Below are positions 1-64,000 of a DNA stretch of 64,000 bases, one piece after another. The DNA comes from Micromonospora terminaliae (GTDB lineage: Bacteria; Actinomycetota; Actinomycetes; Mycobacteriales; Micromonosporaceae). The translations under genes and the position numbers were made by a program. Positions within the stretch are counted from its first letter, which is position 1, and the number at the start of each line of letters is the position of its first letter. The notes under the pieces are model-generated. The model did no database searches. It was not told the DNA's origin and worked only from the letters and a program-made list of their open reading frames with translations. The stretch lies in assembly GCF_009671205.1 (NCBI RefSeq), contig NZ_CP045309.1, positions 5,270,001-5,334,000 of the forward strand, in the 5' to 3' direction.

Positions 1-1127
1 CCCCGCTGGACGTCGACCAGATCCTCGCCGATCCCGGCGTACGGATCGTGGTCTGCTGCGGGGCGGGCGGAGTGGGCAAGACGACCACCGCGGCGGCGCT
101 GGCCCTGCGGGCGGCCGAGCGGCACGGCCGGCGCACCGTGGTGCTCACCATCGATCCGGCCCGCCGGCTGGCCCAGTCCCTCGGCCTGACCGAGCTGGAC
201 AACACCCCGCGCCAGGTCAAGGGCATCGACGTCGAGTCCAGCGGCGGCCAGTTGCACGCCATGATGCTCGACATGAAGCGCACCTTCGACGACGTGGTGC
301 TCCAGCACACCGATCCGGCGAAGGCGGCGGAGATCTTCGCCAACCCCTTCTACCAGGCCATGAGCTCCACCTTCGCCGGCACGCAGGAATACATGGCGAT
401 GGAGAAGCTGGGTCAGCTGCACGCGCGGGGCGAGTGGGACCTCATCGTGGTGGACACCCCGCCGTCCCGCTCGGCGCTCGACTTCCTGGACGCCCCGGCC
501 CGGCTCTCCCGCTTCCTCGACGGGCGCATGCTGCGGCTGCTGCTCGCCCCGGCCCGCAGCGGCGGGCGGAGCATGTTCAGCTTCGTGACGGCCAGCTTCG
601 GCATGTTCTCGAAGGTCGTGCAGAAGGTGATCGGTGCACAGCTGCTCACCGACCTGTCCGGCTTCGTGGCCGCGCTGGATTCGATGTTCGGCGGCTTCCG
701 GCAGCGGGCCGAGCAGACGTACCGGATCCTCCAGGCCCGGGAGACGGCGTTCCTGCTGGTCGCGGCGCCGGAGCCGGACGCGGTCCGGGAGGCCGCCTAC
801 TTCGCGGGCCGGCTGCGGGCGGAGCGGATGCCGCTGGCCGGCCTGGTGCTCAACCGGGTGCATCGGCCGGCGGTGCCGGACCTGTCCGCGGCGGACAGCC
901 TGGCCGCCGCGGAGCGGCTGGCCGGCGCGGGCGGGCACGAGACCACCGCCGAGGTGCTGCGGGCGCACGCCGCGCTGGCCGAGCAGGCGGCACGCGAGGA
1001 GCAGGTGGCGGCCCGGTTCACCGGGGAGTTCCCGGCGGTGCCGGCGGTGTCGGTGACGGCGCAGCCCGCCGACGTGCACGACGTCGACGGGCTGCGGACG
1101 ATCGGCGAGGCGATCAGCCGGCGCTGA
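1..1127 (+). CDS. ArsA-family (GET3-like) ATPase, 5' end outside the window
   Basis: Cytoplasmic P-loop ATPase of the ArsA/Get3 group. The frame is open from the first base, and the visible N-terminus runs straight into the deviant Walker A (GAGGVGKTTT), so the true start lies upstream of the window. A switch-like DTPPSRSALDFLDAP segment follows about 100 residues later. It stands next to a WhiB gene and a PASTA penicillin-binding protein, the arrangement of Rv3680-whiB4-ponA2 in Mycobacterium tuberculosis, where the paralogous ATPases Rv3679/Rv3680 form a pair; the partner is presumably just upstream. Metal transport is not implied: no arsenite operon is present. Family certain, substrate unknown. 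Confidence 0.9.
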   Translation, partial: PLDVDQILADPGVRIVVCCGAGGVGKTTTAAALALRAAERHGRRTVVLTIDPARRLAQSLGLTELDNTPRQVKGIDVESSGGQLHAMMLDMKRTFDDVVLQHTDPAKAAEIFANPFYQAMSSTFAGTQEYMAMEKLGQLHARGEWDLIVVDTPPSRSALDFLDAPARLSRFLDGRMLRLLLAPARSGGRSMFSFVTASFGMFSKVVQKVIGAQLLTDLSGFVAALDSMFGGFRQRAEQTYRILQARETAFLLVAAPEPDAVREAAYFAGRLRAERMPLAGLVLNRVHRPAVPDLSAADSLAAAERLAGAGGHETTAEVLRAHAALAEQAAREEQVAARFTGEFPAVPAVSVTAQPADVHDVDGLRTIGEAISRR

Positions 1128-1152
1128 GCGGCGCGGCCGACCGGCGCGTCGG

Positions 1153-1473
1153 TCAGTTGGCCGTGGTCACGAGGACCTTGTCCCGGCCGGTCTTCTCCTT
1201 GGCGTTCTTCTTCATGGCCGCCTCGAACATCTTGCGCCAGCTGGTGACCTGCGGGTGACGCCGCAGCAACGCCCGGCGCTCGCGTTCGGTCATGCCACCC
1301 CACACACCGAACTCGATCCGGTTGTCGAGCGCGTCGGCCAGGCACTCGTACCGAACTGGGCAGCTCCGGCAGATCCTCTTCGCCACGTTCTGTTCGGCGC
1401 CCTGTACGAACAACGCGTCCGGGTCCCCGTTCTGACACGCCGCCAGTGACGGCCAGTCAGTGATCATGCCCAT
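1153..1473 (-). CDS. wblA: WhiB-family iron-sulfur regulator (WhiB4/WblA type)
   Basis: Small redox-sensing transcription factor of 106 residues. The four Fe-S cysteines are Cys13, Cys35, Cys38 and Cys44 (CxxC plus C), followed by the GVWGG turn and a basic tail (ERERRALLRR, then Lys-rich) that would contact DNA. The first ATG has a purine-rich AAGGGGGGA about nine bases upstream; a second in-frame ATG lies two codons later. It is divergent from the penicillin-binding protein and convergent with the ArsA-like ATPase, matching the whiB4/ponA2 neighbourhood of mycobacteria and, as I recall it, the wblA neighbourhood of Streptomyces. Orthology to WhiB4/WblA rests on synteny; the WhiB family assignment is certain. 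Confidence 0.93.
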   Translation of the reverse strand: MGMITDWPSLAACQNGDPDALFVQGAEQNVAKRICRSCPVRYECLADALDNRIEFGVWGGMTERERRALLRRHPQVTSWRKMFEAAMKKNAKEKTGRDKVLVTTAN

Positions 1474-1876
1474 CTGTACACGTCCCCCCTTGCAGTACCT
1501 ACCGACTACGCGCGACCAGCCGTCGAATTCCCCCCTTGTCGTCCGGGCCGGCCTCCCCAGGGCGGCGCGGACGACGTGTGGCTGCTGTCGCCGCCACCAT
1601 CATGCTGTGTAGTCGCCCGATTACGCAACGTTGTCGGCGAAATCCATCATTCCGGACACTCCCGGCTTCCCGGGCTTTCGCCCGCCGTCTACCCCGCCGG
1701 AGTAGGTGAAAACGCCGCGCCACTCCTCCGTTCGGAGGAGACTTCTGCCAGGTTTCACGCAACCACGCACCGGGGTTCGTGCGTTTAGCACAACGAGGCC
1801 GGCGCGCGCAGGAAATGGGGAAAGTTCCCCGCGCGCCCCTCGTTCCCTACTCGCGTACCCTGTCGAGGTGACCTGG
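1474..1876. promoter_or_regulatory. Divergent promoter region between wblA and the penicillin-binding protein
   Basis: About 400 bases without a credible gene. It must carry the promoters of both divergent genes. Base composition dips locally (for example around 1600-1660), as usual for actinobacterial promoters, but I cannot fix a -10 box. Immediately before the penicillin-binding protein a GAGG at 1865-1868 serves the ATG at 1877. An open frame runs upstream of that ATG but has no convincing ribosome site. Confidence 0.5.
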
Positions 1877-4327
1877 ATGCGGAAACGTGACCACAACGTG
1901 CTGACCAACGCCGCATCGCTACTCATCTGTGGCCTGTTGGCCGGCGTGGTGGTCGCAGCGGCGGCCTTCCCCGCGGTGGCGATGTCCGGACTGGCCGCGA
2001 AGGCCGGCGCCGAAACCTTCGGCGCGCTCCCCACGGAACTGACGGTGGCGCGGTCTCCGCAGATCACCTACCTGATGGCCTCCGACGGCAAGACCCCGCT
2101 GGCCACCATGTACGACGAGAACCGGCGCGACGTGAAGCTCAAGGACATCGCGCCGATCATGCAGAAGGCCATCATCGCGGCCGAGGACCACGACTTCTAC
2201 AAGCACAACGGCGTGGACCTCAACGGCGTGGCCCGGGCGTTCGTCAACAACCAGTCCGGGACGAACTCGCGGCAGGGCGCCTCCACGCTCACCATGCAGT
2301 ACGTCCGCCTGGCCATCTCCTACTCGGCCACCCACCCGGCCGACGTGGTCGCCGCGACCGAGGACACCAGCGCCCGCAAGCTGCGCGAGATGCGCTACGC
2401 GCTCCAGATCGACAAGGAGCTCTCCAAGGACGAGATCCTGGAGCGCTACCTGAACATCGCCGCCTTCGGCAACGGCGCGTACGGCATCTACGCCGCCAGC
2501 CAGGTCTACTTCAACAAGCCGCCGAGCCAGCTCGACATCCAGGAGTCGGCGATGCTCGCCGGCATGGTGAAGGCGCCGACCGCGTTCGATCCCACCACCA
2601 AGGTCGGTTACCCCCAGGCAGTCGACCGGCGCGACTACGTCATCGACAACATGGTGCAGATCGGCGCCATCACGAAGGAGCAGGCCGACCAGGCCAAGAA
2701 GATCCCGCTGAAGGTCAAGAACAAGCGCACCCCGAACGGCTGCGTCGCCACCAACACCCGCTCCTGGGGCTTCTTCTGCGACTACTTCTACCGCTGGTGG
2801 CTCCAGCAGGAGACCTTCGGCGCCACCTCGTACGACCGGGAGCGGCGGCTGAAGAGCGGTGGTTACACCATCACCACCTCCCTCGACGTGCAGGCACAGA
2901 AGGGCGCCGACAAGGCGGTCCGCAACCAGCTGAGCGAGGACGCCACGGCCGCCCGGATGGTGGCCGTCATCGAGCCGGGCACCGGGCGGGTCCGCGCCGT
3001 CGCGGTCAACCGGAACTTCAAGCTCGACGACCCGGACCACCCGCAGAACAAGATCTCCAGTGACCCGAGGAAGGCCAAGAAGAAGATCCGGGGCAGCCGG
3101 CCGAACACGGTCAACCCCCTGATCAGCGGCGGTGGCGGCATCACGGGCTACCAGGCCGGCTCGACCTTCAAGATGTTCACGCTGGTGGCGGCCCTGGAGA
3201 AGGGCTACCCGCTCAGCTACACCATCAACGCGCAGCCGCAGTTCAAGTCGGAATACATCATCGACTCGGGCAACCCGGCCGCCTGCAAGGGCACGCACTT
3301 CTACTGCCCGCAGAACGCCAACCCCTCGATGGCGGGCGTGCACAACATGTGGAGCGCCTTCGGCGCCTCGGTCAACACGTTCTTCGTCGAGCTCCAGCAG
3401 CGGGTCGGCGCGGAGAACGTGGTGAAGGCCGCGCAGAAGCTCGGCATCACCTTCCGGGCGTCCAACGACGCCACGTTCGCCGCCAACAAGGACGCCGCGC
3501 ACCAGTGGGGCGCGTTCACCCTGGGCGTCTCGCAGACCACCCCGCTGGAGCTGGCCAACGCGTACGCCACGCTGGCGGCCGACGGGAAATACTGCGAGCC
3601 GATCCCGGTCCAGGAGATCCGCGGCCCGGACGGCGAGAAGCTGGACATCGCCAACCCGCGCTGCGAGCAGCGGATCAGCACGCAGGTGGCCCGGGCCGCC
3701 GTGGACGCGGCGCGCTGCCCGGTGGGTGACCACTCGTCGACCTCGAAGTGCAAGAACGGCACCGCGGGCAACGTCCGCGGCATCGTCAACGCTCCGGTCG
3801 CCGGCAAGTCCGGCACCACCGACGGGGACAAGACCTCCGCCCTGGTCGCCATGACCAAGCAGTACGCGGTGGCCGGCATCGAGGCCGACCCGGACTGGCC
3901 GCAGACCAACCAGCGGATGAGGCACAACGAGGTGGCGTGGGGCATCAACCCGGCGGTCTACCAGACGCTGCGGGACGCCATGAAGGGCAAGGAGCGGATC
4001 AACTTCACCCCGCCGAGCGGCAAGATCATCGAGGGTGACCAGCGCTCCATCCCAAGCGTGAAGTGCGAATCCATCGACACCGCCAAGTCACGGCTGCGCG
4101 GTGCCGGCTTCGAGCCGGTGGTCGCCACCCAGAAGACCCCGTCGGAGTGCCCGGAGGGCACCGCGGCCGGCACCAGCCCGGACGGGCGCACCATCAAGGG
4201 CGGCGTGGTGACCATCGAGGTCAGCGCCGGCGGCGGCCAGCCGAAGCCCGGCACCGGCACCGGCCCCGGCGGGCCGGTGGTCCCACCGCCGCCCAACCAG
4301 GGCCGCCCGGGCCGACCGCGCGGCTGA
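1877..4327 (+). CDS. ponA2: Bifunctional penicillin-binding protein (GT51 plus transpeptidase) with C-terminal PASTA domain
   Basis: Class A PBP of 816 residues that polymerises glycan strands and cross-links peptides at the outer face of the membrane. One membrane anchor lies near residues 10-35. The GT51 domain contains the catalytic Glu103 in AAEDHDFYKHNG. The transpeptidase has Ser429 in GSTFK, the SVN motif at 498-500 and KSGTT from Lys644. A single PASTA domain (about 723-790) precedes a Gly/Pro-rich tail. The start was set at the ATG with GAGG eight bases upstream; the open frame extends 57 codons further but that stretch is not membrane-protein-like. Gene order matches ponA2 of mycobacteria. 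A strong terminator hairpin follows. Confidence 0.95.
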   Translation: MRKRDHNVLTNAASLLICGLLAGVVVAAAAFPAVAMSGLAAKAGAETFGALPTELTVARSPQITYLMASDGKTPLATMYDENRRDVKLKDIAPIMQKAIIAAEDHDFYKHNGVDLNGVARAFVNNQSGTNSRQGASTLTMQYVRLAISYSATHPADVVAATEDTSARKLREMRYALQIDKELSKDEILERYLNIAAFGNGAYGIYAASQVYFNKPPSQLDIQESAMLAGMVKAPTAFDPTTKVGYPQAVDRRDYVIDNMVQIGAITKEQADQAKKIPLKVKNKRTPNGCVATNTRSWGFFCDYFYRWWLQQETFGATSYDRERRLKSGGYTITTSLDVQAQKGADKAVRNQLSEDATAARMVAVIEPGTGRVRAVAVNRNFKLDDPDHPQNKISSDPRKAKKKIRGSRPNTVNPLISGGGGITGYQAGSTFKMFTLVAALEKGYPLSYTINAQPQFKSEYIIDSGNPAACKGTHFYCPQNANPSMAGVHNMWSAFGASVNTFFVELQQRVGAENVVKAAQKLGITFRASNDATFAANKDAAHQWGAFTLGVSQTTPLELANAYATLAADGKYCEPIPVQEIRGPDGEKLDIANPRCEQRISTQVARAAVDAARCPVGDHSSTSKCKNGTAGNVRGIVNAPVAGKSGTTDGDKTSALVAMTKQYAVAGIEADPDWPQTNQRMRHNEVAWGINPAVYQTLRDAMKGKERINFTPPSGKIIEGDQRSIPSVKCESIDTAKSRLRGAGFEPVVATQKTPSECPEGTAAGTSPDGRTIKGGVVTIEVSAGGGQPKPGTGTGPGGPVVPPPPNQGRPGRPRG

Positions 4328-4344
4328 TCCTGACCCGGAACGTG

Positions 4345-4384
4345 CCGACGGCGGCCAACCTCCCATGGGGGTGGCCGCCGTCGG
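4345..4384 (+). terminator. Hairpin terminator after ponA2
   Basis: Perfect 13-bp inverted repeat, CCGACGGCGGCCA at 4345-4357 and TGGCCGCCGTCGG at 4372-4384, with a 14-base loop, 17 bases after the stop. No U tract follows, as is common in actinomycetes. Confidence 0.85.
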
Positions 4385-4562
4385 TCTGTGCCGGCTTGTG
4401 CGTCCCTCCCTCACCGCATCCCACAACTCCGTAATAGAGATTGCCGTGGATGGCCCATCCCTTGTCGGGAACACCAGGAGGCGGTAGAAAGATCGAACAC
4501 GGCGTGGCCGTCGGGTGATCGACAGTGACGGCCCACAAGCGTTTCTCTACGGGGGTAGGAAC

Positions 4563-6377
4563 GTGACGCATGGAGGTTTCGCGCTGCTCGGTTCGCTGGA
4601 GGCATGGGATCGCGCCGGCGGCCTGGCCATTGGTGGCACGCGCACAAGGTGCATCCTCGCCGCGCTGCTGTTGGAGAGCGATCGAGTGGTTTCGGTCTCC
4701 CGGCTGGTCGAAGCAACCTGGGATGATCCACCCGGTAGCGCTCGGGTCCAGGCACAAAATCGGGTCGGCAGCCTACGCCGGTTGTTTCGCACCGTGACGG
4801 CAGGCCCGCAGATCCAGACCGCCGGCACAGGCTATCTGTTGAGCCTGGGAGAGTGGGAACTCGACCTGCACCGCTACCACCAGGAGATCGCCCACGCCGA
4901 TGCCCTGGAGCGTGAGGGCCGCATGGCTGAGGCGAGCGACGCTCTACGTACCGCCCTGAATCTGTGGCGTGGGGCCGCCCTGGACGGTCTGCCGACGTCC
5001 GCACTCCAAGCCACCGCCATGCAACTGGAGGAACACCGGCTCGGCACGCTTGAGCGGCACCTCCATCTCGACCTCGGGCTGGGCCGCCATCGGGAGCTCA
5101 TACCCGACCTGACCACCCTGGTCGGCGCCCACCCCTACCGGGAGGGCCTCCATGCCCTGCTGATGCTGACGCTCTACCGCTCCGGCCGGCAGACGGAGGC
5201 ACTGCAGGCCTACCACCGGGTGCGCAAACTGCTGAACGAGCAGATCGGCATCGAGCCCGGCGAGCGCCTGCGAACGCTGCACGAGTCCCTGGTACGCGGT
5301 GAGGACGCGTCTGTTCCCCCGCCAGGAGCGCGAGACCTCGAGCAGGTGACCGTCCAGGCCGCAGTCGTGCCCTGCGAGCTACCACCCGACATCACCGGGT
5401 TCACCGGCCGGGCGCACGCCCTGTCGCAGTTGGATCGCCTGCTCGAGGCGACCGGGAGCCAGCCGGCCGCGATCATCACCGGTACGGCCGGGGTCGGCAA
5501 GACCGCGCTGGCCGTGCACTGGGCGCGCCGCGCCGCGTCGCATTTCCCCGACGGGCAGATCCACGTCGATCTGCGCGGGCACGCAGCAGGTCCGTCGCTC
5601 TCCGCCAGCGAGGCGTTGGGCATGCTGCTGCGTTCACTCGGTGTGCCACCGGATCGGATGCCGGCAGACCTTCATGCGGCCGCGCCCCTGTATCGGTCGA
5701 CGCTCGCCGGGAAACGCATCCTCGTCGTCATCGACAACGTGCGTTCTTCCGAGCAGGTGCGCCCGCTGCTGCCGGGCAGCCCGGGATGCCTCCTCCTGGT
5801 CACCAGTCGCAACCGGCTCACCGGTCTGGCGGCCCGCGACGGCGCCAGCAATATCTGCCTGGACGTCCTCGCCCCGACGGAGGCGGTCACGCTGATCGAA
5901 ACCCTGCTCGGGGAGGATCGGGTGCGTGCCGAATTCGACGCCACAGTCGAGTTGGCGGCTCTCTGCGCTCACCTGCCGCTGGCACTGCGCATCGTGACGG
6001 CGCAACTCAACCAGCGGCCCGGTCGCCGCATCGCGGATCTGGTGACGGAGTTGCGAGCCGAGAATCGACTCGCGTTCCTGGCCGCCGACGACGACGACGA
6101 AACCGCGGTCCCGATCGCGCTGGACCGCTCGTACAACGCCGTGGCGCCGGCCGCCCAGCGTCTGTTCCGTTTGCTTGGGGCGTTGGCCAGCGACGACTTC
6201 TCGGCCAACTCGATCGCATCGCTGACCAATGACGATCCGGCGAATGTGCTACTCCTGCTGGACCGGCTCGCCAGCGCACACCTGATCGAGGAACGCTCAC
6301 CCGGCCGATTCAGCTTCCACGGGCTGCTGCGCCTGTACGCCCGGGACCGCGCGGCAGCCTGGCACGGTGGGGCGTAG
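4563..6377 (+). CDS. AfsR/SARP-type regulator: winged helix, BTAD and NB-ARC, without TPR tail
   Basis: Predicted transcriptional activator of the Streptomyces antibiotic regulatory protein group. An OmpR-like winged helix spans about residues 6-95, a bacterial transcriptional activation domain about 100-248, and an NB-ARC STAND ATPase about 275-600 with Walker A GTAGVGKT at 307-314, Walker B ILVVIDN and a HLPLALRI motif. It stops just after the LLRLYARDRAA segment, where full-length AfsR proteins (near 1000 residues) continue into TPRs. The GTG at 4563 is preceded by GGGGGTAGGA; an earlier in-frame GTG at 4515 is possible. The nearest plausible targets are the secreted-protein genes downstream; this is inference. 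Confidence 0.9.
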   Translation: MTHGGFALLGSLEAWDRAGGLAIGGTRTRCILAALLLESDRVVSVSRLVEATWDDPPGSARVQAQNRVGSLRRLFRTVTAGPQIQTAGTGYLLSLGEWELDLHRYHQEIAHADALEREGRMAEASDALRTALNLWRGAALDGLPTSALQATAMQLEEHRLGTLERHLHLDLGLGRHRELIPDLTTLVGAHPYREGLHALLMLTLYRSGRQTEALQAYHRVRKLLNEQIGIEPGERLRTLHESLVRGEDASVPPPGARDLEQVTVQAAVVPCELPPDITGFTGRAHALSQLDRLLEATGSQPAAIITGTAGVGKTALAVHWARRAASHFPDGQIHVDLRGHAAGPSLSASEALGMLLRSLGVPPDRMPADLHAAAPLYRSTLAGKRILVVIDNVRSSEQVRPLLPGSPGCLLLVTSRNRLTGLAARDGASNICLDVLAPTEAVTLIETLLGEDRVRAEFDATVELAALCAHLPLALRIVTAQLNQRPGRRIADLVTELRAENRLAFLAADDDDETAVPIALDRSYNAVAPAAQRLFRLLGALASDDFSANSIASLTNDDPANVLLLLDRLASAHLIEERSPGRFSFHGLLRLYARDRAAAWHGGA

Positions 6378-6483
6378 GCGGGGTAACACCGGTTGCCAAG
6401 CCAGAACGGCTGCCGCTGCCGTCCGAGCTGGATGTCGTCCGCGAACGCTGAGACGCTTCCAGCTCAATATCGGAGCCCCAATG

Positions 6484-6528
6484 CGTCGACCCGCCCGGCC
6501 GGGCAGACCCCGGACGGACGGGTCGACG
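6484..6528. terminator. Bidirectional terminator between convergent genes
   Basis: Inverted repeat CGTCGACCCG (6484-6493) and CGGGTCGACG (6519-6528), with a further GC-rich palindrome CCCGGCCGGG inside the loop. It separates the AfsR-type gene from the peptidoglycan-binding protein gene. Confidence 0.65.
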
Positions 6529-6539
6529 TGGGCCGCCGG

Positions 6540-6998
6540 TCAGACCGGCGACAGCTCGCAGCGGTTGGTCATGGTGTTGCCAGCCTTGGTCCATACCGGC
6601 CAGTGGATCCAGTCCGCCGTCTGCGGACCGTACTCGCCGTCCTCCGCGATGCCGGCGCCGTATGCCGAGTTCGCCCGCCGCTGGACACCCAGGACAGCCG
6701 CCTTCGTCTGCGGTCCGAACTCGCCGTCGATGCCGATGCTGTATCCGTGGCAGTAGCGCAGCGCGCGCTGGAGCACGGTCACCGCGTCATTGTTGTTGCC
6801 GCTCTTGAGCTGACACGTCAGCCGACCCGTGTGGTAACCGACGCTCGGGATGTGCTGCACGTACGACGTGCTGTACGTCGTGTCGTAGGTCGACCAGCTC
6901 GTGCAGGTCGAATACGCGGCCTGGGCCGGAGTGGCGCCGGCGACGGCGATTCCACCGCCGACCAGCGCGGCGACCACCAGAGACTTCAACGCTCGCAT
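6540..6998 (-). CDS. Secreted peptidoglycan-binding-domain protein
   Basis: Exported protein of 152 residues. A Sec signal peptide covers about residues 1-28 (MRALKSLVVAALVGGG, then ATPAQA as the cleavage region). The mature part carries a PG_binding_1-like helical domain with the diagnostic DGEFGPQTKAAVLGVQRR and a second, degenerate DGEYGPQTADWIHW half-copy. Such domains usually target proteins to cell-wall peptidoglycan; no catalytic domain is attached. The ATG at 6998 has AAAGGAAA upstream; an earlier in-frame start lacks one. It lies just downstream of another small secreted protein gene on the same strand (about 20 bases apart), so the two probably form one transcript. Confidence 0.88.
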   Translation of the reverse strand: MRALKSLVVAALVGGGIAVAGATPAQAAYSTCTSWSTYDTTYSTSYVQHIPSVGYHTGRLTCQLKSGNNNDAVTVLQRALRYCHGYSIGIDGEFGPQTKAAVLGVQRRANSAYGAGIAEDGEYGPQTADWIHWPVWTKAGNTMTNRCELSPV

Positions 6999-7018
6999 GA
7001 GAGTTTCCTTTCGACTGA

Positions 7019-7390
7019 TCAACAGGACGACGCCGAGCTGATGCGCACCTTGTCGACGATTCTGCTCGTTTCATAAGCGATGCTGTTGGATTCCAGGCAG
7101 TTCGTCTGACCGTTCGTGTAGTGCAGGTGGATCACATCGTCATTGCGGGTGTTGACGATGTACTTCGCGCCCTTGGCTCGCGAACTGAGGGTCTGCCAGG
7201 TCGATGTCACATCCTGGTAGGCCGCCGTAGGCGAACTGTTCCAGAAATTCGCCTCGGTCAAATAGAAGCACACTCGCGGGTAGACGCACCCGTACATGCT
7301 GCTGGCCGAGGCCGGGGACGCCGGCGCAAAGGCCAGACCAACCCCCAGCGCAAGTGCGCCTCCTAGCGCAGATACTCGCTTTGTTTCCAT
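7019..7390 (-). CDS. Small secreted protein, possibly peptidase-inhibitor (I36)-like
   Basis: Exported protein of 123 residues with a clear signal peptide (METKRVSALGGALALGVGLA to ASPASA). The mature part begins YGCVYPRVCFYLTEANFWN, resembling the Cys-x-x-Cys-F/L-Y beginning of the actinobacterial beta/gamma-crystallin or I36 inhibitor-like proteins, and ends in a lone cysteine after SSAS. GAGGAG sits six bases before the ATG at 7390. The family call is tentative; the export prediction is firm. It probably shares a transcript with the peptidoglycan-binding protein. Confidence 0.7.
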   Translation of the reverse strand: METKRVSALGGALALGVGLAFAPASPASASSMYGCVYPRVCFYLTEANFWNSSPTAAYQDVTSTWQTLSSRAKGAKYIVNTRNDDVIHLHYTNGQTNCLESNSIAYETSRIVDKVRISSASSC

Positions 7391-7594
7391 ACACTCCTCG
7401 ATCCTGCTGACGATTCGCCAGCGTCGGCCGCCCGCCGACTCGACACTTCCGGAGCCGGCAAAAGAGACGCTCCCAGCCGTATCCATCGATCCATCACAGA
7501 TCTTTCACAGCGATTCCGGGTCACCGACGAACGTCGCCGACGGTAAGTTCCTCGACACCTGAACAGATCGACATCAGTGATTTGGGGAGGAACT
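7391..7594. promoter_or_regulatory. Divergent promoter region between the small secreted protein and the giant transglycosylase
   Basis: About 200 bases of lower GC than the flanks, holding the promoters for two divergent secreted-protein genes. GGGGAGGA at 7584-7591 is the ribosome site of the rightward gene. I looked for a c-di-AMP (ydaO) riboswitch here, as often found before actinobacterial wall hydrolases, and saw no such motif. Confidence 0.45.
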
Positions 7595-10500
7595 ATGCTT
7601 CCACAAAGCCGGCGACGAAGAATGACAGCTCTGGGTACCGCACTCGCGATGACCGTCGCGCTGGTCGCCTCCAGCCCGGCCATCGCCGACGCCCGCACGA
7701 AGACGCCCCCCAAGCCGACCAGCGGCAGCGCGGCGAGCGCGCCGAGCGCCGCTGTCCCCGCGCCGGACCGGGCGCGGGTGCTCGGCGAGGCGTGGCGAAC
7801 CTCGACCGATCGGGCCTGGACGACCGCGGGCGACGCCGACGGACTTCACCTGCTGATCGCCGACGAGTCAAGCGGCTACACCTGGCGGACGGTCGCCACG
7901 CTCTCCGAGCCTGGGTTCGAAGCCGACCAGTGGATCGGCAACGCTTGCCTGACCGCGTCCGGACGCCGTGCCGTCGTCGTCTACGCCCCCCGGACGTTCA
8001 CCAACAAGCCCGACCTGTTCGATCGCGGTGGCTTCTCCGCGCTGGTGGACCTAACCACCGGGAAGGTGCGGAAGCTTGCCGTGCAGTCGTCCCTTGCCTA
8101 CTTCAACCCAGGTTGCGGTGCCGGCGAGGAAGCGGTCCTCACCCAGGGCGATGAGGGCGTCAAGCGCACCCGCCTGCTGCGGGTCGACACGTCGAACGGT
8201 CGGATCAAGCAGCGCATTCCCGTCAAGGGCCAGCTCACCTCCGCCGTACCCGCCGCCGGCGGGATCGTCGCGGCCGACCGCGGCGCGCTGGTCCGCGTGG
8301 ACGCCAAGGGCAACCGTCGTCTGCTGGTCCGCACGTCGAGTGTGCCGTTCCGGGTCGCTCCCGATGCGGCCGGCGGTGTGGTCTTCATGGAACGCGACAA
8401 GGCGGAGCGGGCGGTGGTTCATCGGGTTGCCCCGCCTTCAAAGGGTAGGAGCGCCAGCTCAGCGACCAGGTTGGCGGTCGGCGGACTGACCGACGTGGAC
8501 GTGACGACCGGTCGCGGCGGGCGGGTCTTCGTGACCGGCGCCCCGCAGTCCACCGCTCCCGGCGCCTCGGCGAGCGTTCGTCTGCTCGACGTACCGGCCG
8601 GATCGCGGATCTCAACCGAGGGACGGCTCGCGCTCACCTCCGTGCGATCCAGTGCCTCGGTCAGCGCGAGCAGCGCGGCCACCGGACAGGACGCGGTGCG
8701 GAAGGTCGACATCTCGGCTCGCGCCACGTCCACCGGTCGGTCCGTCAGCTTCCGCGCCGATCCCGGGCAGGGGCCCGCCACTGCTGACAACCGCGCCGCC
8801 GGACGGGCGCTGAGCCCTGCCGTCATGGCGGGGAAGCCAGCTGGCGCCGGCGCCCGAGTGATGGCAGCGGATCCGAACAACCCCGCCGACTTCAACGAGC
8901 GCTACTGCTCGGTGCCGCGCAACGATCCCGCCAACCAGGCCATGCAGCCCAAGCCCCGTCAGGTCGAATGGGCGGTCGACCAGGCAGTGCGCGGCGTGTT
9001 GAACGTCAACCGTCCGGCGAACTGGAAGAACCTCAACATGCCGGCGTACACCCCGCAGGGGCTGTTCCCCTCCGTCCAGTTGGTGACGGGTGGTGTGGTG
9101 CCAGCCCAGGTGATGCTGGGGATCGCGGCGCAGGAGTCGAACCTGTGGCAGGCGGCGCGGTTCGCGGTGCCTGGCGTGACTGCCAACCCGCTGATCGGCA
9201 ACTACTTCGGTCTTGACATCTACAACGACAGTACGGCCGACGACTGGTCGATCAACTGGGGCCACGCGGACTGCGGTTACGGCGTCATGCAGGTGACCGA
9301 TCACATGCGGCTCGCCGGCAAGGAGAAGGGCCCCGAGGACACGGCCTGGCCGTACCAGAAGCAGCGGGCCGTCGCCCTCGACTTCGCCGCCAATATCGCG
9401 GCCGGGCTGCAGATCCTGCAGACGAAGTGGAACCAGGTGAACGGGAACGGGCTGGTCATCAACAACGGTGACGCGTCGAAGATCGAGAACTGGTTCTTCG
9501 CGGTGTGGGCCTACAACTCGGGCTTCTACCCGAGCCAGGGCGACGACACGCCGTGGGGAGTGGGCTGGTCGAACAACCCGGTCAACCCGAAGTACCCGGC
9601 GAACCGTAAGCCGTTCCTCGACGAGACATACGCCGACGCCGCCCACCCACAGGACTGGCCGTACCCGGAGAAGGTGATGGGGTGGGCCGGCCATCCGGTA
9701 GAGGTCCTGGAGGCGCCCGACGTCCTGGTGGCTGGCTACCGGCCGGCGTGGTGGAACGGTGACAGCAAAACCGGTCCCGAGCGTCGACGCCAGGTGAAGC
9801 CCCCGCTCACTCAGTTCTGTGACCAGAGCAACGACTGCGAGCCCGGCGCGTTGCACTGGCCCGACGCGCCCGAGGTGCGGGGCGAGCCGGCCGGCCCGTG
9901 CGCCCACCAGGACGCCTCGGGGCGCTACGACCTGCTCTGCTGGTATCACCAGCCGAGCACCTGGAAGACAGACTGCGACCTGACCTGCGGAAATGAGCTG
10001 TTGCGATTCGACCCGGGCTACGCCTACCAGGACGATGGGACGGCCTACCCGCCCCGGTGCGACCTCTCCGGCCTGCCCTCGAACGCTCGCGTCATCGATG
10101 ACGTCTCGGACAGCACCCCCTCGATCCGCCCCTCCTGCCCGCGGACCTGGACCAACAGCGGAAGCATGACGCTGAGTTTCGTCAACGACGGGTACGGCAA
10201 CTATCCCGGCAAGATCGACACCCATCAGATCGGTGGGGGCTTCGGTGGGCACTTCTGGTTCACCCACACCAGGACCAGCGGGGACACCGGCGGGAAGCTC
10301 CAGGTCAACGCCACCTGGAAGCTGAACACCTCATACAACGGGCCGATGAAGGTCTTCGTGGCTCTACCCGATCACGGAGCGCACACCAAGCTCGCGCGAT
10401 ACGTCGTGACCACCGCCCAGGGCCAGCGGGAGCGGCTCGTCCGGCAGCCGGGGACAGGTAACCGCTGGGTGTCCATCGGCGCGTTCATGTTCAACAACAT

Positions 10501-11887
10501 TCCCCAGGTCAGCCTCAGCTCGGTCACTCCGGACGGAGACGGCACCCAGGACATCGCCTTCGACGCGGTCGCCTTCGCCCCGATCGCGGGCACGTTCAAG
10601 GAGGAGTCCGTCGAGGCGGTCGCCGTCTTCGACGAGGACCAGAACATCGACGCGGCATCCACGATGAGTTGGCTGACCGGTCCGCTGGGCAGCCGACAGA
10701 ACCTGTACGACTGGGGCATGGAGCAGACCGGCGGCATCCTGGCCCTGCCGGCATGCCCGGCGTCGGGCGACTGCGCCGCCGCCTCGGTGCGAACCTTCGC
10801 GCAGCAGTGGCGGGACCAAGTCACCGGAGCCGGCACCGATCCGGTCAACCACCCCCAGGGCCTGAGCATCGGCCGCTGGATCGGCTTCGCCCAGCCCTAC
10901 ACGGACAGGCCGACGAGCAACAGCCGGCCCGCTCACTTCGACAACGACGACCGGATCAAGATCAGGTCGAAGGCCACCGTCTCCTTCGTGGCCGACAGCG
11001 GGGGGAAGGTCATTCCGGGCAGTGAGTGGGTCGAGTACACGCACCGAACCGGCAACACCCATCTGCCGGAGTTCGTGATGAAGTTCTTCGACGCCGTCAA
11101 ATCCGCGTACGGGATCGCCCCGCCCAACCTGACCTACCGAATCAAGGATCTCAACGCGCACAACGGCGCCTACACGACCGCCAATCCGGCCACCAACGGC
11201 ATCCTCCCCGGCCGGGCGTACGCGACCGCCGGGAAGGCGCCGTCTCTGGTCGACTCGGCCGGAAACCCCACGCAGACCAATGCCACCTGCGTTGCCGCGC
11301 TACAGGTGTCCGGCGGATCGATCGGCTACCGGCCGATGCTGGGCGAGGACGGCCCGGACTCGGCGATGTCGGCCTACGTGAACCGGCTCGGTGACAGCGG
11401 CGCGGTGCCGGACAAGGTACGCGATCTGGCCGAGGAGATCCGCGAGCTGTTCTTCGACAACGGGCTCCCCGGAATCGACGGCAGCGCTTTCACCCAGGCC
11501 GCGCCAATCTGGCAGGAGCTCAATTTCAAGGCCTGCTCGGATGGCACTGTCAAGCAGAACAACCGGCCAATCCTGCGGGGCAGCTGGATGCCCGACCAAT
11601 ACCTCTACCACAATGGCATTGCAATGACCCAAACCGGAGCATCGACCACGAGCAAGGGCCCGCTGTGGACGGGGAACTTCAAGAACTTCAGCCAAACCCC
11701 GGACCCGAACCAGACCTATCCCCTCTGGCCCAACGCCTACGGAGTGTGCGACGCGGCGACGGACCGGTCGGGCAATCCCTGGGACATGTCTCCGCTACCC
11801 ACTCCGGAGGATCCCGGAATCAATCCAGCCACTGCGCACTTCTGCGTCGACAAGAACCTCGCCCGCGACCCTTCACACAGTAACTGA
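7595..11887 (+). CDS. Giant secreted protein with transglycosylase (SLT) domain and golvesin-C-like domain
   Basis: Exported protein of 1430 residues. Signal peptide about 1-32 (ends SSPAIADA). Residues 45-390 look like beta-strand repeats, possibly a propeller. A lysozyme-like SLT domain follows at about 490-640: catalytic candidate Glu514 in AAQESNLWQA, then CGYGVMQVTDHM and FFAVWAYNSGFYP. After a Cys-rich stretch (CDQSNDC, CWYHQPS, CDLTCG) comes a golvesin-C-like beta domain at about 850-1000, and a roughly 430-residue unassigned C-terminus. The ATG is six codons into the frame, directly behind GGGGAGGA. The architecture resembles NocE-like proteins of actinomycetes; wall-muramidase activity is inferred from the SLT motifs only. 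Confidence 0.88.
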   Translation: MLPQSRRRRMTALGTALAMTVALVASSPAIADARTKTPPKPTSGSAASAPSAAVPAPDRARVLGEAWRTSTDRAWTTAGDADGLHLLIADESSGYTWRTVATLSEPGFEADQWIGNACLTASGRRAVVVYAPRTFTNKPDLFDRGGFSALVDLTTGKVRKLAVQSSLAYFNPGCGAGEEAVLTQGDEGVKRTRLLRVDTSNGRIKQRIPVKGQLTSAVPAAGGIVAADRGALVRVDAKGNRRLLVRTSSVPFRVAPDAAGGVVFMERDKAERAVVHRVAPPSKGRSASSATRLAVGGLTDVDVTTGRGGRVFVTGAPQSTAPGASASVRLLDVPAGSRISTEGRLALTSVRSSASVSASSAATGQDAVRKVDISARATSTGRSVSFRADPGQGPATADNRAAGRALSPAVMAGKPAGAGARVMAADPNNPADFNERYCSVPRNDPANQAMQPKPRQVEWAVDQAVRGVLNVNRPANWKNLNMPAYTPQGLFPSVQLVTGGVVPAQVMLGIAAQESNLWQAARFAVPGVTANPLIGNYFGLDIYNDSTADDWSINWGHADCGYGVMQVTDHMRLAGKEKGPEDTAWPYQKQRAVALDFAANIAAGLQILQTKWNQVNGNGLVINNGDASKIENWFFAVWAYNSGFYPSQGDDTPWGVGWSNNPVNPKYPANRKPFLDETYADAAHPQDWPYPEKVMGWAGHPVEVLEAPDVLVAGYRPAWWNGDSKTGPERRRQVKPPLTQFCDQSNDCEPGALHWPDAPEVRGEPAGPCAHQDASGRYDLLCWYHQPSTWKTDCDLTCGNELLRFDPGYAYQDDGTAYPPRCDLSGLPSNARVIDDVSDSTPSIRPSCPRTWTNSGSMTLSFVNDGYGNYPGKIDTHQIGGGFGGHFWFTHTRTSGDTGGKLQVNATWKLNTSYNGPMKVFVALPDHGAHTKLARYVVTTAQGQRERLVRQPGTGNRWVSIGAFMFNNIPQVSLSSVTPDGDGTQDIAFDAVAFAPIAGTFKEESVEAVAVFDEDQNIDAASTMSWLTGPLGSRQNLYDWGMEQTGGILALPACPASGDCAAASVRTFAQQWRDQVTGAGTDPVNHPQGLSIGRWIGFAQPYTDRPTSNSRPAHFDNDDRIKIRSKATVSFVADSGGKVIPGSEWVEYTHRTGNTHLPEFVMKFFDAVKSAYGIAPPNLTYRIKDLNAHNGAYTTANPATNGILPGRAYATAGKAPSLVDSAGNPTQTNATCVAALQVSGGSIGYRPMLGEDGPDSAMSAYVNRLGDSGAVPDKVRDLAEEIRELFFDNGLPGIDGSAFTQAAPIWQELNFKACSDGTVKQNNRPILRGSWMPDQYLYHNGIAMTQTGASTTSKGPLWTGNFKNFSQTPDPNQTYPLWPNAYGVCDAATDRSGNPWDMSPLPTPEDPGINPATAHFCVDKNLARDPSHSN

Positions 11888-11896
11888 CATTGAAGC

Positions 11897-11918
11897 GGGC
11901 CAGCAGGAAGGCTGGCCC
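11897..11918 (+). terminator. Terminator of the giant transglycosylase gene
   Basis: Perfect 8-bp stem GGGCCAGC / GCTGGCCC with a six-base loop, ten bases after the stop codon. Confidence 0.8.
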
Positions 11919-11934
11919 CTGGTAAAGTGATCGG

Positions 11935-12192
11935 ATGGCCGCGTTTGCGCTCGTCTGGTTCATTCTGGTGCCAATAGGAATCGCGTCGGTCGTAGTGGCA
12001 TCACTGCCACTACGACCGACGCGACTGCGTTTCGGCGTCCTGGCCGCGCACTTCCTGGCGTCGATCGCCCTGATCTTTTCCCTGGGCGAGCCACGCGCAC
12101 TTTGGGTGATCGTCTTCGGCACCGGCCTGGTGATCTCGGCCACCCGGATCGGGATTCTCCTGACCAACGCGGTCAGGAGAGAGGGCACCTGA
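11935..12192 (+). CDS. Small three-helix membrane protein, unknown function
   Basis: An 85-residue hydrophobic protein with membrane segments at about 4-24, 33-49 and 55-78, and a basic C-terminus (NAVRREGT). I recognise no family. The ATG has only a weak purine stretch upstream (AAAGTG). The frame contains a perfect 20-bp inverted repeat at 11981-12024, encoding the loop between helices 1 and 2, which is odd for a coding region. It lies at the right edge of the accessory block, between a terminator and the convergent yqeY gene. The hydrophobic pattern favours a real gene, but expression is unproven. Confidence 0.6.
   Translation: MAAFALVWFILVPIGIASVVVASLPLRPTRLRFGVLAAHFLASIALIFSLGEPRALWVIVFGTGLVISATRIGILLTNAVRREGT
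11981..12024. repeat. Perfect 20-bp inverted repeat inside the small membrane-protein gene
   Basis: Left arm 11981-12000 (begins TCGCGTCGG, ends TAGTGGCA) is the exact reverse complement of 12005-12024, with a four-base loop TCAC. The stem is longer than the terminators seen elsewhere in the window and lies wholly within a reading frame. Confidence 0.9.
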
Positions 12193-12215
12193 GGAGGGGG
12201 CAACGCCCTGGAGGT

Positions 12216-12671
12216 TCAGAGCCCGAGCTGGCGGCGTACCTCCGCGGCGACCCGGCCGCCCTCGGCCCGGCCCGCCACCGCGGCCTGGGCCGCCTTCATG
12301 GCCGGGCCCATCTGCGCCTTGCCGGTGAAGCCGCCCGCGGCGAGCGCCCCCGAGACCAGCTCGGCCAGCTCGTCGTCGGAGAGCTGCCTCGGCAGGTAGC
12401 GCTCCAGCACCTCACCCTCGGCGGTCTCCTTGCCGGCCTGCTCCGCGCGACCCGCGTCGGCGAAGGCGGTGGCCGCCTCGCGGCGCTTCTTCGCCTCCTT
12501 GGTCAGCACCGCGAGCACCTCGTCGTCGCTCAGCTCGCGCTTCTCCCGGCCGGCGACCTCGGCGTTGCCGACGGCCGCGAGGGCCATCCGCAGCGTGGAG
12601 GTGGTCAGCTCGTCGCGCGCCTTGAGGGCGGCGCGCATGTCGGCGGTGAGGCGGTCCTTCAGCGTGCTCAT
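12216..12671 (-). CDS. GatB/YqeY-domain protein
   Basis: A 151-residue all-helical protein matching the YqeY family along its whole length: N-terminal MSTLKDRLTADMRAALKARD, a central EAKKRREAATAFADAGR helix, then EVLERYLPRQLSDDEL and a small C-terminal domain ending RRQLGL. The family shares its fold with the tail domain of the GatB amidotransferase subunit and may bind tRNA, but its role is not settled. It is divergent from the metallophosphoesterase gene, with only 25 bases between the starts. Confidence 0.92.
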   Translation of the reverse strand: MSTLKDRLTADMRAALKARDELTTSTLRMALAAVGNAEVAGREKRELSDDEVLAVLTKEAKKRREAATAFADAGRAEQAGKETAEGEVLERYLPRQLSDDELAELVSGALAAGGFTGKAQMGPAMKAAQAAVAGRAEGGRVAAEVRRQLGL

Positions 12672-12696
12672 GGACGGTCAAACTACCCTGAACGCC

Positions 12697-13590
12697 ATGC
12701 GAAAGCGCACACTATTCCGGCTCGCGGCCGGGACCGTCGCCGCCGGGGCGGCCACCCTGGCGTACGCGTCGCTCATCGAGCGCAACATGTTCACCCTGCG
12801 CCGGTACGACGTACCGGTGCTCCCGACCGACGCCGAGCCGCTGCGCGTACTGCACCTGTCGGACCTGCACATGATGCCCGACCAGCGGCGCAAGCAGGAC
12901 TGGGTGGCCTCGCTGGCCGCCCTCGACCCCGACCTGGTGGTGGTCACCGGGGACAACATGGCCCACCCGGACTCGGTGCCGGGCGTGCTGCGCGCCCTGC
13001 AACCGCTGCTCGACCTGCCGGGCGCCTTCGTCTTCGGCTCCAACGACTACACCGGGCCGGTCCTGAAGAACCCGTTCACCTACTTCCTGCCGGACCGGGA
13101 GTACACCGAGGGCGTGCCACTGCCGTACGAGGAGCTGCGCGACGTCTTCACCGGCGCCGGCTGGGTGGACCTCAACAACGCGCGGACCACCCTGAAGGCC
13201 GGGGGCCGGGAGATCGAGCTGGTCGGCGTGGACGACCCGCACATCGAGCGCGACGACTACGCGGCCGTGGCGGGGCCGGTCAGCACGGGCCCGGCGCTCT
13301 CCATCGCCCTGGCCCACTCCCCGGAGCCCGCCGTGCTGGACCGGATGGCCGCCGACGGCTTCGGGCTCCTGCTCGCCGGGCACACCCACGGCGGGCAGGT
13401 CTGCGTGCCCGGGTACGGCGCGCTGGTCACCAACTGCGGGTTGCCCCGGTCGATGGCGCGCGGGCTGCACCGCTGGCCCGGCTCCGACTCCTGGCTGCAC
13501 GTCTCGGCCGGCCTGGGCACCCACCCGACGGCGCCGGTGCGCTTCGCCTGCCCCCCGGAAGCAAGCGTCCTGACGCTGATCCCTCGCTGA
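12697..13590 (+). CDS. Membrane-anchored metallophosphoesterase
   Basis: A 298-residue calcineurin-like phosphoesterase with an N-terminal membrane anchor or uncleaved signal (about 5-22). Metal-site blocks are in order: DLH in LHLSDLHMMP, GDN in VVVTGDNM, GSNDY in place of the usual GNHE, a His in ALAHSPEP, and GHTHGGQ. It resembles the YkuE-like group, and M. tuberculosis Rv3683 occupies the equivalent place after ponA2. The substrate is unknown; phosphodiester or UDP-diacylglucosamine-type lipids are known for relatives. The GSND replacement is probably a subfamily feature rather than inactivation. Confidence 0.9.
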   Translation: MRKRTLFRLAAGTVAAGAATLAYASLIERNMFTLRRYDVPVLPTDAEPLRVLHLSDLHMMPDQRRKQDWVASLAALDPDLVVVTGDNMAHPDSVPGVLRALQPLLDLPGAFVFGSNDYTGPVLKNPFTYFLPDREYTEGVPLPYEELRDVFTGAGWVDLNNARTTLKAGGREIELVGVDDPHIERDDYAAVAGPVSTGPALSIALAHSPEPAVLDRMAADGFGLLLAGHTHGGQVCVPGYGALVTNCGLPRSMARGLHRWPGSDSWLHVSAGLGTHPTAPVRFACPPEASVLTLIPR

Positions 13591-13636
13591 TCTTGGTACG
13601 AAGCGGCCCTCACCGGGGCCGGTGACCACCAAGATC
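13589..13636 (+). terminator. Hairpin starting in the stop codon of the metallophosphoesterase gene
   Basis: GATCTTGGT (13589-13597) pairs with ACCAAGATC (13628-13636), and an inner CGGCCC/GGGCCG stem (13604-13609 with 13616-13621) extends it. The repeat overlaps the TGA stop. Confidence 0.65.
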
Positions 13637-13709
13637 CGCGGCGGGGTCGGCGCGGGGGATACCGAGTTTGACCGTCGGAGCGGGTGGGCTACTATTTGTC
13701 GGCACGCCT

Positions 13710-13786
<77 letters not shown>

Positions 13787-13801
13787 GAGGTAACAGCAGG
13801 T

Positions 13802-13827
13802 CAAGGCCCCTCCACGGAGGGGTCTTG
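13802..13827 (+). terminator. Terminator after tRNA-Pro
   Basis: CAAGGCCCCTCC and GGAGGGGTCTTG form a 12-bp stem with one mismatch around ACGG, 15 bases after the encoded CCA, followed by ATTCG. Confidence 0.8.
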
Positions 13828-14025
13828 ATTCGTTCCGGCGGATGATCGTCCGGCCGAGGGCAGCCACCGATGCAGCGCCCCGCGATCCGGATCACAAGCA
13901 GCCCTTCGGCCCCGGTCTCAAAGAACCGCCGGTCCAGCCCTCAGATATTTCCTCGGTTCGGTGCAACCGTGGCGTCGCTCTGCTGCGTGAGTGGGAGGAG
14001 CAGCCTCCGAGGAGAGTGGGTCGGC

Positions 14026-14625
14026 GTGACAGAGGAGGACTACCAGGCGTTCTACGCATCGACCTTCGCCCGGTTGGTCGGTCAGGTGTATCTGCTGACC
14101 GGCGACTTCGCTGAGGCGCAGGACGCCGTTCAAGAGGCGTTTGTCCGAGCCTGGAGCAGACGTCGCCGGTTCGCCGACGGGGACGAGCCGGAGGCGTGGA
14201 TCAGAACAGTCGCCCGCCGGGTCGCGGTCAGCCGTTGGCGTTCCGCACGGTCCGGGTTGGCGGCCTGGCGACGGCGCGGGCCGGTCCAGCACGTGCCTGC
14301 GCCCGGCGTGGAGACTCCGCTGATCGTCGCGGCCCTGCAACGTCTGCCCGAGGAGCAGCGACGCGCCATCGTGCTGCACCACCTGTGCGATCGGTCGGTC
14401 GAGCAGGTCGCCGCGGAGATGGGCGTGCCATCCGGCACGGTCAAGGCCCGGCTGTCGCGCGGCCGGACGGCTCTGCGACAGATCCTCGACGAGGCGGACG
14501 CCTCGCATCAGTGGAGCCGAACGGGGTCCGGCTCCACACCCCACGCGGGCGAGCCGCGGTCCGGCACACCGGGCCGTTCCGACCGACCGGACGACATCAC
14601 GACCTTGGAGCGTCGTCATGCCTGA
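14026..14625 (+). CDS. ECF-type RNA polymerase sigma factor (SigE family)
   Basis: A 199-residue alternative sigma factor. Region 2 is visible as FYASTFARLVGQVYLLTGD followed by AEAQDAVQEAFVRAW. Region 4 is LQRLPEEQRRAIVLHHL, then SVEQVAAEMGVPSGTVKARLSRGRTALRQIL, an intact helix-turn-helix. The GTG start has GAGGAGAG about ten bases upstream; the 52 in-frame codons before it look random. About 40 residues beyond region 4 are Ser/Gly/Arg-rich. Its 3' end overlaps the next gene by eight bases, a membrane protein in the position of an anti-sigma factor, so the two are probably co-translated. Confidence 0.92.
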   Translation: MTEEDYQAFYASTFARLVGQVYLLTGDFAEAQDAVQEAFVRAWSRRRRFADGDEPEAWIRTVARRVAVSRWRSARSGLAAWRRRGPVQHVPAPGVETPLIVAALQRLPEEQRRAIVLHHLCDRSVEQVAAEMGVPSGTVKARLSRGRTALRQILDEADASHQWSRTGSGSTPHAGEPRSGTPGRSDRPDDITTLERRHA

Positions 14626-15508
14626 ACGCCACAACGTCGACCGAGAGAGCCGCGGCCTCGACAGCCACCTGGAAGGTTCGCTGCCCGGCCTGGACACCAT
14701 GCTCCGGGACGCGGCCGGCGACGCGGCGCGCCGGGCGATCGTGCCGTCGTACGACCTGGTCCGGGGCACGGCGCGTGGCCGGCGTACCGCGCGGGTCGCG
14801 ACGGCCGGGGTGTTCGGGACAGTGCTTTTCCTGGTGATCGGGATGGCGGCGGTCACCGGCGCCGGGCCGGGCCGGCACGAGGACCGGCCGCCGGCCGCGT
14901 CGGCCACCACCCTCGACCCGTCGTTGCGTGGGTACTGGACAAGGATCCCGATCCTGACCTGGACGCCGGAGGCGAGCCGCGAGGCGTCCGAGGTGTCGTC
15001 CACGAACGAGTTCCTTACGGCGGTGTTTTCCGCGCTTGCCCCGGGGGATCACGACTATTCAAACCTCCCGGATCTGCGGAAGCTCTTTCCCGACGCTCCG
15101 ACCGGTGGCCCGGCCGTCGCCATCCATCAGTCGGTCACGAGAGCCGAACTGGAGCGCGCCGCCGCCAACCTGCGCAAGCTCGACGGCGTGCAGGACGCGC
15201 GGGTCGTCGAGGTGCGAGGCCTGTGGTTCACCGTGTCGGCCACCGCCCCCGCCGCCTCCGGCAGCGGGCTGCCCCCGGTCATCGACGTCACCGGGACCGG
15301 CGCCAAAGGCTCCGCGAGCGGGCAACGCCGGGACGCACAGAACCGTTGGGTGATCTGGGTACGCGCCACGTACTTCGGACCGGCCATCGACCGTGCCACC
15401 TTCGACCTGCTCCGCACCCGGACCGCCGAAGCCGTGCACGTCGATGTCTCGCAGGTGGTGGTCACGGCGGAATCGTCCGTCCGGAAGCCGAAGCCGACGA
15501 CGAGCTGA
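14618..15508 (+). CDS. Single-pass membrane protein coupled to the sigma factor, possible anti-sigma factor with FtsX-like outer domain
   Basis: A 296-residue protein with about 55 cytoplasmic residues, one membrane segment (about 56-78, VATAGVFGTVLFLVIGMAAV) and a long outer domain. The outer part has a segment (VTRAELERAAANLRKLDGVQDARVVEV) that looks like the permuted ferredoxin-like fold of FtsX extracellular domains. No HxxxCxxC zinc anti-sigma motif is present in the cytoplasmic part. The eight-base overlap with the sigma-factor gene suggests coupled translation and a regulatory role on it; this is inferred from position. Confidence 0.75.
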   Translation: MPERHNVDRESRGLDSHLEGSLPGLDTMLRDAAGDAARRAIVPSYDLVRGTARGRRTARVATAGVFGTVLFLVIGMAAVTGAGPGRHEDRPPAASATTLDPSLRGYWTRIPILTWTPEASREASEVSSTNEFLTAVFSALAPGDHDYSNLPDLRKLFPDAPTGGPAVAIHQSVTRAELERAAANLRKLDGVQDARVVEVRGLWFTVSATAPAASGSGLPPVIDVTGTGAKGSASGQRRDAQNRWVIWVRATYFGPAIDRATFDLLRTRTAEAVHVDVSQVVVTAESSVRKPKPTTS

Positions 15509-15624
15509 CGCTGGCGTGGGCCGGGCCCACGAGGCGGCCGGCCCGGCCCCGTAGCTGGTCCGGTGACGGATCACAAGCGTCCCACCACGGGCAGTTGATC
15601 GTTCTTCCTGGCAAGGTTGATGGC

Positions 15625-16737
15625 ATGGCCGCCATGATCCGATCCCGCCTGACCGATTGGACCACCCTCGTACCCCTGATCGCGGTCGTCGTGCTCGCGG
15701 CCACCTGGAACCGGAAGCTGTCCGGCCCGCTGGTCTTCCTGGTGGCCGCGCTGCTCGCCGGCGCGGTGCTGGCGGCCGTGCACCACGCCGAGGTGGTGGC
15801 GCACAGGGTGGGCGAGCCGCTGGGGTCGCTGGTGCTCGCGGTGGCGGTCACCGTGATCGAGGTCGGTCTGATCGTCACGCTGATGATCAGCGGCGGCGAC
15901 AAGACACAGGCGCTGGCCCGGGACACCGTCTTCGCCGCCGTGATGATCACCTGCAACGGGATACTCGGCCTGTCCCTGCTGCTCGGCGCGCTGCGGCGGC
16001 GGGTGGCGGTGTTCAACCCGGAGGGCACCGGCGGGGCGCTGGCCACCGTGGCCACGCTCGCCACCCTCAGCCTGGTGGTGCCCACCTTCACCACGAGCCG
16101 GCCCGGCCCGGAGTTCTCCCCCGCGCAACTGGCCTTCGCGGCGGTCGCCTCGCTCGCCCTGTACGGCCTGTTCGTGATGGTGCAGACCGGCCGGCACCGC
16201 GACTACTTCCTGCCGGTGACGCAGGAGGGCAGCATCATTCCCGAGGACGCCGACGGTGACGGGCACGCCGACCCGCCGTCGACGCGTACCGCCCTGGCCA
16301 GCCTGGCGTTGCTGGTGGTGGCCCTGGTCGCGGTGGTCGGGGACGCGAAGAGCGTCTCCCCGGCGATCGAGGCGGGCGTCGAGGCGGCGAACCTGCCGCA
16401 GGCGTTCGTCGGCGTGGTCATCGCCCTGCTGGTGCTGCTGCCGGAGACCCTCGCCGCCGCCCGGGCGGCCCGCCGGGACCGGGTGCAGATCAGCCTCAAT
16501 CTGGCGCTCGGCTCGGCCATGGCCAGCATCGGCCTGACCATCCCGGCCATAGCGCTGGCCTCGATCTGGCTGGAGGGCCCGCTGCTGCTGGGCCTGGGCG
16601 GCACCCAGATGACGCTGCTGGCGCTGACCGCGGTGACCGGCGTGCTCACCGTGGTGCCGGGCCGGGCGACCGTGCTCCAGGGCGGGGTGCACCTGGTGCT
16701 GCTGGCCGCATTCGTCTTCCTCGCCGCCAGCCCCTGA
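15625..16737 (+). CDS. Calcium:proton exchanger (ChaA/CaCA family)
   Basis: A 370-residue integral membrane protein with about eleven hydrophobic helices. Both conserved alpha-repeat motifs of the Ca2+:cation antiporter family are present: GEPLGSLVLAVAVTVIEVGL in the first half and LPETLAAARAARRDRVQ followed by LNLALGSAMASIGLTIPA in the second. A short acidic loop, EDADGDGHADP (about residues 210-221), has the spacing of a Ca2+-binding loop. The ATG at 15625 has AAGG nine bases upstream; the open frame extends further but overlaps the preceding gene. Expected to export Ca2+ or Na+ in exchange for protons. Confidence 0.9.
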   Translation: MAAMIRSRLTDWTTLVPLIAVVVLAATWNRKLSGPLVFLVAALLAGAVLAAVHHAEVVAHRVGEPLGSLVLAVAVTVIEVGLIVTLMISGGDKTQALARDTVFAAVMITCNGILGLSLLLGALRRRVAVFNPEGTGGALATVATLATLSLVVPTFTTSRPGPEFSPAQLAFAAVASLALYGLFVMVQTGRHRDYFLPVTQEGSIIPEDADGDGHADPPSTRTALASLALLVVALVAVVGDAKSVSPAIEAGVEAANLPQAFVGVVIALLVLLPETLAAARAARRDRVQISLNLALGSAMASIGLTIPAIALASIWLEGPLLLGLGGTQMTLLALTAVTGVLTVVPGRATVLQGGVHLVLLAAFVFLAASP

Positions 16738-16800
16738 CCGTCGGCCGGCCCGTGACCGTCGGCTCGCCCGTGACCGTCGGCCGGCCCGTGACCGTCGGCG
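16735..16800 (+). repeat. 18-bp direct repeats after the Ca2+/H+ exchanger gene
   Basis: Units TGACCGTCGGCCGGCCCG at 16735, 16753 (two differences: CT for CG), and 16771, plus a partial fourth from 16789. The first unit begins in the exchanger's own stop codon, so each unit carries a TGA in that frame. Confidence 0.9.
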
Positions 16801-16809
16801 AGGGAGCCG

Positions 16810-17283
16810 TCAGTCGTGCAGTTCGGTGCGGGCCACCTCGGCGAACGCCGCCGACAGGTGGTCGGACAGGGGCCGGCCGGTGGCCGCCATCAGATCGGCG
16901 ATGAGCAGCGGGGCGTGCCGGGCGATCGCGGCCGCATCCGGTGGCGCGTCGTCGTCGCCCGGGTCGTAGACGCCGAGCGCGCTCGCCAGCAGCACGAGCA
17001 GCACGTGCGGGTCGACGTCGGCCCGCCAGGCCGCGTTCGACCGGACGCACCGCTCCAGCACCTGGCGTACGTCGTCGCCGTCCAACCCGTCCGGGTGGCT
17101 CTCCTCCAGCAGCAACCGGACCACGCCGCCGAGCACCAGCCCGGCCCGGTCCGCGGAGGTGAGCCGTTCCACCGCCGGCCCGTACGCCGCACCGTCGCGC
17201 TCGGCGGCGGCGGTCACGGCCACCATGGCGGCATCGGCGATCTCCCGAGCGGCCGCGGGGAGGTGGCGCCAGGTCGTGGTCAC
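16810..17283 (-). CDS. Hypothetical helical protein, possibly TetR C-terminal-like
   Basis: A 157-residue Ala-rich, largely helical protein. I recognise no domain; segments such as LVLGGVVRLLLEESHPDGLDGDDVRQ and DPHVLLVLLASALGVYDPG resemble the ligand-binding half of TetR-like regulators, but there is no helix-turn-helix at the N-terminus. The start (GTG at 17283) is the first one giving a protein-like beginning; no Shine-Dalgarno is evident, so the mRNA may be leaderless. It is divergent from the acidic repeat-protein gene. Confidence 0.7.
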   Translation of the reverse strand: MTTTWRHLPAAAREIADAAMVAVTAAAERDGAAYGPAVERLTSADRAGLVLGGVVRLLLEESHPDGLDGDDVRQVLERCVRSNAAWRADVDPHVLLVLLASALGVYDPGDDDAPPDAAAIARHAPLLIADLMAATGRPLSDHLSAAFAEVARTELHD

Positions 17284-17476
17284 CGGGCCAGCATGGCAGA
17301 CCGCACCGACAGGACGCCCGTCAGCCGCATCAGGATGTTTTGAGCTCGAATATCCGGGGCACCGAGATCCGCACTGTTGATCGAGCGGCACGCGGCGCCC
17401 GAGATGCCGGATGCGCTCGGTCGTACGTCATGACAGGACCGTGGCACGCGACGCGCGTACCGGAATGGAGCTGATC

Positions 17477-18166
17477 GTGAGCACACCGGAACTCACACCG
17501 TTGTCCCTCGACGAGTTGGCCGCAGAGGCGGCGACCGCGCTGCCCACGAAGGAGGTGATCTCCCTCCTCGACCTCAACGTGGACCTCGACCTCGGGCTGG
17601 ATCTCGCGGCGCCGATCGACCTCGCGGTGGCCGCCAACGCCAACGTCGCCGCCCCGATCGACGCCGCTGTGGGCGCCAACATCCTCTCCACGGGCTCGAC
17701 CGCGGCCGCCCTGTCCGACCAGGGCGTCCTCATCGACCAGACCATCTCCGGCCACGCGATCGCCACCGCTCCCCAGGACAGCGCGATCGACCAGTCCAAC
17801 GACGTGATCGACGACGGCACGACCGACCCGGGCACCGCGGACCCGGGCACCACCGACCCCGGCACCGGTGGCACGACCGACGGAGACGTCACCGTCCCGA
17901 CCGACCCGGCGTCGATGCTCGACGGCGACCTGCTGAACGTCGACGTCAACGTGGCCCTCGACGCCGACCTCGCCGCGCCGGTCGCCGGCGCGGTCGCCGC
18001 CAACGCCAACGTCGCGGCGCCGATCGACGCCGCCGTCTCCGCGAACGTCGCGTCGGTGGACTCCAGCGCCACCGCCATCTCCCAGCAGGACGCGATCATC
18101 ACCCAGCACCTCGACGACGTGACGGCGCGCGCCACGGCCGACCAGCAGGCCGAGATCACCCAGTAG
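17477..18166 (+). CDS. Acidic two-fold repeat protein, putative substrate of the adjacent M50 protease
   Basis: A 229-residue protein with no Cys, Phe, Trp or Tyr and almost no basic residues (one Lys, one Arg). It has no signal peptide; the N-terminus (STPELTPLSLDELAAEAATA then LPTKEVISLLDLNVDL) reads like the leader of a ribosomally made peptide. Two homologous blocks (about 30-106 and 152-229) share AAPxxxAVAANANVAAPIDAAV and a run of Ser/Thr/Gln/Asp, joined by a TTDPGTADPGTTDPG linker. The GTG start follows GGAG by six bases. The protease gene starts two bases after the stop. No family recognised; function as precursor or secreted surface protein is inference. Confidence 0.85.
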   Translation: MSTPELTPLSLDELAAEAATALPTKEVISLLDLNVDLDLGLDLAAPIDLAVAANANVAAPIDAAVGANILSTGSTAAALSDQGVLIDQTISGHAIATAPQDSAIDQSNDVIDDGTTDPGTADPGTTDPGTGGTTDGDVTVPTDPASMLDGDLLNVDVNVALDADLAAPVAGAVAANANVAAPIDAAVSANVASVDSSATAISQQDAIITQHLDDVTARATADQQAEITQ

Positions 18167-18168
18167 CG

Positions 18169-20667
18169 ATGAGTGTCATCTCGCCGTCCGGCCCGATCAC
18201 CTCGCAAGGGCGGGGCGCCGTCAGCACGGTGCTCCGCCCTGCGGGGGGTTCCCGACCGGAGCCGGACACCGCCGAGGCCACCGGATCCGGCCCGCGGGAG
18301 GTCGTGCCCGCCCACGCGCCGGGACTGGAACTGCTGGGCGAACTGCCGGGCTCCGGGTATCGCCAACCACCCGGGCTGGTACGGCGTGACGACGGCCAGA
18401 CCTGCCAGCTCACCCGGCTGTTGTATCTCGTTCTCGAGGCGATGGACGGCCGGCGCGGCTACCCGGAGATCGCGGCGCTGGTCAGCCGGAGGATCGACCG
18501 TCTGGTCACCGCGGACAACGTGCGCATGCTGACCGAGCAGAAGCTGCGCCCGCTCGGCCTCATCGCACGGTCCGACGGCGCCGCACCGACGGCGCGCAAG
18601 GCCAATCCCCTGCTGGCGCTGCGGTTCCGACTCGTGGTCTCCAACCCGCGGGTGACCCGACGGATCACCCGGCCGTTCGCGGCCCTGTTCCGCCCACCGG
18701 TCGTCGCCCTCGTCCTGGTCGCCTTCCTGCTGTCCACCGGATGGGTGCTGTTCGAGAAGGGGCTCGCCTCCGCCACCCACCAGGTGTTCGACAGGCCGGG
18801 CCTGCTGCTGCTGGTCTTCGCCATCACCATCGTCTCGGCCGGCTTCCACGAGTTCGGGCACGCCGCGGCCTGCCGGTACGGCGGCGCCACCCCCGGCACC
18901 ATGGGCGTGGGCCTGTACCTGGTCTGGCCCGCCTTCTACACCAACGTCGACGACAGCTACCGGCTCGGACGGGCGGGCCGGATCCGCGTCGACCTCGGCG
19001 GCCTGTACTTCAACGCGATCGTCGCGGTGGCGATCTTCGCCACCTGGGCGGTCACCCGGTGGGACGCGCTGCTGCTCGTCATCGTCGCCCAGGTCCTGCA
19101 GATGCTCCGGCAACTGGCGCCGTTCGTCCGCTTCGACGGCTATCACATCCTGGCGGACCTGACCGGGGTGCCGGACCTCTATGCCCGCATCAAGCCGACG
19201 CTGCTCGGCCTGCTCCCGACCCGGTGGAACCGCCCGGAGTCCAAGGTGCTGAAGCCGTGGGCCCGGGTGGTGGTGACCCTGTGGGTGCTGATCGTGGTGC
19301 CCCTGCTCCTGATCACGCTGGTGCTGATGGTGACGGCCCTGCCCCGTGTCGTGGCGACCGCCTGGCAGGGCCTGCAGCGCCAGTCCGTGCTCCTGGTCGC
19401 GAACTGGGTGGACGGGGACGTCCCCAGCATCGGCGTCCGGCTGCTGTCCGTGCTCGCCATCTGCCTGCCCCTGCTCGGCACGGCGTACCTCCTGGTCCGG
19501 CTGGTGCGGCGGACGGTCCGCTCGGTCTGGCGGGCCACGGCGGGCCGGCGGCTGCATCGCGTCGGCGCGGTGGTGGCCGGCGGCGCGCTGGTGGCGGCGC
19601 TGGTCTGGGCCTGGTGGCCGGACCCGGCGACCTACCGGCCGGTGCAGGAGCACGAGCGCGGGACCGTCGCCGACGCACTGCCCGCCGGGCAGCGGCATTC
19701 CGCCGTGCCGGCGGTCGAGCCGACGCTCCGGGTCGGGGAGCGGCGGACGGTGACCACCGTCTGGCCCGGCGCCACCACGCCACCCACCCCGGGCGAGCAG
19801 CGACTGGCGCTCGTCCTGGTGCCCCGGGAGCCCGCCTCGCCCGCGGCCGGCGGGCACCCGCGATCGACCTGGGTCTTCCCGTTCAACCCGCCGGAGGCAC
19901 CGGGCCCGGGTGACAACCAGGCCCTGGCGGTCAACACCCGGGACGGCTCCACCGTCTACGACGTGGCGTTCGCCCTCGTGTGGGCCGACGGGGACGAGGG
20001 CGACGTCGACAACCGCAACGAGGCGTACGCCCTGGCGAGCTGCCGGGACTGCCGCACCGTGGCGGTCTCGTTTCAGGTGGTGCTCGTCGTCGGGCCCGCC
20101 GACGTGATCGTGCCGGAGAACGTGTCGGCCGCCGTGAACTACTCCTGCCGGGACTGCCTGACGTACGCGGTGGCCTCGCAACTCGTGTTCACCCTGCCCG
20201 AGGGGCTGAGCGACGACACGAAGGACCGCATCACCGCGCTGTGGCGGGAGATCGAGCGGTTCGGCCAGCACATCCGGGGGCTCGGTCCGCAGGAGATCCA
20301 GGTCCGCCTGGAGGGGTTCAAGGCACAGATCGTGGAGATCATCGGGCAGGATCCGGCGGTCGCGGCGACGGCCGGCGGCACGCCCTCCGCGACCGCTACG
20401 ACCGCGGTGCCGGCCGCCGGCACGACCCCGAGCCCCACCGACACGCCGTCCGTCGCGCCGTCGGCGCCCGCCGGCTCCACCGCACCGGCGGCCGACACCC
20501 CGTCGCCCGCGGACTCCGCGTCCACCTCACCGGTGCCCACCCCGTCGGGTACGACTCCGTCGGCCACCCCGGCCGAGGGGTCACCGTCGGCCACCACCGT
20601 CCAGGAGTCCCCGTCGGACGCCACGGCCGAGGGGTCGGAGATGGCGACACCGACGCCGGTCGGCTGA
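18169..20667 (+). CDS. PqqD-like/M50-type membrane zinc metalloprotease with secreted CRDC domain
   Basis: An 832-residue protein. About residues 40-145 form a PqqD-like winged domain (PPGLVRRDDGQTCQLTRLLY, then YPEIAALVSRR). A polytopic core of roughly seven helices (about 180-490) carries the zinc site HEFGH at 227-231 inside a helix and a DLGGLYFNA segment (Asp275, Asn282) expected to give the third ligand, as in site-2 proteases. The outer C-terminal part contains two CRDC motifs (Cys625/628 and Cys660/663) in similar beta-rich surroundings and ends in a Ser/Thr/Pro tail of about 95 residues. It belongs to the putative peptide zinc metalloprotease group and is translationally linked to the repeat-protein gene. 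Confidence 0.88.
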   Translation: MSVISPSGPITSQGRGAVSTVLRPAGGSRPEPDTAEATGSGPREVVPAHAPGLELLGELPGSGYRQPPGLVRRDDGQTCQLTRLLYLVLEAMDGRRGYPEIAALVSRRIDRLVTADNVRMLTEQKLRPLGLIARSDGAAPTARKANPLLALRFRLVVSNPRVTRRITRPFAALFRPPVVALVLVAFLLSTGWVLFEKGLASATHQVFDRPGLLLLVFAITIVSAGFHEFGHAAACRYGGATPGTMGVGLYLVWPAFYTNVDDSYRLGRAGRIRVDLGGLYFNAIVAVAIFATWAVTRWDALLLVIVAQVLQMLRQLAPFVRFDGYHILADLTGVPDLYARIKPTLLGLLPTRWNRPESKVLKPWARVVVTLWVLIVVPLLLITLVLMVTALPRVVATAWQGLQRQSVLLVANWVDGDVPSIGVRLLSVLAICLPLLGTAYLLVRLVRRTVRSVWRATAGRRLHRVGAVVAGGALVAALVWAWWPDPATYRPVQEHERGTVADALPAGQRHSAVPAVEPTLRVGERRTVTTVWPGATTPPTPGEQRLALVLVPREPASPAAGGHPRSTWVFPFNPPEAPGPGDNQALAVNTRDGSTVYDVAFALVWADGDEGDVDNRNEAYALASCRDCRTVAVSFQVVLVVGPADVIVPENVSAAVNYSCRDCLTYAVASQLVFTLPEGLSDDTKDRITALWREIERFGQHIRGLGPQEIQVRLEGFKAQIVEIIGQDPAVAATAGGTPSATATTAVPAAGTTPSPTDTPSVAPSAPAGSTAPAADTPSPADSASTSPVPTPSGTTPSATPAEGSPSATTVQESPSDATAEGSEMATPTPVG

Positions 20668-20706
20668 GACCCACCTCACCCCGTGAGCAACGGGGTGAGG
20701 TGGGTC
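20668..20706 (+). terminator. Strong terminator closing the repeat-protein/M50 operon
   Basis: A perfect 17-bp stem (20668-20684 with 20690-20706; arm begins GACCCACCTCACCCC) with a five-base loop, starting at the base after the stop codon. Confidence 0.93.
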
Positions 20707-20755
20707 TCTCGAAAACCGTTCGCCGCCTGTCGTACCCCCGCAACAGAATCCAGGC

Positions 20756-22033
20756 ATGCTGCGCCGCGCCCTGCCCGCCCGTCCCGAAGCCCGTCGGATC
20801 CTGATCGGCACCCTGCTGTCGGCCGTCGGGCGCGGCCTCACCCTGCCCTTCCTCTTCATCTACCTCACCGACGTGCGCGGGCTGAGCGACCCCCGGGCCG
20901 GCCTGGTGATCGGCTGGTTCGGCGCGGTGACGCTGGCGCTGTCACCGCTGGGCGGCACGCTGATCGACCGGTTCGGCGCGCGTCGGGTGGTGCTCCCCTG
21001 CCTGGTGATCGAGGCGGTCGGCACCGGCTCGCTGGCCCTGGTCGACTCGACGGCCTCGGCGTTCGGCGTGATGACGCTGATCGCCGTGGGCAGTTCGGCG
21101 ATCTGGTCCGGCCAGAACACGATCCTCGCCTCGCTCACCGGCGACGGTGAGCGGCAGCGGGTGTTCGGGTTGAACTTCGCGCTGCTCAACCTGGGTATCG
21201 GGGTGGGCGGCCTGATCTCCGGCGCGGTGGTCGACGTGGCCCGGCCGGTCACCTTCCAGGCCATCTACCTGCTGGACGCGCTGAGCTACCTGATGCCGGG
21301 GCTCATCCTGCTCACCCTCCCGCACGTCGGGCACCGGCTGGCCAGGGCCGCGACGGAGGCCACCCGGCCGGCCGGGGGTTACCTCACCGTGCTGCGGGAC
21401 CGGCCGTTCCGCCGGCTGGTCATCTTCGGTCTGGTCCTCACCACCTGTGGCTACGCGCAGATCGAGGTGGGCTTCGCCGCGTACTCGGTGCGGGTGGTGG
21501 AGGTGTCGCCGCGGGTGGTGGCCTGGGCGCTGGCCGGCAACACCGTGATGATCGTGCTCTCGCAGCTGCTGGTGATCCGCCGGATGGAGGGCCGGAGCCG
21601 GACCGGCGCGCTCGCCGCGGTGGGTGCGGTCTTCGCGGCCGCCTGGCTGGTTCTGGGCGCGGCGGGCGTGATCGGCACGGGCAACGCGCTGCTCGCGGCG
21701 CTGGGCGTGGTGGCCTGCTCGGCGATCTTCGGGTTCGGCGAGACGATGCTGTCGCCGGTGATGCCGGCGCTGACGAACGCGCTCGCCACCGACGAGCTGC
21801 GCGGGCGGTACAACGCCATGAGCTCGATGATCTTCGGGATCAGCGGGGTCATCGGCCCGGTCACCGCGGGCCCGCTGATCGGTGCGGCACACGGCCGGCT
21901 CTGGGTGGCCGTCGTGGTGGGCGGCTGCCTCACCGCCTCGGTGCTGGCCCTGTCGTTGCGCCGGCTGCTCACCGCCGGTCAGGACGGCCGCGTCGCCGCC
22001 GTCGTCCGGGAGCCGGAGCCCGCGCACGCCTGA
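20756..22033 (+). CDS. MFS transporter
   Basis: A 425-residue integral membrane protein with twelve predicted helices in two halves. The loop between helices 2 and 3 has GGTLIDRFGARRVVLP, the signature A-like motif of drug-efflux MFS proteins, and SPLGGTLID precedes it. The C-terminal tail is short and charged. No adjacent regulator suggests a substrate. The ATG at 20756 lies about 50 bases after the preceding terminator, so it has its own promoter. A symmetric terminator separates it from the convergent 5'-nucleotidase. Confidence 0.9.
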   Translation: MLRRALPARPEARRILIGTLLSAVGRGLTLPFLFIYLTDVRGLSDPRAGLVIGWFGAVTLALSPLGGTLIDRFGARRVVLPCLVIEAVGTGSLALVDSTASAFGVMTLIAVGSSAIWSGQNTILASLTGDGERQRVFGLNFALLNLGIGVGGLISGAVVDVARPVTFQAIYLLDALSYLMPGLILLTLPHVGHRLARAATEATRPAGGYLTVLRDRPFRRLVIFGLVLTTCGYAQIEVGFAAYSVRVVEVSPRVVAWALAGNTVMIVLSQLLVIRRMEGRSRTGALAAVGAVFAAAWLVLGAAGVIGTGNALLAALGVVACSAIFGFGETMLSPVMPALTNALATDELRGRYNAMSSMIFGISGVIGPVTAGPLIGAAHGRLWVAVVVGGCLTASVLALSLRRLLTAGQDGRVAAVVREPEPAHA

Positions 22034-22052
22034 GCACTGTCGCCGCACGCGA

Positions 22053-22084
22053 ACGGGCCCCGGAGCATCAGCTCCGGGGCCCGT
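22053..22084. terminator. Bidirectional terminator
   Basis: Perfect 14-bp stem ACGGGCCCCGGAGC / GCTCCGGGGCCCGT with loop ATCA, between the convergent MFS and 5'-nucleotidase genes. Confidence 0.92.
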
Positions 22085-22102
22085 CGTCGTGCGGGTCGGC
22101 CG

Positions 22103-23845
22103 TCAGGCGGCCGGAACCTCCGCGGTGGTCTGGATCCGGTTCAGCGCCGGCGCGGAGACCGGCGACTTCTCGGTCAGGTACGCGGTGAAGGCGTCCAGGT
22201 CGATCATGCCGGTGACGGCGTTCGTGCCACCGGTGAGGACGCTGAAGCCGTCGCCACCGCCGGAGAGGAAGTTGTTCACCGTGACGCGGTAGGTCGCGGC
22301 GTCGGTGACCGGGGTGCCGTTGATGGTGAGGCTGCCCCGGACCACGCGGGTGCCGGTGCACGGCGACCCGGCCGGCGCCGTGGTGCCGTTGACGTCGACG
22401 ACGTAGTGCACGGTCGAGGACGCGTAGAGCACCTTGGCGGTGGTGAACTGCTGCTCCAGCAGGCAGTAGAGCTGGGCGCCGGTCAGGTCCAGCGTCACCA
22501 GGTTGTTGGCGAACGGCTGGACGGTGAACGCCTCGGCGTAGGTGACCGGGCCGGCGTCGAGGTCGGCGCGGACACCACCGGGGTTCATGAACGCGGCGAC
22601 CGCGTTCTGCTCGTTGTCGGTGGCGGCGAGCTGGGCGTCGGCGATGACGTTGCCGAGCGGCGACTCACCGGTCTGGTACGTCGGCTTGCCGTTGACGTCG
22701 ACCCCGGTCTGGTACAGGTTCTCCTGGGTCTTGGTGAGCACGCTCGTGGTCTCGCCGACCACCTTGTCGGCCACCGGGCCGAGGGCGGTCTTGTAGTGGG
22801 TGATCAGGTCGTTCGTGGCCTTGTCCGGGTCGACGGTCCGGGTGACCACGACGTTGTTAGCGGACGCGCTGACGATGTCCTTGCTCCGCCGGTCGATCTT
22901 CAGGTCGATGTCGGTGACCAGGCGACCGAAGGAGCTGGCGCTGGTGACCAGCTTGCCGTTGATGTTGCAGTTGTACGCGGCGTGGGTGTGCCCGCTGACG
23001 ATCACGTCGATCGCCGGGTCCATCCGGTTCGCGATGTCGACGATCGGGCCGCTGAACCCGGTGCAGTCGTTGATGCCGCCGCCGTTCTGCACGCCGCCCT
23101 CGTGGAGCAGCACCACGATGGACTGCACGCCCTGGGCCTGCAGGATGCGCGCGTACCTGTTGGCGGTGTCCGCCTCGTCGGCGAAGGACAGGCCGGCGAC
23201 GCCCTGCTGGCTGACGATCTGCGGGGTGCCCTCGAGGGTCATCCCGATGAAGCCGATCTTCACGCCGTCGATCTTCTTGATGCCGTACGGCGGCAGCAGC
23301 GGCTTGCCGGTGGCGGTCTTGAAGGCGTTCGCCGACAGGTACTGGAAGTCGGCGCCCGCGAACGGGGTGCCGTCGCCGCAGCCGTCCACCGGGTGGCAGC
23401 CGCCGTTCTGCATCCGGAGCAGCTCGGCGGCGCCCTCGTCGAACTCGTGGTTGCCGACGCTGGTGAACTCGAGCCCGGCGAGGTTCATCTCCTCGATGGT
23501 GGGCTCGTCGTGGAACGCGGCGGAGAGCAGCGGCGAGGCGCCGATGAGGTCACCGGCGGCGACCGTGACGGTGTGCTCCCGCTCCTCCTCGGTGGTGCCC
23601 CGCAGCGCGTCGAGGTGGGCGGCCAGGTATGCCGCGCCACCGGCGGTCTTCCCGTCGATGGTGCCGCTGGAACCGGTCGGCGGCTCCAGGTTGCCGTGGA
23701 AGTCGTTGATGGCGAGCAGCTTGACGTCGATCGGCGTCGGGTCGGCTGCGGCCTGGTCGGGGTGTACGGCGACCGCGGTGAACGCGGTGGCGGCGAGTGC
23801 GGCCAGGCCGACGGCGGCCCGGCGGCGCATCCCGGGGACGGACAT
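22103..23845 (-). CDS. Secreted bifunctional 5'-nucleotidase / 2',3'-cyclic nucleotide phosphodiesterase
   Basis: A 580-residue exported protein that would release phosphate and nucleosides from extracellular nucleotides. Signal peptide about 1-36 (MSVPGMRRRAAVGLAALAAT to AAADPTP). The metallophosphatase half has NDFHGNLEP, GDLIGASP, GNHEFDEG, a His in VVLLHEGG and SGHTHAAYNC. The C-terminal substrate-binding half starts near residue 370 (QTGESPLGNVIADA, NPGGVRADL) with the typical YRVTVNNFLSGGGDGF. There is no sortase signal or membrane anchor, so it is probably released. GAGGAG precedes the ATG by five bases; the frame's upstream 47 codons are not protein-like. Confidence 0.95.
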   Translation of the reverse strand: MSVPGMRRRAAVGLAALAATAFTAVAVHPDQAAADPTPIDVKLLAINDFHGNLEPPTGSSGTIDGKTAGGAAYLAAHLDALRGTTEEEREHTVTVAAGDLIGASPLLSAAFHDEPTIEEMNLAGLEFTSVGNHEFDEGAAELLRMQNGGCHPVDGCGDGTPFAGADFQYLSANAFKTATGKPLLPPYGIKKIDGVKIGFIGMTLEGTPQIVSQQGVAGLSFADEADTANRYARILQAQGVQSIVVLLHEGGVQNGGGINDCTGFSGPIVDIANRMDPAIDVIVSGHTHAAYNCNINGKLVTSASSFGRLVTDIDLKIDRRSKDIVSASANNVVVTRTVDPDKATNDLITHYKTALGPVADKVVGETTSVLTKTQENLYQTGVDVNGKPTYQTGESPLGNVIADAQLAATDNEQNAVAAFMNPGGVRADLDAGPVTYAEAFTVQPFANNLVTLDLTGAQLYCLLEQQFTTAKVLYASSTVHYVVDVNGTTAPAGSPCTGTRVVRGSLTINGTPVTDAATYRVTVNNFLSGGGDGFSVLTGGTNAVTGMIDLDAFTAYLTEKSPVSAPALNRIQTTAEVPAA

Positions 23846-24129
23846 GGAACTCCTCGTGAGACTCGGCGCGTGGCTGTCCGGGCGATGGTTCGCACCGGTG
23901 ACCCTGGACGTGCCGTGACAGGGGTCGATCGCGGATGACGGCGGTCGGGGGACGCCGCCTGCCGAAGCAAGCTTGCCACCCGTCAAGCGATCGGTCGACC
24001 GGGGCAGTCCATCTCAACTGCGGATACCGACAGCAACTTGCGCCGGTACGCCCGACTAGTCGGACATGACCGGCGGGTGAATTCCTTCATGCCCTGCCGC
24101 TGTCGGAGGTATGGACTAGGAAAGTAGCC

Positions 24130-24933
24130 ATGGAGTCGAGCGGGACCAACTGGACGGTGGACTCGGTGCGGTCCGCCGACGGCACCACGATCGCCTACGA
24201 GACGGCCGGTGACGGGCCGCCCATCATCCTGGTCGGCGGGGCCTTCAACGACCGGAGCACGACCCGCCCGCTGGCCGCCGCGCTCGCCGCCGACTTCACC
24301 GTCTACGGCTACGACCGCCGGGGTCGCGGCGGCAGCGGTGACACCGGACCGTACGCGGTGCAGCGCGAGATCGAGGACGTGGCGGCCCTGACCGACCGGG
24401 CCGGCGGCAGCGCCCACCTCTACGGCCTCTCCTCCGGCGCGATCCTCGCCGCGTATGTGGCGGCCGAGGGGGTTCCGGTCGCCGGGCTGGCGCTCTTCGA
24501 GCCGCCGTTCCAGGCGGGCCCGCACGGTGGCCGGAAGCTGGGGCTGGCCGAGCGGTTGAGCGAGCTGGTCTCGGCGGGCCGGCGCGACGACGCGGTCGCC
24601 CTCTTCCTGACCGACGCGGTCGGCGTGCCCACCGAGGCGGTCGGCGCGATGCGCGAGGCCCCCGAGTGGGGCTGGATGGCGGGGCTGGCGCACACCCTGG
24701 CCTACGACACCACGGTCACGGGCTCCGGCGGCCTGCCCGAGGACCGGCTCGCGGCGATCACCGCTCCCACCGTGGTGGTGGACAGCACCGGCAGCCCGCC
24801 GTGGCTGCGGGACGCGGCCGTCGCGACCGCCGGGGCGATCCCCGGGGCGACCCACCTCAGCCTGGCGGGTGGCTTCCACGAGGTGCCGCCGGAGGTGCTG
24901 GCCCCCGCGCTGCGCGACGCCCTGCTCGGCTGA
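24130..24933 (+). CDS. Alpha/beta hydrolase
   Basis: A 267-residue cytoplasmic hydrolase of the epoxide hydrolase/haloperoxidase-like group. The fold is marked by IILVGGAFNDR (oxyanion region), YDRRGRGGSG, the nucleophile elbow GLSSG with Ser101, an acid in VVVDSTGSP and the catalytic His near HLSLAGGFHEVP. The natural substrate cannot be read from the sequence. AGGAAA is found about nine bases before the ATG. It is transcribed alone, ending in a hairpin. Confidence 0.92.
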   Translation: MESSGTNWTVDSVRSADGTTIAYETAGDGPPIILVGGAFNDRSTTRPLAAALAADFTVYGYDRRGRGGSGDTGPYAVQREIEDVAALTDRAGGSAHLYGLSSGAILAAYVAAEGVPVAGLALFEPPFQAGPHGGRKLGLAERLSELVSAGRRDDAVALFLTDAVGVPTEAVGAMREAPEWGWMAGLAHTLAYDTTVTGSGGLPEDRLAAITAPTVVVDSTGSPPWLRDAAVATAGAIPGATHLSLAGGFHEVPPEVLAPALRDALLG

Positions 24934-24974
24934 GTCCGGTCGAAAGGTCTGCCGGGCGGCCGGGGTCCCACGCC

Positions 24975-25014
24975 CACGGCGCCGGCTCCCAGGGACCAGG
25001 GAGCCGGCGCCGTG
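24975..25014 (+). terminator. Terminator after the alpha/beta hydrolase
   Basis: Perfect 16-bp stem (24975-24990 with 24999-25014; arm CACGGCGCCGGCTCCC) with an eight-base loop, about 40 bases after the stop. Confidence 0.92.
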
Positions 25015-25507
25015 CGCGGGGCGGACCAGCAGGAGGGTGCGGCACCTGCTGATCCACGATCAGGTGTCGCGGCCCCTTCATGTCACGTGCAGAATCTTGC
25101 TCGCGCAACCTTCCCACGGGTAAATACATTCGCGGACGAGCCGAACAGGACCGTTCGGTGGTCAACATCTGCCGGTACGCCGGTCGCATCCGCCCGAAGG
25201 CCCGGCCCCGGCGGCAGCGCCAGACGTGCGCGCGACCGCGCCGGGTCGACCGGGAGCTGGGGGCGTATCGGGGACTTTTCGCCCTGACGGCGGGCGAGCA
25301 CCCGCGGCCGGTGGAGGATGCCGACTGTCCGATCTAGACCATCGCGCGCCCGACGCGGCGCCGACGCGGCGAGCGGATGAACCCACAGGGCGCTGAGCTG
25401 CGGCTACGTGTCCGAAACCGATCGAAAGTGAAGAATTTTATTTGAATCGCTCGGTTGGACCGGGGTACCGGATGGACGCACGAATGAGCCAGAGGAAGGA
25501 AGAGTTC
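25015..25507. other. Intergenic stretch of about 490 bases without a convincing gene
   Basis: Several short open frames occur, the longest about 85 codons at 25080-25337, but they are Arg-rich, lack a good ribosome site and look like chance frames. The right end becomes unusually AT-rich (AAGAATTTTATTTGAATC around 25431-25448), a plausible promoter for the secreted-protein gene at 25508, whose ribosome site is the AGGAAGGAAGAG run. Confidence 0.5.
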
Positions 25508-26083
25508 ATGCATGCAGCACGTCTCCGGACCGCCTCGGTCGCCCTGGCCGCGAGCGTAGGACTGGTCCTCGCCACGACGGGTGTGGCGCAGGCCGCCCCG
25601 GTGAGCCAGCAGGCCCAGCAGGCACCCGCGGCCGCCCCCGCGGCGTCCGCGGTCAGCACGCCCGTCACCGGCAGCTTCACCGACGCGCTGGGCGGGGTCG
25701 GCAACTTCGCGGGCACCTTCACGCCCACCCGGTTCGTCAACCAGAACGGTCAGCTCGCCGCCGTGGGCACGCTGACCGGCACCCTCACCAACTCCGCCGG
25801 CACCTCGCTCGGCGCCGTCAACCAGCAGATCACCGTGCCGGTCCAGGCGGCTGCCACCTGCGACATCCTCAATCTCGACCTCGGCCCGCTGGACCTGAAC
25901 CTGCTCGGTCTCCAGGTGCACCTCGACGAGGTCGTGCTCGACATCACCGCGCAGCAGGGCCCGGGCAACCTGCTCGGCAACCTGCTCTGCGCGGTCGCCG
26001 GCCTGCTCGACAACACCGGCGGCGGCAGTGGCGTCCTGAACGGGATCGTGGCCCTGCTCAACCGGATCCTCGGGGCGCTCTGA
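25508..26083 (+). CDS. Secreted protein of unknown function (actinobacterial family)
   Basis: A 191-residue exported protein. Signal peptide about 1-29 (MHAARLRTASVALAASVGLV to VAQAAP), then a Gln/Ala-rich spacer and a beta-rich domain with TPVTGSFTDALGG, FTPTRFVNQNGQLAAVGTLTG and a leucine-rich C-terminus LGPLDLNLLGLQVHLDEVVLD. I recall similar secreted proteins across actinomycetes but no assigned function. The start follows AGGAAGGAAGAG; earlier in-frame ATGs give no signal peptide. Its 3' end overlaps by 26 bases the convergent gamma-glutamylcyclotransferase-like gene. Confidence 0.85.
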   Translation: MHAARLRTASVALAASVGLVLATTGVAQAAPVSQQAQQAPAAAPAASAVSTPVTGSFTDALGGVGNFAGTFTPTRFVNQNGQLAAVGTLTGTLTNSAGTSLGAVNQQITVPVQAAATCDILNLDLGPLDLNLLGLQVHLDEVVLDITAQQGPGNLLGNLLCAVAGLLDNTGGGSGVLNGIVALLNRILGAL

Positions 26084-26786
26084 TCCATTCCGACATCGCG
26101 GAGCTGAGGGCGGAGGCCATCGGGACCTGGTCCCGGTGGCCTCCGCCGCGTCCCGCCCCGCCGACCGCATCCTCCGCCAGGCGGCCGACCCGGGAGCGGG
26201 GCCAGTTGCCCCGGACCCCGGGCCGGGCCGCCAGGTAGCCGGTGATCCGCGCGACGCCCCAGCCGTGCGCCTCGCGCAGCCCGCGGGCGAGCATGCCGAG
26301 GTAGACCGGAGCCGGCGAGGTCCAGTCCACCTCGGACGCGCGGTGCGGGGCCGTGAACGTGAGCATCGGCAGGCCGTCACGCGTGCCGACCCGGAGCAGG
26401 GTCTCGTAGCGGCCGGGGCCGAGGGTGGCGCGGCCGGTCTCCGCCGCCACCCGGATCAGGTCCAGGTCCGTCCCGGGCGGCCGGTACATCTCCTGCGCCG
26501 CGATGTCGGCGAACTGCTCGACCGTCACGAGGTAGCCGCGCACGGCCGCGCGTCCCGGCAGGTCCGGGTCGTAGAACGCCATCCCGCCGGTCCAGGCCCG
26601 CGACTCGCCGGCGAAGTAGACACCGCCGGGGATCAGCCCGGCGGCCGTCCGGCGCGGTGGCCGGCAGTCCCGGCAGCCGGGGTACGTGCGCAGCCCGCCG
26701 GGTGGGCGCCCGCCCCGCATGTACCGGTCGAGCCGCGCCGCGTGCAGGTTCGAGCCGTACGCGACGTACCAGAGCAGGGGCTCCAC
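26058..26786 (-). CDS. Gamma-glutamylcyclotransferase-like protein
   Basis: A 242-residue protein starting WYVAYGSNLHAARLDRYM, the diagnostic YGSN loop of the gamma-glutamylcyclotransferase (BtrG-like) fold; in actinomycete genomes relatives are sometimes mislabelled histone deacetylase. The segment around VTVEQFADIAAQEM fits the conserved acidic region. It lies four bases downstream of the phosphodiesterase gene, so the two form an operon. The last 40 residues are Gly/Arg-rich and are encoded across the terminator of the opposite gene, so the C-terminal end may be poorly conserved. Substrate not known. Confidence 0.85.
   Translation of the reverse strand: MEPLLWYVAYGSNLHAARLDRYMRGGRPPGGLRTYPGCRDCRPPRRTAAGLIPGGVYFAGESRAWTGGMAFYDPDLPGRAAVRGYLVTVEQFADIAAQEMYRPPGTDLDLIRVAAETGRATLGPGRYETLLRVGTRDGLPMLTFTAPHRASEVDWTSPAPVYLGMLARGLREAHGWGVARITGYLAARPGVRGNWPRSRVGRLAEDAVGGAGRGGGHRDQVPMASALSSAMSEWIRAPRGSG
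26109..26147 (+). terminator. Terminator of the secreted-protein gene, inside the opposing gene
   Basis: 19-bp near-perfect inverted repeat (26109-26127 with 26129-26147, one G-T pair; outer arm GGCGGAGGCC). It serves the rightward gene and is read through as the 3' coding end of the leftward gene. Confidence 0.8.
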
Positions 26787-26790
26787 GGGT

Positions 26791-27570
26791 TCAGAACCAG
26801 CAGGTCCGCCCGGCGGCGTGGCTGACCTGGACCGTATGCGTCACGCAGCCCCCGTCGGCCACCCGGTGCAGCAGGAACGCGGTGGGCTCGGCGACCCACC
26901 CGATGCCCTCCTCGTCGGTCATGGCGAGGCTGACCTGCATCCAGGTGCTCGGCGCGGTGGTGAGCACCGTGCCGGCGAAGGCGCTGGTGACCGGCCGGTG
27001 CAGGTGGCCGGCGGCGACCCGGACCACGTGGGGGTGGCGACCGATCACCTCGGCGAGCGCGTCGGCGTCGGTGAGCCCCATGGCGTCCATGGCCGGCACG
27101 CCGACCGCTATCGGCGGGTGGTGCAGGCACACCACGGCGGGCACCTCGGTGCGACCGGCCAGCACGCCGTCGAGCCAGCCGAGCTGGTCGTCCCCGAGCC
27201 GCCCGGCGTCCCCGCCGGGGGCGAGCGAGTCCAGCACCACGAGCGTGCCGTCCGGCTGGTCGACGTGGTAGTGGGCCGAGAAGCCGCCACCCAGGTACGG
27301 GGTGCCGCCGAAGGTGTCGAGCAGGGACTCCCGGTCGTCGTGGTTGCCGGCGGCGAGGTGGACGGGCAGCGGGAATCGCCCGATGATCTCGCGCAGCGCG
27401 AGGTACTCGTCCGGACGGCCGTTGCTCACGAGGTCGCCGGTGATCACCACGCAGTCGGGCCGGGGGCGCAGGGCGAGCACCCGCCCGAGTGCCCGGTGCA
27501 GCCCGGACGCCTGCTCGGCCGCGAGCAGGCCGGTGGTCACATGCGGGTCGCTGAGCTGGGCGATGAGCAT
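26791..27570 (-). CDS. Cyclic-nucleotide-type phosphodiesterase (metallophosphoesterase, CpdA-like)
   Basis: A 259-residue class III phosphodiesterase. Metal-binding blocks are in order: QLSDPHV, GDLVSNGRPDEY, GNHDDRESL, HHPPIAVG and AGHLHRP. This set matches CpdA/Rv0805-like enzymes that hydrolyse 3',5'-cAMP and other phosphodiesters. No signal peptide, so cytoplasmic. It is the first gene of a two-gene unit with the gamma-glutamylcyclotransferase-like gene and is divergent from a diguanylate cyclase gene; the intergenic region holds the 35-bp motif at 27652-27686, which could serve either side. Confidence 0.92.
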   Translation of the reverse strand: MLIAQLSDPHVTTGLLAAEQASGLHRALGRVLALRPRPDCVVITGDLVSNGRPDEYLALREIIGRFPLPVHLAAGNHDDRESLLDTFGGTPYLGGGFSAHYHVDQPDGTLVVLDSLAPGGDAGRLGDDQLGWLDGVLAGRTEVPAVVCLHHPPIAVGVPAMDAMGLTDADALAEVIGRHPHVVRVAAGHLHRPVTSAFAGTVLTTAPSTWMQVSLAMTDEEGIGWVAEPTAFLLHRVADGGCVTHTVQVSHAAGRTCWF

Positions 27571-27651
27571 CGGCGCCTCCTGACGAGCCCGGGACCCTCA
27601 CGCTATCGCCGCCGCACGCGAACGCGCGGCCCTCTCCCGCCCACAGGTCCC

Positions 27652-27686
27652 GTCCACAGCCTGTGGATAGCACATGTGTACGAAGG
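27652..27686 (+). promoter_or_regulatory. Copy 1 of a 35-bp bipartite motif (palindrome plus LexA-box-like half)
   Basis: TCCACAG-C-CTGTGGA (27653-27667) is a 7-bp palindrome with one central base, followed by GCACATGTGTACGA (27670-27683). The reverse complement of 53746-53780 matches it at 31 of 35 positions without gaps. It lies 60 bases before the diguanylate cyclase start and about 80 bases upstream of the divergent phosphodiesterase start. The right half resembles the actinobacterial SOS box (GAACATGTGTTC), the left half contains two opposed TCCACA cores as in DnaA boxes. Which protein binds is unknown. Confidence 0.75.
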
Positions 27687-27746
27687 TCGCGGGCTGCCGC
27701 GCTGGGTACCCTTGATCGCGCCCCGCCCCCTCCGAGCAGGAACGAC

Positions 27747-29210
27747 GTGGATCACGAGCGAGTCGTCCGGGACGTCACGGTCCGCCTACCGATGGCGTCG
27801 ACCGCGCTGGAGGCGTGCCAGTGGACCGTCTCGGCGCTGGCCCGGCACACGCCGGCGACGGTCTCGATCCTGCTCGGGGTCCACGACTCGCTCCGCTGCG
27901 TCGCCGCCACCGGCGCCTGGCAGGTCTTCTCCACCGTGCCGGCGCAGGCCGGGGCCGACGACTCCGGCACGCCGCGCCGGGACCACCAGCGCTCGATCGT
28001 CGCGCGGGTGTACGCCTCCGGCGAGCCCGCCGTCGTCCCCGACGTGACCGCCGATCCCGACTACCTTCCGGTACGCCCCGACGTCACGGCCGAGATCTGC
28101 GTGCCGGTGCGGGACCGGGCGGGCCGCCCGCTCGGTGTGCTGGACCTCCAGTGGAGCGGCCCGGTGGAGGCGCAGCGGTGGCGGAGGACCGCCCAGCGGC
28201 TGGCCGACCGGCTCGGCGCCCGGATCGCCGCGCTCGGTGGCCCGCCGGCCGAGACCCGCAGCGAGAAGCTGCTCCGGCACACCGCCGCGATGACCAGCGC
28301 CCCCACCGACTGGGACCTGACGACGGCCGCGATCGCCGCGGCCCGGGACGTCTCGGCGCTCGCCGCCGCCGTGCTGATCCTTCCCGGCCCGCGCGAACCG
28401 CGGCTGGGCACGCCCACCGCCACCCCCGGGGCGCTGGAGGCCCGGATGCGGGCCGAGCTGGCCGAGGCCGGTCCGGCGGCGCTCGCCCGGATGATCGCCC
28501 GCGCGCACCGGCACGGGTCGGCGTACACGCTGGGCGAGGAGGGGCATCCGCCGACCGAGGACTACCTGCCGTTGACCCGGGCCGGGGCGCGCACCCTGGT
28601 GGCGGTGCCGGTCGGTCCCACGGAGGGTGGCGGCGTGCTGCTGGTCGCCGACGAGCGGCTGCTGCGCCCCGACCCGACCACGGTCAACCTGATCGAGCTG
28701 CTGGCCGGGCAGGCGTGGATCTGCCTCGACCGGCTGCGTACGCTCGCCCGGCTACGCGAGCAGGCCAGCTCGGACCCGCTCACCGGGCTGCGCCACACCG
28801 GGCCGTTCGGGCAGCGGATCGCGAGCGCCACGCCGGGGCGTACCGCCCTGCTGGCGATCGACGTGGACGGCTTCAAGGACGTCAACGACACGTACGGCCA
28901 CCAGGCCGGCGACCAGCTGCTGGTGGGGCTGGCCCGGGCGCTGGAGGGTGCGCTGCGCCAGGGTGACGAGCTCTACCGCACCGGCGGCGACGAGTTCGTC
29001 GCGGTGATCGAGGTGAGCCGGCCCGAGGAGGCCGTGCGGATCGCCGAGCGGCTCACCGAGGCCGCCCGCCGCACCGGCCGGACGATCAGCGTCGGCGTCG
29101 CCCTCCCCCGCCCCGGCGAGTCCCCGGAACGAACCCTGAGCCGCGCCGACCAGGCCCTGTACGCGGTGAAACGCGACGGCCGCGACGGAGTACACCTCTC
29201 CGCCGCCTGA
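27747..29210 (+). CDS. Diguanylate cyclase with GAF domains
   Basis: A 487-residue soluble enzyme that makes cyclic di-GMP from GTP. Residues about 15-165 and 190-330 look like GAF sensor domains (VYASGEPAVVPDVTADPDYL; TLVAVPVGPTEGGGVLLVAD). The GGDEF domain (about 335-487) has the intact signature GGDEF at 413-417 and the inhibitory I-site RQGD at 404-407, so product feedback is expected. No membrane segment. The GTG start has AGGA at five bases; upstream in-frame codons are not protein-like. It is divergent from a class III phosphodiesterase. Confidence 0.93.
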   Translation: MDHERVVRDVTVRLPMASTALEACQWTVSALARHTPATVSILLGVHDSLRCVAATGAWQVFSTVPAQAGADDSGTPRRDHQRSIVARVYASGEPAVVPDVTADPDYLPVRPDVTAEICVPVRDRAGRPLGVLDLQWSGPVEAQRWRRTAQRLADRLGARIAALGGPPAETRSEKLLRHTAAMTSAPTDWDLTTAAIAAARDVSALAAAVLILPGPREPRLGTPTATPGALEARMRAELAEAGPAALARMIARAHRHGSAYTLGEEGHPPTEDYLPLTRAGARTLVAVPVGPTEGGGVLLVADERLLRPDPTTVNLIELLAGQAWICLDRLRTLARLREQASSDPLTGLRHTGPFGQRIASATPGRTALLAIDVDGFKDVNDTYGHQAGDQLLVGLARALEGALRQGDELYRTGGDEFVAVIEVSRPEEAVRIAERLTEAARRTGRTISVGVALPRPGESPERTLSRADQALYAVKRDGRDGVHLSAA

Positions 29211-29214
29211 CGCC

Positions 29215-29288
29215 GTCGATCATGGAGTTGTGGCACCTGACAAAGGGCTCCGATCGGGCCTTCCAGGCGCCACAACTCCATGATCGAC
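29215..29288. repeat. Perfect 20-bp inverted repeat, REP-like, between convergent genes
   Basis: Arms 29215-29234 (GTCGATCATGGAGTTGTGGC) and 29269-29288 are exact reverse complements around a 34-base loop; inside, ACCTG/CAGG-type pairing continues the stem imperfectly. It lies between the stop of the cyclase gene and that of asd. The size and form fit a dispersed intergenic palindrome or a strong terminator. Confidence 0.9.
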
Positions 29289-29338
29289 GCGCAGGTCCGC
29301 GGCGACGCGCAGGTCAGCGGCGACGCGCGGGTCAGGGG
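29285..29338. repeat. Three 18-bp direct repeats at the 3' end of asd
   Basis: Units starting CGACGCGCAGGTC at 29285 and 29303, and CGACGCGCGGGTC at 29321; the third runs through the asd stop codon (29332-29334). Confidence 0.85.
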
Positions 29339-30393
29339 TGGGTCAGCTCTCTCGCCAGGAGTTCGGCGATCTGGGCGGTGTTCAGGGCGGCGCCCTTGCG
29401 GAGGTTGTCGCCCGTCACGAAGAGGTCCAGGGCGCGGGGGTCGTCCACGGCGCGGCGGATGCGGCCGACCCAGGACGGGTCGGTGCCCACCGCGTCGATC
29501 GGCATGGGGAACTCGCCGGCGGCCGGGTCGTCGACCAGGATCACGCCGGGCGCGTTGCGCAGCACCTCGCGGGCGCCCTCGGCGTCGACCTCGGTGGCGA
29601 AGACCGCGTGCACGGCGACCGAGTGACCGGTCACCACCGGCACCCGGACGCAGGTCGCGGAGACCTTGAGGTCGGGCAGCCCGAGGATCTTGCGCGACTC
29701 GTTGCGCATCTTCAGCTCCTCGGACGACCAGCCGCCGTCGGCGAGCGAGCCGGCCCAGGGCACCACGTTGAGCGCGAGCGGCGCCGGGAACGGCCCCAGC
29801 TCGTCGCCGACCGCCTGCCGGACGTCGCCGGGCCGCGAGCCGAGCACCCGATCCCCGGCGATCTTGCTGAGCTGGGCGTGCAGCGCGTCCACGCCGGCCT
29901 GCCCCGCACCGGAGACCGCCTGGTACGAGGCGAGCACCAGCTCGCGCAGCCCGTACTCCCGGTGTAGCGGGGCAATCGCCACGATCATCGCCAGGGTCGT
30001 GCAGTTGGCGTTGGCGATGATCCCCTTGGGGCGGTTGCGGACCTGCTCGGGGTTGATCTCGGGAACGACGAGCGGCACGTCGCGGTCCATGCGGAACGCG
30101 CCGGAGTTGTCCACCGCGACGGCGCCCCGGCTGACGGCGATCGGTGCCCACTCGGCCGAGACCGCGTCGGGGACGTCGAACATCGCGACGTCCACGCCGT
30201 CGAACGCCTCGGGGGTGAGCGCCTGGACGGTCAGCGTCTCGCCCCGGCACTGGATCTGGCGGCCGACCGAGCGCTCGGAGGCGAGCAACCGGATCTCGCC
30301 CCACACGTTGCGGCGGGAGGAGAGGATCTGGCACATCACCGTGCCGACGGCGCCGGTCGCCCCGACCACGGCGAGGGTGGGCAGCGACGACAT
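29332..30393 (-). CDS. asd: Aspartate-semialdehyde dehydrogenase
   Basis: A 353-residue enzyme that reduces aspartyl phosphate to aspartate semialdehyde with NADPH, leading to Lys/diaminopimelate, Thr and Met. N-terminal Rossmann motif VVGATGAVG, catalytic Cys in IIANANCTT, the substrate motif ASYQAVSGAG and a C-terminal His in RVPVVTGHSVAVHA. The ATG at 30393 gives the usual beginning MSSLPTLAVVG; a GTG two codons earlier overlaps the lysC stop (TAGTG). Co-transcribed with lysC directly upstream, the standard actinobacterial arrangement. Confidence 0.97.
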   Translation of the reverse strand: MSSLPTLAVVGATGAVGTVMCQILSSRRNVWGEIRLLASERSVGRQIQCRGETLTVQALTPEAFDGVDVAMFDVPDAVSAEWAPIAVSRGAVAVDNSGAFRMDRDVPLVVPEINPEQVRNRPKGIIANANCTTLAMIVAIAPLHREYGLRELVLASYQAVSGAGQAGVDALHAQLSKIAGDRVLGSRPGDVRQAVGDELGPFPAPLALNVVPWAGSLADGGWSSEELKMRNESRKILGLPDLKVSATCVRVPVVTGHSVAVHAVFATEVDAEGAREVLRNAPGVILVDDPAAGEFPMPIDAVGTDPSWVGRIRRAVDDPRALDLFVTGDNLRKGAALNTAQIAELLARELTHP

Positions 30394-30398
30394 GCGCA

Positions 30399-31664
30399 CT
30401 ACCGCCCGGTGCCGGCGTAGACGACGGCTTCGGTGTCACCGCCCAGGTCGAAGGCGTCGTGGATGGCCCGGACCGCCTTGTCGAGGTCGGTGTCCCGGCA
30501 GACCACCGACACCCGGATCTCCGAGGTGGAGATCATCTCGATGTTCACCCCGGCCGCGCCGAGGGCGGCGAAGAAGCCGGCCGCGACACCCGGGTGCGAG
30601 CGCATGCCCGCGCCGATCAGCGACACCTTGCCGACGTGGTCGTCGTAGAGCAGGCCCTTGAACTTGACCTGCTCCTGGATCTTGCTGAGCGCGGCCATGG
30701 CCGTCGGGCCGTCGGTCTTGGGCAGCGTGAAGGAGATGTCGGTGCGGCCGGTGCCCTCGGTGGACACGTTCTGCACGATCATGTCGATGTTGATCTCGGC
30801 GCCGGCCACGGTGTCGAAGATCCGCGCGGCGGCGCCCGGCTCGTCGGGCACCCCGACAATGGTGATCTTCGCCTCGCTGCGGTCGTGGGCGACCCCGGTG
30901 ATCAGTGCCTGTTCCACAGGAAGGTCCTCCATCGATCCGGTGACCATCGTGCCGGTGTTGGTCGAGTATGACGAACGGACGTGGATCGGCAAGCCTGCGC
31001 GCCGGGCGTACTCGACGCTGCGCAGGTGCAGCACCTTGGCGCCGCAGGCGGCCAGTTCCAGCATCTCCTCGTAGGTGATGTGCTTGATGTGCCGCGCGTT
31101 GGGCACGATCCGCGGGTCGGCGCTGAACACGCCGTCCACGTCGGTGTAGATCTCGCAGACGTCCGCGTCGAGTGCGGCGGCGAGGGCCACGGCCGTGGTG
31201 TCCGACCCGCCCCGGCCCAGGGTGGTCACGTCCTTGGTGTCCTGCGAGACGCCCTGGAAGCCGGCCACGATGACCACCGCGCCCTCGTCCAGCGCGCCCT
31301 TCAGGCGGCCCGGGGTGACGTCGATGATCCGCGCCCGGCCGTGCACCGAGGTGGTGAGCACGCCGGCCTGGGAGCCGGTGAACGAGCGGGCCTCGTACCC
31401 CAGGTTGTGGATGGCCATGGCGAGCAGCGCCATGGAGATCCGCTCCCCGGCGGTCAGCAGCATGTCCAGTTCGCGGCCGGGCGGCAGCGGGCTGACCTGG
31501 TTGGCCAGGTCGAGCAGCTCGTCGGTGGTGTCGCCCATGGCCGAGACCACCACGACCACGTCGTCGCCCGCCTTGCGGGCCGCCACGATGCGCTCGGCCA
31601 CCCGCTTGATCCGCTCGGCGTTGGCGACGGAGGACCCGCCGTACTTCTGCACCACGAGTGCCAC
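30399..31664 (-). CDS. lysC: Aspartate kinase
   Basis: A 421-residue kinase that phosphorylates aspartate, first step of the aspartate family pathway. N-terminal [13 protein letters not shown], then [13 protein letters not shown] and the catalytic core [15 protein letters not shown]. Two ACT domains (about 265-335 and 345-410) indicate allosteric control by Lys/Thr. As in other actinobacteria, the C-terminal regulatory half may also be made separately from an internal start, but no site is proven here. GTG start preceded by GGGAGGGAG. Forms an operon with asd. Confidence 0.97.
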
Positions 31665-31904
31665 GACGGTGCACTCCCTCCCAGCGACGACCCTGAGCGT
31701 GCCGGCGCCGCCGGTTTCTTCGGTCCGGCGGCGCGTGTCAGACCTCCCCAGGGTATCGGGCGGCGGATGGCGCCGGGTCGGGTGATCCCACCATCCGGCC
31801 CGGCGTGGGGCGGCTCACCGGCCCCGGCCCGGCCGCGCGACACGCCGCCGGAACACCCGTGCGGCGGGCTCCCCGGAGCCCGGCCGGCACCGCAGAATGT
31901 CCCG
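31665..31904. promoter_or_regulatory. Divergent region upstream of lysC with a GC-rich hairpin
   Basis: Carries the lysC promoter on the minus strand and that of a lipoprotein gene on the plus strand. A perfect 10-bp stem, GCGCCGCCGG (31705-31714) with CCGGCGGCGC (31725-31734), lies 40-70 bases upstream of the lysC start. It does not look like a lysine riboswitch; a role in lysC expression is only possible. Confidence 0.4.
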
Positions 31905-32690
31905 GTGCACGCACACCGACGCGCGGCCCGGCGGCTCGCCGGCGCCCTGGCGCTCACCCTGCCGGCGCTCCTGGCCGCCTGCACCGCCGATCCGCCGAGC
32001 CGGGCCCCGACCAGCACCGCCGACCCGGTCCCGGCCGAGGTCGACGCGGCCCGGGACGAACTGGCCGCGCTGGCCGCGGCCGCGCAGGACCGGCACCTCA
32101 CCGCCACGTACGCCTTCGAGCCCGGCGACGGCGCGACCCGGACGGTCACGGTGACCAGCGCGAACGACGGCACCTGGCGGGTGGACGTGCCCGGTTGGGG
32201 GCAGGGCGGCACCGTCGACGTCTCGCTCGCCGCCACCGGCGACGGGCTCTTCCAGTGCGCCCTGCCGTCGGCCGGCTGGGCGCAGCCGGCGGGCTGCGTA
32301 CGCCTCGGCGACGCCGACGACGCCGTGCCCCGCAGGCTGGACCCGCGGGTGCAGCACCCGTTCACCGACTGGCTGGAGGTGCTCACCGACCGGCGCGCCC
32401 CGCTCGCCGTCTCGGCGGCCGCGCCGCTGCCCGGGGCGAGCGGCGAGTGCTACTCGGTCGAGTCGACCTCGGCCTCGCTGAACGCCCCGCTGGACGTCGG
32501 GATCTACTGCTACCTCCCGGACGGCACCCCGACGGCGGTGCGGGCCGCCTTCGGCACCCTGAAGCTGGCCGGCGAGCCGGGCCCGGCACCGGCCACCGTG
32601 CCGCTGGCCGGGCCGGTCAGCGAGGGCGGCGAGCCGGTGAGCCGGGACGCGCCGTCGCCGACCGACAGCCCGACCGCGGGAACGCCCTGA
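31905..32690 (+). CDS. Lipoprotein of unknown function
   Basis: A 261-residue predicted lipoprotein: basic start (VHAHRRAARRLAG), hydrophobic helix and the lipobox LLAAC. The mature part is a beta-rich domain with four cysteines (FQCALP, AGCVRLG, GECYSVES, IYCYLPDG) that could form two disulfides, and ends in a Pro/Ser/Thr tail. I recognise no family. The GTG start follows no clear ribosome site and the open frame extends far upstream, so the start is set by the signal sequence. Confidence 0.8.
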   Translation: MHAHRRAARRLAGALALTLPALLAACTADPPSRAPTSTADPVPAEVDAARDELAALAAAAQDRHLTATYAFEPGDGATRTVTVTSANDGTWRVDVPGWGQGGTVDVSLAATGDGLFQCALPSAGWAQPAGCVRLGDADDAVPRRLDPRVQHPFTDWLEVLTDRRAPLAVSAAAPLPGASGECYSVESTSASLNAPLDVGIYCYLPDGTPTAVRAAFGTLKLAGEPGPAPATVPLAGPVSEGGEPVSRDAPSPTDSPTAGTP

Positions 32691-32776
32691 CCGCGATGTC
32701 CGTTACGGGTGCTCTTCGCCACATCTGAACCCGGGCGACGGCAGGGGCAAAACACCCATCAGGGATGCTTTGCCGC

Positions 32777-33307
32777 ATGCCTGACCTCACCCCGCTGCTC
32801 GCCTTCCGCTGGAGCCCACGCGCCTTCGACCCGGCCGCCGAGCTGACCGGGGACGAGGCCGCCTGCCTGCTGGAGGCCGCCCGCTGGGCGCCCTCGGCCG
32901 GCAACGCCCAGCCGTGGCGCTTCGCGCTCGGCCACCGGCAGGACGAGACCTGGAAGCGCATCCTGGTCAACCTGCCCGAGGGCGACCAGCGGTGGGTCCG
33001 GCACGCCGCCGCGCTGGTCGTCGGGGCGCACACCGGCGGCGACCCGGAACGGGCCGCGTACGACCTGGGCCAGGCCGTCGCCCACCTGACCGTGCAGGCC
33101 ACCGCGCTGGGCCTGCACGCGCACCAGCTCACCCGCCTCGACCGCGCCGGCCTCGCCACCGAGCTGGACCTGGCGGCCGCGATCCGGCCCCTCGTGGTGG
33201 TCGCGATCGGGCGGCTCGGGGACCCGTCCGCGCTACCCGAGGACCTGCGGGACCGGGAGACCGCCCTGCGCCGCCGCCGGCCGCTGGCCACCCTCCTGCT
33301 CGCCTGA
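32777..33307 (+). CDS. Nitroreductase-family protein
   Basis: A 176-residue FMN-dependent oxidoreductase of the nitroreductase family. The FMN-binding start FRWSPRAFD and the ARWAPSAGNAQPWRF motif are clear, as is the central VGAHTGGDPERAAYDLGQAVAHLTVQA helix; RPLVVVAIGRLGDPSALP corresponds to the C-terminal strand. Substrate not known. The ATG at 32777 gives the best N-terminus; another ATG lies four codons earlier. It is convergent with a regulator gene just 19 bases away. Confidence 0.92.
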   Translation: MPDLTPLLAFRWSPRAFDPAAELTGDEAACLLEAARWAPSAGNAQPWRFALGHRQDETWKRILVNLPEGDQRWVRHAAALVVGAHTGGDPERAAYDLGQAVAHLTVQATALGLHAHQLTRLDRAGLATELDLAAAIRPLVVVAIGRLGDPSALPEDLRDRETALRRRRPLATLLLA

Positions 33308-33326
33308 TCCGTACCCGCCGGCCCGG

Positions 33327-34313
33327 TCACCCGCCACGGCTGGCCCGGACCAGGACCGTCGCGGCGTCGGTGTTGCGGTAGAGGACGTGCCGGCCCTGCC
33401 GGGATCGGGAGACCAGCCCGGCCGCGTGCAGCGCGGCCAGGTGCTGCGAGACGTTCCCACCCGACATCCCGGTACGCCGGGCCAGGTCGCTGGTGGTGGC
33501 CGCCACGTCGAGCAGGTGCAGCAGCGCGGCCCGGCCGGCGCCGACCACCCGGGCCAGCGCGTCACCGGGCGGCGACTCGACCGCCTCCCAGAGCGTACCC
33601 ACCGCCCGGACCGGGTACGCGCCGGCCGGAAGCGAGTCCTCCAGCAGGTTCCACAGCACCCGCCGGTCGGCGAAGATGCTGGGGTTCAGCGCCAGCCCGC
33701 GCCCGCGGAGGTCGAAGTCCCGCTCGAACGGGTCGTCGCTGACCACCCGGTCGCCCAACCAGCGCAGGCTCGGGTGGAGCTGCGTGAACAGCCGACCGGC
33801 GCCGCCCTCGGCGAGCTGCGCGGCACGGTACGCGACGTCGGCGTCGAGCAGCGCCCGCATCCGCGTCCAGTCGCGGGCGATCGCCTCGTCGTACCAGACC
33901 CGCATCGCGTCGACGACGTGCGGCAGCAGCCCGCGAGGGTCGGCGAGGAGCGCCTGCCCGAACGGGCTCAGCGGCCCGCGCGGGGTGGTCGCCAGCAGGT
34001 CCTGGACCACCACGTCCGGCGGCGTCGCGGCGATCTGCGCGAGCTGATCGGTCATCTCCAGGCCCGGCCGGGCCGCCGGCGTGAGGAAGTCGGGCAGCCA
34101 GCGGCGCGGCCGGGTCAGCTCCACCAGCGGGCGGACCCGTGCGGCCACCTCCGGACGGCGCAGCGTCAGCCGGGCCCGGTCGATCCAGGGCAGGTGCACG
34201 GCGTAGCGGGCCGGATCGGCAAGGGCCCACATGCTCATGACCGTCTCGTTGGCCGGCGAGACGGCGAACCGCACTCCGGCGACGTCGGCCAGGGTGAACC
34301 GCAACTCGGACAC
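33327..34313 (-). CDS. ArsR-type transcriptional regulator with long sensor domain
   Basis: A 328-residue regulator. The C-terminal winged helix (about 235-325) has LLHLLDVAATTSDLARRTGMSGGNVSQHLAALHAAGLVSRSRQGR, typical of ArsR-like proteins; the N-terminal 230 residues match the DUF5937-like sensor seen in such actinobacterial regulators. The GTG at 34313 has GGGGG six bases upstream, better than the first in-frame ATG. It is divergent from an MFS pump gene (79 bases between starts) and probably controls it. Confidence 0.88.
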   Translation of the reverse strand: MSELRFTLADVAGVRFAVSPANETVMSMWALADPARYAVHLPWIDRARLTLRRPEVAARVRPLVELTRPRRWLPDFLTPAARPGLEMTDQLAQIAATPPDVVVQDLLATTPRGPLSPFGQALLADPRGLLPHVVDAMRVWYDEAIARDWTRMRALLDADVAYRAAQLAEGGAGRLFTQLHPSLRWLGDRVVSDDPFERDFDLRGRGLALNPSIFADRRVLWNLLEDSLPAGAYPVRAVGTLWEAVESPPGDALARVVGAGRAALLHLLDVAATTSDLARRTGMSGGNVSQHLAALHAAGLVSRSRQGRHVLYRNTDAATVLVRASRGG

Positions 34314-34391
34314 GCGTACCCCCGCAGGCAGGATTCGGCTCAGCCTAAAAGGCTCGACCGGAACGTGGGGGGCGCGGTTCACTCACCGGCC

Positions 34392-35663
34392 ATGGGGGCC
34401 AGAGAGACCATCCGCACCGCCGTCCACCATGTCGTGCCGCCGGCCGGGCTGACCCGCGCCCTGGCCGTGCAGGCCATGGTCTACGCCGTCGGCGGCGGCC
34501 TGTTCCAGGCCGGCAGCGCCGTGTTCTTCACCCGGGCGCTGGGGCTCAGCGCCGCCCAGGTCGGGCTGGGCCTGTCCATCGCGGCGGGGGTGTCGCTGCT
34601 GGGCACGGTGCCGCTGGGCGGGCTGACCGACCGGTACGGTCCGCAGCGGGTCTGGGTCCTCGCGCTGGTGCTGGAGGCGGCGCTCTTCGCCACGTACCCG
34701 TTCGTGGGCGGCTTCGCCGGGTTCCTCACCGTGGTGGTGGCGTTGGCCGCCGTGGACGCGGCGGCCGGCGTCGCCCGGCAGGTCTACTCGATCAACGCGT
34801 TGCCGCCGGCCGAACGGGTCACCGCGATGGCCTACCAGCGCTCCCTGCTGAATGTCGGGTTCGGGCTCGGCGCGGCGATCAGCGGCCTGGTGCTGGCGGT
34901 GGACACGATCGCGGCGTACCGGGTGATGGTCTGGTTCATCGCGGCGGTTTTCCTGGTGACGGCACTCTTCGTGCGGCGGCTGCCCCGGCTGCCCGAGGTG
35001 GCCCGCCCGGCCGAGCCGATGAGCCGGTTCGCGGTGCTGCGGGACCGGCCGTTCATGGCGGTCTCCCTGCTGTCCGGGCTGCTCACCGCGCACCAGACGC
35101 TGTACCTGACGGTGCTGCCGCTCTGGATCCTCACCCACACCGACGCCCCGAAGACGGTGATCGCCGGGCTGGTGCTGCTCAACACGATCCTCATCGTGCT
35201 GCTCCAGGTACGCGCCAGCCGGGGCGCCGACACCGCCCCGGGCGCGGCCCGGGCGTCCCGCCGGGGCGCCCTGCTGATCGCCCTGTTCTGCCTGGTCGTG
35301 CCGATCTCCGGAGTGACCCGGGGCACGCTCACCCTGGTGGTGCTGGTGGTCGCCGCGCTGCTGCTCATCGTGGCCGAGCTGGTCGAGTCCGCGGGCACCT
35401 GGGGGCTCACGGCCACCCTGCCGCCGGCCACCCAGCGCGGCGCGTACGTGGGGGCGTTCCGGCTCGGCACGCAGCTGCAGTACCTGATCGCCCCGGCCGG
35501 GCTGACCGCTCTGGGCGTGACCACCGGCGGCTGGGGCTGGTTCCCGACGGCGGCGGTCTTCGTGCTGATCGGGCTGGCGATCGTGCCCGTGGTGGCCTGG
35601 GCCGGCGGGACGCCGCGGCTGGGCGCGACGGCTCCGGAGCAGACCGTGACCCCGGTCCCATAG
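34392..35663 (+). CDS. MFS transporter
   Basis: A 423-residue, twelve-helix major facilitator. The first half has the signature loop LGGLTDRYGPQRVWVL and a second-half loop rich in Arg (ASRRG). The N-terminus is a short amphipathic stretch rather than a signal. Likely a multidrug or metabolite exporter; substrate unknown. Divergent from an ArsR-type regulator, which is its likely repressor. The region after its stop leads directly into the leuA leader. Confidence 0.9.
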   Translation: MGARETIRTAVHHVVPPAGLTRALAVQAMVYAVGGGLFQAGSAVFFTRALGLSAAQVGLGLSIAAGVSLLGTVPLGGLTDRYGPQRVWVLALVLEAALFATYPFVGGFAGFLTVVVALAAVDAAAGVARQVYSINALPPAERVTAMAYQRSLLNVGFGLGAAISGLVLAVDTIAAYRVMVWFIAAVFLVTALFVRRLPRLPEVARPAEPMSRFAVLRDRPFMAVSLLSGLLTAHQTLYLTVLPLWILTHTDAPKTVIAGLVLLNTILIVLLQVRASRGADTAPGAARASRRGALLIALFCLVVPISGVTRGTLTLVVLVVAALLLIVAELVESAGTWGLTATLPPATQRGAYVGAFRLGTQLQYLIAPAGLTALGVTTGGWGWFPTAAVFVLIGLAIVPVVAWAGGTPRLGATAPEQTVTPVP

Positions 35664-39108
<3,445 letters not shown>

Positions 39109-39216
39109 GGGTAACCACTCTGCCGGGACCGCCACTCCGACGCCACGAATCTGGGAAACCGTCGCCGGGTACTGTGCGGACTCGCCCCGAGCACGCAAGC
39201 TGGAGAGGTGTCGTCT

Positions 39217-39873
39217 GTGCGTACGAGATCAGGAGCCCGTGCCGGGATGGTGGCCGCGCTCACCGCGGTGCTCGCCCTCGGTGCGGCCGGCTGCGTGCCG
39301 ATCGACGAGCCGGACACGTCGCCGAGCAGCGCCGGCGACGTCAACCAGCAGCTCGACGAGCTGACCGTGGCCGTTGCCGGGTCGATGAAGGGCTACAGCC
39401 GGACCCGCTTCCCGCACTGGCGGGACACCGGCAAGAACTGCGACGTGCGGGACAGCGTCCTGCAGCGGGACGGCGAGAGCATCAAGCTCTCCGGCTGCAA
39501 CGTGGTCGGCGGCCGTTGGGAGAGCCCGTACGACGGGCTGGCGCTGACCGATCCGGCCGACGTGGACATCGACCACGTGGTGCCGCTGGCGAATGCCTGG
39601 CGCTCCGGCGCCGACGAGTGGGACGACTCGAAGCGCGGCGACTTCGCCAACGACCTGACCCGGCCGCAGCTGGTGGCGGTTTCCCTGCGCTCCAACCGGG
39701 CAAAGGGTGACCAGGACCCGTCCCAGTGGAAGCCGCCGAACAAGGCCGTGTGGTGCCGGTACGCGGCGGACTGGGTGACGGTCAAGCACTACTGGCGGCT
39801 CACGGTGACCAGTGCCGAGAAGGCCGCTCTCACCGACATGTTGGAGGGCTGCACATGGGCGACCAAGCGGTGA
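39217..39873 (+). CDS. Secreted HNH-family nuclease lipoprotein (GmrSD C-terminal-like)
   Basis: A 218-residue exported nuclease-like protein with an N-terminal signal ending in the lipobox LGAAGC. The domain (about 60-215) carries DIDHVVPLANAWRSGADEW, the His-rich metal site of HNH endonucleases similar to the C-terminal part of GmrSD, then RPQLVAVSLRSNRAKGDQDPS and WCRYAADWVTVK. It probably digests extracellular DNA. The GTG at 39217 lies eight bases after GGAGAGG; an earlier GTG at 39208 overlaps that site. The following gene starts inside its 3' end. Confidence 0.88.
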   Translation: MRTRSGARAGMVAALTAVLALGAAGCVPIDEPDTSPSSAGDVNQQLDELTVAVAGSMKGYSRTRFPHWRDTGKNCDVRDSVLQRDGESIKLSGCNVVGGRWESPYDGLALTDPADVDIDHVVPLANAWRSGADEWDDSKRGDFANDLTRPQLVAVSLRSNRAKGDQDPSQWKPPNKAVWCRYAADWVTVKHYWRLTVTSAEKAALTDMLEGCTWATKR

Positions 39874-40337
39874 CCGGGTCCGGCGACGCGCCGGCGCCGG
39901 AGAGGACGCCGGACGCGACCGGTGAGGACGCCGCGGCGGCCGCCGGCGGCGGCACGGCCGCGCCGGGCCCGACGTCGGCCGGGATGACGGCCGACGGCAC
40001 GCCGGCCGCCCCCGCCGACGTCTCCGGGGCCGGGATGTCGGCGGACGCCACGCCGGCCGCGCCCGCCGCGGCCCCGCCGGCGCCCGGGCCGCAGGAACGG
40101 ACCAGCGACATCACCGCCGGTCCGGGCGGCGTCATGACCGACGAGGTCGGCGTGGTGACCGGCGACCTGACGCTGCGCACGGAATACGCCGACGGCCAGG
40201 TCACCCTGCGGGTGCAGTACAAGGACGCCGACGAGTGGTACGCGGTGACCGGCGGCCGGGTGCCGCTGGCCGACCCGGCCGCGCTGGACGCCGTGCACAC
40301 CGTCGCGGTGGCCCTGCTCAACCGCCCCGAGGGCTGA
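39855..40337 (+). CDS. Hypothetical protein with Ala/Pro-rich N-terminus
   Basis: A 160-residue protein. The first 85 residues are low-complexity Ala/Pro/Gly with two imperfect repeats (AGMTADGTPAAPAD and AGMSADATPAAPAA). The C-terminal 70 residues look globular: GVVTGDLTLRTEYADGQVTLRVQY, then ADEWYAVTGGRVPLADPAAL. GGAGG precedes the ATG by seven bases; it overlaps the nuclease gene by 19 bases, so they are coupled, and immunity to the nuclease is one possible role, unproven. No signal peptide. I recognise no family. Confidence 0.75.
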   Translation: MGDQAVTGSGDAPAPERTPDATGEDAAAAAGGGTAAPGPTSAGMTADGTPAAPADVSGAGMSADATPAAPAAAPPAPGPQERTSDITAGPGGVMTDEVGVVTGDLTLRTEYADGQVTLRVQYKDADEWYAVTGGRVPLADPAALDAVHTVAVALLNRPEG

Positions 40338-40353
40338 CCCGCTGCGAACGCGA

Positions 40354-40386
40354 CGAGGCCCCTTCCCCGGTGGGGAAGGGGCCTCG
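40354..40386. terminator. Bidirectional terminator between the nuclease pair and the dpp operon
   Basis: Perfect 15-bp stem CGAGGCCCCTTCCCC / GGGGAAGGGGCCTCG with a three-base loop, between convergent transcripts. Confidence 0.93.
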
Positions 40387-40396
40387 CGTCGTCACG

Positions 40397-41503
40397 TCAC
40401 GGGGTCGGGATCAGCTCGCCGGTGTCGCCCGGCGCGGCCCCGTCGTCCGGCCGGACCAGCTCCGGCTCCACCTCGTGCGGCCGGATCCGGCCGGCGGCGA
40501 TGTCCTCCGCGTAGTGGCAGGCCACCCGGTGCCCGTCGAGCACCTGGCGCAGCTCCGGCCGCTCGTCGGCGCAGCGGGTCGGCTGGGCCCAGGGGCAGCG
40601 GGTGTGGAACCGGCAGCCGGCCGGCGGGTTCGTCGGCGAGGGCAGGTCGCCGGCGAGCAGGATCCGCTCGCGGCGGTCCTCCACCTGGGGGTCCGGCACC
40701 GGCACCGCCGACATGAGCGCCTTCGTGTACGGGTGCATCGGCTCCCGGTAGAGGTCGTCGCTGGACGCCTCCTCCACCAGACCGCCGAGGTACATCACCC
40801 CGACCGTGTCGGCGATGTGCCGGACCACCGCCAGGTCGTGGGCGATGATCAGGTACGTCAGGCCGTGCTCGTTCTGCAGTTCCTCCAGCAGGTTGATCAC
40901 CTGGGCCTGGATGGACACGTCCAGCGCGGAGACCGGCTCGTCGGCGACGATGAGGTCCGGGTCGAGCACCAGCGCCCGGGCGATGCCGATGCGCTGCCGC
41001 TGGCCGCCGGAGAACTCGTGCGGGTACTTGCTCAGCGCCGAGGCGGGCAGGCCGACCGCGGCGAGCGCCTCGCGGAGCCGCTTGGCGGTGGCCGCCTTGT
41101 CCTTGGCCAGGCCGTGCGCCTTGAGGCCCTCGACCAGCAGCGACTCCACCGACTGGCGGGGGTCGAGGCTGGACAGCGGATCCTGGAAGATCATCTGGAT
41201 CCGGCGACGCATCCTGCGCATCGACTCGCCCTTGAGCGCGCGGATGTCGGTGCCGTCGAAGACGATCTCGCCGTCGGTCGGCTCGACCAGCCGCAGCAGG
41301 CCCCGGCCCAGGGTGGACTTGCCGCACCCCGACTCGCCCACCAGCCCGTACGTCTCGCCCTTGTTGATGGAGAGCGAGACGCCGTCGACGGCGTAGACGT
41401 GACCGACGGTGCGGTCGAAGAGCACACCGCTCTTGATGGGGAAGTGGACCTTGACGTCGCGCAGTTCGACAAGTGGTCCGGTCCGCTCGGTCGACTCGGT
41501 CAC
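40397..41503 (-). CDS. dppF: Peptide ABC transporter ATP-binding protein (DppF type)
   Basis: A 368-residue ATPase, one of two energising a di/oligopeptide importer. Walker [13 protein letters not shown] signature FSGGQRQR, Walker [14 protein letters not shown]-loop [10 protein letters not shown]. The C-terminus has the oligo_HPY extension with [16 protein letters not shown], whose cysteines bind an Fe-S cluster in some relatives. The GTG start overlaps the dppD stop as GTGA, so translation is coupled; the open frame extends 47 codons further into dppD but that part is out of frame with it. Confidence 0.95.
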
Positions 41504-42486
41504 GGCACCGCCACCTCCTCGGAAACGGGGTTGTTGCAGCGCAGGTCGCCGCCGGTCGCGGTGGGTTCGAGCGGAGGCGTGCCCTCCAGGCAGGCGTCCA
41601 CCACGTTGTCGCAGCGGGGGGCGAACGCGCAGCCCTCGACCCACGGGATGTTGTCGGCCACCGAGCCGCGGATGGCGTGCAGCCGCTCGCCCCGCGGCGA
41701 GTCCAGCCGCGGCACCGAGTTCAGCAGCCCGTGGGTGTACGGGTGCCGCGGCCGGGCGAACAGCTCGTGCCGTTCGGCCCGCTCGACCACCTTGCCGCCG
41801 TAGAGCACGTTGACCGTGTCGCAGAGGCCGGCCACCACGCCCAGGTCGTGCGTGATCATGATGAGCGCGGTGCCGGTCTCGTCGACGAGCTGCTTGAGCA
41901 GGGTGAGGATCTGCGCCTGGATGGTCACGTCCAGCGCGGTGGTCGGCTCGTCCGCGATCAGCAGCCGCGGCTTGCAGGCCAGCGCGATGGCGATCAGCGC
42001 GCGCTGCCGCATGCCGCCGGAGATCTGGTGCGGATATTCCTTGAGCCGCCGCATCGGGTCCGGGATGCCGACGGCGTCGAGCAGCTCCCGGGCCTCCTTC
42101 ATGGCCACCTTGCGGTCCATCCCGCGGTGCCGCTCCAGCACCTCGGCCACCTGGACGCCGATCGGCACGACCGGGTTCAACGAGGACAGCGGATCCTGGA
42201 AGATCATGCCGATGTCGCGGCCGCGCCGGTCGCGCATGTCGTCCGGGCGCAGCTTGAGCAGGTCGGCGCCGTCGAAGTTGACCTCGCCGGTGACCTTGTT
42301 GCCCCGCCGGGGCAGCAGGCCCATGATCGCCAGGCTGGTCACGCTCTTGCCGCAGCCGGACTCGCCGACCAGGCCCACGGTCTGCCCCGGCTCCACGCTG
42401 AAGCTCACCTTGTCGACCGCGGTGAACGGCCGCTCACCGCGACGCTGGAACACCACGCTCAGATCGCGTACGTCGAGCAGGCTCAT
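41500..42486 (-). CDS. dppD: Peptide ABC transporter ATP-binding protein (DppD type)
   Basis: A 328-residue ATPase, partner of DppF. Walker [10 protein letters not shown], signature [11 protein letters not shown], Walker [15 protein letters not shown]-loop [10 protein letters not shown], and the Cys-rich oligo_HPY end [15 protein letters not shown]. Fourth gene of the operon, 43 bases after dppC and overlapping dppF by four bases. Located on the cytoplasmic face of the importer. Confidence 0.95.
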
Positions 42487-42529
42487 CGGGTCACTTCCTC
42501 ACCGTGCTGGTTCCTGGTCCGCATCGCCG

Positions 42530-43570
42530 TCACCGCCGGCTCTTCGGGTCGATCGCCTCGCGCATGCCCTCACCCAGCAGGGTGAAGCCGAGCGCGACCA
42601 CGATGATCGCGATGGCCGGGAAGTAGGCCAGCTCCGGCCGGACCTCGAAGTAGCGCTGACCGTCCACACCGAGCATCAGGCCCCACTCGGCGCGGTTGAT
42701 GTCGGGGTCACCGAGACCGAGGAAGGAGAGCGACGCCGCCTCCAGGATCGCGGTGGAGAGGGTCAGCGTGGCCTGCACGATCACCGCGGTCATGGCGTTG
42801 GGCAGCATGTGCCGGAGCACGATCGAGCCCTGCTTGACGCCGAGCGCGCGGGCGGCCAGCACGTGGTCGCTCTCCCGCTGGGCGAGCATCGAACCGCGCA
42901 ACAGCCTTGCGAAGATCGGCACGTTGACGATCGCCACCGCCAGGATGACCGTCCACTGGCTGGATCGGCTGGCCATGGCCACCAGGCTGATGGCCAGCAG
43001 CAGGGCCGGCAGCGCCAGCATCACGTCGGTGAAGCGCATCAGGATGTTGTCGACCCAGCCGCCGAAGGCACCGGCGATCGCGCCGATCAGCACGCCCAGG
43101 GCCAACCCGATGAGCGTGGCGAGCACGCCGACGAAGAGGGTCTGCCGGCTGCCGTGGATCATGCGGGACAGGAAGTCCCGGCCGAGCGGGTCGGAGCCGA
43201 GCGGGAACTCGCTGCTGGCCCCGGGGATGCTGTCGACGGTGAGATTCTTCGTCAGCTCGTCGAAGCGCTGCGCGGGGTCGTGGGGCGCGAGCAGCGGCGC
43301 GAAGATGGCGATCAGGATGAACAGCGCCACGATGGACGCGCCGACGATCGCCGTCGGGTTGCGCCGCAGCCGGCGGAAGGCGTCCCGGACCAGGCTCACG
43401 CCGCCCTTTTCGGCGGTGGCCTGGGCCAGCTGCTCCAGCCGGGCGCGCTTGCGCTCGCCGAGCCGGTCGATGCCGCGCGGCAGGGTGCCCTCGCGCTTCT
43501 CCTCGACGGCTTCGGGGTCCACGCTCTCGCGCGGGGTGCCCACCGTGGGCCGGGTGATCGGGTCACTCAT
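42530..43570 (-). CDS. dppC: Peptide ABC transporter permease (DppC type)
   Basis: A 346-residue permease with about six helices. The N-terminal cytoplasmic stretch (about 70 residues, charged) precedes the OppC-type helix FRRLRRNPTAIVGASIVALF. The EAA-type coupling loop reads AARALGVKQGSIVLRHMLPN. The Asp-rich DVMLALPALLLAI helix is conserved in the family. It overlaps dppB by four bases (ATGA). Confidence 0.95.
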   Translation of the reverse strand: MSDPITRPTVGTPRESVDPEAVEEKREGTLPRGIDRLGERKRARLEQLAQATAEKGGVSLVRDAFRRLRRNPTAIVGASIVALFILIAIFAPLLAPHDPAQRFDELTKNLTVDSIPGASSEFPLGSDPLGRDFLSRMIHGSRQTLFVGVLATLIGLALGVLIGAIAGAFGGWVDNILMRFTDVMLALPALLLAISLVAMASRSSQWTVILAVAIVNVPIFARLLRGSMLAQRESDHVLAARALGVKQGSIVLRHMLPNAMTAVIVQATLTLSTAILEAASLSFLGLGDPDINRAEWGLMLGVDGQRYFEVRPELAYFPAIAIIVVALGFTLLGEGMREAIDPKSRR

Positions 43571-44574
43571 CGCACACGCACCCTCGGGTCGATGAAGGCG
43601 TAGGAGAGGTCGACCAGGAGGTTGACCACCACGAAGACCAGTGCGGCCAGCAGGATCAGCGCCTGGAGCACCGGGTAGTCGCGGCCACCGCTGATCGAGT
43701 TGTAGATCAGCGTGCCCAGGCCGCCCCAGTTGTAGACCCGCTCGGTGAGCACCGCGCCGGAGAGCAGCGCGCCGGTCTGCAGGCCGATGGTGGTGACCAC
43801 CGGCAGGAGGGCGTTGCGCAGGATGTGCCGGCCCCGGATCGTCTTGTGGCGCAGGCCCTTCGCCTCGGCCGTGCGGACGAAGTCCTCGTTGAGCACGTCG
43901 AGCACGCTGGCCCGGGTGATCCGGACGATCACCGCGAGCGGGATGGTGGCCAGGGTGAGCGCCGGCAGGATGAGGTGCCACAGCGCGTCGGCGGTGGCGT
44001 CGAACTCGCGGGTGAGCAGCCCGTCGAGGACGAAGAAGCCGGTGACGTTCGTGTTGTCCACCCCGGTGCTGATCCGGCCCGAGGGCGGGAACCAGTGCAT
44101 GTTCTGGGTGAACACGTCCTTGAGCAGGTAGCCCAGGAAGAAGATCGGGATCGAGATGCCGAGCAGGGTGCCGGCGATGCTCAGGTTGTCGAGCAGCCGG
44201 CCGCGGTGCCGGGCGGCCAGGTAGCCGAGCGGCACGCCGAGCCCGATGGCGATGATCATGGCGGCCGCGGCCAGCTCGATGGTGGCCGGGAAGGCGCGGC
44301 CGATCACCTCGGTGACCGGGTCGCCGCTCCGGATCGAGTTGCCGAAGTCGCCGGTCAGCAGCCGCTGCATGAACTTGGCGTACTGCACCAGGATCGGCTG
44401 GTCGTAGCCGAGGGCCTTCACCAGCAGGGCGCGCCGCTCCGGCGTCGCCCGCTCACCGAGCAGCGCCTCGATCGGACCGCCGGGGAGGTTCCGCAGCCAG
44501 ACGAAGACCAGCAGGGACAGCCCTATCAGGGTCACCACCAGCTGCAGCAGGCGGCGGACTATGACTCGCAACAT
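43567..44574 (-). CDS. dppB: Peptide ABC transporter permease (DppB type)
   Basis: A 335-residue permease with about six helices. The family opening MLRVIVRRLLQLVVTLIGLS and LLVFVWLRNLPGG are clear, as is the coupling loop RTAEAKGLRHKTIRGRHILRNAL. It starts about 100 bases after the binding-protein gene, from which a GC-rich hairpin separates it, so its mRNA level may be lower. Overlaps dppC. Confidence 0.95.
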   Translation of the reverse strand: MLRVIVRRLLQLVVTLIGLSLLVFVWLRNLPGGPIEALLGERATPERRALLVKALGYDQPILVQYAKFMQRLLTGDFGNSIRSGDPVTEVIGRAFPATIELAAAAMIIAIGLGVPLGYLAARHRGRLLDNLSIAGTLLGISIPIFFLGYLLKDVFTQNMHWFPPSGRISTGVDNTNVTGFFVLDGLLTREFDATADALWHLILPALTLATIPLAVIVRITRASVLDVLNEDFVRTAEAKGLRHKTIRGRHILRNALLPVVTTIGLQTGALLSGAVLTERVYNWGGLGTLIYNSISGGRDYPVLQALILLAALVFVVVNLLVDLSYAFIDPRVRVR

Positions 44575-44607
44575 CTCTCACACACCAGATTCTCGGTAAC
44601 AGCGGGT

Positions 44608-44643
44608 CGGCCCGGGCCGGGAGAGAGAGCCCGGCCCGGGCCG
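44608..44643 (-). terminator. Hairpin between the binding-protein gene and dppB
   Basis: Perfect 14-bp stem CGGCCCGGGCCGGG / CCCGGCCCGGGCCG with an eight-base AG loop. Such a hairpin in a solute-binding-protein operon usually attenuates transcription or stabilises the upstream mRNA so that more binding protein than permease is made. Confidence 0.75.
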
Positions 44644-44676
44644 ATTCCGCGTACGGCGTCAGCGGTCAGTGGCGCT

Positions 44677-46347
44677 TCAGCCGACGCTGACGGTGTTGAA
44701 CCGCTCGTCGGTCAGGGGGCTGGCGACCAGACCCTTGACGTCCTTGGTGACCACGATGGCCGGCGGGGCGTGCCAGACCGGCACGGCCGGCAGCCACTTG
44801 GCGGCGATGTCGCGGTTGACCTGCTCCCACGCGGCCTTCTTGCCGGCCTCGTCGACCGTCGCGTCGGCCTTGGTGATGGCGTCGAACATCTCGGTCATCG
44901 CCTGGTCGCCGAACTCGACCTTGCCGCGGCCGAAGAAGGTGCCGACGAAGTTGCCCGGGTCGTTGTAGTCACCGGTCCAGCCGAGAATGTGCAGGTCGTG
45001 CTTGCCGAACTGCTGCACGTCGTCCTTGTAGCCACCGTTCCACGGGCGGGCCACACCGTTGACCTTGATGCCGACGGCCTGCAGGTCGTTGGCCAGGACG
45101 GTGAAGATCTCCTGCGGGTTCGGCATGTACGGCCGGGAGACGTCGGTCGGGTAGTAGAAGTTGAGCGTCAGGTTCTCGGCGCCCGCCTCCTTGAGCAGCT
45201 GCTTGGCCTTGTCGACGTTGTAGTCGTACTTCTGCACGTCCGAGGCGTAGCCGAGCACGGTGTCCGGCATGAACTCGTCGGCGACCTTGGTGCCACCCGG
45301 GCCCTTGGTCTGGACGAGCGCCTGACGGTTGAGGGCGTAGGCGATCGCCTGGCGCACCCGCAGGTCCTTCAGCTTCGGGTTCTTCTGGTTGAAGCCGAGG
45401 TAGAGGATGTTGAACGCCGGGCGGTCGAGAACCTGGAAGCCCTCGCCCGCGAGCGCCTTCCGGTCGGCCGGGGCCGGGAAGTCGATGCCCTGGACGGTGC
45501 CCGCCCGCAGCTCCTGCTTACGGGTGTTCTCGTCCTCAATGATCTTGATGACGAGCTTGTCGACCTTGGCCTTCTCGCCCCAGTAGTCGGGGTTCCGGTT
45601 CAGGGTGATCTCACCCTTGGCCTTGTCCCAACCGCCGAAGGTGAAGGGGCCGGTGCCCACCGGGTGCTCGTTGGCGAACGCGCTGTACTCGAACGAGTCG
45701 CCGTTCTGCTTCACGGTGTCAGCGTCGTACTTCTTCAGCGCCTCGGGGCTGGCGATCGACAGCGCGGTCAGCGCGAAGGCGCCGGGGAAGGCGCCCTTGT
45801 ACCGGTTCATCGTGACGACGGCGGTGCCGTCGTCCTTCGCCTCGCACTTGTTGTAGACCGGCTCGCCCACGCCCTCGGCCTCGTTCTTGGCGAAGCCGCC
45901 GAAGACGTCCGAGTAGTAGATCATCTGCGACTGGGCGGCGGCACCCTTCATGTTGAACCAGCGGTCGAAGTTGAAGCAGACCGCGGCGGCGTTGAAGGGG
46001 GTGCCGTCGTGGAACTTCACGTTCTTGCGCAGGTGGAAGGTCCAGACCTTGCCCTCGGGGTCGTGCTCCCAGCTCTCCGCCAGAGCGCCCTGCAGATCGG
46101 CCGTGCCCGGCTTGTTCTGCACGAGGGTGTCGTACATCTGCCGGATCGGCCGGAAGGACTCGCCGTCGTCGTTGAAGATCGGGTCGAAGTTCTTCGGGTT
46201 ACCGGCGCCCGCGAAGACGAAGGTGCCGCCGGTCTTCGCCGCACCGCTGTCGTCGTCGCGCTCGCTCTTGGCGCAGCCGGACGCTCCGACCGCCAGAGCG
46301 GCGGCGGCCGCGAGGGCCACGGCCGCTTTAAGCCTGCTCGCCTGCAT
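44677..46347 (-). CDS. dppA: Peptide-binding lipoprotein of the ABC importer (SBP family 5)
   Basis: A 556-residue extracellular solute-binding lipoprotein. Signal sequence with lipobox VGASGC (Cys25). Family-5 features include the early FDPIFNDDGESFRPIRQMYDTLV, WTFHLRKNVKFHDGTPFNAAAVCFNFDRW and the C-terminal VPVWHAPP. First gene of the dppABCDF-type operon; start preceded by AGGTGAGAG. Expected to bind di- or oligopeptides. Confidence 0.95.
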   Translation of the reverse strand: MQASRLKAAVALAAAAALAVGASGCAKSERDDDSGAAKTGGTFVFAGAGNPKNFDPIFNDDGESFRPIRQMYDTLVQNKPGTADLQGALAESWEHDPEGKVWTFHLRKNVKFHDGTPFNAAAVCFNFDRWFNMKGAAAQSQMIYYSDVFGGFAKNEAEGVGEPVYNKCEAKDDGTAVVTMNRYKGAFPGAFALTALSIASPEALKKYDADTVKQNGDSFEYSAFANEHPVGTGPFTFGGWDKAKGEITLNRNPDYWGEKAKVDKLVIKIIEDENTRKQELRAGTVQGIDFPAPADRKALAGEGFQVLDRPAFNILYLGFNQKNPKLKDLRVRQAIAYALNRQALVQTKGPGGTKVADEFMPDTVLGYASDVQKYDYNVDKAKQLLKEAGAENLTLNFYYPTDVSRPYMPNPQEIFTVLANDLQAVGIKVNGVARPWNGGYKDDVQQFGKHDLHILGWTGDYNDPGNFVGTFFGRGKVEFGDQAMTEMFDAITKADATVDEAGKKAAWEQVNRDIAAKWLPAVPVWHAPPAIVVTKDVKGLVASPLTDERFNTVSVG

Positions 46348-46681
46348 CTCTCACCTCTGTCATGCGCATGTGTTCACGCCGAGCTGTGACTCAGTCCGTG
46401 TGCGGGAGGCTATGACACGACACACAAGATGCGGAACGCCCGCGAGGCAATCGCTACCAAGCCGACACCAAGTGGCCGGGTCTGACAGCCCGCGATCTCC
46501 CGACAAACAGGACTGTCACAGCCATGAGCAGATAGTGGGACCGGACGGATCACCGCAAAACGGGGCAGTCGTCCGCCGACCGACGAGCACGTGGCGAATC
46601 GCACCCGTCCCACATTGCGGATGCCGGAACGACGCCGGCCGGCCCCCGCAAGGGGACCGGCCGGCCTGGTCGTCGCTCCGG
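46348..46681. promoter_or_regulatory. Intergenic region: dpp promoter and recR terminator
   Basis: About 330 bases without a gene. On the minus strand it should contain the dpp promoter (lower-GC stretch around 46410-46560) and, near its right end, the recR terminator. I see no binding site I can name. Confidence 0.5.
46634..46665 (-). terminator. recR terminator
   Basis: GCCGGCCGGCCCC (46634-46646) pairs with GGGGACCGGCCGGC (46652-46665), one mismatch, about 17 bases after the recR stop. Confidence 0.75.
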
Positions 46682-47275
46682 TCAGATCGCCCTGCGGCCC
46701 TCGAACGCGCGGCCCAGGGTGATCTCGTCGGCGTACTCGAGGTCGCCACCGACCGGCAAGCCGCTGGCCAGCCGGGTCACCGCGATGCCCATCGGCTTCA
46801 CCATGAGCGCCAGATAGGTCGCGGTCGCCTCGCCCTCGGTGTTCGGGTCGGTGGCGAGGATCAGCTCGCGGACCGTGCCCCCGCCCAGCCGGGTCATCAG
46901 CTCCCGGATCCGCAGGTTGTCCGGGCCGATGCCCTCCAGCGGATTGATGGCGCCGCCGAGCACGTGGTAGCGGCCACGGAACTCGCCGGTCCGCTCGATC
47001 GCCACGACGTCCTTCGGCTCCTCGACCACGCAGAGCACCTCGTCGGTGCGCCGCGGGTCACGGCAGATCCGGCACTGCTCCGACTCGGCCACGTTGTAGC
47101 AGGTCGTGCAGAACCGCACCAGGTCCTTGACCTTGCGCAGCGCACCGGCCAGCCGGTTGACGTCGGCGGGGTCCGCCGAGAGGACGTGGAACGCGATCCG
47201 CTGGGCGCTCTTCGGGCCCACGCCCGGCAGCCGGCCCAGCTCGTCGATCAGGTCCTGGATGGCACCCTCGTACAT
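46682..47275 (-). CDS. recR: Recombination mediator RecR
   Basis: A 197-residue DNA-binding protein of the RecFOR pathway that loads RecA at gaps. It shows the N-terminal helix-hairpin-helix [20 protein letters not shown], a C4 zinc finger ([18 protein letters not shown]) and a TOPRIM domain ([21 protein letters not shown]) with a conserved C-terminus [28 protein letters not shown] walk. Third in the dnaX-ebfC-recR operon, eight bases after ebfC. Confidence 0.97.
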
Positions 47276-47283
47276 CTGCCGGC

Positions 47284-47616
47284 TCAGAACCCGGGCAGGC
47301 CGAGGCCGCCCATCCCGCCCGCGACCGGGCCCATCTTCTTCTCGGTCAGCTCCCGGGCCGCCTCGGCGGCGTTGTGCACGGCGGCGACGACCAGGTCCTC
47401 CAGCGTCTCCACGTCCTCCGGGTCGACCGCCTTCGGGTCGATCTTGATCGCCTTCAGCTCACCGGTGCCCGCGACGGTGGCGGTGACCAGGCCACCACCG
47501 GCGGTGCCGGTCAGCTCGGCCTCGGCCAGCTCGGCCTGGGCCTTGGCGATCTGCTGCTGCATCTTCTGCGCCTGCTTCAGCATCTGCTGCATGTTCGGCT
47601 GTCCACCTGGGCGCAC
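47284..47616 (-). CDS. YbaB/EbfC family nucleoid-associated protein
   Basis: A 110-residue dimeric DNA-binding protein. After [20 protein letters not shown] it has a long coiled-coil ([18 protein letters not shown]), the beta-sheet core [18 protein letters not shown] and the helix [19 protein letters not shown], ending in a Gly/Met-rich tail ([16 protein letters not shown]). Conserved position between dnaX and recR. Confidence 0.95.
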
Positions 47617-47699
47617 GGATGGCTCCTTCTCGCACTCGTCTGATCGGCCGCGCCCAGCCTAGTCGGGCGGCGGCACTGCTCCTCGGCGGTCGACGCGCG

Positions 47700-50630
47700 C
47701 TACCGCGCGTCCACCTCGTTGATCTTCTCGGCCCCGAACGCCTCGCGGAGGAGCTGCACCGCCTGCTCCTCGCTGGACTGCCGGGCGGTCCGCTCGTCGA
47801 TCACGTCGTCGAGCGGCTCGTCGCCCGGATCGAAGCCCTCGTAGGCGGGTGCCGCCGGGGCCGGCGCCGCCGACCGGTTGCCGACCGGCCCGTCGTAGTC
47901 GGGGTCGTAGGGCGGCTCACCGGCCCAGTCGGCGTCGGCGGTCTTCCGGGCCGCCTGCGCCGCCCGGGGACCCTTGCCGGGGCCACCACCGGCGGCGGCC
48001 GCCGCCGCAGCCGCCCGGGCCGCCGCGATCGCGCTGTTCTTCGGCGTGCCACCGCCCGCCGGGGTGCCCGCCGGTCCGGCCGGCTTCGGTACGACGGGCG
48101 CGGTGCCGCCCGCCGCGGTGGCGACCGTTGTCGTCGCGGTCGTCTCGGTCGTCGCGGTCGCCGAGATGGCAGCCGTGGTTCTGGCTGCCGCGCCACCCGG
48201 ACGGGCGGCCTCGGGCCAGTCGTCAGCGTCGGCGGCAGCCGTCGGGGCAGCGCCGTCACCGGTCGGCTGGCCGGCGCCTCCCGGTCGGGCCGGCTCCGGC
48301 CAGTCCTCCTCGTCGTCGTCCCCGCCAGCAGCCGTCCCAGGTGTGGACGGGCCGGACGGCCGGCGGGCGGGACCGCCGGACGGCGCCGACGCGCGGGCGG
48401 CCCCACCGGACGGGCCGGGGTTCCCGGCCGAGCCGCCGACAGGGTTCGCCGCGGAGCCGGACGGGCCGGCGTCGTTTGCGGGCCGCCCCCCGGACTGGTT
48501 TGCGGAAGCACCGGGCCGCCCCCCGGCCTGGTTCCCGGAAGCACCGGACGGGCCGGCCATGTCCCCGGGCCGGCCCCCCACGTGGCTCCCCGGTGCGCCG
48601 GACGAGCCGGCGGTCCGGGTCGGGCCCGCGGCGGCTGGTGCCGCATCCGCGCTGTCCGGGCCGGCCGCCGGGCGTGCCGGGGTGGCCTCCGGCGCCGGAC
48701 GGGACGAGCCCGAGGGCCGGGCCGGGCCGCCGAGCGAGGCCGCACCCCGCTCGCCGGCCACCTCGCACCGGATCTGCCAGCGGCCGCCCAGCTCCTCGTA
48801 GAGCGCGTCGGTCAGCACGGCGGCGTGGTCGGCCATCATCTTGGCCAGCACCGTCGACTTCACGGTCAGCACCAGCGTGTCGCCGTCCAGGTCGCGGACC
48901 ACCGCGTCCCGCATCAGCGCCGCGATCCGCTTGTTGCTCCGGTTGACCTTGCCGACCACCTCGGGCCAGACCCGGCGCACCGCGACGGCGTCCAGAGCGC
49001 CGGCCGGGGCCGCACCGGGGCGCGGCGGCTCGGGGGTGGCCGGATCGGGCAGCACCGCCGAGGCCGGGACCGGCCGCCGGGCCGCGCCGGAGGTCGCACC
49101 GCCGGCCGTCGAGCCGCCAGCCGTCGAGCCACCCGACGCCGGACCGCCGGACGCCGGGTCGGTCGGGCCCGGGGCGGGCCGGGCCCGACCGGAGCTGTCC
49201 GCGGGACGGACACCCGGACCGGGCTGGGCGGGACCGCTCTCGGCCGGGTCGGCCGGGCGGGCCGCCGGGGCCGAGCGGGCACCGGCCGCCGCGGCGGCGG
49301 CGCGGGCGGCGGCCGCCCCGGTCGGGGCACCGGCAGCCGCCGGCGTGCCGGCGGTCTCCGGGTCGGGCGCGGCGGCAGCCGCGGCCGGGGCGGAAGGCGC
49401 CGGGCGTACCCCAGGGGCGGAGCCGACCGGCGCGGAGCCGGCGGCGGCCGGCGGCGGCTCGGCGCCACCCAGGGTGAGCCGGCGTTCCATCCGCTCGAGG
49501 CGCTGGAGCAGGCCACCGGACGAGTCGTCCACGCCCGGCAGCAGCATGCGGGCGCAGATCAGCTCGAGCAGCAGCCGGGGCGCGGTGGTGCCGCGCATCT
49601 CGACCAGGCCGTTGTGCACGATGTCGGCGCAGCGGGACAGGGTGGCCGGGCCGAGCCGCTGGGCCTGGGCGGCCATCCGCTCGATCTGGTCGTCGGGGCC
49701 GTCGATGAGGCCCTTGGCGGCGGCGTCCGGCACCTGCTGCATGACGATCAGGTCGCGCAGCCGTTCCAGCAGGTCGGAGGCGAACCGGCGCGGGTCGTGC
49801 CCGGCCTCCGCGACCCGGTCGACGGTGGCGTACGCGGCGGCGCCGTCACCGGCGGCCAGCGCGTCGCACATCTCGTCGATCAGCGCGGAGTCGGTGACGC
49901 CGAGCAGCGCGGCGGCCCGGGCGTAGCTGACCCCCTCGGGGCCGGCGCCGGCGATGAGCTGGTCGAGCACGGAGAGACTGTCCCGGGCGCTGCCGCCACC
50001 GGCGCGCACCACCAGCGGGAAGACCGCCGGCTCGACCTTGACCCCCTCGGCCTCGGTCAGCTGCTCCAGGTAGGGCCGGAGCACCTTCGGCGGGATGAGC
50101 CGGAACGGGTAGTGGTGGGTCCGCGACTTGATCGTGCCGAGGACCTTCTCCGGCTCGGTGGTGGCGAAGATGAACTTGACGTACTCCGGGGGCTCCTCGA
50201 CCAGCTTGAGCAGGGCGTTGAAGCCGGCCGACGAGACCATGTGCGCCTCGTCGATGACATAGATCTTGAAGCGGCTGCGGGCCGGCGCGAAGAAGGCCTT
50301 CTCGCGCAGCTCGCGGGCGTCGTCGACGCCGCCGTGGCTGGCCGCGTCGATCTCGATGACGTCGATCGAGCCGGCGCCGTCGGTGGCCAGCGAGCGGCAC
50401 GACTCACACTGCCCGCACGGCTCCGGCGTGGGCCCCTGCTCGCAGTTGAGCGAGCGGGCCAGGATGCGGGCGCTGGAGGTCTTGCCGCAGCCGCGGGGGC
50501 CGGAGAAGAGGTAGGCGTGGTTGAGCCGCCCGCTGCGCAGCGCCTGCGACAGCGGCTCGGTCACGTGCTCCTGGCCGATGACCTCGGCGAACGTACGGGG
50601 CCGGTACTTGCGGTAAAGGGCCAGTGCCAC
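47700..50630 (-). CDS. dnaX: DNA polymerase III subunits gamma/tau, with very long disordered linker
   Basis: A 976-residue clamp-loader ATPase. Start VALALYRKYRPRTF; Walker A GPRGCGKT at 44-51; a four-Cys zinc module (63, 72, 75, 78); DEAH box IDEAHM; sensor SRTHHYPFRL. The AAA+ and lid domains extend to about 365. The remaining 600 residues are Ala/Pro/Gly-rich, with a tau-like folded segment near 520-620 (VRRVWPEVVGKVNRSNKRIAALMRDAVV) and Gly/Ser/Asn repeats after it. The C-terminal end (EEQAVQLLREAFGAEKI) is globular again. GTG start with GGAGG upstream. Directly upstream is the SRP RNA gene. Confidence 0.96.
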   Translation of the reverse strand: MALALYRKYRPRTFAEVIGQEHVTEPLSQALRSGRLNHAYLFSGPRGCGKTSSARILARSLNCEQGPTPEPCGQCESCRSLATDGAGSIDVIEIDAASHGGVDDARELREKAFFAPARSRFKIYVIDEAHMVSSAGFNALLKLVEEPPEYVKFIFATTEPEKVLGTIKSRTHHYPFRLIPPKVLRPYLEQLTEAEGVKVEPAVFPLVVRAGGGSARDSLSVLDQLIAGAGPEGVSYARAAALLGVTDSALIDEMCDALAAGDGAAAYATVDRVAEAGHDPRRFASDLLERLRDLIVMQQVPDAAAKGLIDGPDDQIERMAAQAQRLGPATLSRCADIVHNGLVEMRGTTAPRLLLELICARMLLPGVDDSSGGLLQRLERMERRLTLGGAEPPPAAAGSAPVGSAPGVRPAPSAPAAAAAAPDPETAGTPAAAGAPTGAAAARAAAAAAGARSAPAARPADPAESGPAQPGPGVRPADSSGRARPAPGPTDPASGGPASGGSTAGGSTAGGATSGAARRPVPASAVLPDPATPEPPRPGAAPAGALDAVAVRRVWPEVVGKVNRSNKRIAALMRDAVVRDLDGDTLVLTVKSTVLAKMMADHAAVLTDALYEELGGRWQIRCEVAGERGAASLGGPARPSGSSRPAPEATPARPAAGPDSADAAPAAAGPTRTAGSSGAPGSHVGGRPGDMAGPSGASGNQAGGRPGASANQSGGRPANDAGPSGSAANPVGGSAGNPGPSGGAARASAPSGGPARRPSGPSTPGTAAGGDDDEEDWPEPARPGGAGQPTGDGAAPTAAADADDWPEAARPGGAAARTTAAISATATTETTATTTVATAAGGTAPVVPKPAGPAGTPAGGGTPKNSAIAAARAAAAAAAAGGGPGKGPRAAQAARKTADADWAGEPPYDPDYDGPVGNRSAAPAPAAPAYEGFDPGDEPLDDVIDERTARQSSEEQAVQLLREAFGAEKINEVDAR

Positions 50631-50740
50631 CCGTCCCGCCTCCTCTCGACCGAGCCATTCTGCGCCGGTCGGCCCCGGGTGACCACCCACCACCCCGTGA
50701 CCTGACCCGCAGGGACGTTACCGGCACCCGGAGACAGAAA

Positions 50741-50828
50741 GGCCCCCCGTGCACCCGTCAGAGCCCGCTTATCCTTGCTGCCTTCCGGCCCTGGGGAGGT
50801 TCACGAGATGCACGCCGCACGGGGGGTG
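50741..50828 (-). ncRNA. ffs: Signal recognition particle RNA (4.5S type)
   Basis: On the minus strand the invariant SRP domain IV core reads CCAGGGCCGGAAGGCAGCAAGG (about 50773-50794), with the GGAA tetraloop region. The ends pair: CCCCCCGTGC (50743-50752) with GCACGGGGGG (50817-50826). It binds Ffh for membrane-protein targeting. Located between tRNA-Ser and dnaX, its usual actinobacterial place. Ends are approximate to within a few bases. Confidence 0.95.
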
Positions 50829-50910
50829 CCGCCTAGCCTACCCGACCCGGGGTGGATCTTCAGGGGGTGGTGGGGTGGCCCGGCGGTCGGGGACCTGTAT
50901 CCTGGCTCGC

Positions 50911-50995
50911 GGAGGATTCGCCTAGAGGCCTAGGGCGCACGCTTGGAAAGCGTGTTGGGTTAACACCCTCACGAGTTCGAATCTCGTATCCTCCG
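50911..50995 (+). tRNA. tRNA-Ser (anticodon GGA)
   Basis: Acceptor GGAGGAT with ATCCTCC, anticodon loop TTGGAAA giving GGA, long variable arm (TGTTGGGTTAACACCCTCACG region) and T arm GAGTTCGAATCTC. The CCA end is not encoded. Confidence 0.97.
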
Positions 50996-51114
50996 CCGTC
51001 GACGCAGGGGCCGGCTCTCGCCGTGGGGCCGGCCCTTCGTCGTTCCCTGAGCCGCGCGAACGCCGCGTCTGATCGCCGCCAGACTCGCCGCCCGCCACCG
51101 ACCAGGCTGGTGGC

Positions 51115-51858
51115 ATGAACGGAGTTCTGGACGGAAAAGTGGCATTGGTGACCGGCGGCAGCCGCGGTATCGGGGCGGCGGTGGCCCTGCGGCTGGCCCG
51201 GGAGGGCGCCGACGTGGCACTCACCTACGAGCGGCGGGCCGACCGGGCGGCCGAGCTGGTCGAGCAGATCAAGGCGGTCGGGCGGCGGGCCCTGGCGGTA
51301 CGGGCCGACAGCGCCGAGCCGGCGGCGGCCCGCGCGGCGGTCGACCGGGTCGCCGGCGAGTTCGGCCGGCTCGACGTGCTGGTCAACAACGCCGGCGTGT
51401 TCCTGACCGGCCCGGTGACCGAGCTGGGCCCGGACGAGGTCGAGCGGACCATCGCGGTCAACGTGCGGGCGCCGTTCGTGTTCGCCCAGGCGGCGGTCCG
51501 GCACCTGACCGACGGCGGCCGGATCGTGAACATCGGCAGCAACGTGGCCGAGCGGGCCGTGTTCCCCGGTCTCGCCCTCTACTCGATGAGCAAGACCGCC
51601 CTGACCGGCCTGACCCGGGGCCTCGCCCGGGAACTGGGCGGCCGGGGGATCACCGCGAACCTGGTCGTCCCCGGGCCGACCGACACCGACGCGAACCCGG
51701 CGGACGGGCCGAACGCGGACGTCATCCGCGCCTTCACGGCCCTGGGCCGCTACGCCGACCCGGCGGAGATCGCCGCGGTCGTGGCCTTCCTGGCCGGGCC
51801 GGACGGCGGGTACGTGACCGGCGCGACGATCAACGCCGACGGCGGCTTCACGAGCTGA
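51115..51858 (+). CDS. SDR-family oxidoreductase (FabG-like)
   Basis: A 247-residue NAD(P)-dependent short-chain dehydrogenase/reductase. Cofactor motif TGGSRGIG, then VNNAG, the catalytic Ser in NIGSNVA and the Tyr-x-x-x-Lys as YSMSK. The C-terminus YVTGATINADGGF is typical of FabG-like reductases. Its last 40 bases are tandemly duplicated just after the stop (see repeat at 51821-51902). Substrate not deducible. Transcribed rightward 120 bases after tRNA-Ser; convergent with an MFS gene. Confidence 0.93.
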   Translation: MNGVLDGKVALVTGGSRGIGAAVALRLAREGADVALTYERRADRAAELVEQIKAVGRRALAVRADSAEPAAARAAVDRVAGEFGRLDVLVNNAGVFLTGPVTELGPDEVERTIAVNVRAPFVFAQAAVRHLTDGGRIVNIGSNVAERAVFPGLALYSMSKTALTGLTRGLARELGGRGITANLVVPGPTDTDANPADGPNADVIRAFTALGRYADPAEIAAVVAFLAGPDGGYVTGATINADGGFTS

Positions 51859-51902
51859 CCCCGCGCGACGATCAACGCGGACGGCGGCTTCACGAGCTGA
51901 CC
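51821..51902 (+). repeat. 40-bp tandem duplication of the SDR gene's 3' end
   Basis: 51821-51860 and 51863-51902 are identical in 39 of 40 bases (C to G at one position), separated by two bases. Each copy ends with GGCTTCACGAGCTGACC and so repeats the last SDR codons and stop. The second copy supplies the stop and last codons of the convergent MFS gene. Confidence 0.95.
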
Positions 51903-53122
51903 GGCGACGTGTCCGAGCGCGGGGCGGCGGCCGGCGGCGGGGCGGGACGGGGCCCGCGCAGGGCCCAGCCGGCGAGCAGGAGCGCGCCGGCCGCCCCGGC
52001 AAGCTGGATCACCCGGTGGTCGGCGAAGGCCAGCAGGCTCGCGCCGGCCAGCACGGCGAGCGTGCCGGGGCCGAAGGTCAGCGTGTTCACGGTCGCGGAG
52101 ACCCGCCCCAGCAGCGCGTTGGGTGTCTCCCGCTGGACCGCCGTCCAGACGTTGATCAGCACCAGCGGAGCGCCGACGCCGACCGCCACGGTGCCGGCGG
52201 CCACCGGGGCCAGACCGGGCGCGGCCCGCAGCGCGAGGCCGGCGGCCAGGAGCGCGACCGCCACCGCCGTCACCCGCCGGTCGCCGAGCCGGCGCAGCAG
52301 CGTCCCGGCGGCCAGTCCACCGACCAGCGAGCCGACGCCCTGCATCGTGCCAAGCACCCCGTTGAACTCCGGCGGCCGGTGCAGACCGTCGTCCACCACG
52401 GCGTACGCGAGGGCGCCGTTGAGCCCGATCAGCAGCATGGCGGCGCCGGTGCAGGCGACGAGGTGCCGCAGGGCGGCGTGCCGGCGGAGGTGGCCCAGCC
52501 CCTCGGCGAGCTGGCGGGTCCACGGTTCGCGGGGCGGTGGGGCCGTCTCGCGTACCCGGATGAGGGCGAGCAGCAGCGCGGCGAGCGCGAAGGTGGCGGC
52601 GTCGAGCAGCACCACGGGATGCCCGCCGTACGCGGCGAAGAGGCCGGCGCCGGCCAGCGGGGCGACCAGCTTCATGCCCTCGTTGACCGTCGTCCGCAGC
52701 CCGTTGAAGTCGCCGAGCAACTCGCCGGGGACCACGGCCGGCATTAGCGCCGCCTCGGCCGAGTCGATCAGCACGAAGCTGACCCCGTACGCGACCGTGA
52801 CCGCGAAGATCAGCCAGACCCGGGTGGCGGAGTCGACCAGCAGCAGCACCGGCAGCAGGGCGGCCATGGCCAGGTGCAGCACGACGAGCAGCGGCCGGCG
52901 GGGAAACCGGTCGGCCAGCACCCCGATGAGCGGGGCGACCAGGGTGGGCCCCCAGGTGCCCAGCGTGACCAGCCCGGCCAGGCTGCTCGACCCGGTGAGG
53001 TCCTTCACCCAGATCCCGGCCACCAGGAGCATGGCCGCCGTGCCGAAGCCGGACACCAGGACGGCGGCCAGGTAGCGGCCCGCGTCGCGGTTGCCCAGCA
53101 CTCTGGTCGTACCCCAGCTCAT
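51890..53122 (-). CDS. MFS transporter (enterobactin-exporter-like group)
   Basis: A 410-residue membrane protein with about twelve helices of the MFS_3/EntS-like group: FGTAAMLLVAGIWVKDLTGSSSLAGLV in helix 1, PLIGVLADRFPRRPLLV in the 2-3 loop, FNGLRTTVNEGMKLVAPLAGA in helix 5. ATG chosen by GGGGGAGGTGCC immediately upstream. Divergent from an ArsR-family regulator with an operator-like palindrome between; the pump is the likely target. Its last four codons come from the duplicated SDR sequence. Confidence 0.92.
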   Translation of the reverse strand: MSWGTTRVLGNRDAGRYLAAVLVSGFGTAAMLLVAGIWVKDLTGSSSLAGLVTLGTWGPTLVAPLIGVLADRFPRRPLLVVLHLAMAALLPVLLLVDSATRVWLIFAVTVAYGVSFVLIDSAEAALMPAVVPGELLGDFNGLRTTVNEGMKLVAPLAGAGLFAAYGGHPVVLLDAATFALAALLLALIRVRETAPPPREPWTRQLAEGLGHLRRHAALRHLVACTGAAMLLIGLNGALAYAVVDDGLHRPPEFNGVLGTMQGVGSLVGGLAAGTLLRRLGDRRVTAVAVALLAAGLALRAAPGLAPVAAGTVAVGVGAPLVLINVWTAVQRETPNALLGRVSATVNTLTFGPGTLAVLAGASLLAFADHRVIQLAGAAGALLLAGWALRGPRPAPPPAAAPRSDTSPVSS

Positions 53123-53161
53123 GGCACCTCCCCCGTGCGGTGCCGATTCTGTCCACACCCG

Positions 53162-53185
53162 ACCCCCAAGTCAATGCTTGGGGGT
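53162..53185. promoter_or_regulatory. Operator-like palindrome between the ArsR regulator and MFS pump
   Basis: ACCCCCAAG and CTTGGGGGT form perfect 9-bp arms around a six-base centre (TCAATG), 25 bases before the regulator's start and 40 bases before the pump's. Size and position fit an ArsR-family dimer site. Confidence 0.75.
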
Positions 53186-53210
53186 TGGCGCTCCCGTCGG
53201 GTGCGGTTCA

Positions 53211-53741
53211 ATGGCGGCCGTGAGCACCACCGATCCGCGCCTGCGCGCGCTGGCCCATCCGGTACGACTGCGCATGCTCTCGCTGCTCTGGAGCGCGCCG
53301 CTCTCCGCCGCCGCGCTGGCCCGGGAGCTGGCCATCTCGCACGCCCTGGCCAGCCAGCACCTGCGCCGGCTGGACGCCGCCGGCCTGGTCGAGCTGGCCG
53401 ACGTGCGCGCCCGGCGCGGCGGCCGGGAACGCCGCTACCGCGCGGTACGCGGCCCCTGGCTCACCGAGCAGCAGGAGGGGCAGCCGCTGCTCGCCGAGTC
53501 GCTCGCCCGCAACCTGCTCGACCGGGTGGCCCACCGCGCCCCCGGCACGCCCGGCGTCACCACCGACGCGGAGCTGTGGGTGTCCCCCGACGCCTGGGCG
53601 GCGGCGCGCCGCCGGTTGCACGCGATCATGACCGAGCTGCACGACGCCGCCCAGCCGCCGCACGCTCCCGGTACGGTCCGGGTGGGCGCCACCCTCATGG
53701 CCTTCGAGATGGCCGACCCGCCGCCGGCCGCCGAGGGCTGA
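53211..53741 (+). CDS. ArsR-family transcriptional regulator
   Basis: A 176-residue regulator with an N-terminal winged helix-turn-helix (about 10-80): RALAHPVRLRMLSLLWSAPLSAAALARELAISHALASQHLRRLDAAGLVE. The C-terminal part (about 95-160) is helical, of the HTH_20 type seen with MFS pumps, and has no metal-binding cysteine cluster, so it does not sense arsenic. ATG at 53211, 25 bases after the palindrome; the frame starts earlier but overlaps the pump's promoter. Probably represses the divergent MFS gene and itself. Confidence 0.9.
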   Translation: MAAVSTTDPRLRALAHPVRLRMLSLLWSAPLSAAALARELAISHALASQHLRRLDAAGLVELADVRARRGGRERRYRAVRGPWLTEQQEGQPLLAESLARNLLDRVAHRAPGTPGVTTDAELWVSPDAWAAARRRLHAIMTELHDAAQPPHAPGTVRVGATLMAFEMADPPPAAEG

Positions 53742-53745
53742 CCGG

Positions 53746-53780
53746 CCGTCGTACACATGTTCCATCCACAGCCTGTGGAC
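53746..53780 (-). promoter_or_regulatory. Copy 2 of the 35-bp bipartite motif
   Basis: Reverse complement reads GTCCACAG-G-CTGTGGAT followed by GGAACATGTGTACGA. The GAACATGTGTAC part differs from the actinobacterial SOS-box core GAACATGTGTTC at one base. It begins five bases after the ArsR stop and ends 14 bases before the ATG of the next gene, overlapping where a promoter for that gene should be. Opposite orientation to copy 1 at 27652-27686. Confidence 0.75.
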
Positions 53781-53794
53781 GCCGAGGGGAATGG

Positions 53795-54409
53795 ATGAGT
53801 TACCAGCTCAGCGCGGTGGTCGCGGACGTCGAGCTGCTCCGCGAGCAGACCGCCGGGCTGGACCACGCGGTCCTCGCCGCGCTCCGCCAGGACTTCGCGC
53901 TGCTGCCGGTCACCCCGCAACTGGTCGAGGAGCTGACCGGCCGGCTGCCGGACTTCGCCACCGGCGAGCCGTCGGCGGAACACCCCTTCCACCTCGTCCT
54001 CTCGCCCGCCCTGTCGGAGCTGCTCGCCCGCTGGTCCCGGCCGGGGCCGGTGGCGTACCTGGAGGCGGAGTTCACCGGCGGGCTGGGCCACCAGGCTGCG
54101 GCGGTCTGGCTGGGCGGCGAGCCGAACTGGGGGCCCTGCTTCGACGACCGGCTGGACCGGCCGCGCGCCGAATGGCCGATCAACGCGGCGCTCGCCCGGC
54201 TGGGCGTCGAGCCGGGGCCGTGGATCGACCCGTTCGCCGAACTGGGCCTGCACCTCGAGCGCGAGACGGCCGGCTGGCTGGCGCACGGCCGGCGCGGGCT
54301 CTCCGCCGACTACTGGGACGAGCTGGCCGACGAGTGGGAGCTGCGGCAATCCGACCAGCAGCAGCAACCTCCTCGCCCCGGTCCCGTTGGGGACTGGGGG
54401 ATTGCATGA
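53795..54409 (+). CDS. Hypothetical protein, first of a coupled pair
   Basis: A 204-residue soluble protein with no signal peptide. Central segments HPFHLVLSPALSELLARWSRPGPVAYLEAEFTGGLGHQAAAVWLGGEPNWGP look globular, with a Gln/Pro-rich C-terminal end (QSDQQQQPPRPGP). I recognise no family. GAGGGGA precedes the ATG; the motif at 53746-53780 lies immediately upstream. Its stop overlaps the start of the next gene (ATGA). Confidence 0.8.
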   Translation: MSYQLSAVVADVELLREQTAGLDHAVLAALRQDFALLPVTPQLVEELTGRLPDFATGEPSAEHPFHLVLSPALSELLARWSRPGPVAYLEAEFTGGLGHQAAAVWLGGEPNWGPCFDDRLDRPRAEWPINAALARLGVEPGPWIDPFAELGLHLERETAGWLAHGRRGLSADYWDELADEWELRQSDQQQQPPRPGPVGDWGIA

Positions 54410-54936
54410 AACTGCGACAATTCGGATTCATCGCCGCGCTGATGGCGGCCGCCTCGATCGCCGGCAGCGGCGTCCGTCCACAGGGGGCGGACGTGCCGGC
54501 CCGGCCGGTCGGCGCCGCCGAGGTGGTGAGCCTCGACGGGCTGGGCAACGCCGCGTTCGGCGCCACCGAGGAGGACCTGACCCGGCGTGGCCTGCTGCGT
54601 ACGGACGAGGACGCCTGCGGGCCGACGCTGGCCGGGCACGGCTCGGTCAGCCCGATCTTCGTCGACGACCGGCTCGTCCTGCTCTGGCTCGACGACCCCA
54701 TGAGCACCCCCGAGGGGATCACGGTCGGCACGCCGGTCGACGCGGTGCACGACGCGTACCCGTCGGTGGTCGCCCTCGACGCTCCACAGGGGATGCAGCG
54801 GTTCGACGGGCTGCTCGCCCGCAGCGGCGACCGCGCGTACCTCTTCCTCCACGACGGCGCCACGGTCCGGAAGATCATCGCCGGGTACGCGGACTGGGCC
54901 CGCCGCCTCTTCGACGAGGGCTACGGCCCCTGCTGA
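54406..54936 (+). CDS. Secreted protein of unknown function
   Basis: A 176-residue exported protein: signal peptide MKLRQFGFIAALMAAASIAG to SGV. The mature part resembles small actinobacterial wall-associated proteins: LDGLGNAAFGATEEDLTRRGLLRTDEDACG, then SVSPIFVDDRLVLLWLDDP and GITVGTPVDAVHDAYP, ending in a lone Cys. Two cysteines could form one disulfide. It overlaps the preceding gene by four bases. Function not known; the preceding cytoplasmic partner and this one might act together. Confidence 0.8.
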   Translation: MKLRQFGFIAALMAAASIAGSGVRPQGADVPARPVGAAEVVSLDGLGNAAFGATEEDLTRRGLLRTDEDACGPTLAGHGSVSPIFVDDRLVLLWLDDPMSTPEGITVGTPVDAVHDAYPSVVALDAPQGMQRFDGLLARSGDRAYLFLHDGATVRKIIAGYADWARRLFDEGYGPC

Positions 54937-54984
54937 CCGGGGCGCGGGTTGTGCGGACACCCGCGCGGACGGTAGAGACGACGC

Positions 54985-57132
54985 ATGCGTCGGGTGGTCA
55001 TGGTCGGCTTGTCGGTGGTCGTCGTGGCCCTGCTCGGCGTGGCCACGAACGTCGCGACCGGGGCGCTGCCGGCGCGCTGGTCCCCGTACCTATGGTTGGC
55101 CTGGCCGCTGGTGCTGCTGCTCGTGGCGGTCCTGGTGCTCATCGAGGTGCAGCGCGGCCGGGAGCCGCGGCGGTCCGGCACCGCCGGCGCGGCGCGGGCC
55201 CGCCGGGTGCTGCTGGAACGGGTCCGTCGCTACTGGGTGACCAGCGTCCTCGACCGCTCCCTCTACGAGGAGGCGCGGATCGAGCTGGGCATCGCCGCGA
55301 CCGCCGACGACCGCCGGCACCCGTGGAGCCTGCAGGCCAGCCACCGGGACGGCTTCACCGGCTCGCTGGACGACCGCACCTCGATGTCGGCGCTGTTCGA
55401 CCAGCTCGACGAGGCGGTGGTCATCGTCGGCGCACCCGGCGCCGGCAAGACGACCACGCTGCTGGAACTCGCGCGGGACCTGCTCGACCGTGCCGACCAC
55501 GACCCGGACGCTCCGATCCCGGCGGTGTTCAACCTGTCCTCCTGGGCGACCCTCCGCCGTCCCCTCGACCGGTGGCTGGTCGAGCAGCTCACCGAGCGGT
55601 ACGGCATCCCAGCGGGGCAGGCGGCCGCCTGGGTGGCGGCCGGGGAGATCCTGCCGCTGCTGGACGGCCTCGACGAGGTCGGCGAGCAGCACCGTGACGA
55701 GTGCGCCGAGGCGATCGCCGCGTTCCACCAACGGCAGCCACTCACCCCGATCGCCGTCTGCTGCCGCCAGGCGGAGTACGCCCGGCTCCGGTCGGCGCTG
55801 CCCCTCTACGGCACGGTCGCCATCCAGCCGCTGGACCGGTCGCAGATCGGGCGGTACGTGGACCGGCCGGGGCTGGCCGGCCTGCGGGCCGCGCTCGACG
55901 CCGACCCCGAGCTGTGGAAGCTCGCCGACTCGCCGCTGATGCTCAGCATCATGGCCCTGGCGTACGCGGACCCGGACGACGCCGGACCTGACCGGGGCGA
56001 CGCCGGCTCCGGGCGCGAACGGCTCTTCACCCGGTACGTCGACACCATGCTGCGCCGCCGGCCACATCCCCGGTACCGCCCCGAGCGGACCGCCGGCCAC
56101 CTCGCCACCCTCGCTCGGATGCTGCGCCAACGCGACCAGACGGTCTTCGTGCTGGACATGATCGACGAGTCCTGGTCGGCCCGGCGGCCGGCCGCGTGGC
56201 GGACCTCGACGGCGCTCGCCCGGCTGCTCGGCTGCGCCGCGCTGGCCGCCGTGTTCGTCGCGGCGGGCTGGGCGCTGGGCCCGGTGACCGGGCTCGTGGT
56301 CGCCGGCGGCCTGCTGGGGCTGGCCGTGCTCATGCACACCGTCAACTACGCCGACCTGTTCGAGCTGACCTCGACCATCCGGGACCGCGACGAACGGCGA
56401 CCGGAGAGCTGGGCGGCCGCCTGGACGGCGAGCGTCGCCGAGCTGGAACGGCTCATCCAGGTCGCGGCGCTCGTCGCGGGCGTGGCCGTCGGCGTGCTCA
56501 TCGGCTGGTTCGCCCCCGGCGGGCCGAGCTGGGCCGCCGGCCTCGGCTACGGCGGCGGGTTCTTCCTCGCCACGGTGATCGCCCTGATCGCCCTTGACAG
56601 CACCCAGGTGCGGCTCCGGTTCCGGCCGCTGCCGCCCGACGCGGGCCGCCGTGAGCTGCCGAGCCCGCTCCTGCGGCAACGGTTGACCGTCATGGCGGCC
56701 GATCTCGTGGCGCTCGGCGTCATGGTCGGCGTGCTCGGCTTCGTGCCGGTCGCGCTGGCCCGGGGGACGGCCGAGGCGCTCCGCTTCGCGGTGCTGCTCG
56801 GCGGGGGGACGGCACTCGCGCTGTTCACCGTGGTCGCGTTAACCCCGATGGTCGAGCAGACCCTGGTCCGGCGGCGACTCGCCCGGGAGGGCCTGGTGCC
56901 GTACCCGCTGCTGCCGTTCCTCGACCACGCGGTGCAGTGCCTCTTCCTGCGCCAGGTCGGCGACGGCTACATCTTCGTGCACCGGCAACTGCTGGATCAC
57001 TTCGCCGAGCGCGCCGAGGCCGGCAGGCCGATCCCGCGGCTCCGCGCCACGCAGGCCCGGAGGGAGAACATACGGCGAAGCGCCCGGGATGTCCCGGGCG
57101 CTTCGACGGTTGGCGGTGGCGGCGGGATTTGA
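54985..57132 (+). CDS. Membrane-anchored NACHT-domain NTPase
   Basis: A 715-residue STAND ATPase. Two N-terminal helices (about 3-25, 35-55) anchor it; a NACHT domain follows with Walker A GAPGAGKTT from residue 149, Walker B ILPLLDGLDEV and a sensor IAVCCRQAEY. The C-terminal half has four to six more membrane helices (about 405-640), ending in a soluble YIFVHRQLLDHF segment. The last residues (RRSARDVPGASTVGG) are encoded across a terminator hairpin and into tRNA-Ser(CGA) on the opposite strand. NACHT proteins can act in phage defence, but no effector domain is visible. Confidence 0.85.
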   Translation: MRRVVMVGLSVVVVALLGVATNVATGALPARWSPYLWLAWPLVLLLVAVLVLIEVQRGREPRRSGTAGAARARRVLLERVRRYWVTSVLDRSLYEEARIELGIAATADDRRHPWSLQASHRDGFTGSLDDRTSMSALFDQLDEAVVIVGAPGAGKTTTLLELARDLLDRADHDPDAPIPAVFNLSSWATLRRPLDRWLVEQLTERYGIPAGQAAAWVAAGEILPLLDGLDEVGEQHRDECAEAIAAFHQRQPLTPIAVCCRQAEYARLRSALPLYGTVAIQPLDRSQIGRYVDRPGLAGLRAALDADPELWKLADSPLMLSIMALAYADPDDAGPDRGDAGSGRERLFTRYVDTMLRRRPHPRYRPERTAGHLATLARMLRQRDQTVFVLDMIDESWSARRPAAWRTSTALARLLGCAALAAVFVAAGWALGPVTGLVVAGGLLGLAVLMHTVNYADLFELTSTIRDRDERRPESWAAAWTASVAELERLIQVAALVAGVAVGVLIGWFAPGGPSWAAGLGYGGGFFLATVIALIALDSTQVRLRFRPLPPDAGRRELPSPLLRQRLTVMAADLVALGVMVGVLGFVPVALARGTAEALRFAVLLGGGTALALFTVVALTPMVEQTLVRRRLAREGLVPYPLLPFLDHAVQCLFLRQVGDGYIFVHRQLLDHFAERAEAGRPIPRLRATQARRENIRRSARDVPGASTVGGGGGI
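57076..57105. terminator. Hairpin terminator of tRNA-Ser(CGA) inside the NACHT gene end
   Basis: Perfect 14-bp stem CGAAGCGCCCGGGA / TCCCGGGCGCTTCG with a two-base centre. It lies six bases beyond the tRNA's CCA on the minus strand, so it mainly serves the tRNA. Confidence 0.85.
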
Positions 57133-57200
57133 ACCCGCGGAGGGCGTAAACCCTCACACGCTTTCGAGGCGTGCTCCTTAGGCCACTCGGACACGCCACC
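57111..57200 (-). tRNA. tRNA-Ser (anticodon CGA)
   Basis: On the minus strand the acceptor GGTGGCG pairs with CGCCACC, the anticodon loop CTCGAAA gives CGA, and a long variable arm is present as in all tRNA-Ser. Discriminator G followed by an encoded CCA at 57113-57111. The last 22 bases overlap the 3' end of the NACHT gene on the other strand. Confidence 0.97.
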
Positions 57201-57275
57201 GCCGAGTAGGGTACAGGACCACGGGTCTGGACGCCGAACCGGTATCCCCCGACCCGGCCTGGCAGGATCCTTGCC

Positions 57276-57983
57276 ATGAGTACGCACATCGGCGCTGAGC
57301 CGGGAGAGATCGCCGAGCGGGTCCTGATGCCGGGCGACCCGCTGCGGGCCAAGTGGATCGCGGAGACCTACCTCGAGGACGCCCGCTGCTACACGACGGT
57401 TCGCGGCATGCTGGGCTTCACCGGCCGCTGGAACGGCGTCGAGGTCTCCGTCCAGGGCTCCGGCATGGGCATGCCGTCCGCCTCCATCTACGCCCACGAG
57501 CTGATCAACGAGTACGGCGTGAAGACGCTGATCCGGGTCGGTTCGTGCGGCGCCCTGACCGAGGACCTCCAGCTGCGCGACGTGGTGGCGGCGATCGGCT
57601 CGTCCACCGACTCGAACATGAACCGGATGCGGTTCGACGGCTTGATCGACTACGCCCCGGTGGCCGATTTCGGGCTGCTGCGTACCTCGGTCGAGGTGGC
57701 CGAGCGGCGCGGCATCACCATGCGGGTCGGGCCGATCCTGGCGGCGGACGCCTTCTACACCGACCGGCCGGACCTCTACGACGCCCTCGCCGACTACGGA
57801 GTGCTCGCGGTGGAGATGGAGTCGGCGGCGCTCTACACGATCGCGGCCCGGTTCAAGGCCCGTGCGCTGACGGTCCTGACCGTCAGCGACCACATCAAGA
57901 CCGGCGAGAAGACCACGTCGCAGGAGCGCGAGCAGACCTTCGGCCAGATGGTCGAGATCGCCCTCGACACCGTCATCGCCTGA
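57276..57983 (+). CDS. deoD: Purine-nucleoside phosphorylase (DeoD type)
   Basis: A 235-residue hexameric phosphorylase that splits (deoxy)purine nucleosides into base and pentose-1-phosphate. It has the phosphate-binding [13 protein letters not shown], the family signature [22 protein letters not shown] and the purine-binding VEMESAAL. Active-site Asp in LTVSDHI. The start [22 protein letters not shown] is standard for the family. Monocistronic, ending in a hairpin. Confidence 0.97.
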
Positions 57984-57995
57984 CCCGGCCCTGGT

Positions 57996-58026
57996 CCGCC
58001 CCGCCACCGCCCAGGTGGCGGGGCGG
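57996..58026 (+). terminator. deoD terminator
   Basis: Perfect 13-bp stem CCGCCCCGCCACC / GGTGGCGGGGCGG with a five-base loop, 12 bases after the stop. Confidence 0.9.
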
Positions 58027-58056
58027 TCGCGTTACCGGGGTCACACAAAATAAGCA

Positions 58057-58066
58057 CGACCGGTCG
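58057..58066. promoter_or_regulatory. Candidate TetR operator
   Basis: Perfect palindrome CGACCGGTCG, extended as GACCGGTCGGTC, in a local AT-rich segment (AAAATAAG before, TTTTTC after), 25 bases before the TetR start. It fits an autorepression site overlapping the promoter. Confidence 0.65.
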
Positions 58067-58091
58067 GTCTTTTTCTCGCTACGCTGCTCGC

Positions 58092-58730
58092 ATGACCATC
58101 GACGGCCGGGTCGCCCGCGGCGACCGCACCCGCACCGCGGTGCTGGACACCGCCGTGGCGCTGGCCACCGAGGTCGGCCTGGACGGCCTCTCCCTCGCCC
58201 AGCTCGCCGACCGGCTCGGGGTCAGCAAGTCCGGCCTCTTCGCGCACTGGCGCTCCAAGGAGGCACTGCAACTCGCCACCGTCGACCGGGCCGTGGCGCA
58301 GTGGGAGGAGCGCATCGTGGCCCCGGCCCTGCGCGCCCCCCGGGGCGTCCGCCGGCTGCGCGCGCTGCACGAGGCCCGGATCGAGTTCTACGCCGCCCGC
58401 GTCCTCCCCGGCGGCTGCTTCTTCGCCAACACCGAGTTCGAGTACAACGCCCGCCCCGGCCCGGTCCGCGACCGGCTCGCCGAGGCGTTCGGCCGGTGGA
58501 CCACGTTCCTCGAACGCCTCGTGCAGGAGGCCGTCGACCTCGGCGAACTCCCCGCCGGCCTGGACGTGCCGCTGCTGGCGTACGAGATCGACGCGCTGGG
58601 GATCAGCGCCGTCATGCGGTCCCGGATGCTCGACCCGGACGCCACCTACCGGCACGCCCGCCAGGGCCTGCTGAACCGGCTACGGGCGCTCTGCCCCGAC
58701 CCGGCCCTGCTACCGGAAGGCCAGTCATGA
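58092..58730 (+). CDS. TetR-family transcriptional regulator
   Basis: A 212-residue regulator. N-terminal TetR helix-turn-helix at about 10-55: RTRTAVLDTAVALATEVGLDGLSLAQLADRLGVSKSGLFAHWRSKEAL. The C-terminal ligand domain (about 90-200) contains GGCFFANTEFEYNARPGPVRDRL, typical of the YfiR-like group. A palindrome lies 25 bases upstream. It overlaps the thioesterase gene by four bases (ATGA), so both probably form an operon repressed by this protein. Confidence 0.93.
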   Translation: MTIDGRVARGDRTRTAVLDTAVALATEVGLDGLSLAQLADRLGVSKSGLFAHWRSKEALQLATVDRAVAQWEERIVAPALRAPRGVRRLRALHEARIEFYAARVLPGGCFFANTEFEYNARPGPVRDRLAEAFGRWTTFLERLVQEAVDLGELPAGLDVPLLAYEIDALGISAVMRSRMLDPDATYRHARQGLLNRLRALCPDPALLPEGQS

Positions 58731-59170
58731 GCCAGCAGTTCGGGCACGTCGAGCACGTCCCGGTGCACTTCGACGACCTCGACGCCATGGGCATCCTGCA
58801 CAACGCCCGCTACGCGGTGCTGCTGGAGCGCGCCCTGACGCCCTACTGGGCCGAGCGCGGCGTGGCCTTCCGCGGCGACGTGCACGCCGCCCCCGACGTG
58901 TTCCACGCCGTCCGGGAGTTCACCATCACCTACCGCGCCCCGGTCACCGGGGTCGGTCCGGTGGCGGTGCACTTCTGGCTGGAGCACTTCGGCACCAGCA
59001 GCGCCCGCTACGCCTTCGAGTTCCGCTCGGTCGACGGCGGCGTCCTGCACGCCGACGGCACCCGGTCGATCGTCCGGCTGGACCCCGCCACGCTGCGCCC
59101 GACCGCGTGGACGGACGCGGCCCGCGCCGTCGCCGAGACCCTGCTCCGCCCGGCGCCGGCCGCGGTCTGA
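58727..59170 (+). CDS. Acyl-CoA thioesterase (4-hydroxybenzoyl-CoA type hotdog fold)
   Basis: A 147-residue single hotdog-domain thioesterase. The catalytic block VHFDDLDAMGILHNARYAVLLERAL has the Asp (19) followed by GxxHNARY; TITYRAPVTGVGPVAVHFWLEHFG is the second conserved stretch. It would hydrolyse an acyl-CoA of unknown chain. Coupled to the TetR gene, which may sense the acyl-CoA or its product. Confidence 0.92.
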   Translation: MSQQFGHVEHVPVHFDDLDAMGILHNARYAVLLERALTPYWAERGVAFRGDVHAAPDVFHAVREFTITYRAPVTGVGPVAVHFWLEHFGTSSARYAFEFRSVDGGVLHADGTRSIVRLDPATLRPTAWTDAARAVAETLLRPAPAAV

Positions 59171-59180
59171 GCGGGCACGG

Positions 59181-59819
59181 TCAGCGGAAGAAGGCGCGCA
59201 GCAGGGCGGCGCTCTCCGCCTCCCGCACCCCGCCGTACACCTCGGGGCGGTGGGTGAGGCGGCGGTCGCGCAGCACGTCCCAGAGCGAGCCGACCGCGCC
59301 CGTCTTCGGCTCCCACGCGCCGAAGACCACCGTCGAGATCCGGGCCAGCGCGATGGCGCCCGCGCACATCGTGCACGGCTCCAGGGACACCACCAGGGTG
59401 CAGCCCTCCAGCCGCCAGCGGCCCAGCCGCTCGGCGGCCCGGCGCAGCGCCAGCACCTCGGCGTGCGCGGTCGGGTCGCCGGTGAGCTCCCGCTCGTTGC
59501 GGCCGATCGCCAGTTCGGCGCCGTCGGGGCCGTAGACCACGGCGCCGACCGGGACGTCCTCGACGGCGTCCTCGCCGTCGCCGGGGACCCCGTCCGGGCC
59601 GGTCACCGCCACCTCCAGGGCCCGGCGCATCCACAGCTCGTGGCGCTGCCGCCGGCCCACGCCGTCCGGCTCGGCCAGGCCCTCGTCCGCGCCGGGACCG
59701 ACCCGCGCCGGCCGCCCCGGGGTGGGCTGCCCCGGGCGTACGGTCTCCAGCGCCGGATCGGTGGCGTCGGCCGGCTCGGCCCCGCCGGTCCACACCGGGC
59801 CGGGCGGCTCAGACCTCAC
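59181..59819 (-). CDS. tadA: tRNA adenosine(34) deaminase TadA, with N-terminal extension
   Basis: A 212-residue zinc deaminase converting A34 to inosine in tRNA-Arg(ACG). Zinc ligands and catalytic Glu lie in HAEVLALRRA and SLEPCTMCAGAI; NERELTGDPTAHAE is conserved. The core begins at HELWMRRALEVA near residue 61; the first 55 residues are a Gly/Pro/Glu-rich extension. The GTG at 59819 is backed by GAGGAG five bases upstream inside the previous gene, which it overlaps by eleven bases; a later GTG (59660) is an alternative. Confidence 0.93.
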   Translation of the reverse strand: MRSEPPGPVWTGGAEPADATDPALETVRPGQPTPGRPARVGPGADEGLAEPDGVGRRQRHELWMRRALEVAVTGPDGVPGDGEDAVEDVPVGAVVYGPDGAELAIGRNERELTGDPTAHAEVLALRRAAERLGRWRLEGCTLVVSLEPCTMCAGAIALARISTVVFGAWEPKTGAVGSLWDVLRDRRLTHRPEVYGGVREAESAALLRAFFR

Positions 59820-60336
59820 GCAGCTCCTCGACCTCGTCGGCGCAGCCGAGCACCTGGCAGACCTCGGCGGTGACGTCGGCCGGCATCATCCCCTCGTGGC
59901 CGCAGAGCGCGAGCAGCTTCGGCGCCGGGATGCCCAGGTCGGCGAGGATGTCGGCGTCGCCCACCGGGTCGGCCTCCGGGTCCACGGCCGGCTGCTCGGT
60001 CTCCTCGTCGCCGGCGGCGGCCGGCCGCGGCTCGTCGGCGTCCTCCAGCCCGGTCACCGAGGTCTTCAGGTCCCCGACCAGCAGCGCGCCCAGCCGGGAC
60101 TCCTCGGCGTACGCCGAGTCGGAGCCGAAGACCCGCAGGTCCTCGCCCTCGTCCAGCCGCAGGATCACCAGGTACGTGTCGTCCGCCTCGACGAACATCA
60201 GGGAGAGGTCGGCGTCCGGCTCGACGTCGCGCATGCGGTCGGCCACCTCCTCGATGTCGGTGACCCCCCGCAGGCTCACCTCCTCGGCGGTCCAGGCGCC
60301 CTCGACGCGCGCCACGGCAGCAGCGAAGTACGACAC
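59809..60336 (-). CDS. tRNA adenosine deaminase-associated protein
   Basis: A 175-residue acidic protein of the actinobacterial family found next to tadA. It begins MSYFAAAVARVEGAWTAEEV, has DVEPDADLSLMFVEADDTYLVILRLD and GSDSAYAEESRLGALLVGDL, a Glu/Pro-rich linker and a C-terminal helical segment PAPKLLALCGHEGMMPADVTAEVCQVLG. Translationally coupled to tadA. Its molecular role is not known; a tie to TadA is inferred from constant neighbourhood. Confidence 0.92.
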   Translation of the reverse strand: MSYFAAAVARVEGAWTAEEVSLRGVTDIEEVADRMRDVEPDADLSLMFVEADDTYLVILRLDEGEDLRVFGSDSAYAEESRLGALLVGDLKTSVTGLEDADEPRPAAAGDEETEQPAVDPEADPVGDADILADLGIPAPKLLALCGHEGMMPADVTAEVCQVLGCADEVEELREV

Positions 60337-60455
60337 GGTCCCCCCAAATTGGCCTCGGCAGCACGCCGACTCGTCACGCGATGCACGTTAACCGGTCGGG
60401 TCGGCAGGCGACCGGTCAACGCCCCGAAGGGCCGGCCGATCCGGGAGAAAGTCGG

Positions 60456-60629
60456 TCAGCCGGCGATGCGCCGGCGGGTCGCGATGAGTTCGCGCAGGCG
60501 CTCGGAGTGGGCCCGCTGCTGCGGCCGCTCCCGCTGCCGCACGGTGCGGGCACCGGCCAACTCGGCGAGGAGCTGCAGGCGACGGCGGCTCCGCTCGGGG
60601 TCGAGCCGCGGCGGGGTGATCCAGGCCAT
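60456..60629 (-). CDS. Small Arg-rich hypothetical protein
   Basis: A 57-residue basic protein, MAWITPPRLDPERSRRRLQL to RRRIAG, mostly helical with many Arg. It could be a nucleic-acid-binding peptide or a chance frame; the ATG at 60629 lacks a strong ribosome site. No family recognised. It lies between the tadA operon and a membrane protein gene, on the same strand. Confidence 0.45.
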   Translation of the reverse strand: MAWITPPRLDPERSRRRLQLLAELAGARTVRQRERPQQRAHSERLRELIATRRRIAG

Positions 60630-60701
60630 ACCGCGAGCGTGAACCGTCACCGCGCGTACGTCAAGACGGTCTTCGCTACGCAGCGGAACCGGCACGCACC
60701 G

Positions 60702-61097
60702 TCACCAGAGCGGCCAGTCGCCGCTCTGCGCCCAGCGCACCGCGACGATCGCCGCGGCGATGCTCCAGCCACCCGCCGTGACGATGGCGACCCCGGTGGC
60801 CACCCCACGGTCGCCGAGGCGGACCAGCACGGCGGCGGCCAGCCAGGCCAGCCCGCCGGCGAGCAGCGTCCACCAGGCGTAGCCGGGCACGTCCCGCCCG
60901 AGCAGGCCGAACAGCAGCAACCAGGCGAACGCGGTGACCGCGCCGATCGCGACACCAGGCCCGGTCACCGGGTGCGGCTCGCGGTAGCTGGGCCGCATCG
61001 GCGCGCCGGACGGGAAGAGCCCCGACGGCGTACGCGGCAGCGGGCGCACCGGCCCCGCCCCGGGTTCCCCGGCCACGCCGTGCCACCCGTTCGTCAC
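60702..61097 (-). CDS. Small integral membrane protein
   Basis: A 131-residue protein with a Gly/Pro-rich cytoplasmic N-terminus (VTNGWHGVAGEPGAGPVRPL) and three to four membrane helices (about 52-72, 77-97, 102-124). I recognise no family. The GTG at 61097 has GGGGG five bases upstream, which sets the start within a much longer open frame. Divergent from the M23 lipoprotein gene. Confidence 0.8.
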   Translation of the reverse strand: MTNGWHGVAGEPGAGPVRPLPRTPSGLFPSGAPMRPSYREPHPVTGPGVAIGAVTAFAWLLLFGLLGRDVPGYAWWTLLAGGLAWLAAAVLVRLGDRGVATGVAIVTAGGWSIAAAIVAVRWAQSGDWPLW

Positions 61098-61208
61098 CGT
61101 TGCCCCCTTCACGGACCGTAGACGTATCGAGGTCACGCAGAGCGACGGCCCCGGACCGGGTGCGTCGCAGCGTTCGTCCCTACGGTAGTGGTCTGCCAGG
61201 ATGGCCGG

Positions 61209-61961
61209 ATGCGCTCGCCATCGATCGGACGCCGCGCGCGTCCGGCGTACCCGGTCCTGCTGCTCGTGGCGGCGCTGGCCGCCGGGTGCGCCCCGGACGC
61301 CGGCCCGACGGCGGAACCGGGCAGCTCGTGGCAGGGCCCGACCGCGGTGGCCAGCAGCGCGCAGCCCGCCCAGCCGACCGGACCCGTCGCCTCGCCCACG
61401 CCGTCCCCGGCACCGAGCCGCACCGGGTCGCCGCACGTCTTCCCGGTCCGCGCCGGCAACGTCGACTACCACCCCACCCACTCCGCGTACCCGGGGACGG
61501 ACATCTTCGCCGACTGCGGCGAGCCGGTGGTGGCGGTTACCGACGGCGTGATCCTGGAGGTGAGCCGGGTGGACCGGTTCAGCAAGCGGGGGCCGCTCGG
61601 GCCGAACAACGGCGGGCTGTCGGTGTCGCTGCTCGGCGACGACGGGGTCCGCTACTACGGGTCGCACCTGAGCGCGATCGCCACGGGCGTCGACGCCGGC
61701 GTCCGCGTCCGGGCCGGTCAGCAGCTCGGGAAGGTGGGCCACACCGGGAACGCCAACAACGTCTGCCACCTGCATTTCGGTCTGTCCCCGAAGTGCACGG
61801 GCCACGACGACTGGTGGATCCGGCGGGGCGTCGTCTGGCCGGCGAAGTACCTCGACTCGTGGCGCAAGCGGGGCAACCGCTCCCCGGCCGCCGAGGTGGC
61901 CGCGTGGCAGCGCCGGCACGGCTGCCCGAAGGCGCCGAGCGGCTCCGCCGCGGCCGGCTGA
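61209..61961 (+). CDS. M23-family (LytM-like) lipoprotein
   Basis: A 250-residue predicted lipoprotein (lipobox ALAAGC) with a Pro/Thr/Ser linker and a LytM/M23 domain at about 75-200. Metal-site elements: HPTHSAYPGTDIF in place of the usual HxGxD, and HLHFGLS as the HxH pair. The first block differs from canonical M23 but keeps His and Asp, so activity on peptidoglycan is likely though not certain. ATG at 61209 gives the signal sequence; an earlier GTG in frame is possible. Confidence 0.88.
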   Translation: MRSPSIGRRARPAYPVLLLVAALAAGCAPDAGPTAEPGSSWQGPTAVASSAQPAQPTGPVASPTPSPAPSRTGSPHVFPVRAGNVDYHPTHSAYPGTDIFADCGEPVVAVTDGVILEVSRVDRFSKRGPLGPNNGGLSVSLLGDDGVRYYGSHLSAIATGVDAGVRVRAGQQLGKVGHTGNANNVCHLHFGLSPKCTGHDDWWIRRGVVWPAKYLDSWRKRGNRSPAAEVAAWQRRHGCPKAPSGSAAAG

Positions 61962-62029
61962 CCGGCGTCCACTCCCGACACCGTGGTGAGAGCGCGCGGC
62001 GGGCGGCGCGGGCGCGTAGGTTGCAGGGC

Positions 62030-63100
62030 ATGACTGCCCGGGACCCCATCGCCGACCTGCGGCGGATCGCGTTCCTGCTGGAACGGGCGAACGAGGCCAC
62101 CTACCGGGTCCGGGCCTTCCGGTCGGCGGCCAACGCGCTCGGCGCGCTGCCGGCCGGCGAGGTGGCCGAGCGGGCTCGCACCGGCAAGCTCACCGAGTTG
62201 TCCGGGGTCGGCGACGTCACGGCCCGGTGCGTGGTCGAGTCGCTGGCCGGCGAGGAACCCGTCTACCTCCGCCGCCTGGTCGCCACCGAGGGCACCGACC
62301 TGGACGAGGCCGCGGCAAAGCTGCGGGACGCGCTGCGCGGCGACTGCCACACCCACTCGGACTGGTCCGACGGCGGCTCACCGATCGAGGAGATGGCCCT
62401 GGCGGCCGTCGAGCTGGGCCACGAGTACATGGTGCTCACCGACCACTCGCCCCGGCTGAAGGTGGCCCGGGGCCTCACCGCGGAGCGGCTGCGCAAGCAG
62501 CTCGACCACGTGGCCGCGGTGAACGAGGCGCTGCCGAAGGGCTTCCGCATCCTCACCGGCATCGAGGTGGACATCCTGGCCGACGGCTCGCTGGACCAGG
62601 ACGAGGAGCTGCTGGCCCGGCTCGACGTGGTGGTCGGCTCGGTGCACAGCGGCCTCAACGACGACCGGGCGAAGATGACCCGCCGGATGCTGGCCGCCGT
62701 CGCCAACCCGAACCTGGACATCCTGGGCCACTGCACCGGGCGGATGGTCTCCTCCCGCCCGGCGGGGGTGACCGGCCCGGGCGACCGGGGGCACCGGGCG
62801 CGTACGCGCAAGGAGAGCGACTTCGACGCCGAGGCGGTCTTCGCGGCCTGCGCGGAGCACGACGTGGCCGTCGAGATCAACTCGCGGCCCGAGCGGCAGG
62901 ACCCGCCGAAGCGGCTCATCCGCCGCGCGCTGGAGGCCGGCTGCCGGTTCGCCATCAACACCGACGCGCACGCACCCGGCCAGCTCGACTGGCAGCGCTT
63001 CGGCTGCGAACGGGCCGCGCTCTGCGGCGTGCCGGCCAACAAGGTGGTCAACACCTGGAAGGCCGACCGCCTCGTGAAGTGGACGGCCGGACGCGGCTGA
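62030..63100 (+). CDS. PHP-domain phosphoesterase with PolX-like N-terminal helix-hairpin-helix domain
   Basis: A 356-residue protein. The N-terminus (about 1-95) has PolX-like helix-hairpin-helix features: IAFLLERANEATYRVRAFRSAANALG and LTELSGVGDVTARCVVESLAG. The PHP domain (about 103-340) has the metal ligands GDCHTHSDWSDGG, LTDHSPR, TGIEVDIL, GSVHSGL, HCTGR, EINSRPER and NTDAHAP, i.e. all nine-type motifs. There is no polymerase domain, so it is a stand-alone PHP nuclease or phosphatase. Start ATG with CAGGG upstream. Confidence 0.92.
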   Translation: MTARDPIADLRRIAFLLERANEATYRVRAFRSAANALGALPAGEVAERARTGKLTELSGVGDVTARCVVESLAGEEPVYLRRLVATEGTDLDEAAAKLRDALRGDCHTHSDWSDGGSPIEEMALAAVELGHEYMVLTDHSPRLKVARGLTAERLRKQLDHVAAVNEALPKGFRILTGIEVDILADGSLDQDEELLARLDVVVGSVHSGLNDDRAKMTRRMLAAVANPNLDILGHCTGRMVSSRPAGVTGPGDRGHRARTRKESDFDAEAVFAACAEHDVAVEINSRPERQDPPKRLIRRALEAGCRFAINTDAHAPGQLDWQRFGCERAALCGVPANKVVNTWKADRLVKWTAGRG

Positions 63101-63149
63101 CCGGCCGCCCCCGGCGGGGCGCTGAACCCGTCACCCCGCCGAGCGGCGG

Positions 63150-64000
63150 TCAGCGACCGGCCGGCACGGCCGCAGAGGCGGCCGGGGCGGGGGCTTCCAC
63201 CGGCCGGCGCCGGCCGAGCATCCCCTGTGCGACGGCCACTCCCACCAGCACGATCAGCGCGCCCACCGGCTGGTGCCAGTTCATCCGCTCGCCGAGCACC
63301 ACCGCGCCGACCAGCACCGCGAACACCGGGATCAGGTACGTGACGGTGGACGCCGTGCTCGCACCGGCGAGCCGGATGTTGCGCAGGTTGATCACGAAGG
63401 CCAGCCCGGTGCCGAGCGCGCCGAGCGCCAGCACGGACGCCACCACCTTCGCGGACAGCCCGGTCGGCACCGGCGGCGCGCCCGCCACCAGCGGCGCCAC
63501 CACCGCGAGCTGCGCGGTCGCCACCAGCAACTGCGCGGCCGAGAGCGACAGCCCGGAGTACGCGCTGCCGGCGATGAACTTCTTCTGGTACGGGATCGCC
63601 ACCCCGTAGCAGGCGGCCGCCCCGAGGCACATGAGCTGGCCGATGAAGTGCGAACCGCCCACGCCCTCCCAGACGCCGAGCACCACGAGCACGCCGGCGA
63701 AGCCCAGCCCCAGCCCGACCGCGCGGCGCACGGTCAGCCGCTCGGTGCGGAACACCAGCACCGCCAGCGGCAGCACGATCAGCGGCGTGGTGGCGTTCCA
63801 GATGCCGGCGAGCATCGACTCGACCCGCTGCTCGCCGAAGCCGAACAGGGTGAACGGCAGTGCGACGCCGAAGGCGGCGACCACCACGAGGTGCGCCCAG
63901 ACCCGGGGCTCGCGGGGCAGCCGGTCACGCAGGACGGCCAGCACCACCAGCAGCGTGGCCGCGCCGGTGGCCACGCGGTAGAGGGTGAGGTGCAGCGGGT
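63150..64000 (-). CDS. EamA/DMT-family transporter, 5' end outside the window
   Basis: At least 283 residues of a drug/metabolite transporter with about nine visible helices in two EamA repeats. The frame is open to the right edge (codons for PLHLTLYRVATGAAT precede the first internal start), so the N-terminal helix lies beyond the window. Features include GIWNATTPLIVLPLAVLVF, LGAAACYGVAIPYQKKF and TYLIPVFAVLVGAVVLGERM. Short Ala/Pro-rich tail. Substrate unknown. Confidence 0.9.
   Translation of the reverse strand, partial: PLHLTLYRVATGAATLLVVLAVLRDRLPREPRVWAHLVVVAAFGVALPFTLFGFGEQRVESMLAGIWNATTPLIVLPLAVLVFRTERLTVRRAVGLGLGFAGVLVVLGVWEGVGGSHFIGQLMCLGAAACYGVAIPYQKKFIAGSAYSGLSLSAAQLLVATAQLAVVAPLVAGAPPVPTGLSAKVVASVLALGALGTGLAFVINLRNIRLAGASTASTVTYLIPVFAVLVGAVVLGERMNWHQPVGALIVLVGVAVAQGMLGRRRPVEAPAPAASAAVPAGR

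Follow-up and report, generated by a model that had tools for sequence, protein, structure and literature searches.

RRE domains usually serve modifying enzymes, and epipeptide clusters carry epimerase and ABC transporter genes. Chaplins, by comparison, use ordinary signal peptides. The published account of daptides describes clusters encoding an oxidative decarboxylase, an aminotransferase and a methyltransferase (PMC10036551). According to a review (PMC10885120), cleavage and export of an epipeptide are both believed to be the work of the M50 protease EpeP, and EpeX was still produced when epeP was deleted. EpeP thus provides a precedent for a single M50 protein that both cuts and exports, presented in that source as thought rather than shown.

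The window, i.e., the whole 64,000-nucleotide stretch of DNA that was analysed, contains a two-gene unit that seems, on balance, to be a platform for exporting self-associating surface proteins, guided by a leader and working without modification. Its features, with the evidence for each in parentheses, are as follows.

17477..18166, + strand: P1, a leader plus two-core repeat protein and putative cargo, 229 amino acids, GTG start (sequence, homologs)
17540..17563, + strand: leader motif LPTKEVIS of P1; family form LPx[KR]E[VI]x[SA] (homolog alignment)
17564..17794, + strand: P1 core block 1 (likeness to block 2; match to the single-core precursor profile)
17930..18163, + strand: P1 core block 2, without a leader copy of its own (likeness to block 1; single-core precursor profile)
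18169..20667, + strand: P2, an RRE-M50 protease fused to a CxxC ectodomain, 832 amino acids (sequence, profiles)
18316..18579, + strand: RRE/PqqD-like region of P2, residues ~50 to 137 (NF041824 alignment; weak PDB match to PqqD)
18682..19353, + strand: M50 site-2-type membrane protease core (NF041824 and NF058609 matches; hydrophobic stretches)
18847..18861, + strand: HEFGH zinc site, P2 residues 227 to 231 (invariant H, E and H)
19132..19143, + strand: FDGY, putative third zinc ligand (Asp), P2 residues 322 to 325 (invariant D, G and Y)
19876..20373, + strand: CxxC ectodomain containing two CRDC motifs, homologous to a secreted protein that is encoded separately elsewhere (homolog comparison)
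20374..20664, + strand: Ser/Thr/Pro-rich C-terminal tail of P2 (sequence)
20666..20708, + strand: terminator-like perfect inverted repeat with 19-bp arms (20666-20684 and 20690-20708), a 5-nt loop and no T run (sequence)

The GTG start of P1 is preceded by GGAG and agrees with the N-termini of homologs. Cys, Phe, Trp and Tyr are absent from P1, Lys and Arg occur once each, and the net charge is about -34 at pH 7. The two blocks (residues 30 to 106 and 152 to 229; 77 to 78 residues long) are 54% identical over 78 columns and aligned with 70.5 bits, compared with at most 31.2 bits in 200 shuffles; both also match the profile of single-core precursors. The composition and the two homologous blocks had been pointed out in a preliminary description of this DNA and were reproduced here, as were the start of the second gene two bases after the first (P1 stop at 18166, P2 start at 18169), the intramembrane-type HEFGH site and the two CRDC motifs in the outer domain (residues 625 and 660). 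The perfect repeat said to close the unit is present, but its arms are 19 bp rather than 17 bp and it lacks a T run. A Pfam scan of P1 and P2 gave no family above cut-off for either protein, and the annotation "peptidoglycan-binding protein" carried by some P1 homologs had no Pfam support for the window P1; the nearest named relatives of P1 are Micromonospora proteins. The AlphaFold2 model of P1, built on a 46-row alignment, has strands in both blocks at a pLDDT of 51 and a pTM of 0.21, which is too poor to establish a fold or to serve in a fold search.

The loci used for comparison were chosen by P1 alone from a scan of genome contigs, which gave at least 109 confirmed relatives, and the best 80 were analysed. 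A P2 homolog was located directly downstream of P1 on the same strand in all 80 loci. These do not amount to 80 independent lineages, because 33 of them are from Arthrobacter or Pseudarthrobacter; the others are spread across many genera and include one MAG labelled Chloroflexi. Leader and composition were counted over 79 of the 80 P1 homologs, with L066 left out. The motif LPx[KR]E[VI]x[SA] was present within the first 60 residues of all 79, none had a second LPx[KR]E[VI] copy, and the leader residues L, P, K, E, V and S were invariant in the 46-row P1 alignment. The leader-core layout of precursors, a RiPP criterion, was found in P1 homologs and in the short forms described below. Thus, the leader-like N-terminus and the gene pair that the preliminary description had singled out are conserved features, and the two genes are far from rarely adjacent. 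The reading offered there, of P1 as a precursor recognised by its N-terminus and then cleaved and exported by P2, is partly supported. Its emphasis on the lack of aromatic residues holds for the window protein but not as a family trait, since Cys, Phe, Trp and Tyr are all absent from only 26 of the 79 homologs; Cys is absent from all 79. Taken together, the comparisons strongly support the pairing, and P1 is very probably the dedicated substrate of P2.

P2 is a membrane protein with HExxH and DG motifs, the sequence signature of M50 site-2 proteases. Seven hydrophobic stretches precede residue 481, and an eighth (residues 630 to 648) is part of the ectodomain, flanked by the two CRDC motifs. 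The H, E and H of HEFGH and the D, G and Y of FDGY were invariant in 38 P2 rows and in 14 rows from distant loci; the Asp of FDGY is presumably a zinc ligand. The score against Pfam PF02163 (M50) was 14.4 bits, below the cut-off of 27.2, and residues 70 to 382 aligned to NF041824, the daptide intramembrane protease, with an E value of 1.7e-29, also below the family cut-off. A PDB sequence search with P2 alone gave no match; with a profile, the top match was PqqD (3g2b), at the expected place but weak (E 1.1). It is highly probable that the P1 leader is bound by this RRE/PqqD-like region of P2.

Such systems form a large actinobacterial family without a name, of which this pair is a member. The P1 profile matched 19 of 396 genomes of the phylum, eight with a long P1 and 11 with small open reading frames, mostly two to four close together. 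These short precursors of ~70 amino acids, which are those of distant actinobacteria, consist of a leader and a single core, both in common with long P1 (consensus of 21 rows, LxxEELExQxGExLPxREEMSLINANVAAPVNAAVAANVLSDDSVAYANAEQxxxIDQST). At least 8000 database proteins, every one of the 8000 candidates scored, match the short-precursor profile, and no functional name was found among the 120 matches listed. The RRE-M50 profile, at E of 1e-30 or lower, matched 25 of the 396 genomes, and 18 genomes had both protease and precursor or P1 (Fisher P = 1.5e-24). Precursor and protease lay within ~2 kb of each other in 17 of the 19 genomes. In G167 they were on different contigs, and in the draft genome G006, where the precursors are on a 5.6-kb contig, no protease match was found.

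The ectodomain of P2 occurs in this family both as a fused domain and as a separate protein. All eight long-P1 genomes, the window's among them, have the CxxC domain as a fused part of the protease. Of the 11 genomes that lack a long P1, five encode near the precursors a separate CxxC protein with a signal-peptide-like N-terminus, judged by eye, and in three of these five it is followed by a putative lipoprotein; the lipoproteins are homologous and 25 to 31% identical. No CxxC gene was found in the examined stretch of the other six, several of whose contigs end nearby. One stand-alone CxxC protein has 145 related proteins, with lengths of 182 to 287 amino acids among the 120 matches listed. 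None of the scanned precursors, CxxC proteins and lipoproteins reached a Pfam or NCBIfam cut-off. By sequence comparison, the window P2 is a fusion of two proteins that are neighbours elsewhere, an arrangement that speaks for a common pathway of protease, cargo and CxxC domain.

The core itself resembles the CxxC domain. A pattern, P-x-N...N...A-x-A-x-Q, with equal spacing in both, was spotted by eye and then tested by profile comparison. The single-core profile (29 sequences) gave a gap-free consensus alignment of ~30 columns with the CxxC profiles, scoring 25.7 against 120 stand-alone proteins and 26.5 against 77 ectodomains. In neither comparison was the score equalled by any of 300 column permutations (best, 23.4 and 20.3), and the reversed core scored 18.3 and 16.1. 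When modules from long P1s were the query, the likeness was weak (P = 0.26 and 0.0088). A relationship between core and CxxC domain is likely from these scores, although not proven, and P2 may thus bear a domain related to the module of its cargo.

The same leader precedes cores of several kinds. Eleven further RRE-M50 loci were read: those of seven protease genomes without a P1-type precursor, three second copies and the lone G167 protease. In 10 of these 11, a small open reading frame with an LPx[RK] leader and a Glu-bearing stretch lies within 1.5 kb upstream on the same strand; at the lone G167 protease, no such reading frame with an LPx[RK] leader was found upstream. Such reading frames made up 14 of 70 upstream, one of which looks spurious, compared with 15 of 514 elsewhere (P = 6.6e-7, an optimistic value because the pattern was written after these reading frames had been read). 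The cores at these sister loci are hydrophobic, Gly/His-rich with Cys, or chaplin-like. In HHalign, the chaplin-like set of four precursors scored 23.2 against the chaplin profile, compared with at most 14.7 in 60 permutations, and one of the four had a Pfam ChpA-C match (E 0.03, below cut-off). A chaplin origin of the P1-type core was ruled out, its score being reached by 12 of 60 permutations. Two Nocardioides P1 members, L068 and L077, have a beta-flower-type spacer between their cores, with E values of 1.1e-10 (above the Pfam cut-off) and 5.4e-7 (below it), respectively.

On the basis of the observed pairing, leader conservation, conserved catalytic residues and occurrence of fused as well as separate genes, we infer from the sequence data the following course of binding, cleavage, export and assembly. 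The RRE at the N-terminus of P2 would hold the P1 leader, ELAAExxxxLPxKEVxS, and the M50 domain would cut P1 in the membrane, either at the leader or immediately behind it. The two-core body would be released outside the cell chemically unmodified; P1 is probably cut and externalised by P2 in this way. The released cores may then self-associate or join the related CxxC ectodomain displayed by P2 on the outer face, and a surface layer or fibre would result from the assembled cores. A role of the ectodomain as a cargo-like capture or nucleation site is possible but rather doubtful.

We give an about even chance to structural surface material rather than a signal or toxin. The product is taken as structural because the core is better conserved than the upstream leader, because of the repeats and the beta-flower-type spacer, and because sister cores are chaplin-like. 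In 21 sequences comprising paralogs and lineages, the mean majority fraction was 0.79 for the core (39 columns) and 0.56 for the upstream leader (21 columns). This conservation is at odds with release of the cores as a signal or antibacterial peptide, as are the Cys-free long P1s (79 of 79), the two-core and spacer-bearing forms and the existence of a cargo-like secreted partner. A leader, an RRE and an M50 protease together are nevertheless the layout of daptide and epipeptide systems, and the tandem precursor genes and the patchy distribution would also suit a peptide of that kind, which we consider unlikely.

The patchiness is evident within the genus of the window, where P1 was found in five of 160 genomes, the window's included, indicating that it does not serve a general cell-surface need. 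One congeneric locus (L188) shares flanking genes with the window on both sides, and in three others (L189, L190 and L191) none of the eight window flanking genes tested was found within the 18 kb examined. One neighbourhood is common to L189 and L190, and the match of either locus to L191 is limited to ~3.2 kb, which is the pair. The pair thus moves as a unit. In the four congeneric loci, conservation was higher for P1 (85 to 92%) than for P2 (71 to 81%). A search of viral contigs for short precursors gave 100 pattern matches, none of which was confirmed, and a search of phage records for P2 gave no match. Among 53 plasmid records, the best reached 45% coverage at 42% identity and none reached 80% coverage.

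A second alternative, which we regard as decidedly unlikely, is that P1 is the precursor of a true RiPP, its core being modified by an enzyme encoded elsewhere, or that the CxxC ectodomain is itself a modifying or redox enzyme. The usual service of RRE domains to modifying enzymes speaks for this, as do the four ectodomain Cys residues, which were invariant in 38 and in 25 rows. The gene neighbourhoods point the other way. No conserved enzyme gene was found around the 80 loci with a crude open reading frame caller, in agreement with the earlier remark that the unit has no modifying enzyme beside it. Apart from P1, P2 and reading frames antisense to P1, no neighbour family was present at more than 16 of the 80 loci, and those 16 were all in Arthrobacter or Pseudarthrobacter. 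No modifying enzyme was noticed by eye among the reading frames listed for the precursor loci, and the three CxxC proteins and three lipoproteins scanned had nothing above the Pfam cut-off. In a third alternative, which is very improbable, P2 cleaves another protein and P1 regulates P2 inside the cell as an inhibitor or adaptor. By eye, P1 lacks a signal peptide, and none of its 19-residue stretches has a mean hydropathy above 1.3, in line with this idea, but tandem multicopy precursors, varied cores behind one leader and the beta-flower-type spacer of two members suit cargo better.

If export of cores by P2 is the correct reading, many unnamed precursor-like proteins (at least 8000 matches) would be cargo of one protease clade, and RiPP-type leader recognition would also serve to export ordinary structural proteins, much as a signal peptide does. 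P1-P2 would then offer a simple entry point, of two genes, to the study of surface assembly in actinobacteria, and would answer in testable form the question of how the products of M50 RiPP proteases reach the outside. A search of open-licence literature gave no description of the pair among the matches listed, and five core and leader strings did not occur in it.

Among known systems, P2 is close to the daptide protease MpaP (NF041824), which likewise combines an RRE-like region with an M50 membrane protease beside leader-bearing precursors. However, P2 scores 103 bits against an equivalog cut-off of 300, it has an ectodomain, the cargo is a 229-amino-acid repeat protein, and the partner enzymes of daptide clusters are not conserved beside the 80 loci. 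With the epipeptide protease EpeP/YydH/LiaK (NF058609), P2 shares the M50 core but scores 47 bits against an equivalog cut-off of 225; epimerase and ABC transporter genes are not conserved at P1-P2 loci, and the cargo is of a different type. The likeness to chaplins (PF03777) lies in four sister precursors of the same protease clade with a VxVPxxxAANVCG core, whereas the P1-type core has no chaplin similarity; the window P1 has no Pfam ChpA-C match, and a PF03777 search of the window's genome gave none. Curli (CsgA/CsgB) are alike in possible logic only, with Q-spaced repeats and a membrane-held subunit relative that could nucleate, and differ in secretion route; a search with the Pfam curli repeat at E of 1 or lower gave no match in P1, P2 or the CxxC proteins and lipoproteins scanned. 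There is a fair chance that this is a distinct export system. Tentatively, one RRE-guided intramembrane protease would recognise a shared LPx[RK] leader and release several kinds of core (beta-repeat, chaplin-like and others) that are unmodified and self-associate, a CxxC relative of the cargo, fused or separately secreted, would capture or nucleate the polymer, and the operon of the window would be this system collapsed into two genes. In operation, P1-P2 would resemble the leader processing of RiPPs by RRE-M50 proteases, with no modification evident.

The pair of P1, the leader-bearing two-core repeat protein, and P2, the RRE-M50 protease with a fused CxxC ectodomain, is found in the same-genus genomes L189, L190 and L191 at chromosomal sites that differ from that in the window. 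Two other loci that carry P1 or a homolog of it have features of their own:

L078 8980-9834 (+), stand-alone CxxC ectodomain, additional to the fused copy and directly upstream of P1
L068 9998-11464 (+), P1 homolog whose spacer between the cores matches beta-flower/DUF3659 repeats

Public databases label P0004, P0009 and some further P1 homologs 'peptidoglycan-binding protein', and no Pfam domain is listed for the homologs so named.

Close to a precursor array or protease, three loci encode a small leaderless protein with a QRxGxT tail:

L118 1804-2064 (+)
L121 5613-5813 (+)
L146 6263-6520 (-)

Core-like segments are present in two of the three, and these proteins may have a chaperone or accessory role. 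Genes resembling nusG, rplK and rplA, as judged by eye, adjoin the precursor/CxxC loci in L121 and L123.

The precursors themselves carry different cores. Ahead of one RRE-M50 gene, three tandem ORFs combine an LPER leader with Gly/His-rich, Cys-bearing cores:

L137 2514-3911 (+)

Adjoining genes of the P2 protease clade, precursors with an LPEREMMAL-type leader have cores that resemble chaplins:

L145 5842-6207 (-)
L143 3714-3983 (+)
L127 8336-8620 (-)
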